Assembly: GCF_003386165.1 (NCBI RefSeq)
Contig: NZ_QRDV01000001.1
Coordinates: forward strand, 124,001 to 188,000
Reading direction: 5' to 3'
Length of the DNA: 64,000 bases
Origin: Winogradskyella eximia
GTDB taxonomy: Bacteria; Bacteroidota; Bacteroidia; Flavobacteriales; Flavobacteriaceae
Shown here: piece by piece, positions 1 through 64,000 of the stretch
Layout of the letters: every line of letters starts with the position of its first letter
Numbering within the stretch: position 1 is the first letter of the stretch
Made by a program: the position numbers and the translations under genes
The notes under the pieces: generated by a model
The model's input: the letters and a program-made list of their open reading frames with translations, nothing else
What the model was told of the DNA's origin: nothing
Database searches by the model: none

Positions 1-646
1 CATCTGGCGTAAACAGCATTAGCATTTTAGTAGATGTCTTTAACAAATCGTAACCTACCCAAATTAAATACAATGCAATTAATAAGGTTAGTAAACTATC
101 TACCCAAAACAGTTGATAATATTTCATTAATAAGCCACCAATGAGTACAGCTACACTCGCCAACATATCTGTAAGTAAATGCAGATAAGCAGAACGCATA
201 TTAATGTTATTTTTAGCATCTTTTCTTAATAATAAAACGCTAAGACCATTACCTATAATGGCGACAATAGCTAACCAAATAACTAAACCAGATTCAATTT
301 CTTGTGGATTTTTAAAACGTTTTACAGCTTCAAAAATTAAGATTATTGCTACAATAATTAACGTACTAGCATTAATAAAGGCTGCTAAAATTTCGGCACG
401 TTTATAACCAAAAGTTCTATCAATAGATGCTTTTTGCTTCGATAATTTAGCAGCTACATAACTAACTATTAAAGAAATAACATCGCTAAAATTATGTAAA
501 GCATCACTGAGTAATGAAAGACTACCAGAAACAAAACCACCAATAACTTGAGCTACTGTAATAACAATATTTAGTAGTATTGATATTAAAAGCTTTTGAC
601 CCTTTAAGTCTTTAGAATTATGCGAATGGTTATGTGAATGACTCAT
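1..646 (-). CDS. Cation diffusion facilitator (CDF) family transporter, truncated at the window edge
   Basis: My own translation gives 215 residues from an ATG at 646 to the left edge with no stop, so the C-terminal cytoplasmic domain lies outside. The N-terminus is His-rich (MSHSHNHSHN), typical of CzcD/ZitB-type exporters of Zn, Co or Cd. Several hydrophobic segments follow. The two metal-site signatures are present: SDALHNFSDV in the second membrane helix and HLLTDMLAS in the fifth, each supplying a His and an Asp. By family knowledge it exchanges divalent metal for protons across the inner membrane. The start lies directly against the rpiB stop (647-649), so the two are probably co-transcribed. 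The metal cannot be told from the sequence. Confidence 0.9.
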   Translation of the reverse strand, partial: MSHSHNHSHNSKDLKGQKLLISILLNIVITVAQVIGGFVSGSLSLLSDALHNFSDVISLIVSYVAAKLSKQKASIDRTFGYKRAEILAAFINASTLIIVAIILIFEAVKRFKNPQEIESGLVIWLAIVAIIGNGLSVLLLRKDAKNNINMRSAYLHLLTDMLASVAVLIGGLLMKYYQLFWVDSLLTLLIALYLIWVGYDLLKTSTKMLMLFTPD

Positions 647-1081
647 TTAACATGATAATGGAATCTTATCTACACGGTTTTGATGACGACCACCTTCAAA
701 TTTAGTTTCTAAAAATGTATCCACCATTTTAATGGCTTGAGGAATTGATGTAAAACGTGCAGGAATACATATAATATTAGCATTATTATGCAAACGTGTT
801 AATTCTGTAATTTCATTTGTCCAACACACTCCTGCTCTTACGTGCTGATATTTATTGGCTGTCATGGCAACACCGTTTGCACTACCACAAATTAAAATAC
901 CAAAATCTACCTTTTTAGCTTCTACATCTTTAGCAACAGGATGTACAAAGTCTGGATAATCTACACTGTCTAATGTATCTGTTCCATAATTATTAATTGT
1001 ATAACCTTTAGCTTCTAAATGTTTTACAATGGCAAATTTATAATCTGGTCCTGCGTGATCGTTTCCTATTGAAATTGTCAT
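647..1081 (-). CDS. rpiB: Ribose-5-phosphate isomerase B (RpiB/LacAB family)
   Basis: The 144-residue product has the usual length for RpiB, which interconverts ribose 5-phosphate and ribulose 5-phosphate in the pentose phosphate pathway in the cytoplasm. Seen in the sequence: the N-terminal Rossmann-like start with the DHAG motif, the catalytic-cysteine loop ICGSANG followed by GVAMTANK, and the phosphate/substrate region LHNNANII containing the conserved His and Asn. A perfect TAACTTTG promoter element lies 25 nt upstream. The CDF transporter starts immediately after the stop. LacA/LacB isomerases are related, but no tagatose genes are nearby, so RpiB is the better call. Confidence 0.95.
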   Translation of the reverse strand: MTISIGNDHAGPDYKFAIVKHLEAKGYTINNYGTDTLDSVDYPDFVHPVAKDVEAKKVDFGILICGSANGVAMTANKYQHVRAGVCWTNEITELTRLHNNANIICIPARFTSIPQAIKMVDTFLETKFEGGRHQNRVDKIPLSC

Positions 1082-1106
1082 GTTGTGATGAATTAATTTT
1101 ACTCTA

Positions 1107-1114
1107 CAAAGTTA
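1107..1114 (-). promoter_or_regulatory. Bacteroidota -7 promoter element for rpiB
   Basis: On the minus strand this reads TAACTTTG, an exact match to TAnnTTTG, 25 nt before the rpiB ATG. No good TTG -33 element is visible at the usual distance. Confidence 0.6.
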
Positions 1115-1317
1115 CAAATAAAAAAGCCTTAGTAACTGTACTATTTTAAATTGAAATCTATCTTAATACAAGTAAAATGAAAAATTCATTTAATTAATAA
1201 ATCTATTTAGATATTAGTTAAATTACTATCAAAATCTTATAATTTTTGGCTGAATTTAATAATGCTGAGCAGTTGTAATAACACAACGTATTACAAATTA
1301 ATAGCGCCTATAAAATG

Positions 1318-1349
1318 AAAAAAACCTCAAGAAAAATCTCAAGGTTTTT
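1318..1349 (-). terminator. Rho-independent terminator after the first LRR gene
   Basis: AAAAACCT and AGGTTTTT form the arms of an imperfect hairpin 30 nt beyond the stop codon of the minus-strand LRR gene, and on that strand it runs into a T tract. The rest of 1115-1317 holds no gene or other structure that I could support. Confidence 0.7.
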
Positions 1350-1378
1350 AAACTATATTTTAATAAATAATGTACTTT

Positions 1379-2809
1379 TTATTTCACTAATTTTCTTGTA
1401 AAACTACCTTTTTCAGTGGTAATTTGTACTAAGTACATTCCTGTTTCTAAATGACTTGTATTAATAGTAGTAGCATTAGATCTTAAGACAAGTTTACCTG
1501 AAATATCAAATAAGTTTACTTCTCTTAATGTATCACTATTATTTAATTTTATTAATAATTCATCCTTAATTGGGTTTGGACCAACATAAACTTCAGATGC
1601 ATTAAATTCTGTATCGCTTAATGGAGCACTACAGTTTGCACTATAAGAACAATTAGCATCTTTTTCCCAATCAACATAGATACCTGTACCAGCATTTGCA
1701 GCTGCTCCATCTAATACTGTAATACAAGTTAAATCAGTTGTATTTACAGAAGTTAAATGAGTTAAATTGATATTAAAACTAACATCTAAACTACTAATTA
1801 AGGTACCATTGATATTTAATAATGACAACGATATATTATTACTAACATTTAAAGCTGTGACATTGCTATTAGAGATATCTAAAGTTGTTAATGAATCAAA
1901 ATCTTCAATACCAGTTAAGTCAGCAACACTTGTATTGCTTAAATCTACTAACTCTACATTTTTAATATTAGCTGTAGGTACAAAATTATCTAATGCTCCA
2001 GAATCATAACCTTCATCAATTAAGTATTGCTCAAAAACATCATCTGGTACAAAAGTTTCTTCACATGATTCGCTATAACTACAATCAGCATCTTTTTGCC
2101 ATTGAGAATAATTACCTGTTCCTGACGTTGCAGCTAATTCATCAGCTACGGTAACACAATATAAATTTTGAGTACTTGAAGATTTAAAAGTAGTTAATGC
2201 TGTATTTGTACTTAAATCTAAACTACTTATTGGAGTGCTAACAACAGATAAAAAAGTTAAAGCTGTGTTTGTACTTACATCTAATAAGACAATTGATGTT
2301 TCAGAAATACTTAAAGATGTTAAAGCTGTATTTGCACTTACATCTATACTATTGATATTTGTATTAGAAATATACAAATCAGTTAAAGCTAAATTATTGC
2401 TTACATCTAATCTATTTAATAACGTATTATCAACATATAAATTAGTTAAAGCACTGTTAGCACTTAAATCTAAACTGCTTATTGCAGTATCATAAGCATT
2501 TAAATTTGTTAATTCTGTGTTTGCACTTACATCTAAATTAAGTATTAACGTACCAGAAACATTCAAAATATTTAATGCTTCAAAATCTGCTATACCAGTT
2601 AAATCAGTAACATTTTTACCATTTAAATTTACAGTGGTTACATTAGCAATATTAGCTGTTGATACATAATTATCTAAAACCGTGTCATAACCTTGGTTTA
2701 TTAAATACTCTTCAAATACATCATCTGGAACATAAGTTTGTTGAGCATAAGAACTGTTTAAAAATAATACACTAAATAAAAGTGACGAATAAAGTAATTT
2801 TAGTTTCAT
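1379..2809 (-). CDS. Secreted leucine-rich-repeat protein with two modules and a T9SS C-terminal signal
   Basis: The 476-residue protein begins with a signal peptide (about residues 1-22, ending SYAQ). It then shows a module starting TYVPDDVFEEYLINQGYD, about five degenerate 21-residue leucine-rich repeats (pattern LTxLxxxxTxIxxLDVSxNTA), and a Cys-containing closing segment. A second, shorter copy of the module begins near residue 255. The last 75 residues (from about YVGPNPIKDEL to FTRKLVK) match a type A Por secretion-system sorting domain, so the protein should cross the outer membrane by the type IX system and be attached to or released from the surface. It is a tandem paralogue of the gene at 3004-3939. 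The ligand is unknown; adhesion is a guess from LRR surface proteins. Confidence 0.85.
   Translation of the reverse strand: MKLKLLYSSLLFSVLFLNSSYAQQTYVPDDVFEEYLINQGYDTVLDNYVSTANIANVTTVNLNGKNVTDLTGIADFEALNILNVSGTLILNLDVSANTELTNLNAYDTAISSLDLSANSALTNLYVDNTLLNRLDVSNNLALTDLYISNTNINSIDVSANTALTSLSISETSIVLLDVSTNTALTFLSVVSTPISSLDLSTNTALTTFKSSSTQNLYCVTVADELAATSGTGNYSQWQKDADCSYSESCEETFVPDDVFEQYLIDEGYDSGALDNFVPTANIKNVELVDLSNTSVADLTGIEDFDSLTTLDISNSNVTALNVSNNISLSLLNINGTLISSLDVSFNINLTHLTSVNTTDLTCITVLDGAAANAGTGIYVDWEKDANCSYSANCSAPLSDTEFNASEVYVGPNPIKDELLIKLNNSDTLREVNLFDISGKLVLRSNATTINTSHLETGMYLVQITTEKGSFTRKLVK
2164..2518 (-). repeat. Tandem 63-bp coding repeats (21-residue LRR units)
   Basis: About five consecutive 63-bp units encode the 21-residue repeats of the LRR protein. 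They stay in frame and keep the LDVSxNTA core while the facing positions vary. The paralogue downstream carries the same periodicity. Such arrays expand and contract easily, so copy number may differ among strains. Confidence 0.75.
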
Positions 2810-2850
2810 AATTGTAGATTTTTATAAATTAATAGATTTGGAATCTGATA

Positions 2851-2880
2851 CAATGTTATATCAAGTTTTTTGAATAACAA
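2851..2880 (-). promoter_or_regulatory. Promoter of the first LRR gene (TTG-N19-TAACATTG)
   Basis: On the minus strand a TTG (2878-2880) is followed after 19 bp by TAACATTG (2851-2858), one mismatch from TAnnTTTG. The ATG follows 41 nt later. The same arrangement with the same spacing precedes the paralogue, which supports the call. Confidence 0.7.
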
Positions 2881-2889
2881 TACAGTGAG

Positions 2890-2936
2890 TTTTTCATCGA
2901 TTTTTATAACAAAAAAAAACTGTAAATCGGTTTTTT
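2890..2936. repeat. Conserved upstream block shared by both LRR genes, copy 1
   Basis: This stretch, just upstream of the -33 element, is nearly the same as 4019-4067. Shared parts include TTTTTCATCGATTTTTA, a run of nine A, and ATCG followed by T6. It could be an UP-like A/T element or a regulator site inherited with the gene duplication. Confidence 0.7.
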
Positions 2937-3003
2937 AAGTATTTTATAGTCATAACTAATTAGCTAATAGACTATTAAAAACTAATAATTAATAGCAGTG
3001 CTA

Positions 3004-3939
3004 TTATGCTTTTACAAGTTTTAAATTAAATTCACCTCGATTTGTTGTTATTTTTACCAAGTAGATACCAGATGCTAAATGGTTAGTAAAAACTGTTGTA
3101 TTTGTAGATTTTATAATTTGTTTTCCAGAAATATCAAATAAGCGTACTTCTTTTAAAACATCATTATTATTTAATACAATATGTAATTCATCTTTAATTG
3201 GATTTGGACCAACATAGATCTCTGTGGTCTTAAAATCTGAATTACTTAAATTACAGCTTTCACTATAATAAGTAGTTTCATCTTTTTCCCAATCTTCATA
3301 TATACCAGTTCCTGCTGTTGCAGCTATTTCATCTAACACTGTAATACAGCCTAAATTTGGTGTATTATTAGCTAATAAGAAATCTAAAGACGCACTATTT
3401 GTTACATCTAAATTAGTAAGATTGGTATTAGAAACATTTAAATAATGTAATAAGGTATTATTAGTAATATTTAATTGATTTATAGATGTACTAGCTATAC
3501 TTATATAATCTAATGAAGTATTATTACTAACATCTAAATCAGTTATTAATGTATTATATATGTTTAGATACTCTAATGCTGTGTTATTATTTAGATTTAT
3601 ATTACTAATAGAAGTATTCCAGGCATTCAAATTAATTAGAGCTGTGTTTGAATTAATATTTAAACTATTTAGTAAAGTATTTTCTGAAATATCTAAAGTA
3701 AGTAAAGCTGTAAAATCTTCTATTCCGGTTAAGTCACTAACACCTTTAGCTCCAAGATCTATTTCGGTGATATTAATAATATTATTTGTTAACACATAAT
3801 CATCTAAAACTGTATCGTAACCTTGGTCTATTAGATACTGTTCTAAAACATCATCTGGTACAAAGGTTTGTTGAGCATTAGAATAATTTAAAAATAATAC
3901 ACTAATCACAAATGATAAATAAAGTAATTTTGTTTTCAT
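3004..3939 (-). CDS. Secreted leucine-rich-repeat protein with T9SS C-terminal signal (single-module paralogue)
   Basis: I start the gene at the ATG at 3939, which gives 311 residues, because the signal peptide (MKTKLLYLSF to SNAQ) begins there and matches the neighbour; an upstream ATG at 3993 would add 18 implausible residues and lie inside the promoter. After TFVPDDVLEQYLIDQGYD come 21-residue leucine-rich repeats rich in Asn, a GTGIYEDWEKD closing segment, and a type A T9SS sorting domain (YVGPNPIKDEL to FNLKLVKA). Compared with the 476-residue neighbour it has one module, not two. It is expected to be exported by the type IX system to the cell surface. Its function is not known. Confidence 0.85.
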   Translation of the reverse strand: MKTKLLYLSFVISVLFLNYSNAQQTFVPDDVLEQYLIDQGYDTVLDDYVLTNNIINITEIDLGAKGVSDLTGIEDFTALLTLDISENTLLNSLNINSNTALINLNAWNTSISNINLNNNTALEYLNIYNTLITDLDVSNNTSLDYISIASTSINQLNITNNTLLHYLNVSNTNLTNLDVTNSASLDFLLANNTPNLGCITVLDEIAATAGTGIYEDWEKDETTYYSESCNLSNSDFKTTEIYVGPNPIKDELHIVLNNNDVLKEVRLFDISGKQIIKSTNTTVFTNHLASGIYLVKITTNRGEFNLKLVKA

Positions 3940-3979
3940 AATTGTAGGTTTTATTAAATAATAAATTTGGAATTCTATA

Positions 3980-4009
3980 CAATTATATATCAAGAGTTTT
4001 GATTAACAA
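3980..4009 (-). promoter_or_regulatory. Promoter of the second LRR gene (TTG-N19-TATAATTG)
   Basis: On the minus strand TTG (4007-4009), a 19-bp spacer and TATAATTG (3980-3987) lie 40 nt before the ATG at 3939. The spacing and leader sequence match the first LRR gene. Confidence 0.7.
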
Positions 4010-4018
4010 TCAATTACG

Positions 4019-4067
4019 TTTTTCATCGATTTTTAAAGCAAAAAAAAACTACATATCGTTTTTTTTT
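4019..4067. repeat. Conserved upstream block shared by both LRR genes, copy 2
   Basis: This is the partner of 2890-2936, with the same ATCGAT and A-tract followed by ATCG and a T run, placed the same distance upstream of the promoter. Confidence 0.7.
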
Positions 4068-4630
4068 GTACTTAATAGTTCTATCCAGTTATTAGGATAA
4101 CTATGATAACATAACTCATAACTTGTTAATAAGTGTTAACAAGTCTTTAAAACTAAAATTAGGTTTATTCATTTATTTTTTCAAACAAAAATTGACATGG
4201 AATAACCTAATTAGTTAACTGTTTTTTTCGATTAAGTTATTAAACATCATTTGTTGTGAAATGAACATAAATTTTAGAAAAACATATGAGTGAATTCTAT
4301 TAACATTGGTTATTAACAACTGTTAATAGCTTTTAAAATTAACCTTACAATGAAGTAGTTATATGTAAATTCAATGTTAACTAAAATGTTGTAAAATGTA
4401 AACTACGATTAATCAAAATAAAACTTCAAAAAGTTATAGCCACTATTAACACACTATAATAACCACTATTTTATTTTTTAAATTTTAAAAGAAAAATGAT
4501 TATATGTATATATATGTTGATAACTGTAAATTTTAGTGAATGATAGGTAAATTATAAATTCTCTATTTAATGAGTGAATAACTCAAATTAATACTATGGT
4601 TTATAATTAGTAGAAATAGAAACTAATAAA
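4068..4630. other. AT-rich gene-free region with clustered GTTAA palindromes
   Basis: No convincing ORF occurs here on either strand. Short inverted repeats built on GTTAA recur: ACTTGTTAA facing TTAACAAGT near 4131-4143, and TATTAACA facing TGTTAATA near 4312-4328. Further single copies lie near 4213, 4307, 4374 and 4443. The role is unknown; a multi-site regulatory or replication-related region is possible, but no clear DnaA boxes were seen. Confidence 0.4.
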
Positions 4631-4715
4631 TGAAAAGGGTCTAAAAAGTTAATAATAGACTAGTTTTAATACTATACTTTTCACCTAAAGCACTTTAAAT
4701 TTTACAGTGCTTTTT
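4631..4715 (+). ncRNA. Candidate small structured RNA
   Basis: TGAAAAG (4631-4637) pairs with CTTTTCA (4677-4683) around an inner hairpin GTCTA/TAGAC (4639-4660). A textbook terminator follows at once. No ORF accounts for the terminator. The 5' end is undefined, and I recognise no known RNA family. Confidence 0.3.
4687..4715 (+). terminator. Rho-independent terminator in gene-free DNA
   Basis: AAAGCACT (4687-4694) and AGTGCTTT (4706-4713) form an 8-bp stem followed by a T run on the plus strand. It lies upstream of rnr and after no recognisable gene. Confidence 0.65.
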
Positions 4716-4758
4716 CATTAATTTAACGTTCTATAAACACCATTAAAAAATTAAAACG

Positions 4759-4766
4759 TAACTTTG
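4759..4766 (+). promoter_or_regulatory. Bacteroidota -7 element for rnr
   Basis: TAACTTTG is an exact TAnnTTTG match, 89 nt before the rnr ATG and just after the 4687-4715 terminator. No clear -33 TTG. Confidence 0.5.
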
Positions 4767-4855
4767 TATTAAACTTAATAACCTCTCTTCGCCTTAATTA
4801 AGTTTTAAATTAGAATTCCTATCACTTATAGGAAATGAATATGATTACAAATTAA

Positions 4856-7102
4856 ATGACAAAAAAGAAACACAGGAAACCTTCACATAACAAGATTTCC
4901 AACCTTACAAATACAATTCTTAGTATTTTAAAAAAAGAAAGAAACTCAACTTTTAACTATAAACAAATTGCAGCTAAACTAGGCGTTAATGATGCTAGTA
5001 GTCGCAATCAAATTATAAAGAAACTTCAACAACTTAAAGCAAAACAAGAGATTGAAGAAGTGGATCGTGGTAAATTTAAAGCTATAGTAAATACAGAATA
5101 TCATACAGGTATTTTAGATTTAGCAGCTAAAGGAAACGGTTATATTATTTCAGATGATTTTGAAGAAGATATCTTCATCGCTTCAAACAATATTAATAAA
5201 GCTTTAAATGGTGACGAAGTAGAGTTCTATGCTTATAAAAGAAAACATAGAGGCAAACAAGAAGGCGAAATTACCAATATTATTAAACGTGCAAAAACGG
5301 AATATGTTGGTACCATTCAAATTCATGAGAAAAAGAATTTTGCCTTTGTTGTAGCAGATAGCAATAAAATGTACACCGATATTTTTGTACCTATCAATAA
5401 AATTAATAAAGCCGAAGATGGTGATAAAGTATTGGTTTCTTTAGAAGATTGGCCAGAAAAATCAGATTCACCAAACGGTAAAGTTATTGAAGTACTTGGT
5501 AAACCAGGTGAACATGGTACTGAGATTAACTCTATTATGGCAGAATACGGCTTACCAATGGAGTTTCCGCACGAAGTTGAAGCATATGCTAACAATATTG
5601 ATTTAGAAATTAAACCTGAAGAAATCGCTAAGCGTAGAGATATGCGTAAAGATTTAACCTTTACCATAGATCCAAAAGATGCTAAAGATTTTGATGATGC
5701 TTTATCTTTTAAAGTATTAGATAATGGCTTATATGAAATAGGAATACATATTGCAGACGTATCGCATTATTTACAACCAGGAACGGTTTTAGATGATGAA
5801 GCTTACGAGCGTGCAACCTCTATTTATTTAGTAGATAGAGTAGTACCAATGTTACCAGAAGTTTTATCTAATGGAGCATGTTCATTACGTCCACACGAAG
5901 AAAAGTATACGTTTTCTGCAGTGTTTCAAATGAATGAAAAATGCGAAATTAAAAACGAATGGTTTGGTAGAACAGTAACCTATTCTGATGCACGTTTTGC
6001 ATATGAAGAAGCGCAAGCTATCATTGAAAACAATGCAACAATTAATGAAGTTGATGTTTTAAAGCATAAGGAAAAGATTGATACTACAATTCCTGCAGAG
6101 GTCTCATTAACTGGAGAAGAATATCAAACTGATGTAGATATTGCACAAGCAACTATAAAAATGAATCAATTGGCTCGTAAAATGCGAAATGCACGTATGC
6201 GAGATGGAGCTATTTCTTTTGATAAAGTTGAAGTAAAATTCGATTTAGATGAAGAAGCAAATCCAGTAGGCGTATTCTTTAAAACAAGTAAAGATGCGAA
6301 TAAAATGATTGAAGAATTTATGCTATTAGCTAACAGAAAGGTGTCAGAATTTGTTGGAAAACAAAAGAAAACCTTTGTGTATCGTGTGCATGATGAACCT
6401 AATGATGAAAAACTAGCACAACTTCAAACGGTTGTCGCACGTTTTGGACATAAATTAAACTTTAAAGACAAAAATAATATTGCTTCTTCATTAAATAATT
6501 TATTAAAAGATGTTGTTGGTAAAAAAGAACAAAACTTAGTAGATACATTAACGATTAGAACCATGTCTAAAGCCGAGTATACCACACACAATATTGGTCA
6601 TTACGGTTTAGCTTTTGAGTATTACAGTCACTTTACATCGCCTATTCGTCGTTATCCAGATGTAATGGCGCATCGCTTATTACAATTGTATTTAGATGGT
6701 GGAAAATCAGCTAACGAAGAAGTATATGAAGAACGTTGTAAACATTCTAGTAACATGGAATATTTAGCAACTAAAGCAGAACGCGATTCTATTAAATACA
6801 TGCAAATTCGTTTTATGCAAGATCATCAAGACGAAGAATTTTTGGGTGTTATTTCTGGTGTAACAGATTGGGGAATTTATATAGAAATTATTTCTAATAA
6901 ATGTGAAGGCATGGTAAGTGTTAGAGATATGAAAGATGATCACTATCAGTTTGACCAGGATCAATATGCAATGGTTGGTAATAAATCAAAAACCATGTAT
7001 CAACTTGGAGATGAAGTTATTGTAAAGGTTAAAAATGCAGATTTAACCAAAAAACACCTCGATTTTTATATGGTTGGGAAACCAGAAGTTGATAGTGAAT
7101 AA
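4856..7102 (+). CDS. rnr: Ribonuclease R (RNB-family 3'-5' exoribonuclease)
   Basis: The 748-residue product degrades RNA processively from the 3' end, including structured RNA, in the cytoplasm. Visible domains in order: a basic, helix-turn-helix-like N-terminus (about 15-80); cold-shock/OB-type domains (about 85-230); the RNB catalytic domain opening with FTIDPKDAKDFDDALSF near residues 268-284, which carries the metal-binding aspartates; and a C-terminal S1 domain (about 658-740). Length and order fit RNase R; RNase II would be shorter. It stands alone between a terminator and the YbjQ gene. Confidence 0.96.
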   Translation: MTKKKHRKPSHNKISNLTNTILSILKKERNSTFNYKQIAAKLGVNDASSRNQIIKKLQQLKAKQEIEEVDRGKFKAIVNTEYHTGILDLAAKGNGYIISDDFEEDIFIASNNINKALNGDEVEFYAYKRKHRGKQEGEITNIIKRAKTEYVGTIQIHEKKNFAFVVADSNKMYTDIFVPINKINKAEDGDKVLVSLEDWPEKSDSPNGKVIEVLGKPGEHGTEINSIMAEYGLPMEFPHEVEAYANNIDLEIKPEEIAKRRDMRKDLTFTIDPKDAKDFDDALSFKVLDNGLYEIGIHIADVSHYLQPGTVLDDEAYERATSIYLVDRVVPMLPEVLSNGACSLRPHEEKYTFSAVFQMNEKCEIKNEWFGRTVTYSDARFAYEEAQAIIENNATINEVDVLKHKEKIDTTIPAEVSLTGEEYQTDVDIAQATIKMNQLARKMRNARMRDGAISFDKVEVKFDLDEEANPVGVFFKTSKDANKMIEEFMLLANRKVSEFVGKQKKTFVYRVHDEPNDEKLAQLQTVVARFGHKLNFKDKNNIASSLNNLLKDVVGKKEQNLVDTLTIRTMSKAEYTTHNIGHYGLAFEYYSHFTSPIRRYPDVMAHRLLQLYLDGGKSANEEVYEERCKHSSNMEYLATKAERDSIKYMQIRFMQDHQDEEFLGVISGVTDWGIYIEIISNKCEGMVSVRDMKDDHYQFDQDQYAMVGNKSKTMYQLGDEVIVKVKNADLTKKHLDFYMVGKPEVDSE

Positions 7103-7205
7103 TATCAGTTCTCGTTTTTTATGAAGGCATATTAAAATTCATTGAAAGCGAATAGAATTGTAACTTTACGGTATATAAAATTACTAATAAGAAAATATTC
7201 AAATT

Positions 7206-7505
7206 ATGATACTTACAACAACCAACTCTATAGAAGACCATAAAATAATAGATTATTTAGGTATAGTAACAGGTGTTGCTATAAATAAAGAAGCTGTTTC
7301 TATGGGTTTCAGTGCTTCAAAATATTATACAAAATTACAGAATAATATAGAAGCTGTAAAGGAAGAAGCTTTTCAAACATTGCAAAATAATGCTGCAAAA
7401 TTAAATGCAAATGCTGTTGTTGGTATTAAAATTGAAATAGAGTTAACAACATCTAATTATGCTATGGTTTCAGTAACAGGAACAGCAGTAAAAGTTGCCG
7501 TTTAA
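7206..7505 (+). CDS. YbjQ/UPF0145 family protein
   Basis: The 99-residue protein is close to the usual length of the YbjQ family (a small domain often labelled heavy-metal-binding, with little biochemical support). The typical start MILTTTNSIEDHKIIDYLGIV and the late segment ANAVVGIKIEIE are recognisable. Unlike the E. coli form, no Cys is present, so metal binding is doubtful here. A TTG-N16-TAACTTTA promoter-like pair lies at 7142-7168. The next small gene starts 2 nt after its stop, suggesting one transcript through the DUF2807 gene. Confidence 0.8.
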   Translation: MILTTTNSIEDHKIIDYLGIVTGVAINKEAVSMGFSASKYYTKLQNNIEAVKEEAFQTLQNNAAKLNANAVVGIKIEIELTTSNYAMVSVTGTAVKVAV

Positions 7506-7507
7506 TT

Positions 7508-7744
7508 ATGAAGACATCTACAAAAGCAAACATCTACGTTTTTTTTATATTTTTTGTGACTTATCTGGTAATAAGATTCGGAATTCAATTGGTTTACAGT
7601 GATATTAACAGGTATTTACTAACAGCCATTTCTGCTGTAATTACGGTGTTATTATCACCACAAAGACGTATAGTTAAAAAGAAATCGGGAGACGAAATTC
7701 AACTCAAATGGTTGTTTAGTAATAAAGTAATTACCTTAAAATAA
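7508..7744 (+). CDS. Small two-helix membrane protein of unknown function
   Basis: 78 residues with two hydrophobic segments (about 8-28 and 36-50) followed by a basic stretch (RRIVKKKSGDE). I do not recognise the family. It sits 2 nt after the YbjQ gene and 8 nt before the DUF2807 gene, so it is probably translated from the same mRNA. An inner-membrane location is inferred from the hydrophobic segments only. Confidence 0.65.
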   Translation: MKTSTKANIYVFFIFFVTYLVIRFGIQLVYSDINRYLLTAISAVITVLLSPQRRIVKKKSGDEIQLKWLFSNKVITLK

Positions 7745-7752
7745 ATTTTAAA

Positions 7753-8424
7753 ATGAAAAATAGCTTTTTATTAATCCTATTTACTTTAGGTCTTGTGGTA
7801 AATGCTCAAGAGTCTATTGATAAAACAATTGGTGAATTTTCTACTGTAAAAGTATATGATTTAATCCATGTTAAAATGATTGAATCTGATGAAAATAAAG
7901 TTGTTATAACTGGAAAAAACAGAAAAAATGTTGAAGTCGTAAATAAGAATGGAAAACTTAAAATACGAATGAATCTAAAGGAAAGTTACGATGGTAATGA
8001 TACCGTTGTAATGCTGTACTATACTAAAGTAGATAAGATTGATACAAATGAAGGTGCAAAAGTGACTGTAAATCAATCTATAAAACAATATGAAATAGAC
8101 CTTAGTGCACAAGAAGGATCAGAGATTAATGCAATCTTAAATACTACTTATGCCAATTTTAAAGCAGTTACTGGTGGTGTTATTAATGTCTCTGGAAATT
8201 CAAAAAATCAAGATATTTCAATTTTTACAGGTGGAAGCTTTAATGGTAAAGATTTTATTACTGAAAATACGGATGTAAAAATTAATGCAGCTGGTGAAGC
8301 TTATATACACGCTACAGCATCTGCAAATATTAAAATTAAAGCAGGTGGAAATGTTTTTGTTTACGGTAAACCTGAACAACTTGATGAAAGTACTGTTTTA
8401 GGTGGTCGAATAAAACATATGTAA
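7753..8424 (+). CDS. DUF2807 (GIN domain) secreted head-like protein
   Basis: 223 residues with a signal peptide (about 1-19, ending VNAQ). The rest is a repeating beta-strand pattern with Gly/Asn turns (for example TGGVINVSGNSKNQDISIFT), as in the Bacteroidota DUF2807 'putative auto-transporter adhesin head' family, which forms a right-handed beta solenoid. It is likely periplasmic or surface-exposed; its function is not established. The ending GGRIKHM is similar to family members. It closes the small operon starting at the YbjQ gene. Confidence 0.8.
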   Translation: MKNSFLLILFTLGLVVNAQESIDKTIGEFSTVKVYDLIHVKMIESDENKVVITGKNRKNVEVVNKNGKLKIRMNLKESYDGNDTVVMLYYTKVDKIDTNEGAKVTVNQSIKQYEIDLSAQEGSEINAILNTTYANFKAVTGGVINVSGNSKNQDISIFTGGSFNGKDFITENTDVKINAAGEAYIHATASANIKIKAGGNVFVYGKPEQLDESTVLGGRIKHM

Positions 8425-8440
8425 ATTGAGCTGAGTTTCT

Positions 8441-8448
8441 TACATTTG
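8441..8448 (+). promoter_or_regulatory. Bacteroidota -7 element for the LysE-family gene
   Basis: TACATTTG is an exact TAnnTTTG match, 20 nt before the ATG at 8469. Confidence 0.6.
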
Positions 8449-8468
8449 TGTAAACTGCAAGATTTTAC

Positions 8469-9149
8469 ATGTTAGACGATATCTTAACAGCCATTCCGTT
8501 CGGAATTATTTTAGCCTTCACCATTGGTCCTGTCTTTTTTGTATTACTAGAAACTAGTGTAACCAAAGGTATTACTAGTGCTATTATATTCGATCTAGGC
8601 GTTATTTTTGCAGATGTCGTATTTATTTTAGTCATTTTTAAAAGCACAGATTCACTATTAGATAAAATAAAGGACGATCCAAAACTTTTGGTTTTTGGTG
8701 GTGTTTTATTAGTTATCTATGGTCTTATAAGCTTTATAAAAACCTCAAAATCTTTCCGGTCTATAGTAAGAGAACATCATAGAATTGTACTTCCTAAAAA
8801 AGATTACGGAAAGCTTTTTATTAAAGGATTCTTACTCAATTTTATCAATATTGGTGTGTTGTTGGGTTGGCTAGGTTTTATAGTTATTGGGACTTCAATT
8901 ACAACATCAGATAATGGAGTAACAATTTTTATTACAACGATGTTGATTGCTTATTTCTTAACCGATTTAGTAAAAATTGTAGCAGCAAAACGATTAAGGA
9001 GTAAACTTACACCAAGACGAATTTTTAAGACTAAGAAAATAGTGTCTCTAGTAATTTTAGTCTTTGGTATTATTCTCTTAAGCCAAGGTTTGTTCCCAGA
9101 ACTTTATGAAAAAAGTATTGAACAGATAGAGAAGGTTAATCCAATTTAA
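8469..9149 (+). CDS. LysE/RhtB family translocator
   Basis: 226 residues with six hydrophobic segments. The N-terminal segment AIPFGIILAFTIGPVFFVLLE carries the family signature around GPxFF, followed by a charged cytoplasmic loop near residues 85-115 and three C-terminal helices. LysE proteins export amino acids or similar small molecules across the inner membrane using the proton or sodium gradient. The substrate cannot be inferred. The next gene starts 13 nt after the stop, so they may share a transcript. Confidence 0.85.
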   Translation: MLDDILTAIPFGIILAFTIGPVFFVLLETSVTKGITSAIIFDLGVIFADVVFILVIFKSTDSLLDKIKDDPKLLVFGGVLLVIYGLISFIKTSKSFRSIVREHHRIVLPKKDYGKLFIKGFLLNFINIGVLLGWLGFIVIGTSITTSDNGVTIFITTMLIAYFLTDLVKIVAAKRLRSKLTPRRIFKTKKIVSLVILVFGIILLSQGLFPELYEKSIEQIEKVNPI

Positions 9150-9162
9150 TATCTCTGTTTTT

Positions 9163-9705
9163 ATGCCAGCTAAAGCCTTAACGTTTCCTTTACGCCTTTC
9201 ATTAATTGTTTTAATTTTTGGTGTTCTATTTAAAATTATGCATTGGCCTTATGCTAATATTTTAATGTTTATAGGCAGTGTTCTTATCGGCTTATTTTAT
9301 ACCATCCGTTTTATTAAAAAGAAGAGTAAAGAAAGTTTAGATTATGTAAAATATGTAATGGTTTTATTATGGATTATTAATTATCTTAATAGTGCTTTTG
9401 ATGTTTTTAATATGCCATATATACTTGAAATTTTACTTCTTATGCTCTTTATTTACTGGTTTATAGTTGAAGGTATCTATTATTTTAAAAATAGGAAATA
9501 CAAGAAAAATGTATTCCTAAAAGCCTTCTATTTTCTTTTAATATCAATGACCATTTTTGCTTTGTTTTTCGGAATAATTTTTAAAATTCAACATTGGCCT
9601 TATGGTGCATTATTGTTTACAATCGGAATATTACTAACAAGTATTCTATTGATTTTTGATTACTTTTTAATTGATAGAAATGGTAAACAGTTAAATGAAA
9701 ACTAA
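9163..9705 (+). CDS. Polytopic membrane protein with two GldL-like helical hairpins
   Basis: 180 residues with five to six hydrophobic segments. Two segments carry almost the same motif: LFKIMHWPYA near residue 22 and IFKIQHWPYG near residue 139. The motif resembles the (F/L)FKIxHWPGA segment in the N-terminal membrane hairpin of GldL, the T9SS/gliding motor stator. The protein lacks the long cytoplasmic tail of GldL and is not next to gldK or gldM, so it is a relative, not GldL itself. Its function is unknown. Confidence 0.6.
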   Translation: MPAKALTFPLRLSLIVLIFGVLFKIMHWPYANILMFIGSVLIGLFYTIRFIKKKSKESLDYVKYVMVLLWIINYLNSAFDVFNMPYILEILLLMLFIYWFIVEGIYYFKNRKYKKNVFLKAFYFLLISMTIFALFFGIIFKIQHWPYGALLFTIGILLTSILLIFDYFLIDRNGKQLNEN

Positions 9706-9740
9706 ATATTCTCAACTAGATTTTGTATAAATTAAAATGT

Positions 9741-9762
9741 GTCTCTAAGTTTTCTTAGAAAC
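9741..9762 (-). terminator. Second hairpin downstream of tRNA-Cys
   Basis: TCTAAG and CTTAGA are arms of a stem with outer GT/AC pairs. The hairpin resembles the one at 9845-9870 and lies beyond the tRNA relic, as if a tRNA-plus-terminator unit had been duplicated. Confidence 0.5.
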
Positions 9763-9769
9763 TTTTTGA

Positions 9770-9808
9770 AGTTACTAAAGAAAGCTATAGGATTCGAACC
9801 GCGTAACT
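9770..9808 (-). pseudogene. tRNA relic: T-arm motif inside an acceptor-like stem
   Basis: GGATTCGAACCGC (9790-9802) is identical to 13 bp of the T-arm of the tRNA-Cys at 9876-9945. It is enclosed by AGTTAC (9770-9775) and GTAACT (9803-9808), which pair like a short acceptor stem. D and anticodon arms are absent and the T-stem is mispaired, so it is not a functional tRNA. Confidence 0.5.
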
Positions 9809-9844
9809 ATTAATCTAAATTTTCTTAAAATTTTAAAAATAAAA

Positions 9845-9870
9845 AAGCCTCTAAGAAAACTTAGAAGCTT
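9845..9870 (-). terminator. Terminator of tRNA-Cys
   Basis: AAGCCTCTAAG and CTTAGAAGCTT form an 11-bp stem with one mismatch and an AAAA loop, 5 nt beyond the 3' end of the tRNA. On the minus strand it is followed by a T tract. Confidence 0.8.
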
Positions 9871-9875
9871 TTTGA

Positions 9876-9945
9876 GGTGTCGAGCGGATTCGAACCGCTG
9901 TAGATGGTGTTGCAGACCACTGCCTAGCCACTCGGCCACGACACC
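9876..9945 (-). tRNA. tRNA-Cys (GCA)
   Basis: The 70-nt minus-strand sequence folds as a cloverleaf: acceptor stem GGTGTCG/CGACACC, a D-arm with GGCTAGGC, an anticodon stem enclosing CTGCAAC with anticodon GCA, and a T-arm with GGTTCGAATCC. CCA is not encoded. A terminator hairpin follows directly. Confidence 0.97.
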
Positions 9946-9995
9946 TTATTGAGAGCGCAAATATAAAAATTATATGCGTTATACCCTAAATAGCA

Positions 9996-10358
9996 TCACT
10001 TTTTTCGCTTTTCGCTCATTTTTATTGTAACCATCTCAACGTCACCACCAATTGGAGGGTTTATTTTACTTACTGCTACGGTGGCTTTAGTAATTATTGA
10101 GGCTTCTTTAAAAACACGGTCTAAAATACGCTGAGCAACTGTTTCTAAAAGCTTAGAAGGGATTGCCATTTCTTCTCTAACCACTTTGTTTAAAAATACA
10201 TAATCTACAGTGTCGCTTAATTCATCAGATTTTGAAGATTTCTTTAAATTCGCCTTAACCTGTAAATCAACTCTATAATCGCTGCCAATTGCTGTTTCTT
10301 CTTTTAAACAACCATGATTGGCAAATACTCTTATATTTTCAACTTTTATTATTCCCAT
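9996..10358 (-). CDS. folB: Dihydroneopterin aldolase
   Basis: 120 residues, the usual FolB length. The enzyme splits 7,8-dihydroneopterin to 6-hydroxymethyl-dihydropterin and glycolaldehyde in folate synthesis, as a cytoplasmic homo-oligomer. Seen: the start VENIRVFANHGCLKEE with the conserved Gly/Glu region, the segment SDTVDYVFLNKVV that lines the pterin site, and the late SKINPPIGGDVEMVTIKM with the conserved Lys, Pro and Pro. A perfect TACTTTTG element ends just 4 nt before the ATG, so the mRNA may be leaderless. No other folate gene is adjacent. Confidence 0.93.
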   Translation of the reverse strand: MGIIKVENIRVFANHGCLKEETAIGSDYRVDLQVKANLKKSSKSDELSDTVDYVFLNKVVREEMAIPSKLLETVAQRILDRVFKEASIITKATVAVSKINPPIGGDVEMVTIKMSEKRKK

Positions 10359-10362
10359 AATT

Positions 10363-10370
10363 CAAAAGTA
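10363..10370 (-). promoter_or_regulatory. -7 element placed 4 nt before the folB start
   Basis: The minus strand reads TACTTTTG-AATT-ATG. If this exact TAnnTTTG match is the active promoter, the transcription start would fall at or next to the A of the start codon. Confidence 0.5.
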
Positions 10371-10429
10371 ATATTTCTTATTGAATTTTAATCAGGTTAA
10401 TATGTTTGCTGAATTTAGTTGAAGACATA

Positions 10430-10630
10430 TCAATTAGTAAACAAATCAAAAATATTACTCAATGCACCAGTTTTAGCTTTATAGAACTCAGTATAACTAC
10501 ATTTTTTGCACGTCACTGAACTAAATTTCTTGTTCTGAATGTCAAATATTTTAGACCATCTACCACCTGTAGCTCTCATTTCGCCAACTTCATAAGTAGT
10601 ATTATCACATTTTGGACATATATAATTCAT
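10430..10630 (-). CDS. Small zinc-ribbon nucleic-acid-binding-like protein (COG3478/YpzJ type)
   Basis: 66 residues with two Cys pairs: CPKC at about residues 5-8 and CKKC at about 41-44, forming a zinc ribbon. The central GEMRATGGRWSKIFDIQNKK and the late SYTEFYK are typical of the COG3478 family, described as predicted nucleic-acid-binding proteins. The function is not established. It lies alone between folB and glnS. Confidence 0.8.
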   Translation of the reverse strand: MNYICPKCDNTTYEVGEMRATGGRWSKIFDIQNKKFSSVTCKKCSYTEFYKAKTGALSNIFDLFTN

Positions 10631-10719
10631 AATAGTGTAGATTTTTGATTTATACTATCAGTCTAAAAAGATAAATAAATGTTACAATTTGTTTAATTTT
10701 ACCAACTGGAATAATGACG

Positions 10720-10747
10720 TTGAGATTTATTGTTGTGTATAGATTTT
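10720..10747 (+). promoter_or_regulatory. Possible glnS promoter (TTG-N17-TAGATTTT)
   Basis: TTG at 10720-10722 and TAGATTTT at 10740-10747 (one mismatch from TAnnTTTG), 37 nt before the ATG. Confidence 0.4.
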
Positions 10748-10784
10748 ACCCAAGAACTAATTGTCAACAGCTAATACCTAGAAC

Positions 10785-12794
10785 ATGTCAGAAGAAACAA
10801 AAGCACTCAATTTTATTGAGCATATTATAGAAGAAGATTTAGCGAACGGTTTATCAAAAGATAAGCTTCGTTTTCGTTTTCCACCAGAACCAAATGGTTA
10901 TTTACATATTGGTCACACCAAAGCCATTGGTATTAGTTTTGGGTTAGGGGAGAAGTACAATGCACCTGTAAATTTAAGGTTTGATGATACCAATCCTGCT
11001 AAAGAAGAGCAAGAGTATGTGGATGCTATTAAAAAGGATATCGCTTGGTTAGGCTATAAATGGGAAAACGAATTGTACTCTTCAGATTATTTTCAGAAGC
11101 TATACGATTGGGCAGTTTTAATGATTAAAGACGGTAAAGCTTATGTAGATTCTCAATCTTCAGAAGTGATGGCGCAACAAAAAGGAACGCCAACACAAGT
11201 AGGTACAAATAGTCCGTATAGAGATCGTAGCGTTGAAGAGAATTTGGAATTATTTGAAGGTATGAAAGCCGGAAAATTTCCAGCAGGTACACATTTATTG
11301 CGTGCTAAAATTGACATGGAAGATCCAAATATGTTAATGAGAGATCCAATTATGTATCGTATTATGTATGCACATCATCACAGAACTGGAGACGATTGGT
11401 GCATTTACCCAATGTACGATTGGACGCATGGAGAAAGTGATTACTTAGAACAAATTTCGCATTCGCTATGTTCGTTAGAATTTAAACCTCACAGAAAGCT
11501 TTACGATTGGTTTAGAGACAATGTTTATGAATACAGTAAGGATAATTATCCTTTACCACCTAAACAACGCGAATTCGCACGTTTAAATTTGAGTTACACC
11601 ATTATGAGTAAGCGTAAGTTATTACGTTTGGTAGAAGAAGGTGTAGTTTCTGGTTGGGACGATCCACGTATGCCAACTATTTCTGGCTTACGTCGTCGTG
11701 GTTATACACCAAATTCTATTCGTAAATTCATTGAAAAAGTAGGTGTTGCAAAACGTGAAAACGTTATTGATGTGTCGCTTTTAGAATTCTGTATTAGAGA
11801 AGATTTAAATAAAACAGCTAATAGAGTAATGGCTGTCTTAGACCCAATAAAAGTGGTTATAACTAATTATCCTGTAGACAAAGAGGAATGGTTAGAAGCA
11901 GAAAATAACCAAGAGGATGAGTCTGCTGGATTTAGAAAAGTGCCTTTCTCTAGAGAGATTTATATTGAGAGAGACGATTTTAAAGTAGAAGCCGGAAACA
12001 AATATTTTAGATTGAAACTTGGAGGTGAAGTTCGTTTAAAAAATGCGTACATCATTAAAGCAAATGAGGTTGTAAAAGATCAGAATGGAGATATTCTAGA
12101 AGTGCAATGTACGTATGATGAAGATACGTCTAAAAAAGTAAAAGGAACATTACATTGGGTATCTATAAAACATGCTATTACAGCAGAAATTAGAGAATAC
12201 GATCGTTTGTTTATGCACGAATCACCAGATAGCGATAAGGACAAAGATTTTATGGAATTTCTAAACCCAAACTCATTAACTATAAAAACAGGGTATTTAG
12301 AACCAAGTTTAGCAGATGTAAAAGTAGGAGAGCAGTTTCAGTTTCAACGTTTAGGCTATTTTAATGTTGATGATGATTCTACTGCTGATAAATTAGTATT
12401 TAACAAAACAGTTGGATTAAGAGATAGTTGGGAAAAGCAAAAGCCGAAACCACAAAATAATCAAAACGAGAATAAACCAAAACCACAGCAACAAAAACGT
12501 ACAGCAATAAGCGTTATTCAACAATTTGGTAAAAAATACACCAATTTACCAGAAGAAAAACAGCTTAAAGCTAAAGCTGAGATACAAGAGTTAGCTAAAG
12601 ATGTTGCTTACGATGAATTAGAGCCGTTATTTGGCACTGCTGTTAAAAAAGCAGGTACACGTGTCGCAACTTTAATTGCGTTAAAAGTATTGCTTAAAAA
12701 TGGCTTAGAAAGAAACGAGGCTATTGATGAGTTTATCAATAAGGCAAAAGAAGATAAAAATGCCATTTTAGTTGCTGAAGCAATGGATCTTTAA
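10785..12794 (+). CDS. glnS: Glutaminyl-tRNA synthetase with C-terminal extension
   Basis: 669 residues; the E. coli enzyme has about 554. The class I signatures are present: FPPEPNGYLHIGHTKA (HIGH) near residues 32-47 and IMSKRKL (KMSKS-like) near 272. The GlnRS-type segment DDTNPAKEEQEYVD separates it from GluRS. Two anticodon-binding beta barrels extend to about residue 545. A Gln/Lys/Pro/Asn-rich linker (about 549-570) then leads to a helical domain of about 100 residues (VIQQFGKKYTNLPEEKQLK onward), perhaps a YqeY/GatB-tail-like tRNA-binding appendage; that assignment is inference. It charges tRNA-Gln with glutamine in the cytoplasm. Confidence 0.96.
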   Translation: MSEETKALNFIEHIIEEDLANGLSKDKLRFRFPPEPNGYLHIGHTKAIGISFGLGEKYNAPVNLRFDDTNPAKEEQEYVDAIKKDIAWLGYKWENELYSSDYFQKLYDWAVLMIKDGKAYVDSQSSEVMAQQKGTPTQVGTNSPYRDRSVEENLELFEGMKAGKFPAGTHLLRAKIDMEDPNMLMRDPIMYRIMYAHHHRTGDDWCIYPMYDWTHGESDYLEQISHSLCSLEFKPHRKLYDWFRDNVYEYSKDNYPLPPKQREFARLNLSYTIMSKRKLLRLVEEGVVSGWDDPRMPTISGLRRRGYTPNSIRKFIEKVGVAKRENVIDVSLLEFCIREDLNKTANRVMAVLDPIKVVITNYPVDKEEWLEAENNQEDESAGFRKVPFSREIYIERDDFKVEAGNKYFRLKLGGEVRLKNAYIIKANEVVKDQNGDILEVQCTYDEDTSKKVKGTLHWVSIKHAITAEIREYDRLFMHESPDSDKDKDFMEFLNPNSLTIKTGYLEPSLADVKVGEQFQFQRLGYFNVDDDSTADKLVFNKTVGLRDSWEKQKPKPQNNQNENKPKPQQQKRTAISVIQQFGKKYTNLPEEKQLKAKAEIQELAKDVAYDELEPLFGTAVKKAGTRVATLIALKVLLKNGLERNEAIDEFINKAKEDKNAILVAEAMDL

Positions 12795-12807
12795 TTTTAA
12801 TAAGAAT

Positions 12808-12870
12808 ATTCTGAATCTAAAGTTGATTTTTTTAATGTAGATTAGTACATATTAACTTTAGATTCAGAAT
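12808..12870. repeat. Perfect 17-bp inverted repeat before the gene at 12873
   Basis: ATTCTGAATCTAAAGTT (12808-12824) is the exact reverse complement of 12854-12870, with a 29-bp loop. The right arm contains the promoter-like TAACTTTA (12853-12860) and ends 2 nt before the ATG. No T run follows, so it is not a standard terminator; an operator or a leader hairpin is more likely. Confidence 0.75.
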
Positions 12871-12872
12871 TA

Positions 12873-14339
12873 ATGAGACAACTTACCTTAATTTTCGTTT
12901 TATTTTTCATTGGTAATACTGTTTTTAGTCAGACTATTACTGGCAAAATAGTAGATACCAGTGATAATCCAATTCCTTATGTTACGCTGCAGATTGGTCC
13001 AAATTATGGCGTTATAACTAATGAAGAAGGAGTTTTTACATTAGAAACTGATAATTTTTCAGATTCAGATACCGTGTCAATTTCATGTTTAGGGTATAAA
13101 TCATTAGATTTTCAACTTTCAAATTTCACAAAACTAACTTATGTTTTAGAAGACTCCATTAGCGAGCTTTCTGAAGTTTTCATTACTAATAAACTGCTTT
13201 CAATCGAAGAAATTTTGGAGAATGTGAGAGCCAATGTTTCAAAAAACTATGCTACAGCCGGAAAGCAAACGGTTTTCATGAGACAGAGTAGTAATTTTAA
13301 ACTCAAAGATTTTGGCTTTGATGTCGCAAAATCTTCCAATTTTAATAAATCAACAATTAAAGAGATTAATAAAAATTTTGAAGAGATGAGCAAAGGTATC
13401 GTCAATAGCAGTTCTAATCAATTTGAAGATACATTGTTAGATCTTTTACATACTGCAGACAGCACACAATCTCATATTATTAAAGCTACTAAATTAGTTA
13501 ACATAGATAAAGATTTATCTACTGGAGCTGTAAATGGTAAGATGATTAAAAGTGTGTTGAATGTTTTAGATTCTTCGGCAACTTACAAGTTAAAAACAGG
13601 TTTATTTACAATAGAAGATTCACTTAAAGTTGGTAAAGTTTTTAAGGATGAAACCAATTCTAAAACCGGAAAAACCAGTACTATTAACAATACAGTAGCA
13701 AATATTATAAAGAATAATTCATTAAGTGAAAACTCAAAACTAGAATTTATTTTTGGAGATAAAGGTTATGACTATTCAATAGATGGTATAAGTTATATAA
13801 ATGAGGATGCTACATACAATATAAGTTTTAAACCTAATAAACGTTCTGCTAAATATGAAGGCAAAATGTATGTTAATACTTCAGATTTTGCCGTAGTTAA
13901 ATTAGAGTATCAATTTGCAGAAGATAGAAGTGGCCAAAAAGTGAATATGAAATTTTTGTTAGGTATTAAATTTGAAGAAAATGCTTATCGCTCTACTGTG
14001 ATTTTTAAAAAGAATGAAAATAACATTTACGACTTATATTTTATTAGTCAAGAAAATGGAAACTACGTATATCTTAATAGATCTCTTAAATTTATTCGAA
14101 ATAATACAGCAGCACAAAAAGATAAGCAGTATTTAAAGTTAGATATTATGATAGAGCAAGATTTTAAAGCAAAAAGTGAATTGTTTTTTATCGATCATAA
14201 TCCTTTAGCTAATGTTTCAGATTTTGAAGTTACTGAGGAATATCCTATAACCTTTTTGTCAAAGTACGACGCTTCAATCTGGAAGAATTATAGTGTTCTA
14301 AGTCCTGTTCAAGATATTATAAATTATAAAACGGATTAA
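12873..14339 (+). CDS. Exported protein with carboxypeptidase-like regulatory domain
   Basis: 488 residues with a signal peptide (about 1-20, ending VFSQ). Residues 21-95 form a CarboxypepD_reg-like beta sandwich (TITGKIVDTSDNPIPYVTLQ, then TNEEGVFTLETD), as found at the N-terminus of TonB receptors and many exported Bacteroidota proteins. The remaining ~390 residues are unassigned. No plug or barrel signature was seen, so it is not a TonB receptor. Location is periplasm or outer membrane by inference. The start lies directly after a 17-bp inverted repeat. Confidence 0.75.
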   Translation: MRQLTLIFVLFFIGNTVFSQTITGKIVDTSDNPIPYVTLQIGPNYGVITNEEGVFTLETDNFSDSDTVSISCLGYKSLDFQLSNFTKLTYVLEDSISELSEVFITNKLLSIEEILENVRANVSKNYATAGKQTVFMRQSSNFKLKDFGFDVAKSSNFNKSTIKEINKNFEEMSKGIVNSSSNQFEDTLLDLLHTADSTQSHIIKATKLVNIDKDLSTGAVNGKMIKSVLNVLDSSATYKLKTGLFTIEDSLKVGKVFKDETNSKTGKTSTINNTVANIIKNNSLSENSKLEFIFGDKGYDYSIDGISYINEDATYNISFKPNKRSAKYEGKMYVNTSDFAVVKLEYQFAEDRSGQKVNMKFLLGIKFEENAYRSTVIFKKNENNIYDLYFISQENGNYVYLNRSLKFIRNNTAAQKDKQYLKLDIMIEQDFKAKSELFFIDHNPLANVSDFEVTEEYPITFLSKYDASIWKNYSVLSPVQDIINYKTD

Positions 14340-14417
14340 TGTCGTTTTAGGTTTTAACAATGCTTTGAGATAATTTGAGCTTAAAAATGCTTATGTTTAG
14401 GTAAACACTTAAAAATT

Positions 14418-14627
14418 ATGAATTTACCTCAGAAAATACTTGCAGAAATCTCAGTTGTAACTAGAGATATAGAAGAAAATTATCCAGAACTTCAACAACA
14501 TTTAGATGAAACATGGAGTACATTACCTCATGGATCTAATGATAGTAATAGTTTAAATGAAAAGGATTTAAAAAATTATTTAAATGAATTAAAGGCAATA
14601 AGAGATAAATATAAGGAAGAGCACTAG
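14418..14627 (+). CDS. Small acidic hypothetical protein
   Basis: 69 residues, soluble and charged, mainly helical by composition (LAEISVVTRDIEENYPELQQHL, then LNEKDLKNYLNELKAIRDKYKE). I do not recognise a named family. It is a separate gene, with its own space upstream (TATGTTTA at about -30) and a strong terminator 19 nt after the stop. It is likely a real gene because of the terminator and codon pattern. Confidence 0.65.
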   Translation: MNLPQKILAEISVVTRDIEENYPELQQHLDETWSTLPHGSNDSNSLNEKDLKNYLNELKAIRDKYKEEH

Positions 14628-14645
14628 GCTACATTAATATTCATA

Positions 14646-14679
14646 AAAACCTCATAATTAATAGTTATGAGGTTTTTTT
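14646..14679 (+). terminator. Rho-independent terminator
   Basis: AAAACCTCATAA pairs with TTATGAGGTTTT (12-bp stem), followed by a T run, just after the small gene at 14418-14627. Confidence 0.9.
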
Positions 14680-14719
14680 GTACTTTTAATTCTAACTAAC
14701 TAATAAACTATAAAATAAT

Positions 14720-15208
14720 ATGGAATTACCTATTAACCCTATTGCCATTCCTATTGCAGCTGTAGCAGCTTTATTTATTGGAGCGCTGTGGTATAATCCT
14801 AAATTCGGATTTGGAAATGCTTGGATGCAAGAATCTGGAATGACAGAAGAACGTATGAAAAGCGGAAATATCGCCATTATTTTTGGACTTGCTTTATTAT
14901 TTGCAGCTATGCTAAGTTTCTTGTTAATGCAATTTACAAACCATCAATGGGGAGCTTTCGGCATGGTAGGAGGAGACCCTACAGGAGCAGAACCATCTTT
15001 TGAAGCCTTTATGGCAGATTACGGAAACAAATTCAGAACATTTAAACACGGAGCATTACACGGAACTATTTTTGGTGTACTTGGTGCATTACCAATTATT
15101 GGTACCATTGCTTTATTTGAGCGTAAAAGTGCAAAGTATATTTTTATAAATGCTGGTTACTGGATTGTAACCTTAGCGGTTATGGGAAGTATTCTTTGTG
15201 GCTTATAA
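14720..15208 (+). CDS. DUF1761 family membrane protein
   Basis: 162 residues with four hydrophobic segments (about 8-26, 50-72, 113-135, 142-162). The start with INPIAIPIAAVAALFIGALWY and the following NPKFGFGNAWM match the DUF1761 pattern of a first helix ending in a WY(N/S)P motif. Function unknown; inner membrane by inference. It is a single-gene unit between two terminators. Confidence 0.8.
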   Translation: MELPINPIAIPIAAVAALFIGALWYNPKFGFGNAWMQESGMTEERMKSGNIAIIFGLALLFAAMLSFLLMQFTNHQWGAFGMVGGDPTGAEPSFEAFMADYGNKFRTFKHGALHGTIFGVLGALPIIGTIALFERKSAKYIFINAGYWIVTLAVMGSILCGL

Positions 15209-15215
15209 AAAATAG

Positions 15216-15249
15216 AAAACCCTTGAAAGTATAATTTTTCAAGGGTTTT
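15216..15249. terminator. Bidirectional terminator between convergent genes
   Basis: AAAACCCTTGAAA and TTTCAAGGGTTTT form a 13-bp stem with A and T runs on both sides, so it can stop transcription from the DUF1761 gene (+) and from the gene ending at 15269 (-). Confidence 0.9.
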
Positions 15250-15268
15250 TTTAGAGTTTAAAATGTAA

Positions 15269-15784
15269 TTACAATTTTTCTACTTTCATATCGTCTTCAG
15301 GTATTTCAAGACTAGTTTCAAAATTTGGAAGTATTTTATCAACTAATGCTTCATTTTTTAGTTGTTTTGCTTCTACAAACCACCAATGTTTATCAGTTTC
15401 ATTGTAAATACCTAAAAGATAACTTTTAGAAGATATACGTTGTCCTGACATTTGCATCTGATTGTAACCTTCAATTACACAACGTGATTGACCTTGTTCT
15501 TGTACAATATCAGAAACACCAATAATATCCGCTTTTTCAAATACAAAACCTTGTGATTTCATACCTTCAAAAGTTGATTTAATAACTTGTAACGCAGCAT
15601 CTTTTCCACCCATCATATCTAATACAGAAGGAAGTGTATGCTTAAGCACTGTTTCAAAATCCATTTCTAATGTGGCTTTTGAAGTTGTTTTGGCATCCTT
15701 TAATGCATCTGTTTTAGTCTGAGAAAAGGCATTGGCACTGATAGCTATTATAATAAATAGCGCTAATTTTTTTAATTTATTCAT
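15269..15784 (-). CDS. Exported protein of unknown function, co-transcribed with the SPFH gene
   Basis: 171 residues from the ATG at 15784; an ATG at 15790 two codons upstream is equally open. A signal peptide is clear (about 1-21, ending ANAFSQ). The mature part contains a compact alpha/beta region (ETVLKHTLPSVLDMMGG; RCVIEGYNQMQMSGQRI; KHWWFVEAKQL) that could suit an NTF2-like fold, which is only a guess. The start overlaps the end of the SPFH gene by 8 nt, so translation is probably coupled. Confidence 0.75.
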   Translation of the reverse strand: MNKLKKLALFIIIAISANAFSQTKTDALKDAKTTSKATLEMDFETVLKHTLPSVLDMMGGKDAALQVIKSTFEGMKSQGFVFEKADIIGVSDIVQEQGQSRCVIEGYNQMQMSGQRISSKSYLLGIYNETDKHWWFVEAKQLKNEALVDKILPNFETSLEIPEDDMKVEKL

Positions 15785-16712
15785 TATCATTCTTTTTTTT
15801 GTTTTTAGAGGCTTTCATAGCTTCACCAATTTGATTACTTGCTGTAAAACTTGCTACCATGTCGTTTAACATTTGGCTTCCTGCTTGTGGTGAATTTGGT
15901 AATAAAATTAAGTTACTATTAGTTTCTTGTCCAATAGCTTGTAATGTATCGTAATGTTGCGTCACTACAATAAGTGCAGAGGCTTCTTGAGAGTTAATAC
16001 CAACTCTATTTAAAACGTCTACAGATTCTTCTAATCCACGTGCAATCTCACGTCTTTGGTCTGCAATACCTTGTCCTTGTAAACGCTTGCTTTCTGCTTC
16101 TGCTTTGGCTTTTTCTACAATTAATATTCTTGCAGCATCACCTTCAAATTGAGCAGCTGTTTTCTCTCTGTCAGCAGCATTAATTCTGTTCATTGCAGCT
16201 TTTACTTGTGCATCCGGATCAATATCAGTTACTAATGTTTTAATAATGTCAAAACCATAATCAGACATTGCATCATTTAATTCTGCTTTTACGGCTAATG
16301 CAATATCATCTTTTTTAACAAAAACGTCATCTAATTTCATTTTAGGAACTTCAGCACGTACCACATCAAAAACATAAGATGTAATTTGTTCATGCGGATA
16401 ATCGAGCTTATAGAAGGCGTCATACACCTTGTCTTTAATAACTTTATATTGTACAGAAACCTTAAGACGAACAAATACATCATCTAAAGTTTTGGTTTCA
16501 ATAATTACATCTAATTGTTGAATTTTTAAGCTCATTTTTCCAGAAATTTTGTCTATCAACGGAATTTTGAACTGTAATCCAGATTGTCTAATACTTTGAA
16601 ATTTACCAAAGCGTTCAATGATTGCAGCGGTTTGTTGTTTCACTACAAAGAAGGCTGAAATAACAACAACAACTATAAAAAATATAATGGGAACTAGAAT
16701 AATTTTATCCAT
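15777..16712 (-). CDS. SPFH/Band 7 (stomatin-like, paraslipin type) membrane protein
   Basis: 311 residues: one N-terminal membrane helix (about 5-25), the SPFH domain (AAIIERFGKFQSIRQSGLQFKIP to about residue 175), then a helical Ala/Glu/Lys-rich coiled coil (AADREKTAAQFEGDA...AKAEAESKRLQGQGIADQRRE). The C-terminus has the Gln/Asn/Ser-rich segment usual in QmcA/paraslipin relatives. Such proteins oligomerise in the inner membrane and organise membrane domains or proteases; the partner here is unknown. No NfeD gene is adjacent; an exported protein of unknown function overlaps its 3' end instead. Confidence 0.92.
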   Translation of the reverse strand: MDKIILVPIIFFIVVVVISAFFVVKQQTAAIIERFGKFQSIRQSGLQFKIPLIDKISGKMSLKIQQLDVIIETKTLDDVFVRLKVSVQYKVIKDKVYDAFYKLDYPHEQITSYVFDVVRAEVPKMKLDDVFVKKDDIALAVKAELNDAMSDYGFDIIKTLVTDIDPDAQVKAAMNRINAADREKTAAQFEGDAARILIVEKAKAEAESKRLQGQGIADQRREIARGLEESVDVLNRVGINSQEASALIVVTQHYDTLQAIGQETNSNLILLPNSPQAGSQMLNDMVASFTASNQIGEAMKASKNKKKNDNE

Positions 16713-16777
16713 ATCAGGTTTGTTTAAGGTTAAATAATACGAGACTCTAAAAGTAAGTTATTTTAAATTATTTTACT

Positions 16778-16785
16778 TAGGTTTG
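16778..16785 (+). promoter_or_regulatory. Bacteroidota -7 element for the OMP gene
   Basis: TAGGTTTG, exact TAnnTTTG match, 23 nt before the ATG at 16809. Confidence 0.6.
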
Positions 16786-16808
16786 TGTATATCAGCTCAC
16801 ATAATTGA

Positions 16809-17486
16809 ATGAAAAACACAAAATCTTATCTATTAGTCGCTATTTGTATCGCATTTGTTACAATCAGTTACGGACAACGTAAAAGTTATAAAATCAAAAA
16901 TGGTATTGGTCTTCAAGGCGGAATTACACAATTTGATATTCTTACAGATAACTTTAAAACTAAAGCTAGTACAGGATTTATTGGTGGAATGTCTGCTTCT
17001 GTAGATCTTCCTCATAAATGGTATAACGTGAGTTATAATATTCAATTATCTGAAAGTAAAGTAGATATTGATGCTTTTCAATTAGGAAGCTTATCTAATG
17101 AGTTTGTTGAATATAAGGTGTTTGCTGCTGACATTTCTTTTTTACTTCATGTTAAATTAATCAGTAATAATTTAACCTTAGATGTGGGTCCAATGCTACA
17201 ATATAATAGTGAGTTAGAACTTAGCGATGATGATAAAGAAGGATATATTGTAAGTGGCTATGATACCTTATTTACTGAAGATATTAGAGATATTACAAAC
17301 TTTAATGTTAATGGTGCAGTTGGATTAACTTTAGGTGTAAGACGTTTGTTTATTAGAGCGCAATATATTTATGGCTTTACTAATATGCTAGGTAATCTTA
17401 ATAAGCAAGACCTTAATATTGGTAATAGTGATAAGTTTAAAGGGAATCAATCTTTAATGGCTTTAACTTTAAATATTACATTGTAG
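16809..17486 (+). CDS. Outer-membrane beta-barrel protein (PorT-like family)
   Basis: 225 residues with a signal peptide (about 1-22, ending ISYGQ). The mature part begins with a Gly-rich strand (GIGLQGGITQFDI) and alternates amphipathic strands with charged turns, ending in a strand with a hydrophobic C-terminus (LMALTLNITL). This is the usual pattern of the small 8-stranded 'outer membrane beta-barrel' proteins of Bacteroidota. No specific function is indicated. It is divergent from the SPFH operon. Confidence 0.75.
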   Translation: MKNTKSYLLVAICIAFVTISYGQRKSYKIKNGIGLQGGITQFDILTDNFKTKASTGFIGGMSASVDLPHKWYNVSYNIQLSESKVDIDAFQLGSLSNEFVEYKVFAADISFLLHVKLISNNLTLDVGPMLQYNSELELSDDDKEGYIVSGYDTLFTEDIRDITNFNVNGAVGLTLGVRRLFIRAQYIYGFTNMLGNLNKQDLNIGNSDKFKGNQSLMALTLNITL

Positions 17487-17496
17487 TAATAAATTC

Positions 17497-18480
17497 CTAT
17501 TTACTCAATAAGTTTTCAATGGCTTTATCTAATTTTTCTACTTCCGTTTTGGTAGCAGAAATAGAATCCCATTTTATAATCTCACCATTTTTAGTATAAC
17601 CAACGTAATTGCGCCAACCTTCAGAGCGTAGTTCGCGTCTTTTGCTAACTAAACTATAAAGCGAATCTGTTTTTAAAAACTCTATTTCAGCAATAGGATG
17701 CTCTATAGAAATTTCAGGATATAAATCTTTTAAAATTTTTTGAGCCATATATAAATGCCCAATTTTATTAGGATGTACACCATCTGGAACAAACGTAGAA
17801 TCCGCTGTTATACGTTTCATATTCGCTAAAATAGGATTAAGGTGATGGTGTAAATCTATAACTTGAAGTTCTTCTGTTTCGAGACTTAATAACCAATCAG
17901 AATAGGCCGTTAAGACGTCATTGTATTTATAATAAGGGTGCCAATATGCATGAGGTTCTCCTTCTTTTGAAACGCGATTTGCAATCGGATTAGGATCAAA
18001 AAGGGTAGGAGTCATTAAGATTAATTGAGCTCCAATACCTTCAACCTTAGTTTTTAATTCTGAAATGCCAGTTTTATATTCTTGAAATCTAAGGCTGTCT
18101 AGTGGATGATAATTTCCATCATTCATCCCATAACACGCAATAACTAAATCTGGTTTAATTTCAGTTAGAGCCTTATCTAATCGTGTTCTAACATTTGGTC
18201 TAGGATACTCACGTTGGTCTTCTGAGGTCCCAGAAATAGTTTCACTAGATAAACCTATACTGATAATATCTAATTGATTATCAGTATATTGCTTACGTAG
18301 ATAATATTCTATAAAGTCTACATAATGACCATGTTGCGTAATGCTATTACCTAAAATTAATACACGTTTATTGTGTAAAGGCAATTCTTTAGTCACTAAA
18401 TCTATTTCTGATTTTTTTTCACTTTTACATGAAGTAACTAGCGTTAAAACAAAGATTAAAATGAAAAAATTGGACTTCAT
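17497..18480 (-). CDS. SGNH/GDSL hydrolase lipoprotein
   Basis: 327 residues. The N-terminus is a lipoprotein signal (LVTSCKSEKK, lipid-attached Cys near residue 18). The SGNH blocks are visible: ILGNSITQHG with the nucleophile Ser near residue 45, GLSSETISG (block II Gly), YGMNDGN (block III Asn), and DGVHPNKIGH with the Asp and His near 230. Family members cleave or transfer ester groups, often acetyl groups on carbohydrates. A lipoprotein location in the periplasm or outer membrane follows from the signal. The substrate is unknown. A strong palindrome separates it from gltX. Confidence 0.88.
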   Translation of the reverse strand: MKSNFFILIFVLTLVTSCKSEKKSEIDLVTKELPLHNKRVLILGNSITQHGHYVDFIEYYLRKQYTDNQLDIISIGLSSETISGTSEDQREYPRPNVRTRLDKALTEIKPDLVIACYGMNDGNYHPLDSLRFQEYKTGISELKTKVEGIGAQLILMTPTLFDPNPIANRVSKEGEPHAYWHPYYKYNDVLTAYSDWLLSLETEELQVIDLHHHLNPILANMKRITADSTFVPDGVHPNKIGHLYMAQKILKDLYPEISIEHPIAEIEFLKTDSLYSLVSKRRELRSEGWRNYVGYTKNGEIIKWDSISATKTEVEKLDKAIENLLSK

Positions 18481-18493
18481 ATATATAATTTTC

Positions 18494-18526
18494 AGACCTG
18501 TCAGGTTTTTAAAACCTGACAGGTCT
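18494..18526. repeat. 16-bp-arm near-perfect palindrome (REP-like or bidirectional terminator)
   Basis: AGACCTGTCAGGTTTT and its exact reverse complement flank a single T. It lies between the gltX stop and the start of the SGNH gene on the same strand. The GC core with A/T center is like dispersed palindromes common in flavobacterial intergenic DNA. As a hairpin it could end the gltX transcript, but the loop is too tight for an ordinary terminator. Confidence 0.8.
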
Positions 18527-18537
18527 TAGTTGGTAAA

Positions 18538-20052
18538 CTAAACTTGCTTGATTAAAGCTTCAATTCGACTAACCGTTTCTGTTTTACCAATCATATACAT
18601 AATATCAAAAACATCTGGTCCTTGCAGAGCACCAACTAAAGCGAGTCTTAAAGGCATCATTACTTTACCAAAACCAATTTCGTTATCAGTAATCCAACCT
18701 TTAATGTTGGTTTGAAGATTTTCAACCGTAAAGTCATCAGTAGTATTAACAAGTTCAATAACCTTTGTCATTACATCAGCTGTTCCTTCTTTTAAAGCCT
18801 TTTTAGAGGCTTTTTCATCATAAGCAGTTGGCGCTGTAAAAAAGAAATGACTCAAATCCCAAAAATCATTAACAAACGTTGCACGTTCTTTAATTAACCC
18901 AACAACTAAAGCGATGTAATTAACATCAATGTTTGATAATTCTGGTCTTATAGCTTTAAACTGCTCAGCTAAATCTAAATCTAATTGCTGTTGCATGTAA
19001 TGATGATTAAACCATTTGGTTTTATCTGGGTCAAAACGTGCGCCAGCTTTATTTACTCTTGCTAAATCAAAATCAGCAACTAATTGCTCTAAACTGAAAA
19101 TCTCTTGTTCCGTTCCAGGATTCCATCCTAAAAAGGCTAAAAAATTTACAACCGCTTCTGGGAAATAGCCATCTTCTTTATAACCTCTAGAAACCGTTCC
19201 GTCTGGTGCTGTATATTCTAATGGAAATACAGGAAAGCCCATTTTATCGCCATCACGCTTGCTTAGTTTTCCTTTTCCTGTTGGTTTTAAAATTAATGGT
19301 AAATGTGCAAATTCTGGTGCTTCCCAACCAAAGGCATTATATAATAATTGATGTAATGCTAAAGATGGTAACCATTCTTCACCACGGATAACATGTGTAA
19401 TTTCCATTAAATGGTCATCGACAATATTTGCTAGGTGATAGGTTGGCATGCCATCACTTTTAAATAACACTTTATCATCTAAAACGTTGGTGTCAATTTT
19501 CATGTTACCACGAATAATATCTGTAAGATGTAACGTTTCATCTTGAGGTGATTTAAAACGAATCACAAAATCCTCACCAGCTTCAATTTTAGCTTTCGTT
19601 TCTGCTTCAGTTAAAACTAAAGAGTTAACTAAACGTCCTCTTTCACGGTTATGCCAGTTGTAGATAAAAGTTTTACCTTTTTCTTCATGTCCTTTACGCT
19701 CAGCATCTAATTGTTCTGCAGTATCAAAAGCATAATAAGCATTTCCGCTTGCTATTAATTCATCTGCATATTGTTTATACAAATCCTTACGCTCACTTTG
19801 TCTGTAAGGACCGAATTTTTCGTTTTTATTTGGGCCTTCATCAAAAGAAATGCCACACCAATTTAATGATTCAACGATGTAATCTTCAGCACCTTCAACA
19901 TAACGATTTTGGTCTGTATCCTCAATTCTGAGGACAAAATCACCACCATGTTTTTTGGCAAATAAATAGTTGAATAAAGCGGTTCTTACACCACCAATAT
20001 GTAATGGTCCTGTTGGACTTGGTGCAAAACGCACACGTACTTTTTTAGACAT
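18538..20052 (-). CDS. gltX: Glutamyl-tRNA synthetase
   Basis: 504 residues, normal GluRS length. Class I signatures: RFAPSPTGPLHIGGVRTALF at residues 7-26 and KLSKRDGDKMG near 260. Catalytic and stem-contact domains are followed by a helical anticodon-binding domain. It charges tRNA-Glu in the cytoplasm. Together with a true GlnRS at 10785 this predicts direct Gln-tRNA charging without need for a GatCAB route from this enzyme. A full promoter (TTTG-N19-TATCTTTG) lies 17 nt upstream. Confidence 0.97.
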   Translation of the reverse strand: MSKKVRVRFAPSPTGPLHIGGVRTALFNYLFAKKHGGDFVLRIEDTDQNRYVEGAEDYIVESLNWCGISFDEGPNKNEKFGPYRQSERKDLYKQYADELIASGNAYYAFDTAEQLDAERKGHEEKGKTFIYNWHNRERGRLVNSLVLTEAETKAKIEAGEDFVIRFKSPQDETLHLTDIIRGNMKIDTNVLDDKVLFKSDGMPTYHLANIVDDHLMEITHVIRGEEWLPSLALHQLLYNAFGWEAPEFAHLPLILKPTGKGKLSKRDGDKMGFPVFPLEYTAPDGTVSRGYKEDGYFPEAVVNFLAFLGWNPGTEQEIFSLEQLVADFDLARVNKAGARFDPDKTKWFNHHYMQQQLDLDLAEQFKAIRPELSNIDVNYIALVVGLIKERATFVNDFWDLSHFFFTAPTAYDEKASKKALKEGTADVMTKVIELVNTTDDFTVENLQTNIKGWITDNEIGFGKVMMPLRLALVGALQGPDVFDIMYMIGKTETVSRIEALIKQV

Positions 20053-20069
20053 AATTGTATATTAAAGCG

Positions 20070-20100
20070 CAAAGATAGTTTGATAGAATTTTAGAACAAA
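20070..20100 (-). promoter_or_regulatory. gltX promoter with both Bacteroidota elements
   Basis: On the minus strand TTTG (20097-20100) is followed after 19 bp by TATCTTTG (20070-20077), 17 nt before the ATG. It is the best complete match to the TTTG/TAnnTTTG consensus in the window. Confidence 0.75.
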
Positions 20101-20193
20101 GAAAATAAGCACTTGTTAAGTTTTACCGTATTTAACAGTAAATTCTTCTATATTAACAGAATCTTATTAATTTTCAACTATTTTCGATTAAAA

Positions 20194-20201
20194 TAAATTT
20201 G
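20194..20201 (+). promoter_or_regulatory. Bacteroidota -7 element for the DUF4175 operon
   Basis: TAAATTTG, exact TAnnTTTG match, 75 nt before the ATG. The leader then contains a short direct repeat of GCTAATAGCTAA-type units (20248-20269). Confidence 0.5.
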
Positions 20202-20276
20202 TAGTTTAGTCAGTTGTTAATAATGTTGAATAATTAGCCAAGGGCTAATAGCTAATGCCTAATAGCTAAATATAGA

Positions 20277-23200
20277 ATGACCAATTTCGAAACCATAAAA
20301 CAAAAGCTAGAGCAATTCATTAAAAGGTATTATACTAATGAATTATTAAAAGGTGCTATCTTATTTTTCGCCATTGGTTTACTATATCTTATAATTACAT
20401 TATTCGTAGAATATGTGTTATGGCTTAATCCAACAGCTAGAACGATATTATTTTGGATGTTTATCGCAGTAGAATTAGCACTCTTCGTAAAGTTTATAGC
20501 CATTCCGTTGTCACATTTATTCAAATTAAAACAAGGCATAAATTTTGAAACGGCTTCAAAACTTATAGGAAATCATTTCCCAGAAGTGAACGATAAATTA
20601 TTAAACGTACTTCAACTTAATCAAAGCCCTCAACAATCCGATTTATTATTAGCAAGTATAGAGCAGAAGTCGCAAGAGTTACAACCCATTCCTTTTAAAT
20701 CAGCCGTTAACTTTAAATCCAATACCAAATATTTAAAATATGCGGCTATTCCTATTGCTATTTTATTGTTGTCGTTTGTTACCGGAAAAATAAATTGGTT
20801 TAGTGATAGTTACGAACGTGTTGTTAATTACAAAACGGCATACGAACCACCAGCACCTTTTCAGTTTTTTGTATTGAATGAATCGCTTCAAGCTATAGAA
20901 AATAAAGATTTTAAGTTACAAGTTTCAACTGCAGGAAATGTGATTCCTGAGAACGCACAAATTAAATTTAACGGTCAATCGTACTTTTTGCAACAAATTG
21001 CAGCTGGCGAATTTCAGTACACATTCAATCTTCCAAAAGAAGCTGTTGAGTTTACCTTATCAGCAAATGATGTCACATCAAAACCGTATAAATTAACTGT
21101 AGTGAACACACCAAATTTGGTGAATTTTGAAATGGTGTTAGATTACCCTTCGCACACCAAAAAGCAAGATGAAGTTTTAAAAAGTACGGGTTCTGCTGTA
21201 ATTCCTGAAGGGACTATAATCACCTGGAAAGCAAAGACAAAATCGACGACAGGTGTTCATATTTATGCTGAAGATACCTTAAGTTTTAAGTCTAAAGACA
21301 ACGTTAATTTTGAAGCATCAAAGCAACTTTATAAAAATTACAATTACAGTATTACAACAAGTAATGGTGATTTAAAAGATTACGAGAATTTGGCGTACAA
21401 TATTAATGTAGTAAAGGATATTTATCCAGAGTTGAATATCAAGGTTCAAAAAGATTCAATAGACCAACAAAGTTTGTATTTCTATGGTCAAGCAAGTGAT
21501 GATTATGGTTTAACCAAATTACAATTGGTGTATTATCCTAGTGAAGATGAATCAAAAAAAGTAGTAGAGCCTATTAATATTTCAAAGTCTAATTTTAGTG
21601 AGTTTGTTAGCGCGTTTCCAAATCAATTCAATCTAGAAGATGGTGTAAGCTACCAATTGTATTTTGAAGTTTTTGATAACGATGCACTACATAATTATAA
21701 GCGTACAAAAAGTTCAACATTTAGTTACCGAAAATTGACTAAAGACGAAGAAGAGCAAAAACAGCTTAATGAACAGAACGAAACGATAAAGGATATCAGT
21801 AAAACGTTCGATAAACTTCAAGAACAAGATAAAAAGCTTGAAGAATTATCTAAAACCCAAAAGGAAAAAGAAAGTCTAAATTTTAATGACAAGAAGAAAT
21901 TTGAAGAGTTCTTAAAACGTCAGAAAAATCAGGAACAGTTGATGAAAAATTTCAACAAAAAACTGCAAGATAATTTAGAAGAATTTCAAAAGGACGAAAA
22001 TAAAGACGACCAATTTAAAGAAGATTTAAAGGAACGTTTAAAAGAGAATGAAGAACAATTAAAGAAAGACGAAGAATTACTCAAAGAGCTTGAAGAATTA
22101 AAGGATAAAATTAACAAGGAAGAGTTCACACAAAAACTCGAAGAATTAGCCAAACAAAACAAGAATAAGAAACGTAGCATGAAGCAACTTTTAGAGTTGA
22201 CCAAGCGTTTCTATGTGATGAAAAAAGCTGAGAAAGTTTCAAGTGAATTAGAAAAACTAGCAGAAGAACAAGAAGAATTATCCAAAAAGGAAAAAGAAAA
22301 CACCAAAGAAGCTCAAGAAAAATTGAACGAGGAGTTTGATAAACTTCAAAAAGATTTAGAAGATTTAAAACGCGAAGACAGGCAACTTCAAAAACCTATG
22401 AAGATTGCGAGAGATGAATTTTTAGAAGATGAGATAAAATTCGACCAAAAGGAAGCCAAAGAAGCCTTAGAACAGAAAGAAGATAGTGAATCTAAAGAAG
22501 ATGCTGAAAAGGCTAAAGAACAGCAAGAAAAAGCTAAAAAGAAGCAAAAGCAAGCTGCTCAGAAAATGAAGGAAATCAGTGATATGCTAAAGAAAGCTGC
22601 AGCTGGTGGAGGAGGTGGTGGAGACCAAGCGGCAGAAGATATTGATGCTTTACGTCAAATATTAGAAAATTTGTTACTGTATTCCTTCGACCAAGAGGCT
22701 CTTATGGAAACTTTTGAAAGTATAGGAATCAATAATAATAACTACGGAAAGTACATTATTCAACAAAGTAATTTAAGAGAACATTTTGAACATATAGATG
22801 ATAGTTTGTTTGCCTTATCCTTGAGACAACCTAAGATTTCTGAAAAAGTGAATTCGCAAATTACAGAGGTTTATTTTAACATTGATAAAGCGTTAGAGCA
22901 GCTCTCAGAAAATCGATTGTACCAAGGCGTTGGTGCACAACAATACGCGGTAACTTCTACTAATGAATTAGCGAGTTTTTTAAGTGATGTTTTAGATAAT
23001 ATGGAAATGGATATGAATCCGTCTCAAGGGGAAGGCGAAGGAGAATCTCAATTGGAAGATATTATTATGAGTCAAGAAGAACTCAATAAAAAGATGGAAG
23101 AAGGCGTAAAGAAAGGTGAAGAGGGTAAAGAAGGAGAAAAGGGTGAAGAAGGCGATAAGGGTAAGGAAGGAGATGGACAGAAGCCTGGTAAAGATGGCAA

Positions 23201-23924
23201 GGATGGAAAAGAAGGTGAAGGTGAAAAACCAGGTGATAAGGGTAAAGCTGGAAAAGAAGGAAAGGACGGTAAAAGCGGTGATAACGGTAAGAGTGGAGAA
23301 GGACAAGGAAAAGGTGGAAAAGGAGGAAAGTCTGGTAAGAATGGTGAACAGAAAGGTGAGGGCAATGAAGGTGGACAGAAAGAAGGTGATGGTCAAGGTA
23401 AAAATGGAGAAGGTAAGGGCAAGAATGGAAAAGATGGTAAAAATGGTGGTGATGGAAATGGCGAAGGTGAAGGCGAAAAAAATGACGGTTATGGCGAAGG
23501 TGGAAGTGAGGAGCAAAATGGAGAATTATTTAAAATTTATCAGAAACAACAATTATTGCGTCAAGCACTAGAAGACAGACTTGGTAAGGAAGGAAAAATT
23601 GAATCTGCCGGACAATTAATAAAGCAAATGGAAGAGATTGAACTCGATTTGTTGAATACAGGATTTACAAACCAAACGCTTCAAAAAATGATGGATGTAC
23701 AGCATAAATTATTAAAGATGGAGAACGCGACTTTTATGCAAGGTCAAGATACCAAGCGTAAATCTGAAACTAATAAAGAAGAATTTAATCAAAATAATCC
23801 AAGTCAGATTCCTACGGCAAAACAATATTTTAATACAACTGAAATTTTAAATCGTCAAGCATTACCTTTGCAAAATCATTTAAAGAAAAAAATTCAAGAG
23901 TATTTTAAGAAAACCAATGATTAG
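20277..23924 (+). CDS. DUF4175 family large membrane protein with coiled coil and collagen-like region
   Basis: 1215 residues. Two membrane segments near the N-terminus (about 22-46 and 56-80) and one near 157-172 precede a large beta-rich domain (about 190-480). A long highly charged coiled coil follows (about 490-770, Lys/Glu/Gln-rich), then a Gly-rich linker, a helical region, and a low-complexity tract (about 940-1085) with Gly at every third position over long stretches (GKDGKDGKEGEG...). This matches the Bacteroidota DUF4175 architecture. The function is unknown; the body probably lies outside the cytoplasm. It overlaps ybeY by 8 nt. Confidence 0.88.
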   Translation: MTNFETIKQKLEQFIKRYYTNELLKGAILFFAIGLLYLIITLFVEYVLWLNPTARTILFWMFIAVELALFVKFIAIPLSHLFKLKQGINFETASKLIGNHFPEVNDKLLNVLQLNQSPQQSDLLLASIEQKSQELQPIPFKSAVNFKSNTKYLKYAAIPIAILLLSFVTGKINWFSDSYERVVNYKTAYEPPAPFQFFVLNESLQAIENKDFKLQVSTAGNVIPENAQIKFNGQSYFLQQIAAGEFQYTFNLPKEAVEFTLSANDVTSKPYKLTVVNTPNLVNFEMVLDYPSHTKKQDEVLKSTGSAVIPEGTIITWKAKTKSTTGVHIYAEDTLSFKSKDNVNFEASKQLYKNYNYSITTSNGDLKDYENLAYNINVVKDIYPELNIKVQKDSIDQQSLYFYGQASDDYGLTKLQLVYYPSEDESKKVVEPINISKSNFSEFVSAFPNQFNLEDGVSYQLYFEVFDNDALHNYKRTKSSTFSYRKLTKDEEEQKQLNEQNETIKDISKTFDKLQEQDKKLEELSKTQKEKESLNFNDKKKFEEFLKRQKNQEQLMKNFNKKLQDNLEEFQKDENKDDQFKEDLKERLKENEEQLKKDEELLKELEELKDKINKEEFTQKLEELAKQNKNKKRSMKQLLELTKRFYVMKKAEKVSSELEKLAEEQEELSKKEKENTKEAQEKLNEEFDKLQKDLEDLKREDRQLQKPMKIARDEFLEDEIKFDQKEAKEALEQKEDSESKEDAEKAKEQQEKAKKKQKQAAQKMKEISDMLKKAAAGGGGGGDQAAEDIDALRQILENLLLYSFDQEALMETFESIGINNNNYGKYIIQQSNLREHFEHIDDSLFALSLRQPKISEKVNSQITEVYFNIDKALEQLSENRLYQGVGAQQYAVTSTNELASFLSDVLDNMEMDMNPSQGEGEGESQLEDIIMSQEELNKKMEEGVKKGEEGKEGEKGEEGDKGKEGDGQKPGKDGKDGKEGEGEKPGDKGKAGKEGKDGKSGDNGKSGEGQGKGGKGGKSGKNGEQKGEGNEGGQKEGDGQGKNGEGKGKNGKDGKNGGDGNGEGEGEKNDGYGEGGSEEQNGELFKIYQKQQLLRQALEDRLGKEGKIESAGQLIKQMEEIELDLLNTGFTNQTLQKMMDVQHKLLKMENATFMQGQDTKRKSETNKEEFNQNNPSQIPTAKQYFNTTEILNRQALPLQNHLKKKIQEYFKKTND
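23110..23520 (+). repeat. Purine-rich low-complexity coding repeat (Gly-X-Y-like)
   Basis: The plus strand is almost all A and G here because it encodes Gly, Lys, Glu and Asp in a Gly-X-Y-like pattern. The purine bias leaves long open frames on the other strands, which I regard as artefacts. Confidence 0.8.
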
Positions 23925-24330
23925 TTTTAACTACGAAACCGATTTTAATTTAGACGAAGAACAAGGTTTTTCAGACTGGATTAGCAATACCATTTTAGAA
24001 GAACATTGTAAAGAAGGAGAGATAAATTACATTTTTTGTTCAGACGATTATTTACACAAATTGAATGTTGATTTCTTAAATCACGATACACTAACGGACA
24101 TTATTAGCTTCGATTATTCAGTAGGAAAAGAACTACATGGTGATATTTATATTTCAGTGGATAGAGTGAAGGAAAATGCTTCAGATTTTAAAGTATCTTT
24201 TGATGATGAAATGGCGCGAGTAATCATTCATGGAGTGCTGCATTATTGTGGTTACAAAGATAAATCGGAAGACGATGAAAAGATGATGAGGTCTAAAGAG
24301 GATTACTACTTAGCAAAGCGAAATCTATAG
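23917..24330 (+). CDS. ybeY: Endoribonuclease YbeY (rRNA maturation factor)
   Basis: 137 residues, close to family size. YbeY is a zinc-dependent protein needed for 16S rRNA 3'-end processing and ribosome quality control. The metal motif is HGVLHYCGYKD near residues 108-118: the first two His match HxxxH, while the third ligand, His in E. coli, is Asp here, which I believe is usual in Bacteroidota. The conserved segment LNHDTLTDIISFDY is also present. The start overlaps the end of the DUF4175 gene by 8 nt, indicating coupled translation. Confidence 0.93.
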   Translation: MISFNYETDFNLDEEQGFSDWISNTILEEHCKEGEINYIFCSDDYLHKLNVDFLNHDTLTDIISFDYSVGKELHGDIYISVDRVKENASDFKVSFDDEMARVIIHGVLHYCGYKDKSEDDEKMMRSKEDYYLAKRNL

Positions 24331-24344
24331 TCACGATTTCAGCG

Positions 24345-24352
24345 TATATTTG
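24345..24352 (+). promoter_or_regulatory. Bacteroidota -7 element for mnmG
   Basis: TATATTTG, exact TAnnTTTG match, 56 nt before the mnmG ATG. The parS palindrome lies between it and the gene, so ParB bound there would sit in the transcribed leader. Confidence 0.55.
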
Positions 24353-24378
24353 CAAATCCAAAATTTTAATAATTTAAT

Positions 24379-24394
24379 TGTTCCACGTGGAACA
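24379..24394. other. parS-type ParB-binding palindrome, upstream of mnmG
   Basis: TGTTCCACGTGGAACA is a perfect 16-bp palindrome and matches the widely conserved chromosomal parS consensus (TGTTNCACGTGAAACA family). It lies 14 nt before the mnmG ATG. Confidence 0.85.
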
Positions 24395-24408
24395 AAATAA
24401 AGTTCAAT

Positions 24409-26280
24409 ATGTTTAACGAAGAATATGATGTTATAGTTGTTGGTGCAGGTCACGCAGGAAGTGAAGCTGCTGCGGCTGCTGCAAATATGGGAAGCAAAAC
24501 ATTATTGATTACCATGAATCTTCAAAACATCGCTCAGATGTCTTGTAATCCTGCAATGGGAGGAATAGCAAAAGGACAAATTGTAAGAGAGATTGATGCG
24601 CTTGGAGGTTATAGCGGAATCGTTTCAGACACATCTGCTATACAATTTAAGATGCTTAATAAATCTAAAGGACCTGCAATGTGGAGTCCTAGAGTGCAAT
24701 CTGATAGAATGCGTTTTGCGGAAGATTGGAGAATGCTTTTAGAAGGAACCGAAAATCTTGATTTCTATCAAGAGATGGTATCTGGTCTTATTGTTGAAAA
24801 TCACAAAGTGGTTGGTGTAAAAACATCTCTTGGAGTTGAGGTAAGAGCAAAGTCGGTTGTGCTTACTAATGGAACTTTTTTAAATGGATTAATTCATATT
24901 GGTGATAAGAATTTTGGAGGAGGAAGAGCAGGTGAAAGAGCGGCAACCGGAATTACAGAACAACTTGTAAATTTAGGTTTCGAATCTGGAAGAATGAAAA
25001 CAGGAACACCACCAAGAGTTGATGGTCGTTCTTTAGATTTTTCAAAAATGGTTGAACAACCTGGTGATGAGAATCCTGAAAAATTTTCATATTTGGATAT
25101 TACAAAACCACTAACACATCAGCGTTCTTGTCATTTGACTTATACGAGTGAAGCGGTCCATGATTTATTGCGTGAAGGTTTTGACCGTTCACCAATGTTT
25201 AACGGTCGAATTAAAAGTGTTGGTCCAAGATATTGTCCTTCTATTGAAGATAAAATTAATCGATTTGCTGATAAGGATAGACATCAATTATTTGTAGAAC
25301 CAGAAGGGTGGAATACATGCGAATATTATATAAATGGGTTCTCTACGTCGTTACCAGAAGATGTTCAGTTTAAAGCATTGCGTTCTGTGGTTGGTTTTGA
25401 AAACGTAAAATTCTTTAGACCAGGTTATGCAATTGAATACGATTATTTTCCACCAACCCAATTAAAGCACACATTAGAAACTAAGTTAGTTGAGGGCTTA
25501 TATTTCGCTGGTCAGATAAATGGAACTACGGGTTACGAAGAAGCAGCTTCTCAAGGTTTGATGGCTGGTATTAATGCGTGTTTAAAAGTGCAAGAAAAGG
25601 AAGCGTTTACATTACAGCGTGATGAAGCTTATATTGGCGTTTTGATAGATGACTTAATTACAAAAGGTACTGAAGAGCCTTATAGAATGTTTACATCTCG
25701 TGCAGAATATAGAACGCTTTTAAGGCAAGATAATGCAGACTTTAGGTTAACACCAAAAGGTTATGGTTTAGGTTTAGCATCGGAAAAACGATTAAAGCGT
25801 ATGGAAGAAAAGCAATCTAAATCTGAAGCTTTTGTGCAGTTTTTTAAAGATACAAGTATAACACCAGATGAAGCTAATCCTGTTTTAGAATCTAAGAATT
25901 CTGCAACCGTTAAGCAGCAAGATAAAATGTTTAAGTTATATGCTCGACCAAATATTACAATAGATGATGTACGTAAATTTGAAGCTGTAGAGAATTATAT
26001 TCAGGCTAATGATTTAGATAATGAAGTGATAGAGCAAACCGAAATTCAAGTGAAATATGCTGGGTATATTGAGAAGGAAAAGAACAATGCTGATAAATTA
26101 AATCGATTGGAAAATTTAAAGATTCCTGCTGATTTTGATTATTCAAAATTGAAATCCATGAGTATAGAGGCTAGGCAAAAATTAGATAAAATTAAACCAG
26201 TAACCATTTCTCAAGCATCTCGAATTAGTGGAGTTTCACCTAATGATATTTCTGTTTTACTTGTTTATTTAGGAAGATAA
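24409..26280 (+). CDS. mnmG: tRNA uridine 5-carboxymethylaminomethyl modification enzyme MnmG (GidA)
   Basis: 623 residues, the usual length. With MnmE it forms the cmnm5 group at the wobble uridine of several tRNAs, using FAD, NADH and methylene-THF. Seen: the FAD-binding VIVVGAGHAGSEAAAAAANMG at residues 9-29, the family motif CNPAMGGIAKGQIVREIDALGG near 46-67, GTPPRVDGRS with the conserved region near 200, and GLYFAGQINGTTGYEEAASQG near 365. The C-terminal helical domain ends with ASRISGVSPNDISVLLVYL. Both flanks carry parS palindromes, in keeping with the common placement of gidA near the replication origin. Confidence 0.97.
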   Translation: MFNEEYDVIVVGAGHAGSEAAAAAANMGSKTLLITMNLQNIAQMSCNPAMGGIAKGQIVREIDALGGYSGIVSDTSAIQFKMLNKSKGPAMWSPRVQSDRMRFAEDWRMLLEGTENLDFYQEMVSGLIVENHKVVGVKTSLGVEVRAKSVVLTNGTFLNGLIHIGDKNFGGGRAGERAATGITEQLVNLGFESGRMKTGTPPRVDGRSLDFSKMVEQPGDENPEKFSYLDITKPLTHQRSCHLTYTSEAVHDLLREGFDRSPMFNGRIKSVGPRYCPSIEDKINRFADKDRHQLFVEPEGWNTCEYYINGFSTSLPEDVQFKALRSVVGFENVKFFRPGYAIEYDYFPPTQLKHTLETKLVEGLYFAGQINGTTGYEEAASQGLMAGINACLKVQEKEAFTLQRDEAYIGVLIDDLITKGTEEPYRMFTSRAEYRTLLRQDNADFRLTPKGYGLGLASEKRLKRMEEKQSKSEAFVQFFKDTSITPDEANPVLESKNSATVKQQDKMFKLYARPNITIDDVRKFEAVENYIQANDLDNEVIEQTEIQVKYAGYIEKEKNNADKLNRLENLKIPADFDYSKLKSMSIEARQKLDKIKPVTISQASRISGVSPNDISVLLVYLGR

Positions 26281-26285
26281 AATAA

Positions 26286-26301
26286 TGTTCCACGTGAAAC
26301 A
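26286..26301. other. parS-type ParB-binding site, downstream of mnmG
   Basis: TGTTCCACGTGAAACA fits the parS consensus exactly and lies 5 nt after the mnmG stop. It is the second site of a pair about 1.9 kb apart. Confidence 0.88.
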
Positions 26302-26323
26302 ATTGTTTATTTAGTATAAAAAT

Positions 26324-26472
26324 ACACCCCTAGAATCCCCTCAAGGGGAGAATAGTTCTAACAATGTTTTAGTAATTCTGATTGTAAATATTTGTTTAAA
26401 AAACACCTTTTATTATCAGCTAGTAAAATTTTTAATTTATAAATTATCCCCTTAAGGAGAATCTAGGGATGT
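26324..26472. repeat. Imperfect inverted repeat with 30-bp arms (REP/MITE-like)
   Basis: ACACCCCTAGAATCCCCTCA and the following AGGGGAGAAT (26324-26353) are nearly the reverse complement of 26443-26472. Each arm itself contains a small palindrome around CCCCTnAAGGGG. The C/G-rich arms stand out from the AT-rich surroundings. The 89-bp interior encodes nothing visible. Confidence 0.7.
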
Positions 26473-26554
26473 TAGAAAACTGATTAATATTAGAAGAATA
26501 TTTTTTTTTTAACGCAAAATTGATATTTGATAAACAATAATTACCATCGAATTA

Positions 26555-27415
26555 GTGCCAAACAATAAACAAACATACCTAACCCTAAAAGATCATTCGG
26601 TTTCTCGCGACCAGTTCCAATTATTATATAATAAGGAACTTGATATGTTAGAAACTTTTCCTCAACCAAAGGGAGAAAAGTTGTCTGAATATTATAAAAG
26701 TGAAGACTATATTTCGCACACAGATACGAAGCGAAATCTATTAGAATTTGCATACCACAAAGTGAGGGAAATTTCTCTAAAGCGAAAATTGAAATTGATT
26801 AATTCTTTTAAGTCAGATACTAAATCATTATTGGATATTGGATGCGGAACAGGTGATTTTTTACAAACGGCTTTAAATGATAATTGGAAGGTTACAGGAA
26901 TTGAACCAAACGAAAGCGCGCGTAAAATAGCAAATTCAAAAACTAATAATTCTGTTTTTGAAACTAAGGAATTAGTAAAACTAAAACCTAATAGTTTTGA
27001 CGTTATTACACTTTGGCATGTCTTAGAACATTTACCAGATTTAGAAATGCATACTACATTATTTAAATCACTTTTAAAAACAAATGGCACTTTGGTAATT
27101 GCTGTTCCTAATTATAAAAGTTACGATGCAGAATATTATAAAAACTTTTGGGCAGCTTTTGATGTGCCAAGACATCTTTGGCATTTTTCTAAAATTTCAA
27201 TTTCAGAATTATTTACAACTAAGAATATGACATTGGTAAAAACCTTACCAATGAAATTTGATGCATATTATGTCTGTTTACTTTCCGAAAAATATAAATC
27301 AGGATTTATGAATCCCATCAAAGCATTTTGGATAGGATGGCAATCAAATCGTAAGGCAAAACACTCTAAGGAGTATTCTTCGCATATTTATGTCTTACAG
27401 AATGCTAAATCTTAA
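26555..27415 (+). CDS. Class I SAM-dependent methyltransferase
   Basis: 286 residues from a GTG start; the N-terminal segment LLYNKELDMLETFPQP before the first ATG looks like part of the domain, so I keep the GTG. The SAM-binding motif LLDIGCGTGDFLQ lies near residues 90-102, with motif II GIEPNESA near 115 and the post-motif FDVITLWHVLEHLPD near 150. It resembles the Methyltransf_23 type enzymes next to mnmG in many flavobacteria. The substrate is unknown. Confidence 0.88.
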   Translation: MPNNKQTYLTLKDHSVSRDQFQLLYNKELDMLETFPQPKGEKLSEYYKSEDYISHTDTKRNLLEFAYHKVREISLKRKLKLINSFKSDTKSLLDIGCGTGDFLQTALNDNWKVTGIEPNESARKIANSKTNNSVFETKELVKLKPNSFDVITLWHVLEHLPDLEMHTTLFKSLLKTNGTLVIAVPNYKSYDAEYYKNFWAAFDVPRHLWHFSKISISELFTTKNMTLVKTLPMKFDAYYVCLLSEKYKSGFMNPIKAFWIGWQSNRKAKHSKEYSSHIYVLQNAKS

Positions 27416-27595
27416 TATAAGCAACGCTCTTTTTATATCTTGTACATAAACTTGGAATAACGTCGCTCAATCTTAAAGTGTGCTTAGAAGCCTTTATACG
27501 GCGTCATTTTTAATTGATTTTAATAATTACAAGTAAAAATAATCATAGAAAACATCAATAGTTAAAAAATTAGTGTAATCACAAAGTAACTTTTA

Positions 27596-27603
27596 TACAT
27601 TTG
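27596..27603 (+). promoter_or_regulatory. Bacteroidota -7 element for the OmpH-like gene
   Basis: TACATTTG, exact TAnnTTTG match, 23 nt before the ATG. The rest of the 211-bp gap from 27416 shows no gene. Confidence 0.6.
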
Positions 27604-27626
27604 CAAAAATTAAATCGAAAATAAAA

Positions 27627-28190
27627 ATGAAAAAAATAATTTTAAGTTTAACAGTATTAGTTGCATTAGCATCTTGTCAAGAACAACAGAAAATTGCTTT
27701 CGTTGATAATGGAAAAGTTATTAATGACTATCAAATGAAAATTGATATCGAAGATAAGTTTAAGCAAAAGGATGAAGTGTTTAAATTAAGAATGGATAGT
27801 ATTGGTAAAGCTTTTCAAGCAGAAGCACAAGCGTTTCAAGCTAAAGAACAATCGTTATCTGCTAAAGCACGTCAAGAAATGTATCAAAGTTTAACTCAAA
27901 AACAGCAAGGGTTACAACAACAGTTTCAATATGAGCAACAACAAATGCAACAATTATTTAGTGTAGAAATGGATTCTGTAATTTCTAAGGTGAATACATT
28001 TGTTAATGATTACGGTAAAAAGAATGGTTACACTTATATTTTGGGAAAAAATGAAGCTGGTAGTGTAATGTTCGGAAAAGAAGAGAATGATATTTCTGAA
28101 GCAGTTACAAAAGCTATTAACGCTGCTTATGGAGAAAAAGAGACTAAAACAGAAGATAAATCTGAAGTTGAAGCTACTACTGAGAAGTAA
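27627..28190 (+). CDS. OmpH/Skp-family periplasmic chaperone-like lipoprotein
   Basis: 187 residues. The start (MKKIILSLTVLVALASCQEQ) carries a lipobox with Cys near residue 17, so it is probably membrane-anchored, unlike soluble E. coli Skp. KIAFVDNGKVINDYQ at about 22-36 is the family opening, followed by a Gln/Lys-rich helical hairpin (about 45-125) that forms the tentacles in Skp trimers, and a closing YGKKNGYTYILGKNEAGSVMFG. The C-terminal tail is acidic. It likely guards unfolded outer-membrane proteins in the periplasm. Confidence 0.88.
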   Translation: MKKIILSLTVLVALASCQEQQKIAFVDNGKVINDYQMKIDIEDKFKQKDEVFKLRMDSIGKAFQAEAQAFQAKEQSLSAKARQEMYQSLTQKQQGLQQQFQYEQQQMQQLFSVEMDSVISKVNTFVNDYGKKNGYTYILGKNEAGSVMFGKEENDISEAVTKAINAAYGEKETKTEDKSEVEATTEK

Positions 28191-28212
28191 TTATTTGTTT
28201 ATAATACATATT

Positions 28213-28243
28213 AAAAGCCAAGCTAATTCAGCTTGGCTTTTTT
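28213..28243 (+). terminator. Rho-independent terminator after the OmpH-like gene
   Basis: AAAAGCCAAGCT and AGCTTGGCTTTT form a 12-bp stem with a 5-nt loop and a T run. Confidence 0.93.
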
Positions 28244-28392
28244 GGTTCTGTAGATAAGCCATTTGTTTTAAATTCTGTTAATTTTTCTATTAGTGTTAAT
28301 AATTATAAATAATTTACGTTTTAATCTTTATGTCTGTAACGAATAGGTATTTGTATCGTCTATAGAATAAATCAACCAATCAAAAAACATCA

Positions 28393-30768
28393 ATGAAACA
28401 CTTTTTTTTAGGAATTTTTCTAATATTTAGTGGTGTTATTCTTGCTCAAGAAAGCCACACAATTAGAGGAACAGTAAAGGATTTTAACAATGGGGAAACT
28501 GTATTTGGCGCCTCTGTTTTTCTTAAAGGAACTACTATTGGAGCAACAACTAATGAGTATGGATTTTACTCCATAACTGCACCAAAAGGAAACTATACGT
28601 TAATAGTTTCTTATGTAGGTTTTGAAGACATTTCTCAAGAAATTAGCTTGGATATAGATGAAACTCTCAATTTTGAGATTAAGGAATCTTTGACACAGCT
28701 AGATGAAGTTCTTATTACTTCAGATGAGCCAGAGCGTGTAAATATTAAGAAACCTCAAATGAGTGTTTCTAAGCTTAACGCTTCTACTATAAAGCAAATG
28801 CCTGCCGTTTTAGGTGAGATAGATGTAATTAAATCTATTCAAATGCTCCCAGGAGTTACTAATGGTGGTGAAGGATCAGCAGGATTTAATGTTAGAGGCG
28901 GAGCTGCAGATCAAAACTTAGTGTTATTAGATGAGGCTATAATTTATAATACTTCTCATTTTTTCGGCTTCTTTTCGGTATTTAATACAGATGCTATTAA
29001 GGATATTAAGCTTTATAAAGGTGATATTCCAGCTAAATTTGGCGGTCGCGTATCGTCGGTTTTAGATATTAGACAAAAAGATGGAAACAGTAAAAAACTC
29101 ACTTTAAATGGTGGTATCGGTTTAATATCGAGTCGGTTAGCCGTTGAGGCGCCTTTGTTTAATAAGAAAGGTTCTTTTATTGTTGCTGGTAGAACGTCTT
29201 ATGCACATTTATTTATGCCTTTAATTGAAGATATAGAAGATAGTAAGCTCTCTTTTTACGATATTAATTTAAAGACCAATTATGAAATAAATAAAAATAA
29301 CCGTGTCTATTTATCGGGTTATTTTGGAAGAGATGTCTTTGATATCGCAAACATAATTGAAAATCAATATGGAAATACTACTGGGAACTTGCGATGGAAT
29401 CATGTTTATAATGATAAATTATTTTCTAACTTATCCTTAATTTATAGTAAGTATGATTATCAAATAATTTTAGATTTTATAGAATTAGATTGGATAGCGG
29501 ATATTAAAAATTATAATTTGAAGTATGATTTTGGCTATTATCTCAATGAAAATATAAAATTAGATTTTGGTGCTAGTGGCATTTTGTACAATTTAAATCC
29601 AGGAATAGTTAAGCCAACCTCAGAAAATTCACCAATAAACTATTTAAAATTAGAACAAAAAAGGGCTTTTGAAAGTGGCTTATATGTAAGCGCTGAGCAT
29701 AAAGTAACAGATAAATTAACAGCACAATATGGATTACGATTTAGCAGATTTTCTAGGCTAGGTGGTCAAAACATGACGACCTATTTAAATGATCAACCTG
29801 TAGTCTATAATAACGAAATAGGAATCTACGAAGAAGGTGAGGAGATAGGTGAAACTTTTTATAAGAAAAGTGAGTCTATAGAGACCTTTAATAATTTCGA
29901 ACCTAGATTTGGGCTTTCTTATCAACTAAACGAATCTTCTTCGTTAAAAGCAAGCTATACTAGAACCGCACAGTATTTGCATTTATTGTCTAACACGGCT
30001 TCTGTTACACCTTTAGATGTTTGGACACCAAGTGGTAAATATATTAAGCCACAAAAATCAAATCAATATGCTTTAGGCTACTATAAAAATATTAATGACA
30101 GTAAGTATTCATTAGAGGTAGAAACCTATTATAAAACCACAAAAAATAGAATAGATTATGTTGATGGTTCAAATTTAATAGGAACAAACACCATAGAAAC
30201 CGAAATATTAAATGGTGAGGCAAGAGCGTATGGGCTAGAAGTATTATTACGAAAAAATGAAGGGAAGTTTACCGGATGGCTAGCTTATACATTATCTAAA
30301 TCAGAACAAAGAACACTTGGAGGAAAAGCTGGTGGTCCAGGAATTAACTACGGAAATTGGTATAATACTGCATACGATAGAACACACGATATTTCACTTA
30401 CAGGAATCTACGAATTCAATGATAAATGGAGCTTTAGTGGTAATTTGGTATACCAAACAGGTAGACCGGTAACATATCCTAACAGTCAATATACTTATGA
30501 AGACTTATCAATTGCGAGTTATAAAGGAAGAAACGAAAGTCGCTTGCCAGCATATCATCGTTTAGATGTATCTGCGACCTACTCACCGAGTAGTAGCTCA
30601 ACTAGACGTTGGAAAGGAGAATGGGTTTTTGGAATATATAATATTTATAATCGAAAAAATGCCGCTTCTATTTCATTTAATCAAAATGAAGATACCGGAG
30701 AAAATGAAGCAACCAGAACAGCTATTTTTGGGATAATACCTTCAGTTACTTATAATTTTAAATTTTAA
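28393..30768 (+). CDS. TonB-dependent receptor with carboxypeptidase-like N-terminal domain
   Basis: 791 residues: signal peptide (about 1-19), CarboxypepD_reg-like domain (about 22-110, HTIRGTVKDFNNGETVFGAS), plug domain (about 120-230, with LPGVTNGGEGSAGFNVRGGA and GGRVSSVLDIR), and a C-terminal outer-membrane barrel ending in aromatic YNFKF. It takes up a ligand across the outer membrane, powered by TonB-ExbBD. At under 800 residues it is shorter than SusC-type receptors. Its partner four nt downstream is a DUF4249 lipoprotein in place of SusD, a common Bacteroidota pairing of unknown substrate. Confidence 0.93.
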   Translation: MKHFFLGIFLIFSGVILAQESHTIRGTVKDFNNGETVFGASVFLKGTTIGATTNEYGFYSITAPKGNYTLIVSYVGFEDISQEISLDIDETLNFEIKESLTQLDEVLITSDEPERVNIKKPQMSVSKLNASTIKQMPAVLGEIDVIKSIQMLPGVTNGGEGSAGFNVRGGAADQNLVLLDEAIIYNTSHFFGFFSVFNTDAIKDIKLYKGDIPAKFGGRVSSVLDIRQKDGNSKKLTLNGGIGLISSRLAVEAPLFNKKGSFIVAGRTSYAHLFMPLIEDIEDSKLSFYDINLKTNYEINKNNRVYLSGYFGRDVFDIANIIENQYGNTTGNLRWNHVYNDKLFSNLSLIYSKYDYQIILDFIELDWIADIKNYNLKYDFGYYLNENIKLDFGASGILYNLNPGIVKPTSENSPINYLKLEQKRAFESGLYVSAEHKVTDKLTAQYGLRFSRFSRLGGQNMTTYLNDQPVVYNNEIGIYEEGEEIGETFYKKSESIETFNNFEPRFGLSYQLNESSSLKASYTRTAQYLHLLSNTASVTPLDVWTPSGKYIKPQKSNQYALGYYKNINDSKYSLEVETYYKTTKNRIDYVDGSNLIGTNTIETEILNGEARAYGLEVLLRKNEGKFTGWLAYTLSKSEQRTLGGKAGGPGINYGNWYNTAYDRTHDISLTGIYEFNDKWSFSGNLVYQTGRPVTYPNSQYTYEDLSIASYKGRNESRLPAYHRLDVSATYSPSSSSTRRWKGEWVFGIYNIYNRKNAASISFNQNEDTGENEATRTAIFGIIPSVTYNFKF

Positions 30769-30772
30769 TATC

Positions 30773-31621
30773 ATGAAAAAGTTTATAAAATCATTATTAA
30801 TTTTAATGTCAATAGGTCTTATATCTTGTAGCGATGTTATAGATGTAGAAGTGCCAACTGCAACAGAACGATTGGTTATTGAAGCCTCGTTAGATTGGCA
30901 AAAAGGAACAACAGGTAATAACCAAACAATAAAATTAAGTACATCCACTCCTTATTTTGACACCACAATTAATAATATCGTTGTTGGTGCTTCTGTTAAG
31001 GTGACAAATGTAGATTCTAACGTAGAATACATATTTACAGATCAAAATGATGGCACATATACCATTTCTAACTTTGTTCCTGTAGTTAATAATACCTATA
31101 CTTTAGAAGTCTTATACAATGATGAAATTTATAAAGCAACTGAGACTTTAGTTGCAGTTCCGGCAATAAATGGAGCTGATCAATCCCTTGAAGGAGGATT
31201 TGATGATGAAGTTTTAGATGTTTCAATTTATTGGAATGACCCAATAGACGAAGAGAACTTCTATTTCATTAGGTTTTCTGAAGAACAAGAGAATTTTCCA
31301 GATTTATCAAGCATATCAGATGAGTTTTCAAATGGTAATGAAATGGATTATTTTTTTGAAAATGACAAAGAAGATGATGATGGTAACCCAACTGAATTTT
31401 TAGCCGGAGATGTAGTAGATATAGAATTGTATGGAGTTTCTGAAGGATATTACAATTACATCAGTTTATTAATAGACCAGTACTATGCAGGAGGTGATCC
31501 TTTTAGTTCAGTGCCAGCAGAATTAAGAGGGAATTGTATAAACCTAACCAATGAAAGCAATTATGCTTTTGGATTCTTTAGATTATCGGAATATGATACT
31601 TTAACTTATACATTTGAGTAA
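30773..31621 (+). CDS. DUF4249 family lipoprotein, partner of the TonB receptor
   Basis: 282 residues with a lipoprotein signal (ILMSIGLISCSDV, Cys near residue 16). The mature part starts with EVPTATERLVIEASLDWQKG and a beta-sandwich rich segment, typical of DUF4249, followed by an acidic C-terminal half (NDKEDDDGNPTE). DUF4249 genes nearly always follow a TonB receptor; the product probably sits on the receptor at the cell surface as a ligand-capturing lid. Whether it binds peptide, metal or another ligand is not shown. Confidence 0.88.
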   Translation: MKKFIKSLLILMSIGLISCSDVIDVEVPTATERLVIEASLDWQKGTTGNNQTIKLSTSTPYFDTTINNIVVGASVKVTNVDSNVEYIFTDQNDGTYTISNFVPVVNNTYTLEVLYNDEIYKATETLVAVPAINGADQSLEGGFDDEVLDVSIYWNDPIDEENFYFIRFSEEQENFPDLSSISDEFSNGNEMDYFFENDKEDDDGNPTEFLAGDVVDIELYGVSEGYYNYISLLIDQYYAGGDPFSSVPAELRGNCINLTNESNYAFGFFRLSEYDTLTYTFE

Positions 31622-31657
31622 TTATTTAAGTTAAGCTTTTAATCTATTACAGGATTT

Positions 31658-32812
31658 TTAACCCGATTTCTTATGTAGTAATCGGGTCAATTTAATTGAT
31701 AAATCGGTGAGCACAATCTTAGAATTTCCATTACGCTCTATATGGTAAATAGCATCCTGTAGTTCATCTGATATTTCTAGAATATTAGAGTCGTGAACAA
31801 AAGGCGCAAATTTTGAAAGTTTAAAATCTTCGGATTTTGGCTCCAAATACACCAACTCTTCTGCTTTATAATTAAGTAGTAATGCTTGTCTAAAATAGTT
31901 TAAACAAAAATTGAGGAATTTTTTTTGTGTTTCACGCCCTGTTTTAGCAATTTCTTCAGACCAAGAAATTAAATCGTGAATGGCAGCTTTATTTCCTCTA
32001 GCTTTAAATGCTGCACGAATCCAAAAAACAAACCATTTTTCAAACTGAATATCTTCACTATCGTGATAAATTAAATCGCAAGCTTTGTTATAATTGCCGT
32101 TAGATTGATGCGCAATTTTTATCGCCTCAGATTGCTCAATTTGATAGTTCTTAACTAATGCTTCACAAATGGCCTCTTCCGCTAATGGAGGAAAATGTAA
32201 AATTTGGCAACGCGATTTTATGGTGTTAATTATTTGCTCTTCATCTTCGGCAATAAGAATAAATATGGTTTTTTCTGGGGGCTCTTCAATTAATTTCAAC
32301 AATTTGTTGGCACTGGCAGTGTTCATTTTTTCAGCCATCCAAATAATCATCACTTTGTAGCCACCTTCATAAGATTTTAAAGCAAGAGACTTAACAATCT
32401 GTAAGGCCTCTTCCACACCAATTTGTCCTTGTTTATTATCTACACCAAGTAGTTTATACCAATCAAATAAGTTGCCGTAAGGTTGCTGGTCTAGGAGTTG
32501 TCTCCATTCTTCGAGATAGAAACTTGAAACTGGCTTACTTTTTACTTTATCGCTAGTTGTAACAGGAAAAGCAAAATGTAAATCTGGATGCGAAAAATTT
32601 TTAAATTTTATATTACAAGAATCATTTCCGCCTGTGTTTTCTCCATTAGAGTTATTACACAAAATATATTGTGCATATGCCAAAGCCATTGGCAGTGTTC
32701 CGGATCCCTCTGGACCAACAAATAATTGTGCATGGGCAATTCTCCCTGCATCTACACTTGTGGTGAGGTGATTTTTTATGTGTTTTTGACCTAATACTTC
32801 AGAAAATAACAT
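31658..32812 (-). CDS. holB: DNA polymerase III delta' subunit
   Basis: 384 residues. It is the non-ATPase stator of the clamp loader. Seen: the AAA+ start [14 protein letters not shown] with [13 protein letters not shown] near residues 27-40, where the Walker A Lys is missing (GPEGSGTLP), as expected for delta'. [28 protein letters not shown] near 157-184 and the SRC motif in [13 protein letters not shown] near 200 are clear. Only two Cys remain where other delta' proteins carry a four-Cys zinc ribbon. A TAGTTTTG element ends 4 nt before the ATG. It is divergent from pgk. Confidence 0.93.
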
Positions 32813-32816
32813 AAAG

Positions 32817-32824
32817 CAAAACTA
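32817..32824 (-). promoter_or_regulatory. -7 element placed 4 nt before the holB start
   Basis: The minus strand reads TAGTTTTG-CTTT-ATG. As with folB, an exact TAnnTTTG match in this place implies a transcript without a leader. Confidence 0.5.
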
Positions 32825-32850
32825 TATAAAATATTTCTGTTTCTATTCTT

Positions 32851-32858
32851 TATATTTG
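32851..32858 (+). promoter_or_regulatory. Bacteroidota -7 element for pgk
   Basis: TATATTTG, exact TAnnTTTG match, 41 nt before the pgk ATG; back-to-back with the holB element. Confidence 0.55.
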
Positions 32859-32899
32859 TTCTTCAAAATAATTTTTTTTTCACATCTTATTATACGCTC

Positions 32900-34087
32900 A
32901 TGAAGACATTAAACGATTTCAATTTTAAAGATAAAAAAGCATTAATCCGCGTAGATTTTAATGTACCATTAAATGATAAATTTGAGGTAACAGACGCAAC
33001 GAGAATTGTATCTGCAAAACCAACAATTATTAAAATTTTAGAAGATGGTGGTAGCTGTGTTTTAATGTCGCATTTAGGGAGGCCAAAAGGTGTGCAAGAA
33101 GAATTTTCGTTAAAACATATTGTAAATAAGATTGAAGACATATTGGGTGTAGAAGTGAAATTTTCACCAAACTGTGTTGGTCCAGAAGCTGAAAAAATGG
33201 CTAATGCTTTACAACCAGGAGAAATTTTATTACTTGAAAATTTACGTTTTCACGAAGAAGAAACAAAAGGAGATAGAGATTTTGCAAAGCAATTGTCTAA
33301 ACTAGGAGATATCTATGTAAACGATGCTTTTGGTACTGCGCATAGAGCACATGCTTCTACAACTATTGTGGCAGAATTTTTCCCAGAAAACAAATGTTTC
33401 GGAAGCCTTTTAGCACAGGAAATTGAGAGTATTAAAAAGGTGATGGAAGATGGAGAAAAACCTGTTTTAGCCGTTCTTGGTGGTGCAAAAGTATCTTCAA
33501 AAATTACAATAATTGAAAACATATTAGATAAAGTTAATCACTTAATTATTGGAGGTGGTATGACGTTTACGTTTATTAAAGCTCAAGGCGGAAGCATTGG
33601 AGATTCTATTTGCGAAGACGATAAAATGGAATTGGCTTTAGATATTTTAAAACAAGCCGAAGCAAAAGGGGTAAAAATTCATTTACCAGTAGATGTAATT
33701 GCAGCTGATGCTTTTAGTAATGACGCTAATACTCAAGTGGTAGATGTTAAGCATATTCCAGATGGTTGGCAAGGTTTGGATGCTGGTCCTAAATCTATTG
33801 AAAATTTCGATGCTGTTGTTAACGAATGTAAAACGATACTTTGGAATGGTCCATTAGGTGTGTTTGAAATGGAAAATTTCTCTAAAGGCACTATTGAACT
33901 TGGAAACTCTATAGCAAACGCCACTAAAAATGGAGCATTTTCTTTAGTTGGAGGTGGAGACTCCGTTGCAGCTGTAAAACAATTTGGTTTTGAAAACAAA
34001 GTAAGTTACGTTAGTACAGGTGGAGGAGCTATGCTCGAAAGCTTAGAGGGTAAAACCTTACCAGGAATAGCCGCTATATTAGATTAG
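32900..34087 (+). CDS. pgk: Phosphoglycerate kinase
   Basis: 395 residues, standard length. It transfers phosphate between 1,3-bisphosphoglycerate and ADP in glycolysis. Recognised parts: [15 protein letters not shown] at residues 12-26, MSHLGRPKG (substrate-binding loop) near 57, [11 protein letters not shown] near 112, [14 protein letters not shown] near 141, [10 protein letters not shown] near 195, and the C-terminal [13 protein letters not shown] with the helix-start Gly loop near 352, then STGGGAMLE near 375. It is a lone gene, divergent from holB. Confidence 0.98.
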
Positions 34088-34132
34088 TAGTAAAAAAATA
34101 CTATTTTTAGCACTTTCAGCGTTTAGAATACG

Positions 34133-34160
34133 TTGCACACATATTACGAATCAATTTTTG
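34133..34160 (+). promoter_or_regulatory. Possible promoter close to the lytic transglycosylase start
   Basis: TTG (34133-34135), a 17-bp spacer and AATTTTTG (34153-34160, one mismatch from TAnnTTTG) end 6 nt before the ATG at 34167. Confidence 0.35.
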
Positions 34161-34166
34161 TAAACC

Positions 34167-35726
34167 ATGAAATTAAGAACTTTTTTATTGGCTTTTTTTT
34201 GCTGTACGCTATATAGTGGATTTTCCCAAGTTAAGACGGATAGCATTACAAAAAAGCCATCCGAAGTAATTTCAAACAAAAATTCTGTAATTGATGGCAA
34301 GCTCTTTGCAACAGAAAAAAAGATTCATGCAGAGGTAGACACATCAGGTGTAAAAAGTCTTAAAGATTTACCTGAAGCCGCTGAATTAGATAAAAAGTGG
34401 CTAGAAGAGCTGTATAGCAATTCGCTTTTCGATACAATTTATAAATCGGTTACGGAGTTAAAATATGAGCCAGTTGATTACCCAGAGCTTTCAACAGATA
34501 CCTTAAAAGCAAGATTAGCACGTCTTAATGCTAGAACACCTTTTAATGTTGAGTATAATGAGTCTTTAGAAAGTGTAATAAAAGGTTATTTAAAACACAG
34601 AAGAGGATCTTTAGAGCGCTTAATGGGATTAAGCCATTTTTATTTTCCAATGTTTGAGCAAGCATTTGACAATCATGACATTCCTTTAGAAATGAAGTAT
34701 TTGGCGATTGTAGAATCTGCTTTAAAACCAAGAGCACGTTCTCGTGTTGGTGCCACAGGCATATGGCAATTTATGTATGGCACAGGAAAAGAACACGATT
34801 TAGATGTGAGTAGTTATGTTGATGATCGTAGCGATCCTATAAAATCAACTACAGCTGCTGCGGAATATCTAGGAAGAATGTATCGTATTTTTAACGATTG
34901 GGATTTAGCATTAGCAGCTTATAATTCTGGTCCAGGAAATGTAAACAAAGCGATTAGACGTTCTGGAGGTTCTAAAAACTATTGGAATATTCGTACTAAT
35001 TTACCGCGAGAAACCGCAGGTTATGTTCCGGCATTTTTAGCGACGATGTATATTTTTGAGTATGCAGAAGAACACGGTTTTAGGCCAGAGCGTCCCGAGT
35101 TTCAATTGATTCAAACGGATACGGTTCACGTAAAACAAATGATTTCTTTAGATCATGTATCTGAGGCCACAGGAATTAAGATTGAAGAATTACAGTTTTT
35201 GAATCCTGCATATAAATTAGATATTATACCTAAGGTTGCGGGTAAAACATACGCATTAAGATTACCTAGAGAAGCGGTAGGAACGTTTGTAACTAACGAA
35301 GATAGAATTTATGCATTCGCTAATGCAGAGTTTAATCAACGCGAAAAACCATTACCTAAAGCCATAAATTCTGATACCAAAACTACATATCGTGTACAAA
35401 ATGGCGATTATCTTGGTAAAATTGCGAGAAAGTATGGTGTTCGTGTGAGTCAATTAAAACAATGGAACGGCTTGAGGGGAAATGACCTTAAAATTGGACA
35501 AAGATTAACAATCTATCCTAGAATTCATGGTGCTTCAAATACTTCAAAACCAGAAAAAAGAGTTGTTAATACAGCAGGAAAGCAAACCTACAAAGTAAAG
35601 TCTGGTGATTCGCTTTGGACCATTGCTCAAAAATTTTCTGGAGTTTCTGTTCAAAATATTAAAGATTGGAATGATATTAGCAGTAATAAACTTAAAATAG
35701 GAATGACATTAATTGTTTCTAAATAG
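34167..35726 (+). CDS. MltD-like membrane-bound lytic transglycosylase with two LysM domains
   Basis: 519 residues with a signal peptide (about 1-21, ending SGFSQ). The SLT domain spans about 165-300: IVESALKPRARSRVGATGIWQFM contains the catalytic Glu (in VESALKP) and the ES/GxxQFM motifs, followed by LALAAYNSGPGNV. Two LysM peptidoglycan-binding domains close the protein (about 407-452 starting TYRVQNGDYLGKIA, and about 473-518 starting TYKVKSGDSLWTIA). It cleaves glycan strands to 1,6-anhydro products in the periplasm. A DUF4837 lipoprotein gene follows 25 nt later. Confidence 0.93.
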   Translation: MKLRTFLLAFFCCTLYSGFSQVKTDSITKKPSEVISNKNSVIDGKLFATEKKIHAEVDTSGVKSLKDLPEAAELDKKWLEELYSNSLFDTIYKSVTELKYEPVDYPELSTDTLKARLARLNARTPFNVEYNESLESVIKGYLKHRRGSLERLMGLSHFYFPMFEQAFDNHDIPLEMKYLAIVESALKPRARSRVGATGIWQFMYGTGKEHDLDVSSYVDDRSDPIKSTTAAAEYLGRMYRIFNDWDLALAAYNSGPGNVNKAIRRSGGSKNYWNIRTNLPRETAGYVPAFLATMYIFEYAEEHGFRPERPEFQLIQTDTVHVKQMISLDHVSEATGIKIEELQFLNPAYKLDIIPKVAGKTYALRLPREAVGTFVTNEDRIYAFANAEFNQREKPLPKAINSDTKTTYRVQNGDYLGKIARKYGVRVSQLKQWNGLRGNDLKIGQRLTIYPRIHGASNTSKPEKRVVNTAGKQTYKVKSGDSLWTIAQKFSGVSVQNIKDWNDISSNKLKIGMTLIVSK

Positions 35727-35751
35727 TTTAACCAACAAAAAAAATAATCTT

Positions 35752-36732
35752 ATGAGAACGTTTTATACCCTTTTGTTTTGTACGTTGTTATTAGCCTGTG
35801 GAGATAAAAAGAAAGAGGATAATACAGTGTATTTACCTGCATCTAACGGAAATTTGAATTCTATTTCTATTGTTGCTGATAATATTTTATGGGAAGGAAA
35901 TGTAGGAGAAAATATTCGAAACATTTTTGCAGCTCCTTTAAATGGTTTACCAACTGATGAGCCAATGTTTAGTATGAAACAGATTCCACCTCAGGTTTTT
36001 GATGGTTTTGCTGCGCGAAGTAGAATAGTGCTTAAAATTGAAAAATCAAATGTTGAAGCGACCACTAAAATAGTAAACAATCCGTTTGCTAAACCTCAAA
36101 CCGTTGCTGTAGTTGCTGGTAAAACAGATAAAGATATCATTGCGCAGTTAGAAGAAAACCGTGATAAAATAATTGATGCTTTTAATAAAGAAGAAGTCAA
36201 AGAGAAATTGAGACGAATTAATCTATCGTTATTAGCAGACCAAGCCGTAGAAGAAAAGCTAGGCATAGCAATAGATATTCCTTCAGCATACAGAATTAGT
36301 AAGTCAGATGACGATTTTTTCTGGTTACGTAAAAACCTTAGTAATTCTAAAACTATAGAATTAATGCTCTATGAAGTACCATTAGAAACCATTTCTAATG
36401 GTGATAGTACTATTGTAGATATTGTAAAAATGCGAAATGCTGTTACTAAAACTAAAATTCCAGGTGAAGACGGTATTTACATGGTTGTAGAAGATAAGTA
36501 TGCACCTTCAATGTTTTCTACAATTATAGATAATAAGCCTGCTTACGAGGTAAGAGGTATGTGGGAAATGAATGGTTTTACAATGGCAGGTCCATTTATA
36601 ACCTATGCTATTGAAGATAAAATTAACAATCGTTATTTAGTTGCAGATGGTTACGTATATGCACCATCTCTAGAGAAACGAGATTACATCTTTGAACTTG
36701 AAGCAATGATCAAATCCATTACAATTAAGTAA
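35752..36732 (+). CDS. DUF4837 family lipoprotein
   Basis: 326 residues from the ATG at 35752, chosen because the lipoprotein signal (MRTFYTLLFCTLLLACGDKK, Cys near residue 16) begins there; an ATG at 35713 would overlap the previous gene and displace the signal. The rest is an alpha/beta protein with segments typical of DUF4837 (for example LWEGNVGENIRNIFAAPLNG and later DDFFWLRKNLS). Function unknown. Its place after an MltD-like enzyme in the same direction suggests an envelope role. Confidence 0.82.
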   Translation: MRTFYTLLFCTLLLACGDKKKEDNTVYLPASNGNLNSISIVADNILWEGNVGENIRNIFAAPLNGLPTDEPMFSMKQIPPQVFDGFAARSRIVLKIEKSNVEATTKIVNNPFAKPQTVAVVAGKTDKDIIAQLEENRDKIIDAFNKEEVKEKLRRINLSLLADQAVEEKLGIAIDIPSAYRISKSDDDFFWLRKNLSNSKTIELMLYEVPLETISNGDSTIVDIVKMRNAVTKTKIPGEDGIYMVVEDKYAPSMFSTIIDNKPAYEVRGMWEMNGFTMAGPFITYAIEDKINNRYLVADGYVYAPSLEKRDYIFELEAMIKSITIK

Positions 36733-36734
36733 TA

Positions 36735-36767
36735 AAAAAAGCCAACTAAATAATAGTTGGCTTTTTT
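36735..36767. terminator. Bidirectional terminator between convergent genes
   Basis: AAAAAAGCCAACTA and TAGTTGGCTTTTTT form a 14-bp stem with A and T runs on both sides, serving the DUF4837 gene (+) and tatA (-). Confidence 0.92.
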
Positions 36768-36790
36768 TATTCTATCTAATAAGTGTTTAT

Positions 36791-36970
36791 TTATTCTTTA
36801 TTTTCCGGAGAATCTTTTTCCTTACTAGCATCTTTAAATTCCTTAATTCCACTTCCTAATCCTTTCATTAGTTCAGGGATTTTTTTACCTCCAAATAACA
36901 AAAGTATTGCTAAACCAATAATGACATATTGCCATGGTCCAATGAATAAAATTATATTATTAAAAATCAT
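36791..36970 (-). CDS. tatA: Sec-independent protein translocase component TatA/E
   Basis: 59 residues from the ATG at 36970; a longer frame from 36991 is open but would take in the promoter element. One N-terminal membrane helix ([20 protein letters not shown]) is followed by the hinge-to-amphipathic helix [20 protein letters not shown] with the FGxKKIPEL signature, then an acidic/basic tail. TatA forms the pore of the twin-arginine system that exports folded proteins. tatC is not in the window. TAACTTTG lies 18 nt upstream. Confidence 0.93.
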
Positions 36971-36988
36971 AACTTTTAATTTAGACTG

Positions 36989-36996
36989 CAAAGTTA
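36989..36996 (-). promoter_or_regulatory. Bacteroidota -7 element for tatA
   Basis: The minus strand reads TAACTTTG, exact TAnnTTTG match, 18 nt before the chosen ATG; it overlaps the longer alternative reading frame, which supports the shorter start. Confidence 0.6.
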
Positions 36997-37070
36997 GTAA
37001 TTATAGTTTAATAATAGTGATATTTAGTCAACTTTAAGAGTTTATCGTGGTACTATTTCAGTATTTTAAC

Positions 37071-37078
37071 TAATTTTG
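37071..37078 (+). promoter_or_regulatory. -7 element placed 5 nt before the M23 peptidase start
   Basis: The sequence reads TAATTTTG-TTTTG-ATG. It is an exact TAnnTTTG match, again positioned for a leaderless transcript, and may drive the long run of genes that follows. Confidence 0.5.
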
Positions 37079-37083
37079 TTTTG

Positions 37084-37953
37084 ATGGCAAAAAAGAAAAA
37101 AAAAGAAAAAAAATTCACTAAGAAATTGCTTCATAAGTATCGTTTAGTCATACTAAATGAGGATACTTTTGAAGAACGTTTTGCTATTAAACTAACGCGT
37201 CTAAACGTTTTTATTCTTACGTCTCTTTCTGCGATATCACTCGTTTTCTTTACCGTTTTATTGATTGCTTTTACTCCATTAAGAGAATACATTCCAGGTT
37301 ATTCTTCTTCTAAATTAAAAAAGAAAGCGACCATATTAAATTACAAGACGGATTCTCTTGTACAAGAATTAGAATTGAATAAACGATACTACGCTTCAAT
37401 ACGAAAAGTGTTAACAGGAGATGTGGCTACTTTAGAATTTAATAGAGATTCTTTAATAAATGCAGCTAAAAATGATCTCGACATTTTGCAAGTACCAACT
37501 AACCGAGAAGATTCTTTATTAAGAGAAAAAATTGATAAAGAAGACAAATACAATTTATTTGAGGTGTCTGGAGACCAATCTAATTACGTATTATTTTCAC
37601 CTGTAAATGGTACAATTTCTGAAGGCTATAACCTAGAAGAAAAACATTATGCTGTAGATATTGTTGTACCTGTTAATACTCCTGTAAAGGCAACTACTGA
37701 TGGTACGGTTATTTTTGCTGAATGGACTGTAGAAACGGGTTATGTGGTGATAATAGAGCACAATAGAGAGTTAATCTCGGTTTATAAACATAATTCTGCC
37801 ATTACAAAAACACAAGGCGATTTGGTAAAAGCAGGAGAAGTTATAGCCATGTCTGGTAATGCCGGAGAATTAACTACAGGACCACATCTTCATTTTGAAT
37901 TATGGAGCAAAGGATATTCTGTAAATCCAACTAATTTTATCAATTTTGAATAA
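37084..37953 (+). CDS. M23 family metallopeptidase (membrane-anchored, LytM domain)
   Basis: 289 residues from ATG 37084. A very basic N-terminus (MAKKKKKEKKFTKK) precedes one membrane helix (about 44-66) and a short coiled coil. The M23 domain (about 175-285) shows the zinc ligands in HYAVDIVVP (His, Asp) and GPHLHFELW (HxH), with the preceding VYKHNSAI. It should hydrolyse peptidoglycan cross-links in the periplasm. The stop overlaps the start of the GH3 gene (TAATG), so the two are translationally coupled. Confidence 0.92.
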   Translation: MAKKKKKEKKFTKKLLHKYRLVILNEDTFEERFAIKLTRLNVFILTSLSAISLVFFTVLLIAFTPLREYIPGYSSSKLKKKATILNYKTDSLVQELELNKRYYASIRKVLTGDVATLEFNRDSLINAAKNDLDILQVPTNREDSLLREKIDKEDKYNLFEVSGDQSNYVLFSPVNGTISEGYNLEEKHYAVDIVVPVNTPVKATTDGTVIFAEWTVETGYVVIIEHNRELISVYKHNSAITKTQGDLVKAGEVIAMSGNAGELTTGPHLHFELWSKGYSVNPTNFINFE

Positions 37954-39455
37954 TGGCATCACTTAAAGCCGCACTTTCTAAACCATTTGCAAAATTCGTT
38001 GCAAAGCGTATTCAGAAATGGTCATCTAAACCTATAGAAACACAACAAAAAGTTTTTAAGAATTTAATTTCAGAAGCAAAACACACTGCATTTGGAAAAG
38101 ATCATAAGTTTAGTTCAATAACATCTTATAAAGAATTTCAAGCTAATGTTCCTGTAAGGGATTACGAAGAGTTAAAACCGTATGTAGAACGTGTTGTTGC
38201 AGGTGAGGAAGATGTACTCTGGAAAGGTAAACCTCTTTATTTTGCTAAAACTTCGGGCACAACTTCTGGAGCAAAATACATTCCTATTACAAAGGAAAGC
38301 ATGCCAACACATGTAGAAGCGGCTAGAAATTCAATTTTAATGTATATCCACGAAACAGGAAATGCAAAGTTTGTTGATGGTAAAATGATTTTTCTTCAAG
38401 GAAGCCCAATTTTAGAGGAAAAGAACGGCATTAAACTTGGTAGATTATCAGGAATTGTAGCACATTATGTGCCTAAATATCTTCAAAAAAATAGAATGCC
38501 CAGTTTAGAAACTAATTGTATTGATGATTGGGAAACTAAGGTTGAAGCTGTAGTTGATGAAACTATAAATGAGGATATGAGTATCATTTCTGGGATTCCG
38601 TCTTGGGTGCAAATGTATTTTGAAAAGTTAATTGAAAAATCAGGAAAGAACGTAGGTGACCTTTTTAAAAATTTCAACCTTTTTATTTTTGGAGGTGTAA
38701 ATTACGAACCTTACAGAGCTAAATTCGAGAATTTAATAGGGAGAAAAGTAGATAGTATAGAACTATATCCTGCAAGTGAAGGCTTTTTTGCATTTCAAGA
38801 TAAGCAGAATGAAAGAGGCATGTTACTTCAGTTAAATTCAGGCATTTTTTACGAGTTTGTAGAAGCAGAACATTTTTTTGAAGAGCACCCAAAGCGCATC
38901 ACTATTGCAGATGTAAAGTTAAGCGTAAATTATGTAATGATTATTTCTACTACTGCCGGACTTTGGGCATACAATATTGGAGACACTATTCAGTTTACAT
39001 CACTAAAACCTTATAGAGTGATTGTAAGCGGTAGAATAAAGCATTTTATTTCAGCCTTTGGTGAGCATGTTATTGGTAAAGAAGTTGAGCAAGCGCTAAA
39101 AGACGCTACAGAAAACACTTCAATTTCTGTTAATGAATTTACGGTTGCACCTCAAATAAACCCTGTAGAAGGTTTACCTTACCACGAATGGTTAATAGAG
39201 TTTGAAAACGAACCAGAAAATGAAGCTGTTTTAATTGAGGCATTAGAGCAATCTTTAAAGAAACAAAATAGTTATTATTTAGATTTAATTGAAGGTAAGG
39301 TTTTAAGGCCTTTAAAGCTTACAAAAATTAAAAAAGACGGATTTCAAACTTATATGAAATCAATCGGAAAATTAGGAGGACAAAATAAAATACCAAGATT
39401 ATCTAACGACCGAAATATTGCAGACCGTATGCATCAGCTTAATTTAACTAAATAA
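37953..39455 (+). CDS. GH3 auxin-responsive-promoter family protein (acyl-adenylate-forming)
   Basis: 500 residues, typical for bacterial GH3 relatives. The adenylation motif KTSGTTSGAKYIPIT lies near residues 103-117, with a second signature LYPASEGFFAFQ near 270 and the C-terminal GRIKHFISAFGEHV near 360. Plant GH3 enzymes couple amino acids to acyl acids via an AMP intermediate. The bacterial substrate is unknown. It overlaps the M23 gene by 1 nt and precedes a DUF6909-like gene by 25 nt. Confidence 0.9.
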   Translation: MASLKAALSKPFAKFVAKRIQKWSSKPIETQQKVFKNLISEAKHTAFGKDHKFSSITSYKEFQANVPVRDYEELKPYVERVVAGEEDVLWKGKPLYFAKTSGTTSGAKYIPITKESMPTHVEAARNSILMYIHETGNAKFVDGKMIFLQGSPILEEKNGIKLGRLSGIVAHYVPKYLQKNRMPSLETNCIDDWETKVEAVVDETINEDMSIISGIPSWVQMYFEKLIEKSGKNVGDLFKNFNLFIFGGVNYEPYRAKFENLIGRKVDSIELYPASEGFFAFQDKQNERGMLLQLNSGIFYEFVEAEHFFEEHPKRITIADVKLSVNYVMIISTTAGLWAYNIGDTIQFTSLKPYRVIVSGRIKHFISAFGEHVIGKEVEQALKDATENTSISVNEFTVAPQINPVEGLPYHEWLIEFENEPENEAVLIEALEQSLKKQNSYYLDLIEGKVLRPLKLTKIKKDGFQTYMKSIGKLGGQNKIPRLSNDRNIADRMHQLNLTK

Positions 39456-39480
39456 AGCTATATTTGTTGGTCAAAATAGC

Positions 39481-41172
39481 ATGAGTACAATGAAGAAAAA
39501 ACAAGGAAGAACAAGAGCACAAGAGAGTTCTAGTGCTATAGAGCGCATGTATATTACTATGCGTCATCTTTTTAATCGTGGATTTTATAAACCAATGGGA
39601 GTTTCTGGTGAAACTTTGCGAGAAGCCCTATTGCTTTTAAGACCAGAAATCTATGGTTCAATAGGAGAAGAGAAAGCAGAGTTAGAAGGTTTATTATATG
39701 TCGTAGACCGTTTACCACAAGGTATTGAGGAATGTACTTTTATTAATCTTACCAGTGATGAAGGTTATGCTAATTCTCATTTTAAAGCGATTATTCCGCC
39801 AAAAAGAAGGCGTAATTGTTACAGAATAGATGATGAGCAAATGAATATTGAAATTACAAGAGGTCGCTCTGAAATTTACGATATTTTAACGCATCTTACC
39901 TTTTTGTTTGTTGAGTCTCATAAAATTAGCAAACGTGTTATTATTGATGAAGAAGGTACAACGGTTAGAGATTGGCAGAAATTAGAAAATGCGGTTAATT
40001 CTACAAGTAAACTTACACAGAAAGAACGCGAAATTGCCATTACACATACGGCAAATATTTTAGGAAGAACGTTTAACGAACTAACTGAGGCTTATCCAAA
40101 ATTTGCGACAGAGAGTCAACCTGAACGCTTATTACATATTGTGTATTGGTTAGGTAAATTGGCTATTGAAGAAACAATTAATAATAACAAACGTACCATA
40201 ACATTTAGTCCTGTTTTAAGAGAGCGTTTGGGGCATCATATTCATGGAGAAATATGGGCAGATACTATTAAATCTGCTTTACATAAAAATGATTTATTAG
40301 AGCGACCTATCCATATTATTAGTGCCAATATGCATAGTGTTATGAATACCTTGTTTGCTAAAGGAACCCTTAAAGGAGCTGATGCAAAAAAAGATATTTT
40401 TCAAACGTATGAGGCTTTAAGTGATTCCAAGAATTCTAGTTTACGCAATAAAGTAGAGAAATCTGCGTTGCAAAATGGAATGATTCAAATAAATGATACC
40501 TCTGGAACTAACATAGATATTCAAATTTTTGATACTGACAAGATTGATTTTTCTAAAACTGAATTTAAGTATCTAGAAGAAGCTAAAGAAAACAAAGCGG
40601 TTATTTTTGTAATGGATTATGCTTTTGGAGAACAAGCCTATGAAACTTTAGACGAACTTTTAAAACCAATAAATGTTGGTGATAAACACGTTCATTTAGA
40701 TGTAAAGTCTATTTCAATAATGGGTAAAGCCGGAATTTTAGAAGGAGGAAAAGGAGATGTAATGATTCCTACAGCTCATATTTTTGAAGGCACAGCAGAC
40801 AATTACCCTTTTAAAAATGAGTTAAGCCAAAAGGATTTATTAGACTGTGGAGTCTCTGTTTATGAAGGTACTATGGTAACAGTATTAGGAACATCTCTTC
40901 AAAATAAAGAGATATTAAAGTTCTTTAAAAACTCAACATGGAATGTTATTGGTTTAGAAATGGAAGGAGCACATTACCAAAAAGCCATACAAGCAGCATC
41001 TAGAGTAAGAGGCAGTATTAATGAAGATGTTAAAGTAAGATATGCGTATTATGCCAGTGATAATCCTTTAGAAACAGGTAGTACATTAGCTTCTGGTGGA
41101 TTAGGAACCTCAGGTGTAAAGCCAACATACGTTATTACTAAAAAGATTTTAGAACAGATATTTAATTCATAA
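39481..41172 (+). CDS. DUF6909-like conserved protein; C-terminus resembles nucleoside phosphorylases
   Basis: 563 residues, soluble. I assign the Bacteroidota family DUF6909 from memory of its length, basic start (KKKQGRTRAQESSSAIERMYITMRHLFNRGF) and context. The N-terminal half is helical. The C-terminal ~200 residues carry GTSLQNKEILKFF, then VIGLEMEGAHYQKAI and YYASDNPLETGS; the EMEGA and SDNP elements recall the purine-nucleoside phosphorylase/AMP nucleosidase fold (ExEG, SD). That link is inference. It sits between GH3 and the chain-length gene, likely on the same mRNA. Confidence 0.65.
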   Translation: MSTMKKKQGRTRAQESSSAIERMYITMRHLFNRGFYKPMGVSGETLREALLLLRPEIYGSIGEEKAELEGLLYVVDRLPQGIEECTFINLTSDEGYANSHFKAIIPPKRRRNCYRIDDEQMNIEITRGRSEIYDILTHLTFLFVESHKISKRVIIDEEGTTVRDWQKLENAVNSTSKLTQKEREIAITHTANILGRTFNELTEAYPKFATESQPERLLHIVYWLGKLAIEETINNNKRTITFSPVLRERLGHHIHGEIWADTIKSALHKNDLLERPIHIISANMHSVMNTLFAKGTLKGADAKKDIFQTYEALSDSKNSSLRNKVEKSALQNGMIQINDTSGTNIDIQIFDTDKIDFSKTEFKYLEEAKENKAVIFVMDYAFGEQAYETLDELLKPINVGDKHVHLDVKSISIMGKAGILEGGKGDVMIPTAHIFEGTADNYPFKNELSQKDLLDCGVSVYEGTMVTVLGTSLQNKEILKFFKNSTWNVIGLEMEGAHYQKAIQAASRVRGSINEDVKVRYAYYASDNPLETGSTLASGGLGTSGVKPTYVITKKILEQIFNS

Positions 41173-41175
41173 CAA

Positions 41176-42228
41176 ATGAGTGAAAAATTACCGCAACAAC
41201 CAAACAACGAAGAGGTTGATTTAGGACAATTATTTAATGCCATTGGAAATTTATTTCAAAGATTATTCAATTTTATAGGTAGTATTTTTAAGGGCATTTT
41301 TTCTGCTATTATTTATACTATAAAACCACTTGTAGAGAATTTTAAATTGGTTGTAGTCGCAATAATATTGACAGGAGTATTAGGTTATATTTTAGAAAAG
41401 ATTAAAGAGCCTATTTATTATTCAGAGATGGTGGTTAAACCATATTTTGATTCTAAATACCAACTCTCTAATAATATCAATTATTATAATGCCTTGATAG
41501 GTTCTGGAAACGTAAAGGAATTGTCTTCTATTTTTGAAATAGATACTTTAAACGCTAAAGAACTAAAAGGTTTTACTTTAGAACCAGGTCCTGAAACTCA
41601 AAATGATTTATTTGTTGAATATGATGAGTATGTTAAGTCAATTGACACATCTTTAGTAGATGAACTTAATTATAAGGATTATTTAGATAAAAGGGAATTA
41701 ATGTCTAGCAGAGTGTTTGCTATAAAAGCAAAATCATCTAAAATTGATATTTTCACAAAGTTACAAAATGGGTTTATAAAGACTTTTGAGAATGACTTTT
41801 CAATACATCAAAAACGTGTAAGAGATACAATGGCTTACATACAACGCTCAACGTTAACTACGGAATTATCGCGTTTAGATACTATTCAAAAAACATATTT
41901 AGAGGCTATAAAAAACGAATCTCAAAATCAAAATCTAGCTCTTGGTACTGGTAGTATGTTTCCGCTTCTAGAAGAAAAAACAGTAACCAAAGAGTATGAA
42001 TTGTTTATAAAAGAACAAGGTATAAGGAGAGAGCTAAATGAATTAAATAGAACGATTGCAGAAGAAAATACATTTTTCGATATCTTAGCTCCTTTTGATA
42101 AGTTAGGTATAAAAGATACTAGTTTCTCACATCGTTATTCTCTTTTATTTCCAGCCTTAGCCTTAGTTGTTTTTCTCTTAGTATTTTTAGTTTTAAAAGT
42201 ATTTAATTTCATTAAAGACTATGAATAA
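41176..42228 (+). CDS. Wzz-like polysaccharide chain-length (PCP) protein
   Basis: 350 residues with the co-polymerase layout: a cytoplasmic N-terminus of about 50 residues, membrane helix 1 (about 57-75), a periplasmic helical body of about 230 residues, and membrane helix 2 (about 318-338). The first helix is followed by the usual PIYYSEMVVKPYF segment. No kinase domain is attached. It likely sets the polymer length made by the Wzy protein downstream. It overlaps rfbB by 8 nt. The assignment rests on architecture and context. Confidence 0.75.
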   Translation: MSEKLPQQPNNEEVDLGQLFNAIGNLFQRLFNFIGSIFKGIFSAIIYTIKPLVENFKLVVVAIILTGVLGYILEKIKEPIYYSEMVVKPYFDSKYQLSNNINYYNALIGSGNVKELSSIFEIDTLNAKELKGFTLEPGPETQNDLFVEYDEYVKSIDTSLVDELNYKDYLDKRELMSSRVFAIKAKSSKIDIFTKLQNGFIKTFENDFSIHQKRVRDTMAYIQRSTLTTELSRLDTIQKTYLEAIKNESQNQNLALGTGSMFPLLEEKTVTKEYELFIKEQGIRRELNELNRTIAEENTFFDILAPFDKLGIKDTSFSHRYSLLFPALALVVFLLVFLVLKVFNFIKDYE

Positions 42229-43234
42229 AAATGTTTTAATAACAGGTGGAGCAGGTTTTATCGGGTCTAATTTTATTTTCTATTTTTTAGAAAAGTATAA
42301 AAACATTAAAATTGTTAATTTAGACAAGCTCACTTATGCAGGTGAGCTTTCTAATTTAAAAACACTTGAAACCAATAATAATTATACGTTTATTAAAGGT
42401 GATATTTGCGATACTGAACTTGTAAACGAACTTTTTACCAGTCACCAGTTTACCGATGTTATTCATTTTGCGGCAGAATCTCACGTAGATAATTCTATAA
42501 AACATCCGGATGCATTTATTAACACTAATGTTTATGGCACTTTTAATTTACTGAATGTAGCTAAAACCCATTGGATGGATGCTCCATTTTCATTTAAAGA
42601 GGGTTGTAAAGCAAATAGATTTCATCATATTTCTACGGATGAGGTATATGGTACTTTAGGCCAAAAAGGTTTATTTACAGAAGAAACTCCTTATGCACCA
42701 AATAGTCCATATAGTGCATCCAAAGCATCGTCGGATTTTATTGTAAGAAGCTATTTTCATACTTACGGAATGAATGTGGTAACTACAAACTGCAGTAATA
42801 ATTATGGACCAAAGCAGCACGATGAAAAATTAATTCCTACCATAATTAGAAAAGCACTTAATAATGAATCAATTCCGATTTATGGAGATGGCAAGAACAT
42901 TAGGGATTGGTTGTATGTAGAAGATCACTGTAAGGGAATTGATTTAGCATTTCAAAAAGGGAAAGTAGGTGAGACTTATAATATTGGTGGCAAAAATGAG
43001 CGCGATAACTTATATATAGCGCATAAAATTTGTGATATTTTAGATGAGTTAAAACCCAAAGACAAGCCTTATTCCAAATTAATCACTTTTGTTAAAGATA
43101 GACCTGGACATGATTTTAGATATGCTATCGATGCGTCTAAAATTGAAACAGAACTAAAGTGGAGCGCTGATGAAAACTTTGAAACAGGAATCGTTAAGAC
43201 CATTGAGTGGTATTTAAAAAAATATAAAAAATAA
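42221..43234 (+). CDS. rfbB: dTDP-glucose 4,6-dehydratase
   Basis: 337 residues, extended SDR family. NAD-binding GGAGFIGSNF at residues 8-17, HFAAESHVDNSI near 82, the catalytic STDEVYGTLG near 133 (Thr, Asp, Glu) and YSASKAS near 165 (Tyr, Lys). It makes dTDP-4-keto-6-deoxyglucose, the second step of dTDP-L-rhamnose synthesis. It opens the rfbBACD group. Confidence 0.96.
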   Translation: MNKNVLITGGAGFIGSNFIFYFLEKYKNIKIVNLDKLTYAGELSNLKTLETNNNYTFIKGDICDTELVNELFTSHQFTDVIHFAAESHVDNSIKHPDAFINTNVYGTFNLLNVAKTHWMDAPFSFKEGCKANRFHHISTDEVYGTLGQKGLFTEETPYAPNSPYSASKASSDFIVRSYFHTYGMNVVTTNCSNNYGPKQHDEKLIPTIIRKALNNESIPIYGDGKNIRDWLYVEDHCKGIDLAFQKGKVGETYNIGGKNERDNLYIAHKICDILDELKPKDKPYSKLITFVKDRPGHDFRYAIDASKIETELKWSADENFETGIVKTIEWYLKKYKK

Positions 43235-43289
43235 TAGTATTATTAGTTGGTTTTTAAAGGCTTAATAGTACTATAAAATACTTTTTAAG

Positions 43290-44153
43290 ATGAAAGGAAT
43301 AGTTTTAGCAGGAGGATCAGGTACACGGTTACATCCGTTAACATTAGCAGTAAGTAAACAACTAATGCCTATTTATGATAAACCTATGATTTACTATCCT
43401 ATATCAACTTTGATGTGGTCTGGTATTAAGGATATACTTATCATTTCTACACCTCAAGATTTACCATTATTTAAAAAGCTTTTAGGAAATGGAAAAGCTT
43501 ATGGCTGTGATTTTCAATACGCCGTACAGGAATCACCAAATGGATTGGCGGAAGCTTTTATTATTGGAGAGGATTTTATTGGAGATGACAAGGTTGCATT
43601 GATACTTGGTGATAATATTTTCTATGGTACAGGATTAGCAGATTTGCTTCAACAAAATAATGATCCAGACGGAGGTATAATATATGCATATCATGTTCAT
43701 GATCCGGAACGTTATGGAGTTGTAGAGTTCGATGAAAACGATGTTGCAGTATCTATTGAAGAAAAACCTAAAAAACCAAAATCTAATTATGCCGTTCCTG
43801 GTATTTATTTTTACGATAATTCAGTAGTTCAAATTGCAAAAAATATTAAACCTAGTCAAAGAGGTGAGTTAGAAATTACAGACGTTAATAAAACCTTTCT
43901 AAGTCAAGGTAAATTAAAAGTTAGCGTATTAGACAAAGGCACGGCTTGGTTAGATACAGGCACCTTTAAATCGTTGATGCAAGCCTCTCAATTTGTTCAA
44001 GTAATTGAAGAGAGACAAGGCTTAAAAATAGGAGCGATAGAAGAAGCGGCTTATAGAATGGGGTATATTGACAAAAAACAATTTAAAAAGGTGGTTAAGC
44101 CATTAACTAAAAGTGGCTACGGAGAGCATTTATTAAGTTTATTATCAGAATAA
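43290..44153 (+). CDS. rfbA: Glucose-1-phosphate thymidylyltransferase
   Basis: 287 residues, standard. The nucleotide-binding [13 protein letters not shown] lies at residues 6-18, with [14 protein letters not shown] near 30 and the metal/sugar-binding [10 protein letters not shown] near 105, EEKPKKPKS near 158 and [10 protein letters not shown] near 218. It makes dTDP-glucose, the first step of dTDP-rhamnose synthesis. It starts 55 nt after rfbB and is followed 1 nt later by rfbC. Confidence 0.97.
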
Positions 44154-44154
44154 T

Positions 44155-44700
44155 ATGATTATAAAGGAAACAAAAATAGAAGGGTGCTTTATTATAGAAC
44201 CTCAGGTTTTTGAAGATAAACGCGGATATTTTCTAGAAAGTTATAATCAAGCCGCTTTTAATAGGGCGCTAGAGTTAGATATTAAATTTGTTCAAGATAA
44301 CGAATCACAATCCTCAAAAGGGGTCCTAAGAGGATTACATTATCAACTTGGTAAATATGCACAAGCAAAGCTCGTAAGAGTTATAAAAGGGAGAGTTTTA
44401 GATGTAGTTGTAGATTTAAGACCAAATTCTTCAACTTTTGGTGAACATATTTCAGTAGAGCTTAGTGAAGAAAATAAAACACAATTTTTTGTACCAAGAG
44501 GTTTTGCTCATGGCTTTTTAGTTTTAGAAGATGACACCATTTTTAGTTATAAATGTGATAATTTTTACAATAAAGCATCAGAGGTAGGTATAATATATAA
44601 TGATGAGGATTTAGCTATTGATTGGAAATATTCTAAACAAGAATTGACTATTTCGGAGAAAGATTTAATATTACCAAACTTTAAGAATGCTCAGTTATGA
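44155..44700 (+). CDS. rfbC: dTDP-4-dehydrorhamnose 3,5-epimerase
   Basis: 181 residues, cupin fold. DKRGYFLESYNQ near residue 22, the catalytic His in GVLRGLHYQLG near 58, VVDLRPNSSTFG near 92, VPRGFAHGFLVLEDD near 115 and the Tyr in FSYKCDNFYN near 133. It epimerises C3 and C5 of the 4-keto sugar. It overlaps rfbD by 4 nt. Confidence 0.96.
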   Translation: MIIKETKIEGCFIIEPQVFEDKRGYFLESYNQAAFNRALELDIKFVQDNESQSSKGVLRGLHYQLGKYAQAKLVRVIKGRVLDVVVDLRPNSSTFGEHISVELSEENKTQFFVPRGFAHGFLVLEDDTIFSYKCDNFYNKASEVGIIYNDEDLAIDWKYSKQELTISEKDLILPNFKNAQL

Positions 44701-45557
44701 AGAGGGTCATTGTACTCGGTGCAAATGGGCAGTTGGGGAAAACAATTAAAGATTTTGAAAAATTTGAAGCTATTAAATTCTCTTTTTTTTCTCGAAATGA
44801 GATAGATATTACTGATATCAATAGCTTAACAAAAAATTTTAAGGATGCAGATTTTGATTTATGCATTAACTGCGCAGCATATACAAATGTAGAAGCAGCT
44901 GAAAGAAATGTTGCAGAAGCTTTTTTAATTAATGCAGAAGGTGTAAAAAACATAGCTGAAGTATGTAATTCTTATAAAGTGAAATTAATCCATATTTCGA
45001 CGGATTATGTGTTTGATGGCAAAAAAGGAAAACCATACACTACTACCGACCATACAAACCCGATTAATCAATACGGAAAATCTAAATTACAAGGAGAGTT
45101 ATATATACAAGAGAAGCTAAAGGAGCACTATATTATTAGAGCTTCTTGGTTGTATTCATTACATGGCAAAAATTTTTTAAAAACAATTATTAGCAAAATT
45201 GAAAGTGAAGCTACTTTAAACATTACCACAGAAGAAGAAGGTACTCCTACAAGTTGTATAGATTTGGTTACATTTATTTTGTACATTATTAAAGTTGATA
45301 ATTTACCCTATGGAATCTATAATTTTTCTGCTAAGGGTAGTACTACATGGTATGGGTTTGCTAAAGAAATTGCTAAAAATTATAAATTAGGAAATAGTGA
45401 CAAAATTCTGCCAACTGATAAATATAAGACACAAGCTAAGCGACCAAAATTTAGTGTATTAAATCTTAATAAAACCGAAGAATTTTACAAAGAGCTTAGA
45501 ACTTGGGAAGAAAGTGTTGGAGTTGTGGTTAAAGGTTATAAAATCAGTCGAAGTTAA
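44697..45557 (+). CDS. rfbD: dTDP-4-dehydrorhamnose reductase
   Basis: 286 residues, SDR family. NADPH-binding VLGANGQLGKT at residues 5-15, CINCAAYTNVEAAE near 60, HISTDYVFDGKKGKPY near 100 and the catalytic YGKSKLQGE near 124. It completes dTDP-L-rhamnose. The 4-nt overlap with rfbC (ATGA) indicates coupled translation. A new promoter element lies in the 77-nt gap after it. Confidence 0.95.
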   Translation: MKRVIVLGANGQLGKTIKDFEKFEAIKFSFFSRNEIDITDINSLTKNFKDADFDLCINCAAYTNVEAAERNVAEAFLINAEGVKNIAEVCNSYKVKLIHISTDYVFDGKKGKPYTTTDHTNPINQYGKSKLQGELYIQEKLKEHYIIRASWLYSLHGKNFLKTIISKIESEATLNITTEEEGTPTSCIDLVTFILYIIKVDNLPYGIYNFSAKGSTTWYGFAKEIAKNYKLGNSDKILPTDKYKTQAKRPKFSVLNLNKTEEFYKELRTWEESVGVVVKGYKISRS

Positions 45558-45591
45558 AACTCCAATATTAGAAAAAGGTTTATTAAATAAT

Positions 45592-45599
45592 TACCTTTG
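45592..45599 (+). promoter_or_regulatory. Bacteroidota -7 element for gmd (internal promoter)
   Basis: TACCTTTG, exact TAnnTTTG match, 35 nt before the gmd ATG, in the 77-nt gap after rfbD. Confidence 0.5.
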
Positions 45600-45634
45600 T
45601 TAACTAGCAAAAATTCAAAACAATTATTCATATA

Positions 45635-46750
45635 ATGAAAAAAATAGCTTTAATAACAGGAGTTACAGGACAAGACGGAGCATATTTAAGTGAGTTTCTT
45701 CTTAAAAAAGGCTATATCGTACATGGACTTAAGCGTAGGTCTTCTTTATTTAATACGGATAGGATAGATCACCTATACCAAGATCCACACGAAGAGAATG
45801 TTAACTTTATTCTACACTATTGTGATTTAACGGATAGCACTAATCTTATTAGGATAATTCAAGAAGTTCAACCAGATGAAATCTATAATCTTGCCGCAAT
45901 GAGCCATGTTCACGTTTCTTTTGAAATACCAGAATATACAGCAAATGCAGATGGAATAGGAACATTACGAATATTAGAAGCGGTTAGAATTTTAGGTCTT
46001 GAGAAAAAAACAAGAATTTATCAAGCCTCAACGTCAGAGCTGTACGGAAAAGTACAAGAAGTGCCACAAACCGAAAAAACACCATTTTATCCAAGAAGCC
46101 CTTATGCAGTAGCTAAAATGTATGCTTATTGGATTACGGTAAATTATAGAGAGGCATATGGAATATATGCATGTAATGGTATTTTATTTAATCATGAGTC
46201 TCCAATAAGAGGTGAAACTTTTGTAACTAGAAAAATAACAAGAGCAACATCTAAAATAGCATTAGGACTGCAAGATAAAGTATACTTAGGCAATTTAGAT
46301 GCTCAACGAGATTGGGGACACGCCAAGGATTATATAAGAATGATGTGGATGATTCTTCAGGCAGATGAACCAGAAGATTGGGTCATTGCAACTGGAAAAA
46401 CCACAACCGTAAGAGATTTTGTGAAAATGTCGTTTGGTCATGTTGGAATAGATTTAGAATTTAAAGGAGAAGATTCTAACGAAAAAGGCTATGTAAAAGC
46501 ATGTAATAATCCTGATTTTCAAATTGAAATAGGAAAAGAAGTTGTTGCTGTAGATGAAAAATATTTTAGACCAACAGAGGTTGAGCTTTTAATTGGTGAT
46601 GCTACAAAAGCTAGAGAGAAATTAGGATGGATTCCAGAATACGATTTACCTGCTTTAGTTGAAGATATGATGTCTAGCGATATTAAGCTGATGCAAAAAC
46701 AACAATATCTTAAGGATGGTGGTTATAGAATAAAAAATTATTTTGAATAA
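45635..46750 (+). CDS. gmd: GDP-mannose 4,6-dehydratase
   Basis: 371 residues, standard. NADP-binding [18 protein letters not shown] at residues 6-23, [17 protein letters not shown] near 33, [13 protein letters not shown] near 89, the catalytic [14 protein letters not shown] near 130 and [10 protein letters not shown] near 155. It makes GDP-4-keto-6-deoxymannose for GDP-L-fucose. The stop overlaps the following SGNH gene by 1 nt; fcl, the next enzyme of the pathway, follows after it. Confidence 0.97.
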
Positions 46751-48108
46751 TGAAGAAGAGCTACTTTTTTTTAGTATTTAACTTACTTTTTTTAAGTGTT
46801 TCTAGCCAAACTTCAATTGAAAAAATTAAATTTAAAGGGATTGATAGAACTCTTTGTCTATTACAGCAAAGTACTAAAGACCATCCCAATAATGTAGAAA
46901 TACTATTTTATGGGCAATCTATTATTGGAGGTATGAAAACCAATATTTTAATAGACTCTCTAAAAGCGCATTATCCTTATGCAAATATTACATTTAAGCA
47001 TAAACCTATTGGAGGTTTTACCATTCCAAAATTAATTAAAACGGCTGAGCATGATCTGTATCAAGAAAACCCAGATTTAATTATATTCCATGCTTATGGT
47101 GGTATAAAAGAAGGCTTGTATGATGAATTAATAAAAAACATAAGACGTCATATGGCTTCAGATGTTTTACTATTAGATCATCACTATGTTTGGAATAAGC
47201 CAAATACCACGCTTCAATCTATAAATGAGGCTCATGATAGAGACTCAAAAGCAATACAAGAAATTGCTAAAAAATATAATTGTGGGATTGTTAAAGTAAG
47301 AGAACAATGGAAGCGCTATTTATTAGAAAATAATATTGAAGCGAATGAATTAATGGGAAATACAATTGATCCAAACGTACATCCTAATGATAAAGGTAAT
47401 GAACTGCTGAGATCATTGGTTCTTTCTAAATTAGTTGAAGAGCCTAAAGATAATTATGATATACAATTGGATAGTATTAGAGTTTTACACGAGTTTAAAG
47501 ATCAAAGTAATTTAAGTGCAAGCTATAGCGGAAATTGGTTTCAGCTAACGACAAATCAGTTAACCAACAAAGACGCAAAATTAAAAGTTCTAGTAGACGG
47601 AAAAAGTCCGTTAGCGCATAGAAGTAATTATTATATCTCAAGACCTTCTAACGGCTTTAAAAGTTGGATGCCTTCTATTTTAAAAGTTTGTTTAGGAGAA
47701 ACAATACCACAAGAAGAAAAATGGACACTTGAAGTTTATAATATAGATAGAGCAACAAAAACGTTTAGCTTTAAATTAAATGGAGATATTACTGGTGCAG
47801 ATGGTCAAGGAAATTCAGCCCATAATTTTATTTCAGAATCTAAAAGAATTCAAATTAAAAAAGAAGATTTTTATGTTTTTGAGAACGAGAGGATATTTAA
47901 AAATGAAACTCCAGAAAATTTTAAAATTCATTTTTCTGTAAAACCAATTGTTAAGGATACTATTGTTTTAAACGAAAAAACCATTAAGTATAACGTTTTT
48001 AGAGGTTTTGATTCTAAAAATCATAAGATTGACATTGAAATTATTTCAGGTAATCCAACTATTAAAACCTTATTAATTAACCAATCATTTATTAATAGTA
48101 ATGACTAA
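46750..48108 (+). CDS. Exported SGNH/GDSL esterase-like protein inserted between gmd and fcl
   Basis: 452 residues with a signal peptide (about 1-20, ending SVSSQ). The N-terminal half shows SGNH blocks: [10 protein letters not shown] near residue 53 with the candidate Ser, HAYGGIKEG near 114 in place of the GxND block, and [11 protein letters not shown] near 208 with Asp and His. The C-terminal ~200 residues are beta-rich and unassigned, perhaps glycan-binding. It overlaps both neighbours (1 nt and 8 nt), so it belongs to the fucose operon. O-deacetylation or acetyl transfer on the glycan is inferred. Confidence 0.8.
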
Positions 48109-49150
48109 AAATGCTAAGATATATGTTGCTGGACATAGAGGTTTGGTAGGAAGTGCAATAATAGAAAACCTTGAAGTCAAAGGATATTCTAATATCATTA
48201 CAAGAACCCATAAACAACTCGATTTAACTAATCAGGTTGAGGTGCAAAATTTTTTTAATGTTGAAAAACCAGAATATGTCATTTTAGCGGCTGCAAAAGT
48301 TGGTGGTATTGTTGCAAATAATGTGTATAGAGCAGACTTTATCTATGAAAATTTAATGATTCAAAATAACGTAATTCATCAAAGTTATGTTAATGGAGTT
48401 AAGAAATTATTGTTTTTAGGGAGCACATGTATTTATCCTAAAACTTGTCCTCAGCCTATGAAAGAGGATTACTTGCTAACGGATACTTTAGAATATACCA
48501 ATGAGCCCTATGCCATCGCAAAGATAGCTGGTATAAAAATGTGCGAGAGCTATAATTTGCAATATGGCACCAACTTTATTTCTGTGATGCCAACCAATTT
48601 ATATGGTCCAAACGATAATTTCGATTTAGAGAAATCACATGTTTTACCAGCTCTAATTAGAAAAATATATTTAGCAAAACTTCTTAATGAAGAAAACCTT
48701 AAAGCTGTTTTAGAAGACACAGGGTTTAAAACTATTGAAGAAGCTAAAGAGTATTTAGCTTCATTTGGTGTTTCAAAAAATAGTGTAGAAATTTGGGGAA
48801 CAGGAAAGCCAAGACGTGAATTTTTATGGTCTAAAGATATGGCAGATGCCTGTGTTTTTTTAATGGAAAATAGAGATTTTAAAGACACACATGTATTAAA
48901 CCAAAAGGAAGTAAGAAACACACATATTAATATTGGTACAGGTAAGGATATCTCAATAGTTGAACTTGCTGAAACTATAAAAGAAATTATTGGATTTAAA
49001 GGAGACTTAGAGTTTAACGCTGACAAACCTGACGGAACAATGAAAAAGTTAACAGATGTTTCTAAATTGAATGATTTGGGCTGGAAGTATAATACATCTT
49101 TAGAGGATGGTATTAAAAAACTATTTAAATGGTACATAGCCAATAAATAG
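48101..49150 (+). CDS. fcl: GDP-L-fucose synthase (GDP-4-keto-6-deoxymannose epimerase/reductase)
   Basis: 349 residues. NADPH-binding [12 protein letters not shown] at residues 9-20, [14 protein letters not shown] near 61, the Ser in [11 protein letters not shown] near 105, and [13 protein letters not shown] near 138 (Tyr, Lys). It exceeds the E. coli enzyme by about 30 residues, due to an insertion after the [10 protein letters not shown] segment (about 190-225, [13 protein letters not shown]), which I believe is common in Bacteroidota. It completes GDP-L-fucose. Confidence 0.95.
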
Positions 49151-49371
49151 ACAATTATAGAAGTTACCAAAGTTCTTCATAATAATTAAATCCTTAGTAA
49201 TTAAAAATCTGATTAAGAAGTAAGAATTTTAGATTATTTGCTTCGTAATATAAAAAGATTGATAGAATGAAATTAGAATTTATGGTAATATCGGGAAACC
49301 CAAAATTTAAAATAGCAATAAGGATATCTTCATATACAAATTAATCAATTTTAAGAAATTAGTACTTAAAT
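49151..49371. other. Gene-free gap upstream of the MBOAT gene
   Basis: 221 bp with no supported gene, terminator or exact promoter element. A 25-codon frame at 49267-49344 exists but has nothing to support it. Confidence 0.5.
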
Positions 49372-50841
49372 ATGCTTTTTAACTCTGTCGATTTTGCGAT
49401 TTTCTTTCCGATAGTATTTGTCTTGTATTGGCTATTATCGCGAAATCTTACATCCAGAAATATATTAATTTTAGTTGCCAGTTATCTTTTTTATGGTTGG
49501 TGGGATTATAGGTTTCTTTCATTAATTATTATAAGTTCTCTCGTAGATTTTGTTGTTGGTAAAATGATTTATAAAGCGGAGAGTAAGAAAAATAAGAAAT
49601 TACTTTTGTGTATAAGTCTTATCATTAATCTTGGCTTTTTATTCTACTTTAAATACACAAATTTTTTTATTGATAGTTTTATTAATGCGTTTGCATTATT
49701 TGGTAAAGAATTAAATATTACGGCCTTAAATATCATTTTACCTGTTGGTATTAGTTTTTATACATTCCAGACGCTAAGTTATACGATAGATATATATAGA
49801 AACCAACTAAAACCAACAAATGATGCGTTGTCATTCTTTTCATTTGTCGCATTCTTTCCACAGCTAGTGGCTGGCCCAATTGAAAGAGCATCTCATTTAT
49901 TACCACAGTTTTATGTAAAACATAAGTTTAATTACAATAATGTAAAAACAGGTTTTTTATTAATTGGTTTTGGGCTGTTTAAAAAAATGGTTATTGCAGA
50001 TAGAGCGGCAATTGTAGTTAATCAGGTTTTTAATAATCCAGAATTATATTCGGGTGTAGAAGTAGTTTTGGCGACGATACTGTTTGCTTTTCAAATTTAT
50101 TGTGATTTTTCGGCATATTCAGATATTGCTATTGGAGCTGCTAGGACGATGGGCTTTGATTTAATGAAAAATTTTGATAGTCCATATTTTTCAAAATCAA
50201 TTACCGAGTTTTGGAGAAGGTGGCATATATCACTATCAACATGGTTTAGGGATTATGTATATATACCTCTTGGTGGTAGTAAAAAAGGGAAATATAAAAC
50301 ATACGCAAATCTATTTATAGTGTTTGTTGTTAGCGGATTGTGGCATGGAGCAGCTGCTACATTTTTAATTTGGGGAGCAATTCATGGATTTATTATTGTT
50401 TTAGAAAAAGCAACTAATAAAGAAAGAAAGAAGATATATAATAAGATTGGTTTACTTAGCAATAAATTTTCTGGAAAATTGTTTTTTTCTATGATAACAT
50501 TTAGCATCGTTTGCTTTGCTTGGATCTTTTTTAGGGCACCAAGTTTTGATACAGCCATGACCTTAATAAAGTCCATACCTACAAATAATTTTATTATATT
50601 TTTTACTGATGACCTATATAAATTAGGCTTGGATCGTTATCAGTTAGTTATTTTAACTTTAGCGATAATTACACTTTTAATGCTTGAGATTATAAATAGA
50701 CGAAAAAACCTCGTTGTATTTTTAAAAAATCAATTATTTGTATTTAGATGGATGGTCTATTTGAGTATTATATTTATAATAATCGTCTTTGGCGTTTACG
50801 GAGATAATGACACATCACAATTTATATATTTTCAATTTTAA
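49372..50841 (+). CDS. MBOAT family O-acyltransferase (AlgI-like)
   Basis: 489 residues, about ten membrane helices. Typical AlgI features: the opening MLFNSVDFAIFFPIVFVLYWLL, LPVGISFYTFQTLSYTIDIYR near 123, FFPQLVAGPIERA near 163, the cytoplasmic WRRWHISLSTWFRDYVYIPLGG near 282, and the catalytic His in SGLWHGAAATFLIWGAIHG near 324. It moves an acyl (usually acetyl) group across the inner membrane to a periplasmic acceptor. The SGNH-like gene 5 nt downstream is the expected partner for transfer to the sugar. Confidence 0.93.
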   Translation: MLFNSVDFAIFFPIVFVLYWLLSRNLTSRNILILVASYLFYGWWDYRFLSLIIISSLVDFVVGKMIYKAESKKNKKLLLCISLIINLGFLFYFKYTNFFIDSFINAFALFGKELNITALNIILPVGISFYTFQTLSYTIDIYRNQLKPTNDALSFFSFVAFFPQLVAGPIERASHLLPQFYVKHKFNYNNVKTGFLLIGFGLFKKMVIADRAAIVVNQVFNNPELYSGVEVVLATILFAFQIYCDFSAYSDIAIGAARTMGFDLMKNFDSPYFSKSITEFWRRWHISLSTWFRDYVYIPLGGSKKGKYKTYANLFIVFVVSGLWHGAAATFLIWGAIHGFIIVLEKATNKERKKIYNKIGLLSNKFSGKLFFSMITFSIVCFAWIFFRAPSFDTAMTLIKSIPTNNFIIFFTDDLYKLGLDRYQLVILTLAIITLLMLEIINRRKNLVVFLKNQLFVFRWMVYLSIIFIIIVFGVYGDNDTSQFIYFQF

Positions 50842-50846
50842 TCAGA

Positions 50847-52415
50847 ATGCTTAAATTTTATATAAAATCTTTATTGTTAATTATTATTACTGTTGTAATA
50901 TTAAAGGTAAGTGATAGCTTTATTATACATGACGAATTATTACACTATAATATTGAAAAACTTTACAAAGAAAAAGATTCGTGTGATTTTGTTTATTTGG
51001 GAAACTCACTTACTAGAAGATCATATAACGCACCTTATATTGATAGCACACTAAATACTAAAAGTATTTGTTTAGCAAGCGAGGCACAACATTTTTATTT
51101 AACAAATTCAATATTTGAAGATTTTATAGAGAATAAAAATTTATACCCAAATAAGGCTTTAATAATTACACTTTCACCTTGGCAATTTAAAGTTTTGAAT
51201 GAGCAAAAATGGTGGCATTTTCTGCAGATGTCAGCACTAGATGAGTTAAGTATATCTAAAAATTATTTTAGTAATATTAAGGAATTCTATAGTTATAAGG
51301 ATCTCCCTAAAATTTTTAGCACTACAATTAGATTTCATAGTGAAATTCCTAGCCAAATAGTGCAAACATCAAATAAAATGAAAGTTTTTAATAACATAGA
51401 CCCTAATGGATTTGTTTTAGGAATTAACTCAAAACTTAATAAGTCACAAAGGGAGGAAAAGAAAGGCATTTCAAGTTATATTGATAGCTATACTAAAAGT
51501 ATAGCAGAAACTGAACAAAAAGAGCTTAGTGACAAATCGGTCGAAGTACTTTTAAATGTTATAGAAAAATGTAAATCAAAAGGGATTAAGCTTATATTTA
51601 TTACACCACCATCAATAGACGCCTTATATTATAGTGGTGAATTTGGACAGAGAAAGTTTATAAAAGAGTTGCTTAAATCAAATAGCGTAAGCTATATTGA
51701 TTTTAACGAAAAATTTAAAGAAATAGGTTTAACCTTTGATGATTTTAATGATTTTGCTCATCTAAACAAAGAAGGAAATAGAAAATTAGCTCCGTTTATG
51801 GTCGATTTTTTAGCTGAAACTTTAGATATTGAAATTAAGAAAAATATAGAACCTAAAAGTGAAGTTATTGATGAAGGGGTTTTAGATACAACTATTATTA
51901 ACACTAATAATCTAGCGAAACATGTTTTAGAATTTAATAAGTGGGGAAAAGTTGGAATTGTTTCTAAATGGCTAAATAATCAAGAGGTACAAATTAAAAG
52001 GGATGCTAAGGTTAAGTCTTCTTTTGTGCACACAGGAGACATTTTAGTTGAAGAAGGAGAAATATATGAGGCAAGTATAAAGGCTAAACTAAGTAGTAAA
52101 GATGCATACATTGGGCTGAGAATTTTAGGAAAATATCCAGATAGAGTAGATGCCGTTTTTGACATCAAAAATCAAAAAGTTCTAGGTGTTAATACCTATG
52201 GAAATTTCACATCAGGTGAGGCTAATATAGAATTGTCAAAAAAGAACATTATAGTTTGTAAGGTTAAGTCTAGGGTAAAAGGAGAAAAGTTAAAAGTTTT
52301 ATTAGGACCGACATCAATATTAAACAAATTACCAAGTTGGGAGGCTCAAACAGATATTAAAAATGCTGTTACGATTCTACCTTTAAGCTTAGTATTTAAA
52401 AAAGTTAATGACTAG
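50847..52415 (+). CDS. Membrane-anchored SGNH-like O-acetyltransferase partner with C-terminal beta module
   Basis: 522 residues. One N-terminal membrane helix (about 4-22) then a periplasmic SGNH/DltD/AlgX-like domain: FVYLGNSLTRRSYN with the Ser near 53, KLIFITPPSID near 248, and DFAHLNKEGNRKL with Asp and His near 305. After an acidic linker, residues about 350-520 form a beta-rich module that looks like a carbohydrate-binding domain (pattern GEIYEASIKAKLSSKDAYIG). With the MBOAT protein it likely acetylates the glycan. The fusion to a glycan-binding-like module is unusual. Confidence 0.75.
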   Translation: MLKFYIKSLLLIIITVVILKVSDSFIIHDELLHYNIEKLYKEKDSCDFVYLGNSLTRRSYNAPYIDSTLNTKSICLASEAQHFYLTNSIFEDFIENKNLYPNKALIITLSPWQFKVLNEQKWWHFLQMSALDELSISKNYFSNIKEFYSYKDLPKIFSTTIRFHSEIPSQIVQTSNKMKVFNNIDPNGFVLGINSKLNKSQREEKKGISSYIDSYTKSIAETEQKELSDKSVEVLLNVIEKCKSKGIKLIFITPPSIDALYYSGEFGQRKFIKELLKSNSVSYIDFNEKFKEIGLTFDDFNDFAHLNKEGNRKLAPFMVDFLAETLDIEIKKNIEPKSEVIDEGVLDTTIINTNNLAKHVLEFNKWGKVGIVSKWLNNQEVQIKRDAKVKSSFVHTGDILVEEGEIYEASIKAKLSSKDAYIGLRILGKYPDRVDAVFDIKNQKVLGVNTYGNFTSGEANIELSKKNIIVCKVKSRVKGEKLKVLLGPTSILNKLPSWEAQTDIKNAVTILPLSLVFKKVND

Positions 52416-52420
52416 TTTAA

Positions 52421-53668
52421 ATGATAAAAAAATTCTTACAAGATAAAGAGAAAAAGGTCTTAGCGAATAATTACTTATCACTTTTAGTATTGCAAGCAGC
52501 AAACTATTTGTTACCATTATTAATCTTACCTTTTTTGGTAAGGGTATTGGGAACTGATAAATTTGGGTTAGTAATGTTTGCTCAATCCTTGGCCGTTTTC
52601 TTAACGGTGTTTGTAGATTTTGGCTTCAATTTAAGTGGTACTAGAGAAATCTCTTTGGCTCGAGACGATAAGAATAAATTATCAGAAATTTTTAATGCCA
52701 TAATGATTGTAAAGCTGCTATTGATAGTTGTAGCTTTTGGTATTCTATGCATTATAGTAAATGTGTTTACCAGATTTAGTATAGATAAAAATGTGTATTT
52801 GCTTAGTTTTGGGATAGTAATTGGGCAAGCGCTTTTTCCAGTTTGGTTTTTTCAGGGTATAGAAAAAATGAAATTTGTGACTATTGTAAATATTTCTGCA
52901 AAGCTCATATTTACACTTCTTGTTTTTATCCTAATACGAAGCGAATCAGATTATATTTATGTTCCTGTCTATAACTCTTTAGGTTTCATTATTGCAGGTC
53001 TTTTAGGGTTTATTCTGTGTTTTAAGTATGTTAATTTAACGCTACCTAGATATAGCCTAGTAAAGCGATTGGTTTACGAAAGCTCTAGTCTGTTTGTTTC
53101 TAATTTTGCCACTACATTATATACATCTAGTAATGTCTTTATTTTAGGGCTTTTTACAGGCAATACAATTGTCGGAGTATATTCTAGTATGGAAAAACTA
53201 ATATTAGCAGTAAAAAATGTTTACGCACCACTTTATCAAGCAATGTATCCTTGGTTATCTAAACAAACAGACCAAATCAAGGTAATGAATATTAAGAAAA
53301 TGGCACCTTTTGTTTTGGCTTCAGGTATTTTAATAACGGCTATAATTTTAATATTTGGAAAATTCATTCTTAATATTATTTACGATGATAAATTGATTAA
53401 TAGCTATATAGCCATATTTAACATCTTGAGTTTTATTGCTATATTTTCAGGGCTAAACATGCTATATAACGCCTTATACCTGCCGGCTATAAAAAAATAC
53501 AAGCTAAGAATGAATATTATGATTGTTGGAGGTGTTGTTAACCTGTTAGTTAGTTTATATTTGGTTAAATTATATGGTATTTACGGAACTGCAATTTCTG
53601 TAACTTTTACAGAATTCCTTCTTCTACTTTTAGGATACCAATATTTTAAAAAAAATTCTAAATTTTGA
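52421..53668 (+). CDS. Wzx-type oligosaccharide flippase
   Basis: 415 residues with about 12 membrane helices (MOP superfamily). Family-like segments: NYLSLLVLQAANYLLPLLILPFLVRVLG near residue 17, FGLVMFAQSLA near 48, and GTREISLARDD near 78. It turns undecaprenyl-PP-linked repeat units from the inner to the outer leaflet for polymerisation. It precedes a glycosyltransferase whose TTG start overlaps the stop codon. Confidence 0.93.
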   Translation: MIKKFLQDKEKKVLANNYLSLLVLQAANYLLPLLILPFLVRVLGTDKFGLVMFAQSLAVFLTVFVDFGFNLSGTREISLARDDKNKLSEIFNAIMIVKLLLIVVAFGILCIIVNVFTRFSIDKNVYLLSFGIVIGQALFPVWFFQGIEKMKFVTIVNISAKLIFTLLVFILIRSESDYIYVPVYNSLGFIIAGLLGFILCFKYVNLTLPRYSLVKRLVYESSSLFVSNFATTLYTSSNVFILGLFTGNTIVGVYSSMEKLILAVKNVYAPLYQAMYPWLSKQTDQIKVMNIKKMAPFVLASGILITAIILIFGKFILNIIYDDKLINSYIAIFNILSFIAIFSGLNMLYNALYLPAIKKYKLRMNIMIVGGVVNLLVSLYLVKLYGIYGTAISVTFTEFLLLLLGYQYFKKNSKF

Positions 53669-54732
53669 AGAAACTAGTAATCGTACAAACCGTAGTACCA
53701 GACTACAGAAAAGATATATTTTCTTATCTTAAAGAAGAACTGGGCGACCGTTTTAAGCTTTATAGTGGCAGTGCTTATTTTGAAAAATCAATAACTACAG
53801 ACAAAAGCATAGCGTTTATAAAACCAATTAGCAACTATTTTTTTTTTAACAGAAAATTCTTATTCCAGTTTGGAATGTGGAACGAGGTTTTTAAAAATAA
53901 CGTTATGGTATTAGAGATGAATCCTAGAATTCTGTCTAACTGGTTAATACTTATCATACGAAAATTGGTATTAAAAAAAACAGTTGTTTGGGGACACGCT
54001 TGGCCTAGAGGAGGATCGAAAAGTAAAAGTGATGTTGTAAGGCAATTAATGCGAAAATTAGGTGATGAAATTATTGTTTACACCAAGACACAAGCTAAAG
54101 AACTTGGGTTAAAAATGCCAAACAAAATAATAAATGCCGCACCCAATGCTTTGTATTTCAAAAAAGATATGGCTACATCATTTAATAGTGAAAAAATAAA
54201 TCATATTATTTATGTTGGTCGTTTATCTAAACCGAAAAAAGCATTCTTTTTAGTAAAGGCATTTCATAAGATATTAGATAATATTCCGAGTAATACTAAT
54301 TTAATTATTGTTGGTGAAGGAGAGGAGAAGTCTTTGATTGAAAATTATGTTAATGAGTATAAAATTAATGATCGCGTATTAATTAAAGGCCATGTTTCAA
54401 ACATTGAAACATTAAAACAATTTTATTCAGAATCTTTATTTAGTGTTTCGCCTGGTTATGTTGGTTTATCAATTACACAAAGTTTTAGTTTTGGAGTACC
54501 AATGATTATTTCTAAAAATGAAAATCATTCACCCGAAATAGAAGCCTCACAGGATGGAATTAATAGTTTGTTTTTTGACACTGATAATGAATCTTCATTA
54601 AGTGAAACTATCGTTGAGGTTTATAATCATAAATCAAAATGGATTGCAAAGAGAGAAGAAATATGTTTATTTTGCAAAAATACATACTCTACAGAGGCAA
54701 TGGGACAAACATTTTTAAACATTTTGAAGTAA
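53665..54732 (+). CDS. Glycosyltransferase, GT4-like fold, without the usual EX7E motif
   Basis: 355 residues from a TTG start overlapping the wzx stop (TTGA). The TTG is needed because the conserved first strand (KKLVIVQTVVPDYRKDIF) directly follows. GT-B features: VVWGHAWPRGG near 110, IIYVGRLSKPKKAFFLVKAF near 183, IIVGEGEEKSLIE near 213, and SPGYVGLSITQSFSFGVPMI near 265, where the EX7E glutamates are replaced by Gly and Gln. It likely adds a sugar to the lipid-linked repeat unit on the cytoplasmic side. It runs directly into the next gene. Confidence 0.87.
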   Translation: MKKLVIVQTVVPDYRKDIFSYLKEELGDRFKLYSGSAYFEKSITTDKSIAFIKPISNYFFFNRKFLFQFGMWNEVFKNNVMVLEMNPRILSNWLILIIRKLVLKKTVVWGHAWPRGGSKSKSDVVRQLMRKLGDEIIVYTKTQAKELGLKMPNKIINAAPNALYFKKDMATSFNSEKINHIIYVGRLSKPKKAFFLVKAFHKILDNIPSNTNLIIVGEGEEKSLIENYVNEYKINDRVLIKGHVSNIETLKQFYSESLFSVSPGYVGLSITQSFSFGVPMIISKNENHSPEIEASQDGINSLFFDTDNESSLSETIVEVYNHKSKWIAKREEICLFCKNTYSTEAMGQTFLNILK

Positions 54733-56148
54733 ATGAGTTTAAGAAATATATTCATAGTCGTTTATTTATTGCTTAGCTCTATTCTTTTTGCATCATTTAC
54801 CTGCGATGTTTATGTGTGGTTGTCGTTCTTTATCAGTTTTATTATAATTACACTTATTACGTATTATAATATATTTATTGAAGCAGAATATTCCCCATTT
54901 ATTGCGGCTTATGTAGTTTTTAATTATTTATTTTTTTTGTTAGCGCCCATTATTCAAATAGGAAGTTTTACAGAAACTAATAATAGGTTTGCAACAAGAA
55001 TGATTTATGATATAGGCTTAACGCTTCAGACCAATGGACTTATCATTTTATTTAATCTTATATTTTTTTCTTCGTATCTTTTTTTTAAGAAAAAATATAG
55101 AAACAAAATAACTAAAATTGTTGCACCAAAAAACGAAAAAAATCTACCATTAACCATCCTCATACTTTTTGTAATTAGCGTTGCTGTTTTATATTTCAGT
55201 ATGGATTTTATGATGGATGAATTTTCTAGACCAAATTGGTTAAAATCTACCTATTCTGTATTTGAGCTTTTGGTTCAGAAAAAGGTGTTGTTTATGATTC
55301 CTTTAGCAATTATTGTTTTATGCTACCAATTCTATAAAAACCAAAGTAAAATAACGAACAATACTCTAATTCTCTTCTTTATTTTATTAGGCTCTTTTCT
55401 TTTATTATTGTGGTTTAAGAATCCGCTTACAGAAAAAAGAAATGCTTTAGGACCAATTTATATTGCATTAATTTTTCTTTTTTACCCTAAACTATTAAAT
55501 ACTAATGTTAAGATTATGTCATTTCTCTTCTTTGCGATGATATTACTATTTCCATTATTTCAAATTTTCACGCATATCGACTATTCTTTTGAAGCTATAA
55601 TTAATAAGCCTAGCCTATTATCCAAAGAATTTACTGACGCAAAGTTTGCGACGACCTTTAACACTCTAAATTACGATGCCTTTTCTAATATATCCGCCAC
55701 CATTGAATATGTTTCTAAAAATGGATTTGCGTATGGGTATCAACTTTTAAGTGGTTTATTATTTTTTGTTCCTAGAGCAATATGGTCTTCAAAACCAATA
55801 TCTACCGGTGAACTTGTAGGTGACTTCATTATTGAACAATATGATTTTAATTTTAAAAACTTATCTAATCCACTTGTTTCGGAAGGATATATTAACTTTG
55901 GAATATTTGGAGTTATTCTATTATCGCTTATACTTGCATTTTTCATGGTTAGGTTATTAATTTGGCTTAACAGACCAGATCAACTTAAAAGGATTATTGC
56001 ATTTTATTTTGCAATTCATCTATTGTTTTTACTAAGAGGAGATTTTACAAATGGATACGCTTATTTTATCGGAACTTTAATTGGAGTTTTAATCATACCA
56101 AAAATCATTCACAAAATAATTAATTTTGCACTAAAAAAAGAACAATGA
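54733..56148 (+). CDS. Wzy-like O-antigen/capsule repeat-unit polymerase
   Basis: 471 residues with about 12 membrane helices. The long periplasmic loop near residues 340-400 has the pattern FVPRAIWSSKPISTGELVGDFI followed by NPLVSEGYINFGIFGVI, common to Wzy polymerases. It would link flipped repeat units in the periplasm. Sequence identity is weak in this family, so the call rests on topology, loop pattern and place in the cluster. It overlaps the next gene by 4 nt. Confidence 0.8.
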   Translation: MSLRNIFIVVYLLLSSILFASFTCDVYVWLSFFISFIIITLITYYNIFIEAEYSPFIAAYVVFNYLFFLLAPIIQIGSFTETNNRFATRMIYDIGLTLQTNGLIILFNLIFFSSYLFFKKKYRNKITKIVAPKNEKNLPLTILILFVISVAVLYFSMDFMMDEFSRPNWLKSTYSVFELLVQKKVLFMIPLAIIVLCYQFYKNQSKITNNTLILFFILLGSFLLLLWFKNPLTEKRNALGPIYIALIFLFYPKLLNTNVKIMSFLFFAMILLFPLFQIFTHIDYSFEAIINKPSLLSKEFTDAKFATTFNTLNYDAFSNISATIEYVSKNGFAYGYQLLSGLLFFVPRAIWSSKPISTGELVGDFIIEQYDFNFKNLSNPLVSEGYINFGIFGVILLSLILAFFMVRLLIWLNRPDQLKRIIAFYFAIHLLFLLRGDFTNGYAYFIGTLIGVLIIPKIIHKIINFALKKEQ

Positions 56149-57389
56149 TTAAGGCCTCTGAAGATTTAAAATTCAAATTAATAAACCTAGGTTTAATTTT
56201 AATGTTTGCTTTGCCTTTGTTTCCTACAAACGTTAAGCCTTATATAATTGTCTTTGTTGGTGTTTCTGTATTAATAGGAAATATTGGTACGTCTTTTTAT
56301 TTTGATATAAAGAAGTTTTTAATTAATAGCTCTATTTATCTTTTAATGGTATTGAGTTTAGTGTATTCCCAAAACATGGAGTACGGATTAGGTAAGTTAG
56401 AAACAATGGCCTCTCTTGTTATATTTCCTTTAATATTTGCATTATTTCCTAGGCGATATTTAGAAGATGTTTCTAAAAATTTTTATAAATATATTACGGT
56501 CTATTTTTTTGCTGTAGTGTTATTTAATTTAGTGTCATTTTTCTATCATAGCCTACATTATGGAAAAACCATTTTTATACATTATCCTACGGTAAATAGA
56601 ATTGCACAAGGCCCTTATAATATTCATCCCATCTATTTGTCAATACATATTTGTGTTGCCCTACTGTTTTCATTTTTTATTTTAAGAAGATTAAAATCTA
56701 ACTATAAAAGAGCAGCAATTATAGTCTTAGACATTTTATTAATAATTTTCTTATTCATTTTATTAAAAAAGGGACCGGTTATTGTTTTGGCATTTGTTTC
56801 TCTAATATTTGCACTTTTTCAAAGAAACAAAAAGGTATTATACCTTGCTTTATTGGTCATAATTTTAAATGTAGTTGCGATATTGAGTATTCCTGAGTAT
56901 AGATCTAAATTTGCAGAACTTATAAAGATTGAACATGTAGATTCAGGAGGAACAACTTCAAGTAATATTCGGTATACCATTTACAGTATTGCTATAAAAA
57001 AAATGATTGAATCACCGATAATCGGATACGGAATAGGAGACAACAAAGATGTTCTTTTAGAAGAGTATAAAAAGGAATCTCAAATACTTTTTAATGAAAA
57101 ATATAATTCCCACAATCAATACATAAGTTTTATGCTAGCGACTGGTATTGTAGGTTTATTGGCGTTTTTATTTTTTATTTCATACAATCTAGTTTATGCA
57201 ATTAGATATAACAATCAGATATTAATTCTATTAATATTATTGTATGGATTAATGATGTCTTTTGAGAACATTTTAGAAAGAGAGGATGGTGTAATTTATT
57301 TCGGTTTCTTTATAGGATTTTTTGCATTATTATCTTATAATGAACAATTGAATAAAGACATTCCAAAGAGCAAAAATTTAGAGAATTAA
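56145..57389 (+). CDS. O-antigen ligase/polymerase-like membrane protein (WaaL/Wzy_C type)
   Basis: 414 residues, about 11 membrane helices. The Wzy_C-type periplasmic loop is seen near 270-340: MIESPIIGYGIGDNKDVL, then NEKYNSHNQYISFMLATGIVGLL with the conserved His in a NSHNQY motif. This pattern is usual for O-antigen ligases, which attach the polymer to lipid A-core, but some Wzy polymerases share it. Together with the preceding gene it gives a polymerase and a ligase; which is which is not certain. Confidence 0.82.
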   Translation: MIKASEDLKFKLINLGLILMFALPLFPTNVKPYIIVFVGVSVLIGNIGTSFYFDIKKFLINSSIYLLMVLSLVYSQNMEYGLGKLETMASLVIFPLIFALFPRRYLEDVSKNFYKYITVYFFAVVLFNLVSFFYHSLHYGKTIFIHYPTVNRIAQGPYNIHPIYLSIHICVALLFSFFILRRLKSNYKRAAIIVLDILLIIFLFILLKKGPVIVLAFVSLIFALFQRNKKVLYLALLVIILNVVAILSIPEYRSKFAELIKIEHVDSGGTTSSNIRYTIYSIAIKKMIESPIIGYGIGDNKDVLLEEYKKESQILFNEKYNSHNQYISFMLATGIVGLLAFLFFISYNLVYAIRYNNQILILLILLYGLMMSFENILEREDGVIYFGFFIGFFALLSYNEQLNKDIPKSKNLEN

Positions 57390-57391
57390 AC

Positions 57392-58492
57392 ATGACGATA
57401 ATTCATATTTTAGAGGATTATTCTATATTGAGTGGAGGCATAAGAACGGTTGTAAGAAATTTGCACCTAAAATTATTATCTCAAAATCATAATTCAATAA
57501 TAGTAACACCGTATTTTGAAGATGGTGATGAGTCGTTAATAAAAATTCCTATAAGAAATAAACAACCTTGGGTTTACTCGAAGCATTTACAAACTATTTT
57601 GACTGAATTAAATTTAGAATCAAAAATTGACGTTATTCATATCCATGGAGTATGGATGTTTCCTCAATATTATGGATGTAAATTTGCAATAAAAAATAAG
57701 ATTCCTTTTGTGATTTCTTTTCATGGTATGTTTGAACCGTGGTTATGGAAATCAGGATTTTTTAAGAAAAAGATATACACTAAATTTTTAACACAGCGCA
57801 TCTTTAATCAAGCGACAGCAATTCATTCTATCACAAGTTCCGAAACAAATGATTTAAAAGCGCGATTTAAAAATGTTAGGGTAGTGGAGATTCCTAATTT
57901 AATAAGTTTACCAAAATTAGAAAAGCAAAGTGCAAGTAAACACAACCCAGATTACATTCTCTTTTTAGGTAGATTAGATCCAATTAAAGGTATTAACTTA
58001 TTAATTGAAGCGTTTGCAGCGTTAGAAGATAGTAGCATAAAATTAAAAATAGCAGGTCCGGTTAATGAGTATCAAGACGAATTAAAAGTTCAAGTTGAAG
58101 ATCTTTCGTTAGGAAATCGCGTAGAATTTTTGGGACTTGTTAATGGTTTAGAAAAACAAAGCTTGTATGAAAATGCATTGGTTTTTGTGTCACCATCTTT
58201 TTCTGAAGTAATAGGAATGGTGAATTTAGAAGCTGCAATTTATAAAACAGTTGTAATAACCACACATCAAACGGGTTTAGATAAAGAATGGTCTAATAAC
58301 GGAGGGTTTCTAATAAACCCTAAAGTTAAAGAAATAAAAGGAGCTATTGAAACAGTTTTGAGTTGGGATGATTATACAAGGGAATTAAAAGAAAACCAAT
58401 TACAAGAATTTGTATCAAAAAATTATTCATGGGAAAACAGATATCAAGATTGGGAAAACCTATACAAGTCTATTCGTAAAAATAATGAATAA
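57392..58492 (+). CDS. GT4 family glycosyltransferase
   Basis: 366 residues, GT-B fold. Residues 1-170 form the acceptor half (HILEDYSILSGGIRTVVRNL; VIHIHGVWMFPQYY; FVISFHGMFEPW). The donor half has ILFLGRLDPIKGINLLIEAF near 190 and SPSFSEVIGMVNLEAAIYKT near 270, with an intact EX7E. The product would add one sugar of the repeat unit at the inner face of the membrane. It overlaps the acetyltransferase gene by 8 nt. Confidence 0.92.
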   Translation: MTIIHILEDYSILSGGIRTVVRNLHLKLLSQNHNSIIVTPYFEDGDESLIKIPIRNKQPWVYSKHLQTILTELNLESKIDVIHIHGVWMFPQYYGCKFAIKNKIPFVISFHGMFEPWLWKSGFFKKKIYTKFLTQRIFNQATAIHSITSSETNDLKARFKNVRVVEIPNLISLPKLEKQSASKHNPDYILFLGRLDPIKGINLLIEAFAALEDSSIKLKIAGPVNEYQDELKVQVEDLSLGNRVEFLGLVNGLEKQSLYENALVFVSPSFSEVIGMVNLEAAIYKTVVITTHQTGLDKEWSNNGGFLINPKVKEIKGAIETVLSWDDYTRELKENQLQEFVSKNYSWENRYQDWENLYKSIRKNNE

Positions 58493-59033
58493 CACACAAC
58501 ATTTAAATAAGTTTAAATTGCCTGTTAATTTTAGAGGTAAATCTAAAGTAACCGTTCAAATTTGGTGGATTGTTCAGAGCATATTCTTTAGAATGTCTCC
58601 TCAGGTTATGTATGGTTGGAGGCGATTTCTACTAAGGGCTTTTGGTGCAAAAATTGGCAAAGGTGTTATTATAAGACCATCTACTCAAATCACTTATCCA
58701 TGGAAAATTTCAATAGGCGATTATAGCTGGATAGGTGATGAGGTTGTTCTTTATTCATTGGGTGATATAGAAATAGGTTCAAATACTGTAATTTCACAAA
58801 GAAGTTATATTTGTACAGGTTCTCATTACTATGACTCTGAGAATTTTGATATTTATTCCCAGAAAATAACTATTGGTGATAAATGCTGGTTAGCTACAGA
58901 CGTATATGTTGCACCAGGTATAACTATTGGGAACTTTACGGTCGTTGGTGCACGAAGTAGTGTTTTTAAGGACCTACCTTCTAACAAAGTTTGTATAGGT
59001 AATCCAGCAAAACCGTTTAAAGATAGAAGTTAA
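58485..59033 (+). CDS. WcaF-type left-handed beta-helix acetyltransferase
   Basis: 182 residues from ATG 58485 (MNNTQHLNKFKLP); an earlier in-frame ATG at 58410 lies well inside the previous gene and adds sequence unlike the family. Hexapeptide repeats run from about 58 to 165: KIGKGVIIRPSTQI, ISIGDYSWIGDEVVL, IEIGSNTVISQRSYI, ITIGDKCWLATDVYVAPGITIG, ending CIGNPAKPFKDR. The sequence TGSHYYDSENFD in the loop matches the colanic-acid WcaF group. It uses acetyl-CoA to O-acetylate a sugar in the cytoplasm, a second acetylation route beside the MBOAT pair. Confidence 0.9.
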   Translation: MNNTQHLNKFKLPVNFRGKSKVTVQIWWIVQSIFFRMSPQVMYGWRRFLLRAFGAKIGKGVIIRPSTQITYPWKISIGDYSWIGDEVVLYSLGDIEIGSNTVISQRSYICTGSHYYDSENFDIYSQKITIGDKCWLATDVYVAPGITIGNFTVVGARSSVFKDLPSNKVCIGNPAKPFKDRS

Positions 59034-59035
59034 CT

Positions 59036-60241
59036 GTGAAAATAAAATACATCACCTTTATTAGTCTTAACTATGCTCCAGAAGACTCAGCAATAGGATT
59101 ATATTCTACACAATGGGTAGATTTTTTAAGAGAGTCTGGTTATGAGGTTACAGTAGTTACGGCTTTTCCATACTATCCTAAATGGGAAATATCTAAAGAA
59201 TATAAACAAAAAAAGACTTTTTTAAAGGAAGACCTAAACGGAACTACCGTTTTAAGGTATAAACAATATGTACCTAAAAATCCTTCGTTTTTAAAACGTA
59301 TTATTCATCTTTCAGATTTTACATTCGGGTCGTTTTTTAATCTATTTAAAATTAAGGAATGTGATTTGGTAATTTCTATAGTTCCATTTACAACCTCTGT
59401 TTTTTTAGGATACATTCAAAAAAAACGGTTTAAAGTGAAATTATGGACACACATTCAGGATTTTGAATTCGATGCAGCTCTACAAACAGGAGTTGGTAAT
59501 AATAAAAACTTTATATTTTCTCTACTTTTTAAATTAGAAAAGTGGTTGTTTTCCAAGTCAGATGTTGCAAGTACTATAAGCTATAGTATGTTAAATAGAC
59601 TCTCTGAAAAAACAAATGCGGAACAATTTTTTTTGCCAAACTGGATTGATAACGAGAAAATTAACCCAGAAAATTCTAAAAAACACCGCTATCTTGATTC
59701 TGAAAAAATTAAAATTTTATACTCGGGTAATATAGGTGATAAGCAAGATTGGGATGTCTTTATTCAGTTTTGTAAAGACATTGATAAAAAAAAATATGAA
59801 ATAGTAGTTGTAGGTGATGGTTCTAAAAAAGAATGGGTCTGCAATGAAATCTTGCCTTTTGAGAATGTAAACTATTATCCACCAGTACCGTTTAAAGAAT
59901 TATCAGATTTATTATGTAGTGCCGATGTACATATATTGTTTCAAAAACCAGATGTTATTGATACAGTAATGCCATCTAAGGTTTTAGGAATGATGGCAAG
60001 CACAAAACCATCTTTAATTATAGGTAATGATAAATCTGAAGTTAAATCTATTTTTGATGCATCTAAAGCTGGCTTATATTATTCAGAATATACTTCTGAC
60101 GTTGTGAATGGCTTAAAACTTATAACAAGCGATATAGAAAAAGCACAAAAAGATGGAAAAGAAGCTCGAAACTATGTAATAGAAAATTTTTCAAAAGAAA
60201 AGATACTATCAAACATGTTAAAAAAGTTGAAATCTTTGTAA
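59036..60241 (+). CDS. GT4 family glycosyltransferase, WcaI-like
   Basis: 401 residues from a GTG start 2 nt after the preceding stop; the first strand KIKYITFISLNYAPEDSAIG follows at once, so GTG is the likely start. The opening with NYAPEDSAIGLYSTQ and YPKWEISKEYK and the late TVMPSKVLGMMASTKPSLI are typical of WcaI/WbuB glycosyltransferases, where the usual EX7E is replaced by PSKxxxxMA. It probably adds fucose or another sugar; the specificity is not visible. Confidence 0.9.
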   Translation: MKIKYITFISLNYAPEDSAIGLYSTQWVDFLRESGYEVTVVTAFPYYPKWEISKEYKQKKTFLKEDLNGTTVLRYKQYVPKNPSFLKRIIHLSDFTFGSFFNLFKIKECDLVISIVPFTTSVFLGYIQKKRFKVKLWTHIQDFEFDAALQTGVGNNKNFIFSLLFKLEKWLFSKSDVASTISYSMLNRLSEKTNAEQFFLPNWIDNEKINPENSKKHRYLDSEKIKILYSGNIGDKQDWDVFIQFCKDIDKKKYEIVVVGDGSKKEWVCNEILPFENVNYYPPVPFKELSDLLCSADVHILFQKPDVIDTVMPSKVLGMMASTKPSLIIGNDKSEVKSIFDASKAGLYYSEYTSDVVNGLKLITSDIEKAQKDGKEARNYVIENFSKEKILSNMLKKLKSL

Positions 60242-60332
60242 AATGTCTTGAAATCAACTACTAATATTGCTTTTTATTAATATTAGACCGAGTAATTAGT
60301 TATTATTTATCATTGTCATTGCCATATTTTTG

Positions 60333-60353
60333 TTTTAACTTTCAAAGTTAAAA
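60333..60353. repeat. 10-bp-arm palindrome upstream of the sugar transferase gene
   Basis: TTTTAACTTT and AAAGTTAAAA flank one C, with CCAT and ATGG as a further imperfect extension. There is no T run, so it may be an operator or a weak terminator between the polysaccharide run and the last gene. Confidence 0.5.
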
Positions 60354-60385
60354 TGGTAATATTAGAGTTAATTACATCAATAGTT

Positions 60386-60393
60386 TAAGTTTG
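60386..60393 (+). promoter_or_regulatory. Bacteroidota -7 element for the sugar transferase gene
   Basis: TAAGTTTG, exact TAnnTTTG match, 40 nt before the TTG start at 60434. Confidence 0.5.
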
Positions 60394-60433
60394 CAACTTA
60401 TAAAACGCCCTAACCTAGACATAACTAAGAGCA

Positions 60434-61789
60434 TTGAGTTTATTTAAGCACGGTAGATATTCAGGATATTTAAGACCTATTTCTTACATTATTGATTTAA
60501 CAATCATCAATGGGGTTTCCGTATTTTATTTGCTTAATGGAAAAGATCCTATTATTTTTTTAACGATAATCTCAATAAGTTGGGTTTTATTGTCCGTATA
60601 TTCTCGATTTTATGAGGTCTATAGATATACAAGACCAATTAATATTTTATCCCTTATAGTAAAACAATTCATTTTATTTTTACTCCTAGTTTTCGCCTTT
60701 TCGGGTTTGTATCACGAGTTAAATATATACCCAAGACCTATAGTAAAATATGCCTTATTATGTTTTTTACTAATTACAATTTTTAAGTTTACCATTTACT
60801 ATTTGTTGCAGAAGTATAGAACATCCTTTGGAGGTAATTTTAGGACAACTGTTATATTAGGTTTAAATAAAAAAACGATAGCTTTAGATAACTTTTTTAA
60901 TAAAAACCCCGAATACGGTTATTCACACCAAAGGACCTTTAATTTTAAGAACAAAGAACATTCTCTAGAGGAGTGTTTTAAATATATACTTGAAGAAAGT
61001 ATAGATGAAATTTATTGTTCAATTTCAGAGCTTAGTAATTCTCAAATTGCCGACATTGTGGATTTCGCTGATAATAATCTTAAAATATTAAAATTTATTC
61101 CAGACAGTAAAGAGATATACTCTAAAAAATTGCGTTATGAGTATTACGATTATATTCCAGTACTCACGTTAAGAAATATTCCATTAGAAGATAATGTAAA
61201 CACCTTTATAAAACGTGGTTTTGATATTATGTTTTCTAGCATAGTAATTATCTTTATTTTATCTTGGTTAACCCCAATTATTGCTTTTCTGATAAAATTA
61301 GAATCCAAAGGCACAGTGTTTTTTAAACAATCTAGAAATGGTTTTAACTATAAAGAGTTTGATTGTTATAAGTTCAGATCCATGATGCCAAATAAGGATG
61401 CTCATTTATACCAAGCTACTAGAGGTGATCAACGTGTAACTAGAGTAGGGAAGTTTATTAGAAAAACAAGTATTGACGAATTGCCGCAATTCTTTAATGT
61501 ACTTTTTGGTGATATGTCTGTAGTTGGACCCAGACCGCATATGGTAAGCCATACCAATATGTATGCTAAAAAGATTGACAAATTTATGGTAAGACATTTT
61601 GTTAAACCTGGTATTACCGGTTTAGCGCAAACAAGTGGTTTTAGAGGAGAAGTTGAAACAGATAAGGATATTATTGGTAGAGTGAAATTAGATATTTTTT
61701 ATATCGAAAACTGGTCCTTACTTCTAGATATTAAAATTATAATTCAAACCTTTATTAATGCTGTTAAAGGTGATGATAAAGCCTACTAG
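60434..61789 (+). CDS. Polyprenyl-phosphate sugar-1-phosphate transferase (WcaJ/WbaP type)
   Basis: 451 residues from a TTG start (MSLFKHGRYSGYLRPISYIID). Four N-terminal membrane helices (about 15-115), a Rossmann-like CoA-binding-type domain (about 130-240), a fifth helix (about 258-282) and the bacterial sugar transferase domain: KRGFDIMFSSIVI, FFKQSRNGFNYKEFDCYKFRSM, then KTSIDELPQFFNVLFGDMSVVGPRPH and VKPGITGLAQTSGFRGE. It starts repeat-unit synthesis by placing a sugar-1-phosphate on undecaprenyl phosphate. It is transcribed separately, by its own promoter. Confidence 0.95.
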   Translation: MSLFKHGRYSGYLRPISYIIDLTIINGVSVFYLLNGKDPIIFLTIISISWVLLSVYSRFYEVYRYTRPINILSLIVKQFILFLLLVFAFSGLYHELNIYPRPIVKYALLCFLLITIFKFTIYYLLQKYRTSFGGNFRTTVILGLNKKTIALDNFFNKNPEYGYSHQRTFNFKNKEHSLEECFKYILEESIDEIYCSISELSNSQIADIVDFADNNLKILKFIPDSKEIYSKKLRYEYYDYIPVLTLRNIPLEDNVNTFIKRGFDIMFSSIVIIFILSWLTPIIAFLIKLESKGTVFFKQSRNGFNYKEFDCYKFRSMMPNKDAHLYQATRGDQRVTRVGKFIRKTSIDELPQFFNVLFGDMSVVGPRPHMVSHTNMYAKKIDKFMVRHFVKPGITGLAQTSGFRGEVETDKDIIGRVKLDIFYIENWSLLLDIKIIIQTFINAVKGDDKAY

Positions 61790-61797
61790 CCATCTTT

Positions 61798-62958
61798 TTA
61801 AATAACGGCTTTAAGTGCTGTGAGTTGTTTTTTGAAATCAAACTGAATGCTAGCTGTATCTTGAATAGCTGTTTTTAACTCTAAATTTAAATGCTGAGCA
61901 GATATAGACTTTAAAACAGTATTCAAATCATCGTAATTACCTTCATTTGCAACCCATCCTAAGCTGTTTTTCTTAATTAGGCCTTCACCTTCACCTCCTC
62001 CAAAATAAAGCATTGGGAGGCCTAATTTTGCATACTCAAATATTTTAGATGGTACAGAGCCATAAATTCTATTTAACAATGGTATAATGGTAAGGTCGTA
62101 GGTTAATAATACTTTGTGTAACTCATCTCTATTTACTCTACCATGGAAATAAAGAGGTAAATCTTTTTTAGAAGCTATTAAGTTTTTTATGGCTTCTTCT
62201 TCTGCGCCAGAACCATAAATATGAAATTCAATAGTTTCATAATCAATTTCGTTACAAAGTTTATGAATTCCTTGTGCTACACCTAATAAACCTGCATACA
62301 CCATTTTTATCTTGCCGTTAGATGCTGATTTTTCCATTAATTTAGGCAGCTCAATTTCAGGGAAATTTCTATAAAGAAACAGTTGAGGTTTTGTGGTAAT
62401 GGTTTTTACATGCGTAAGAATCTCATTACTTTGCCCCAAAATAAGATCTGCTTTTTTATAGTTGAAAGCTTCAAGTTTTTTTAGCATATTATAAGCAAAG
62501 CCTTCTTTTAAAGCACCTAATTCTAATCCTGCACTTGGCCATAAATCACTCACATTTAAGATTAATTTTCGTTTTTTAGACCTTAAAAAGAACATACACG
62601 TAAAGGATACTAAAAGTGGTGGAGATTGTACAATAACTTTATCCGGAATCTTATGCCACATAAAAAACCAAATCAAACTAAAGCTATAAGAAAGCATGGC
62701 AATTAAGCGAAGAAACTTATTTTTAGAAACAGAAGCATAAATCCATAATCGGTTTATTTTAATGCCATTTTCTATAGTTGTTGCGCTAAATTTTCCTTGA
62801 TAAACTTTAAAAATTTTACCAGTTGGGTAATTAGGAAGCGGAGTTACAACACTAACGTCATAGTCGTTTTTTAAGCCCTCTGCCAAATGGTAAATACGAT
62901 TTGAAGCTGCTCCAATTTCTGGTGGAAAATAGCTTGTTATAATCATTAATTGCTTCAC
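61798..62958 (-). CDS. GT4 family glycosyltransferase, WbuB-like
   Basis: 386 residues. The opening LMIITSYFPPEIGAASNRIYHLAEGL and TPLPNYPTGKIFKVYQGK, IVQSPPLLVSFTCMF near 108, LNVSDLWPSAGLELGAL near 132, VYAGLLGVAQG near 215 and SVPSKIFEYAKLGLPML near 325 are hallmarks of the WbuB group. It overlaps nothing on its own strand; 7 nt after the CapK-like gene, so they are co-transcribed. It converges with the sugar transferase gene with only 8 nt between stops and no terminator. Confidence 0.92.
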   Translation of the reverse strand: MKQLMIITSYFPPEIGAASNRIYHLAEGLKNDYDVSVVTPLPNYPTGKIFKVYQGKFSATTIENGIKINRLWIYASVSKNKFLRLIAMLSYSFSLIWFFMWHKIPDKVIVQSPPLLVSFTCMFFLRSKKRKLILNVSDLWPSAGLELGALKEGFAYNMLKKLEAFNYKKADLILGQSNEILTHVKTITTKPQLFLYRNFPEIELPKLMEKSASNGKIKMVYAGLLGVAQGIHKLCNEIDYETIEFHIYGSGAEEEAIKNLIASKKDLPLYFHGRVNRDELHKVLLTYDLTIIPLLNRIYGSVPSKIFEYAKLGLPMLYFGGGEGEGLIKKNSLGWVANEGNYDDLNTVLKSISAQHLNLELKTAIQDTASIQFDFKKQLTALKAVI

Positions 62959-62965
62959 TAATACT

Positions 62966-64000
62966 TTATTTTAAATGTGATGTGAATTGTTTTAATTTTC
63001 CCGATTTAGAACGTTTAAGTTCATTGACGCGCTTAAAGTTAATTGTAATATTAGGTTCGAGATAACGAATTACTTCTTTCTTAATACTTGTTTTTTCGGC
63101 TTCAGAGAGCTCAATTTTACTAACATAACTAATTTTAAAAGTATCCAATAAAGATTGTTCTACAATAAACTCTGAAACATTACCATCGTTTTCAATAACA
63201 CTTTTGGTAATGTAATAAAATGTAAGTCCGGCTGCCTTTTTTCCACTTGGTAAAACCACAATATCATTGGTTCTCCCTATCAGTTTTTTAAGAATAGGAT
63301 TCTTAATCGTACTGTTTTTAGATAAAATACCAATATCTCCAATGTCATATCTTATAAAAGGATGTGCTTTGTTATATAAAGATGTAATAACGATTCTGCC
63401 TTCTTCACCATATGGTAAAATGGTATTATTTTCATCTAAAATTTCAATGTAAAGTGTTTCACTATTAAGTTGCCATTCATCTTTTATATTCTGAAATGCA
63501 ATAAGATCTAGTTCTGAAGCTCCATATTCGTTAATAACAGGCAATCCAAATTGTGTTTCGAGCAATAATTTATCATCATCAAATAACATCTCTGAAGTAA
63601 CAACACAAGCTTTTAAACTAGGACAAGCTGATTTTAAAATGATGTTTTTACGCTTTAAATATTTGGCAAATTGCACAATTGAGCTCGTATAACCATTAAT
63701 GTAGTCAAAATTTGTAGTTTTAAATTTCGCTAATGTGTTTTCAAATGCATCATCACTCAAATCAAATACCGAAAAACGAAATCTGTTACTAAAATAGTCC
63801 TTTATACGTTCTTTGTAATACCCTTTTTTATCTAATGGAATTCCATAAAAACGAGCTTGTTTAGAACTATTAAAATCAATTCCGTACCAACCAAACCTAT
63901 TCATAATTTCTGCCCAAGTTAATGCATGGCACCATTTGTCTTTTGCAAAAATAAAAGGATCGCCAGAGCTACCAGATGTTTTATTTACATAGACATTTTT
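62966..64000 (-). CDS. CapK/PaaK-like adenylate-forming protein, truncated at the window edge
   Basis: The frame stays open to the right edge, so the N-terminus is missing. Upstream of the Met at 63904 the translation gives NKTSGSSGDPFIFAKDK, the adenylation P-loop of the phenylacetate-CoA ligase superfamily, which shows the real gene starts outside. Further motifs: NEYGASELDLIAFQ (acyl/adenine-binding) and the RYDIGDIGIL signature with LIGRTNDIVVLPSGKK. CapK-type members occur in capsule loci, where they may activate an acid to decorate a sugar; the substrate is unknown. It lies upstream of a glycosyltransferase gene. Confidence 0.9.
   Translation of the reverse strand, partial: KNVYVNKTSGSSGDPFIFAKDKWCHALTWAEIMNRFGWYGIDFNSSKQARFYGIPLDKKGYYKERIKDYFSNRFRFSVFDLSDDAFENTLAKFKTTNFDYINGYTSSIVQFAKYLKRKNIILKSACPSLKACVVTSEMLFDDDKLLLETQFGLPVINEYGASELDLIAFQNIKDEWQLNSETLYIEILDENNTILPYGEEGRIVITSLYNKAHPFIRYDIGDIGILSKNSTIKNPILKKLIGRTNDIVVLPSGKKAAGLTFYYITKSVIENDGNVSEFIVEQSLLDTFKISYVSKIELSEAEKTSIKKEVIRYLEPNITINFKRVNELKRSKSGKLKQFTSHLK

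Follow-up and report, generated by a model that had tools for sequence, protein, structure and literature searches.

Paired parS-type sites flanking mnmG in Winogradskyella eximia as the probable centromere of a chromosomal ParABS system

Introduction

The tRNA modification gene mnmG (gidA) of Winogradskyella eximia stands between two short palindromes of the parS type, which raises the question of whether these sites serve the chromosome, the enclosed gene, or both. The window considered here is the whole stretch of 64,000 nucleotides that was analysed, and the features of the locus within it are collected in Table 1. The question is approached through the rarity of the sites in the genome, the ParB protein that could read them, their conservation in relatives, and their position with respect to the replication origin, dnaA and parAB.

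Table 1. Features of the mnmG locus in the window
Feature	Position	Strand	Basis or placement
Putative parS site 1, TGTTCCACGTGGAACA, perfect palindrome	24379..24394	.	14 nt 5' of mnmG ATG
Putative parS site 2, TGTTCCACGTGAAACA	26286..26301	.	5 nt 3' of mnmG stop codon
mnmG/gidA, bracketed gene, tRNA U34 modification enzyme	24409..26280	+	ORF; TIGR00136, PF01134
ybeY, rRNA maturation RNase, upstream neighbour	23917..24330	+	TIGR00043
Class I SAM methyltransferase, downstream neighbour	26555..27415	+	PF13489
OmpH-like protein, gene after methyltransferase	27627..28190	+	PF03938

The Two Sites and Their Rarity in the Genome

Both 16-mers lie where the original prediction had placed them, on either side of mnmG, with the claimed 14 nt between site 1 and the start codon. 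The product of the bracketed gene matches the TIGR00136 profile with 857 bits (cut-off 525). The sites follow a 16-bp palindrome that fits the parS consensus, quoted as TGTTTCACGTGAAACA in PMC10197239. The claim that the window holds no other such site also stands, as none besides the pair was found at up to two mismatches; at three mismatches there are four more matches, with a chance mean of 2.7 in all.

A genome-wide search for the 16-mer returned few copies, gathered in one region of the chromosome rather than spread evenly around it. In the draft genome (G000; 4,242,526 bases, 27 contigs), TGTTNCACGTGNAACA occurs exactly twice, both times at mnmG and with a spacing of 1.9 kb, while a first-order Markov model gives 0.012 expected exact matches per genome. 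When up to two mismatches are allowed, 18 matches appear (2 exact, 1 with one mismatch at C5:150999, and 15 with two), and the reversed control pattern yields 20; thus, only the exact pair stands out. Chance 16-mers are ruled out by this rarity, by the reversed-pattern control and by the conservation described below.

The surroundings of the locus show two further features. Between site 2 and the methyltransferase gene lie inverted repeat arms of REP/MITE-like appearance (CCCTAGAATCCCCTCAAGGGGA, 26328-26349, and an inverted copy with three mismatches, 26447-26468). A related arm with two mismatches is present on the same contig (L143:19634), and no other match at up to five mismatches was found in the window and 400 kb of stretches from the same genome. 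Directly upstream of ybeY, a 1215-aa protein (20277-23924) contains a long Gly/Lys/Glu-rich stretch and matches DUF4175 weakly, with 25.6 bits, below the cut-off of 27.3.

The ParA and ParB Proteins of the Genome

The absence of a ParB homologue would have counted against the original prediction. The genome encodes one ParB_N protein, whose gene directly follows that of a ParA-type ATPase, as judged by open reading frames and family profiles. This single adjacent pair is located on contig C7 and not on the contig of mnmG and the sites. A ParB_N match was also found in all 149 genomes of the family set described below.

The choice between parS and the related NBS sequence depends on residues 173 and 201, which are R173 and G201 in ParB and Q173 and R201 in Noc (PMC7383237). 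The ParB of W. eximia has the parS-type pair, R and G. More broadly, the equivalents of Caulobacter ParB Q162, G170, K171, R173, N178, G201 and R204 are Q, G, K, R, N, G and R, in a register set by the GK.R motif and a 31-residue spacing rather than by direct alignment with Caulobacter ParB. Two positions count against this assignment: the equivalent of S172, a residue kept in both ParB and Noc according to PMC7383237, is K, and K is also found at 184, where it is permissive in the manner of Noc. Position 179 is Y. The protein is thereby predicted to be a cognate ParB with parS-type DNA recognition residues, accompanied by ParA, with K in place of S172.

The solved proteins nearest to this ParB are ParB family proteins and Spo0J, followed by Noc, and its residues 39-235 align to solved ParB family proteins. 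Its score against TIGR04285 is 242 bits, below the cut-off of 315. Both GERR and ENIQR, which we take to be ParB CTP-binding motifs, are present, and the protein may accordingly be a CTP-dependent clamp. The Noc/NBS system of Firmicutes, in which a paralogous protein acts on a related palindrome, fits less well: the Noc-type residues Q173 and R201 are absent here (R and G), and, unlike NBS sites, which are scattered around the chromosome (PMC4331003), the exact sites of W. eximia are not scattered.

The core of the original prediction is borne out in that the sites are rare, paired and conserved, and that the genome encodes a chromosomal ParB whose recognition residues are of the parS type. 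Judged from these sequences, the two sites are very probably the chromosomal parS, or centromere, of a ParABS system in this bacterium. The single parAB pair, located in another part of the chromosome, would supply the ParB, which would be loaded at each site in the form of a CTP-dependent clamp and slide over mnmG and the neighbouring DNA. ParA would then move ParB, so that the origin-side region segregates first. Loading, spreading and ParA-driven movement are proposed here by analogy with the ParABS family (PMC7333895).

Conservation at the mnmG Loci of Close Relatives

Conservation was followed in the best 80 of 590 loci from an MnmG protein scan, among which the closest protein is that of Winogradskyella eckloniae (96%). 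With at most two mismatches allowed, the 300 nt upstream of mnmG contain a site in 78 of these 80 loci, the 300 nt downstream in 76, and both flanks in 75; neither flank has one in a single locus, that of a Capnocytophaga MAG (L110). At least one site with no more than one mismatch is present in 76 of the 80. The density of sites near mnmG is 0.00378 per bp (190 in 50,286 bp), and it falls to 0.000029 per bp (45 in 1,539,996 bp) elsewhere in the same loci. The neighbouring genes are kept as well: ybeY is directly upstream in 77 of the best 80 loci, with two of the three misses being contig ends, the methyltransferase gene is downstream in 75, and the OmpH-like gene was found in 41.

Among the 190 near sites, which were preselected at two mismatches or fewer, positions 2-4, 11, 13 and 15 are invariant and the end positions 1 and 16 drift. 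The centre ACGT is retained in 175 of them, a conservation that is partly built in because the search pattern fixed the centre. Positions 5 and 12, left free in the pattern, carry C or T and G or A, with the C-A combination in 39 of the 190 sites.

These patterns bear on the idea that the palindromes act as RNA, with a hairpin at either end of the mnmG transcript that would affect leader stability or termination. Site 1 does fold as a 7-bp hairpin, and, once the end positions 1 and 16 are set aside, most mismatches over the 190 sites of the best 80 loci affect the central four bases that would form the loop, with 16 there and 2 in the stem. However, 10 of the 16 loop mismatches are one and the same substitution, CATG for CGTG, and folding is not clearly better than that of shuffled sequences (z of -0.94 for site 1 and -0.47 for site 2). 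The would-be base pair 5/12 is a C-A mismatch in site 2 as in the 39 sites mentioned, site 2 has no terminator-like match, and the sites of one family genome (G017, discussed below) sit in other intergenic places. On the fold, C-A pair and terminator results, hairpins or terminators are judged unlikely, to the point of being barely credible.

The CATG substitution recurs in several loci. The variant TGTTCCACATGGAACA is repeated upstream of mnmG in L056, L080 and L061, from a Kordia MAG, an uncultured Flavobacteriaceae and Flavobacterium, and occurs once downstream in L101, from Tenacibaculum; these copies are possibly parS variants. With the same substitution, TGTTCCTCGTGGAACA is found downstream of mnmG in a UBA2540 MAG (L094) and in Polaribacter sp. 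BM10 (L104), and is possibly a lineage-specific parS variant that could be compared with changes in ParB. About 5 kb downstream, a further candidate for a conserved parS (TCTTCCACGTGAAACA; L049, L057, L058, L063 and L068) was considered and set aside as probably a coding coincidence. In three of the five loci, the three that were translated, it lies inside a frame encoding LPRETAGY, called lytic-transglycosylase-like here from the look of the sequence and not from a family search.

Distribution in the Family and the Phylum

The family set comprised 149 genomes, drawn evenly and at least 95% complete. Between one and three exact matches were found in 135 of them, and the reversed pattern in none. 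The exact site is absent from the other 14; four single-contig genomes with mnmG among them were checked, and these have one-mismatch copies beside the gene. Positions relative to mnmG were taken in 27 family genomes (G016 and G077 were left out), and exact sites are present in 23 of them, all within 600 nt of mnmG in 22 and clustered elsewhere in the remaining one, G017. Counted as sites, 36 of 39 lie within this distance, and the other three all belong to G017. Four of the 27 genomes have one-mismatch copies only. As 19 of the 35 one-mismatch copies in these genomes are away from mnmG, single-mismatch copies alone mean little.

One single-contig family genome of 2.7 Mb (G099) has ParB_N and DnaA matches, with no MnmG match and no exact parS. 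This absence could reflect true loss, masking of part of the sequence or faulty assembly.

At the level of the phylum, exact sites occur in 145 of 198 genomes and are absent from 53. A set of 69 genomes was drawn from the 145 with an exact site, among the matches listed, together with 37 chosen for family spread; 8 genomes of the window's own family, that of W. eximia included, were left out. The genomes were picked before the positions of mnmG were known, although some pairs could by then be seen to lie 1.9 kb apart. Within this set, selected for exact sites, such a site lies no further than 400 nt from mnmG in 56 of the 69 genomes and 27 of the 34 families, a distance into which a single site would fall by chance with a probability of about 0.00024. 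Among the 56, exact sites are upstream in 44 and downstream in 22, with 10 having both.

In the remaining 13 genomes, the exact site is 7-27 kb away (G216, G305, G175 and G318; families f9, f24 and f38), 118 kb away (G317, of family f5), 504 nt away (G168), inside mnmG (G286), or on another contig (G171, G208, G297, G301, G161 and G251). Exact matches within the mnmG reading frame were seen at G164:C1:1086925 and G286:C1:59118.

This distribution is relevant to the possibility that the sites are operators, that is, that mnmG transcription is under the control of ParB, or of another reader of CACGTG palindromes, bound 14 nt ahead of the start codon, for which reason the sites stay beside the gene. 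Site 1 falls within the presumed 5' leader, and the placement beside mnmG recurs over much of the phylum, more than an origin-side position alone demands. Yet the downstream site is nearly as frequent as the upstream one in the best 80 of 590 loci (76 and 78 of 80), so control of mnmG is not needed to explain the sites. Across the same loci, the gap from the site to the start of the mnmG match ranges from 5 to more than 100 nt. In the exceptions listed above, moreover, exact sites are kilobases from mnmG or on another contig, and mnmG has no adjacent site in G017 and L110, G017 having its sites elsewhere, with genes that flank mnmG in the window. An operator function as the reason for the sites is thus quite improbable.

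A third alternative is that parS and a local function are selected jointly, with the ParB-coated interval insulating or tuning mnmG, or with mnmG transcription helping to open or place the origin region. Sites on both flanks in 75 of the best 80 of 590 loci (at most two mismatches), and exact sites on both flanks in 10 of the 69 phylum genomes, from 7 families, speak in its favour. Counting exact sites only, however, clusters are upstream alone in f3, f4, f8 and f1 g103 genomes and downstream alone in f22, and G017 does without the bracket. We consider joint selection unlikely, and the centromere reading is retained.

Separation of Sites and mnmG in G017

The single-contig genome G017 shows the sites and the gene apart. 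Its mnmG is at 1,277,042, and its three exact sites are at 997,143-998,781, 278-280 kb away; no site at up to two mismatches was found in 20 kb around the gene. The neighbours of these sites include proteins homologous to the methyltransferase (48.5% identity) and the OmpH-like protein (45.9%, L198) that are encoded downstream of mnmG in the window; mnmG and ybeY were not found in 20 kb around the sites. As the sites sit apart from mnmG, control of this gene is not needed to explain them. Of the stretches of G017 sampled for GC skew, 7 of the 9 that reach as far as the sites, the one with the sites included, have negative values, and 8 of the 11 past them have positive values, among these both stretches between the sites and mnmG. 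This pattern speaks weakly for the sites, rather than mnmG, as the origin side.

The Capnocytophaga locus L110 is comparable in that its mnmG lacks ybeY, the methyltransferase gene and the sites. Its MnmG is 80.4% identical to that of G017, but the two G017 neighbours that were looked for in L110 were not found, which gives no sign of an event common to both.

Most likely, mnmG is a gene that happens to occupy an ancestral origin-side locus and is not the target of the sites. ParB on site 1 may possibly act as a roadblock in the mnmG leader, and the sites do not need mnmG.

Origin Side, dnaA and parAB

The original prediction pointed out that mnmG lies near oriC and parAB in many bacteria. Proximity to parAB does not hold, as parB is on another contig in W. 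eximia and, in 29 family genomes, lies 0.17-0.46 of the genome from mnmG (median 0.32). The distance from dnaA to mnmG in the same genomes, which share ancestry and are not independent, is 0.20-0.47 of the genome (median 0.34). These distances come from 29 of 30 genomes, G099 having been left out for want of an mnmG match; all are single contigs except G018, which has two, for most of them the length is known only to the nearest 100 kb, and where a genome gave several ParB_N matches, the one with the best E-value was used.

A position on the origin side finds coarse support in the GC skew of relatives, with the origin less than 90 kb from parS in three of four genomes. Skew was sampled in 20 stretches of 20 kb each in G123 (same genus), G120, G124 and G115, at intervals of 180-230 kb that limit the resolution. 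The best two-arm origin lies 89, 684, 81 and 32 kb from parS in G123, G120, G124 and G115, and 2.0, 2.0, 1.2 and 2.0 Mb from dnaA. The outlier G120 has a weak skew, and parS scores almost as well there as the best position; positions scoring better than parS amount to 10% in G115 and 4% in G123. The arm clockwise of parS is the G-rich arm in all four.

Local signals do not place the origin exactly. GC skew of the window and its own contig was rejected as an origin marker because it is too noisy. No local skew switch within 10 kb of mnmG was seen in the 61 loci with full flanks (from the best 80 of 590), and coding-strand-corrected skew is higher on the right of mnmG in only 20 of these 61. A DnaA-box cluster in the window was also discarded, since TTATNCACA was found 3 times against 3.8 expected, without enrichment. 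The mnmG–parS locus appears to belong to the origin side of the chromosome, on coarse support.

The distance to dnaA was also checked in 16 further genomes. Among the genomes from other classes than that of the window, G207, G175 and G286 have dnaA at 7.7, 27 and 57 kb from mnmG, the last of them with a second dnaA match far off. In G312, G151 and G265 dnaA is near mnmG across the record start, where values are approximate since lengths are rounded; in G153, G188, G203 and G318 it is far, 151 kb to 1.0 Mb. Within the window's class, order or family, it is 0.43-1.4 Mb off in G155, G289, G239, G201 and G309 and on another contig in G305. The pattern is suggestive, though no proof, of a history in which dnaA moved and parS and mnmG stayed where they were. 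The origin of Melioribacter roseus, a member of the Bacteroidetes/Chlorobi group, is placed between dnaA and dnaN (PMC3534657), and the E. coli oriC is reported beside gidA, which is mnmG (PMC10225481).

In ten family records (G011, G115, G120, G130, G052, G132, G062, G100, G106 and G089), a DnaA match begins less than 550 bases from coordinate 1. These records appear to be numbered from dnaA, with mnmG 0.24-0.47 of the genome away.

Discussion

In Bacillus subtilis, Caulobacter and Pseudomonas, parAB and dnaA are close to the origin and to parS. The system described here shares with them adjacent ParA and ParB genes, parS-type residues, clusters of sites that probably lie on the origin side, and the same 16-bp palindrome except for C/G at positions 5 and 12, where the purine/pyrimidine choice separates the present sites from TGTTTCACGTGAAACA. 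It differs in that parAB and dnaA of the family are far from mnmG and parS. It can be described as a ParABS centromere of the standard kind, with a gene-flanking position that is conserved to an unusual degree and with parAB and dnaA remote in the family.

Closer to Bacteroidota, parS clusters of gut bacteria, including two Bacteroidetes, were described by Hi-C (PMC10197239), with 12 genomes searched and two mismatches allowed. The present family resembles those bacteria in its clustered parS, in the use of parS and GC skew to place the origin, and in an origin that appears not always to lie at dnaA, a point already noted for gut bacteria in that paper. The same paper reports no homologue of known bacterial condensins in its two Bacteroidetes, and its main text contains no occurrence of mnmG or gidA. 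The parS survey of Livny et al. (2007), as cited in PMC10197239 and PMC7333895, is outside the scope of the literature considered, in which no description of parS flanking mnmG was recognised by title or the start of the abstract; no priority is claimed.

A wider proposal is put forward only tentatively, with the balance somewhat against it. For Bacteroidota, taken as broadly as GTDB defines them, the parS-mnmG-parS module may be the ancestral centromere, with place and gene kept while dnaA and parAB moved far in the window's class, and with the two-sided bracket itself under selection; parS, and not dnaA, would then be the right origin marker in the family. As an example of such selection, a ParB-coated interval around a steadily transcribed gene might aid ParB loading or origin opening. 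If this proposal is true, finished genomes of the family that are numbered from dnaA start far from the real origin.

For work on the family, the origin side of a chromosome can be marked from sequence alone by a parS next to mnmG, in a group in which the customary reliance on dnaA seems to be misleading. That parS is separated from both parAB and dnaA suggests that evolution fixes the position of the centromere and not the operon. Genomes such as G017, in which the sites are apart from mnmG, are natural experiments on the importance of the bracket to this gene.
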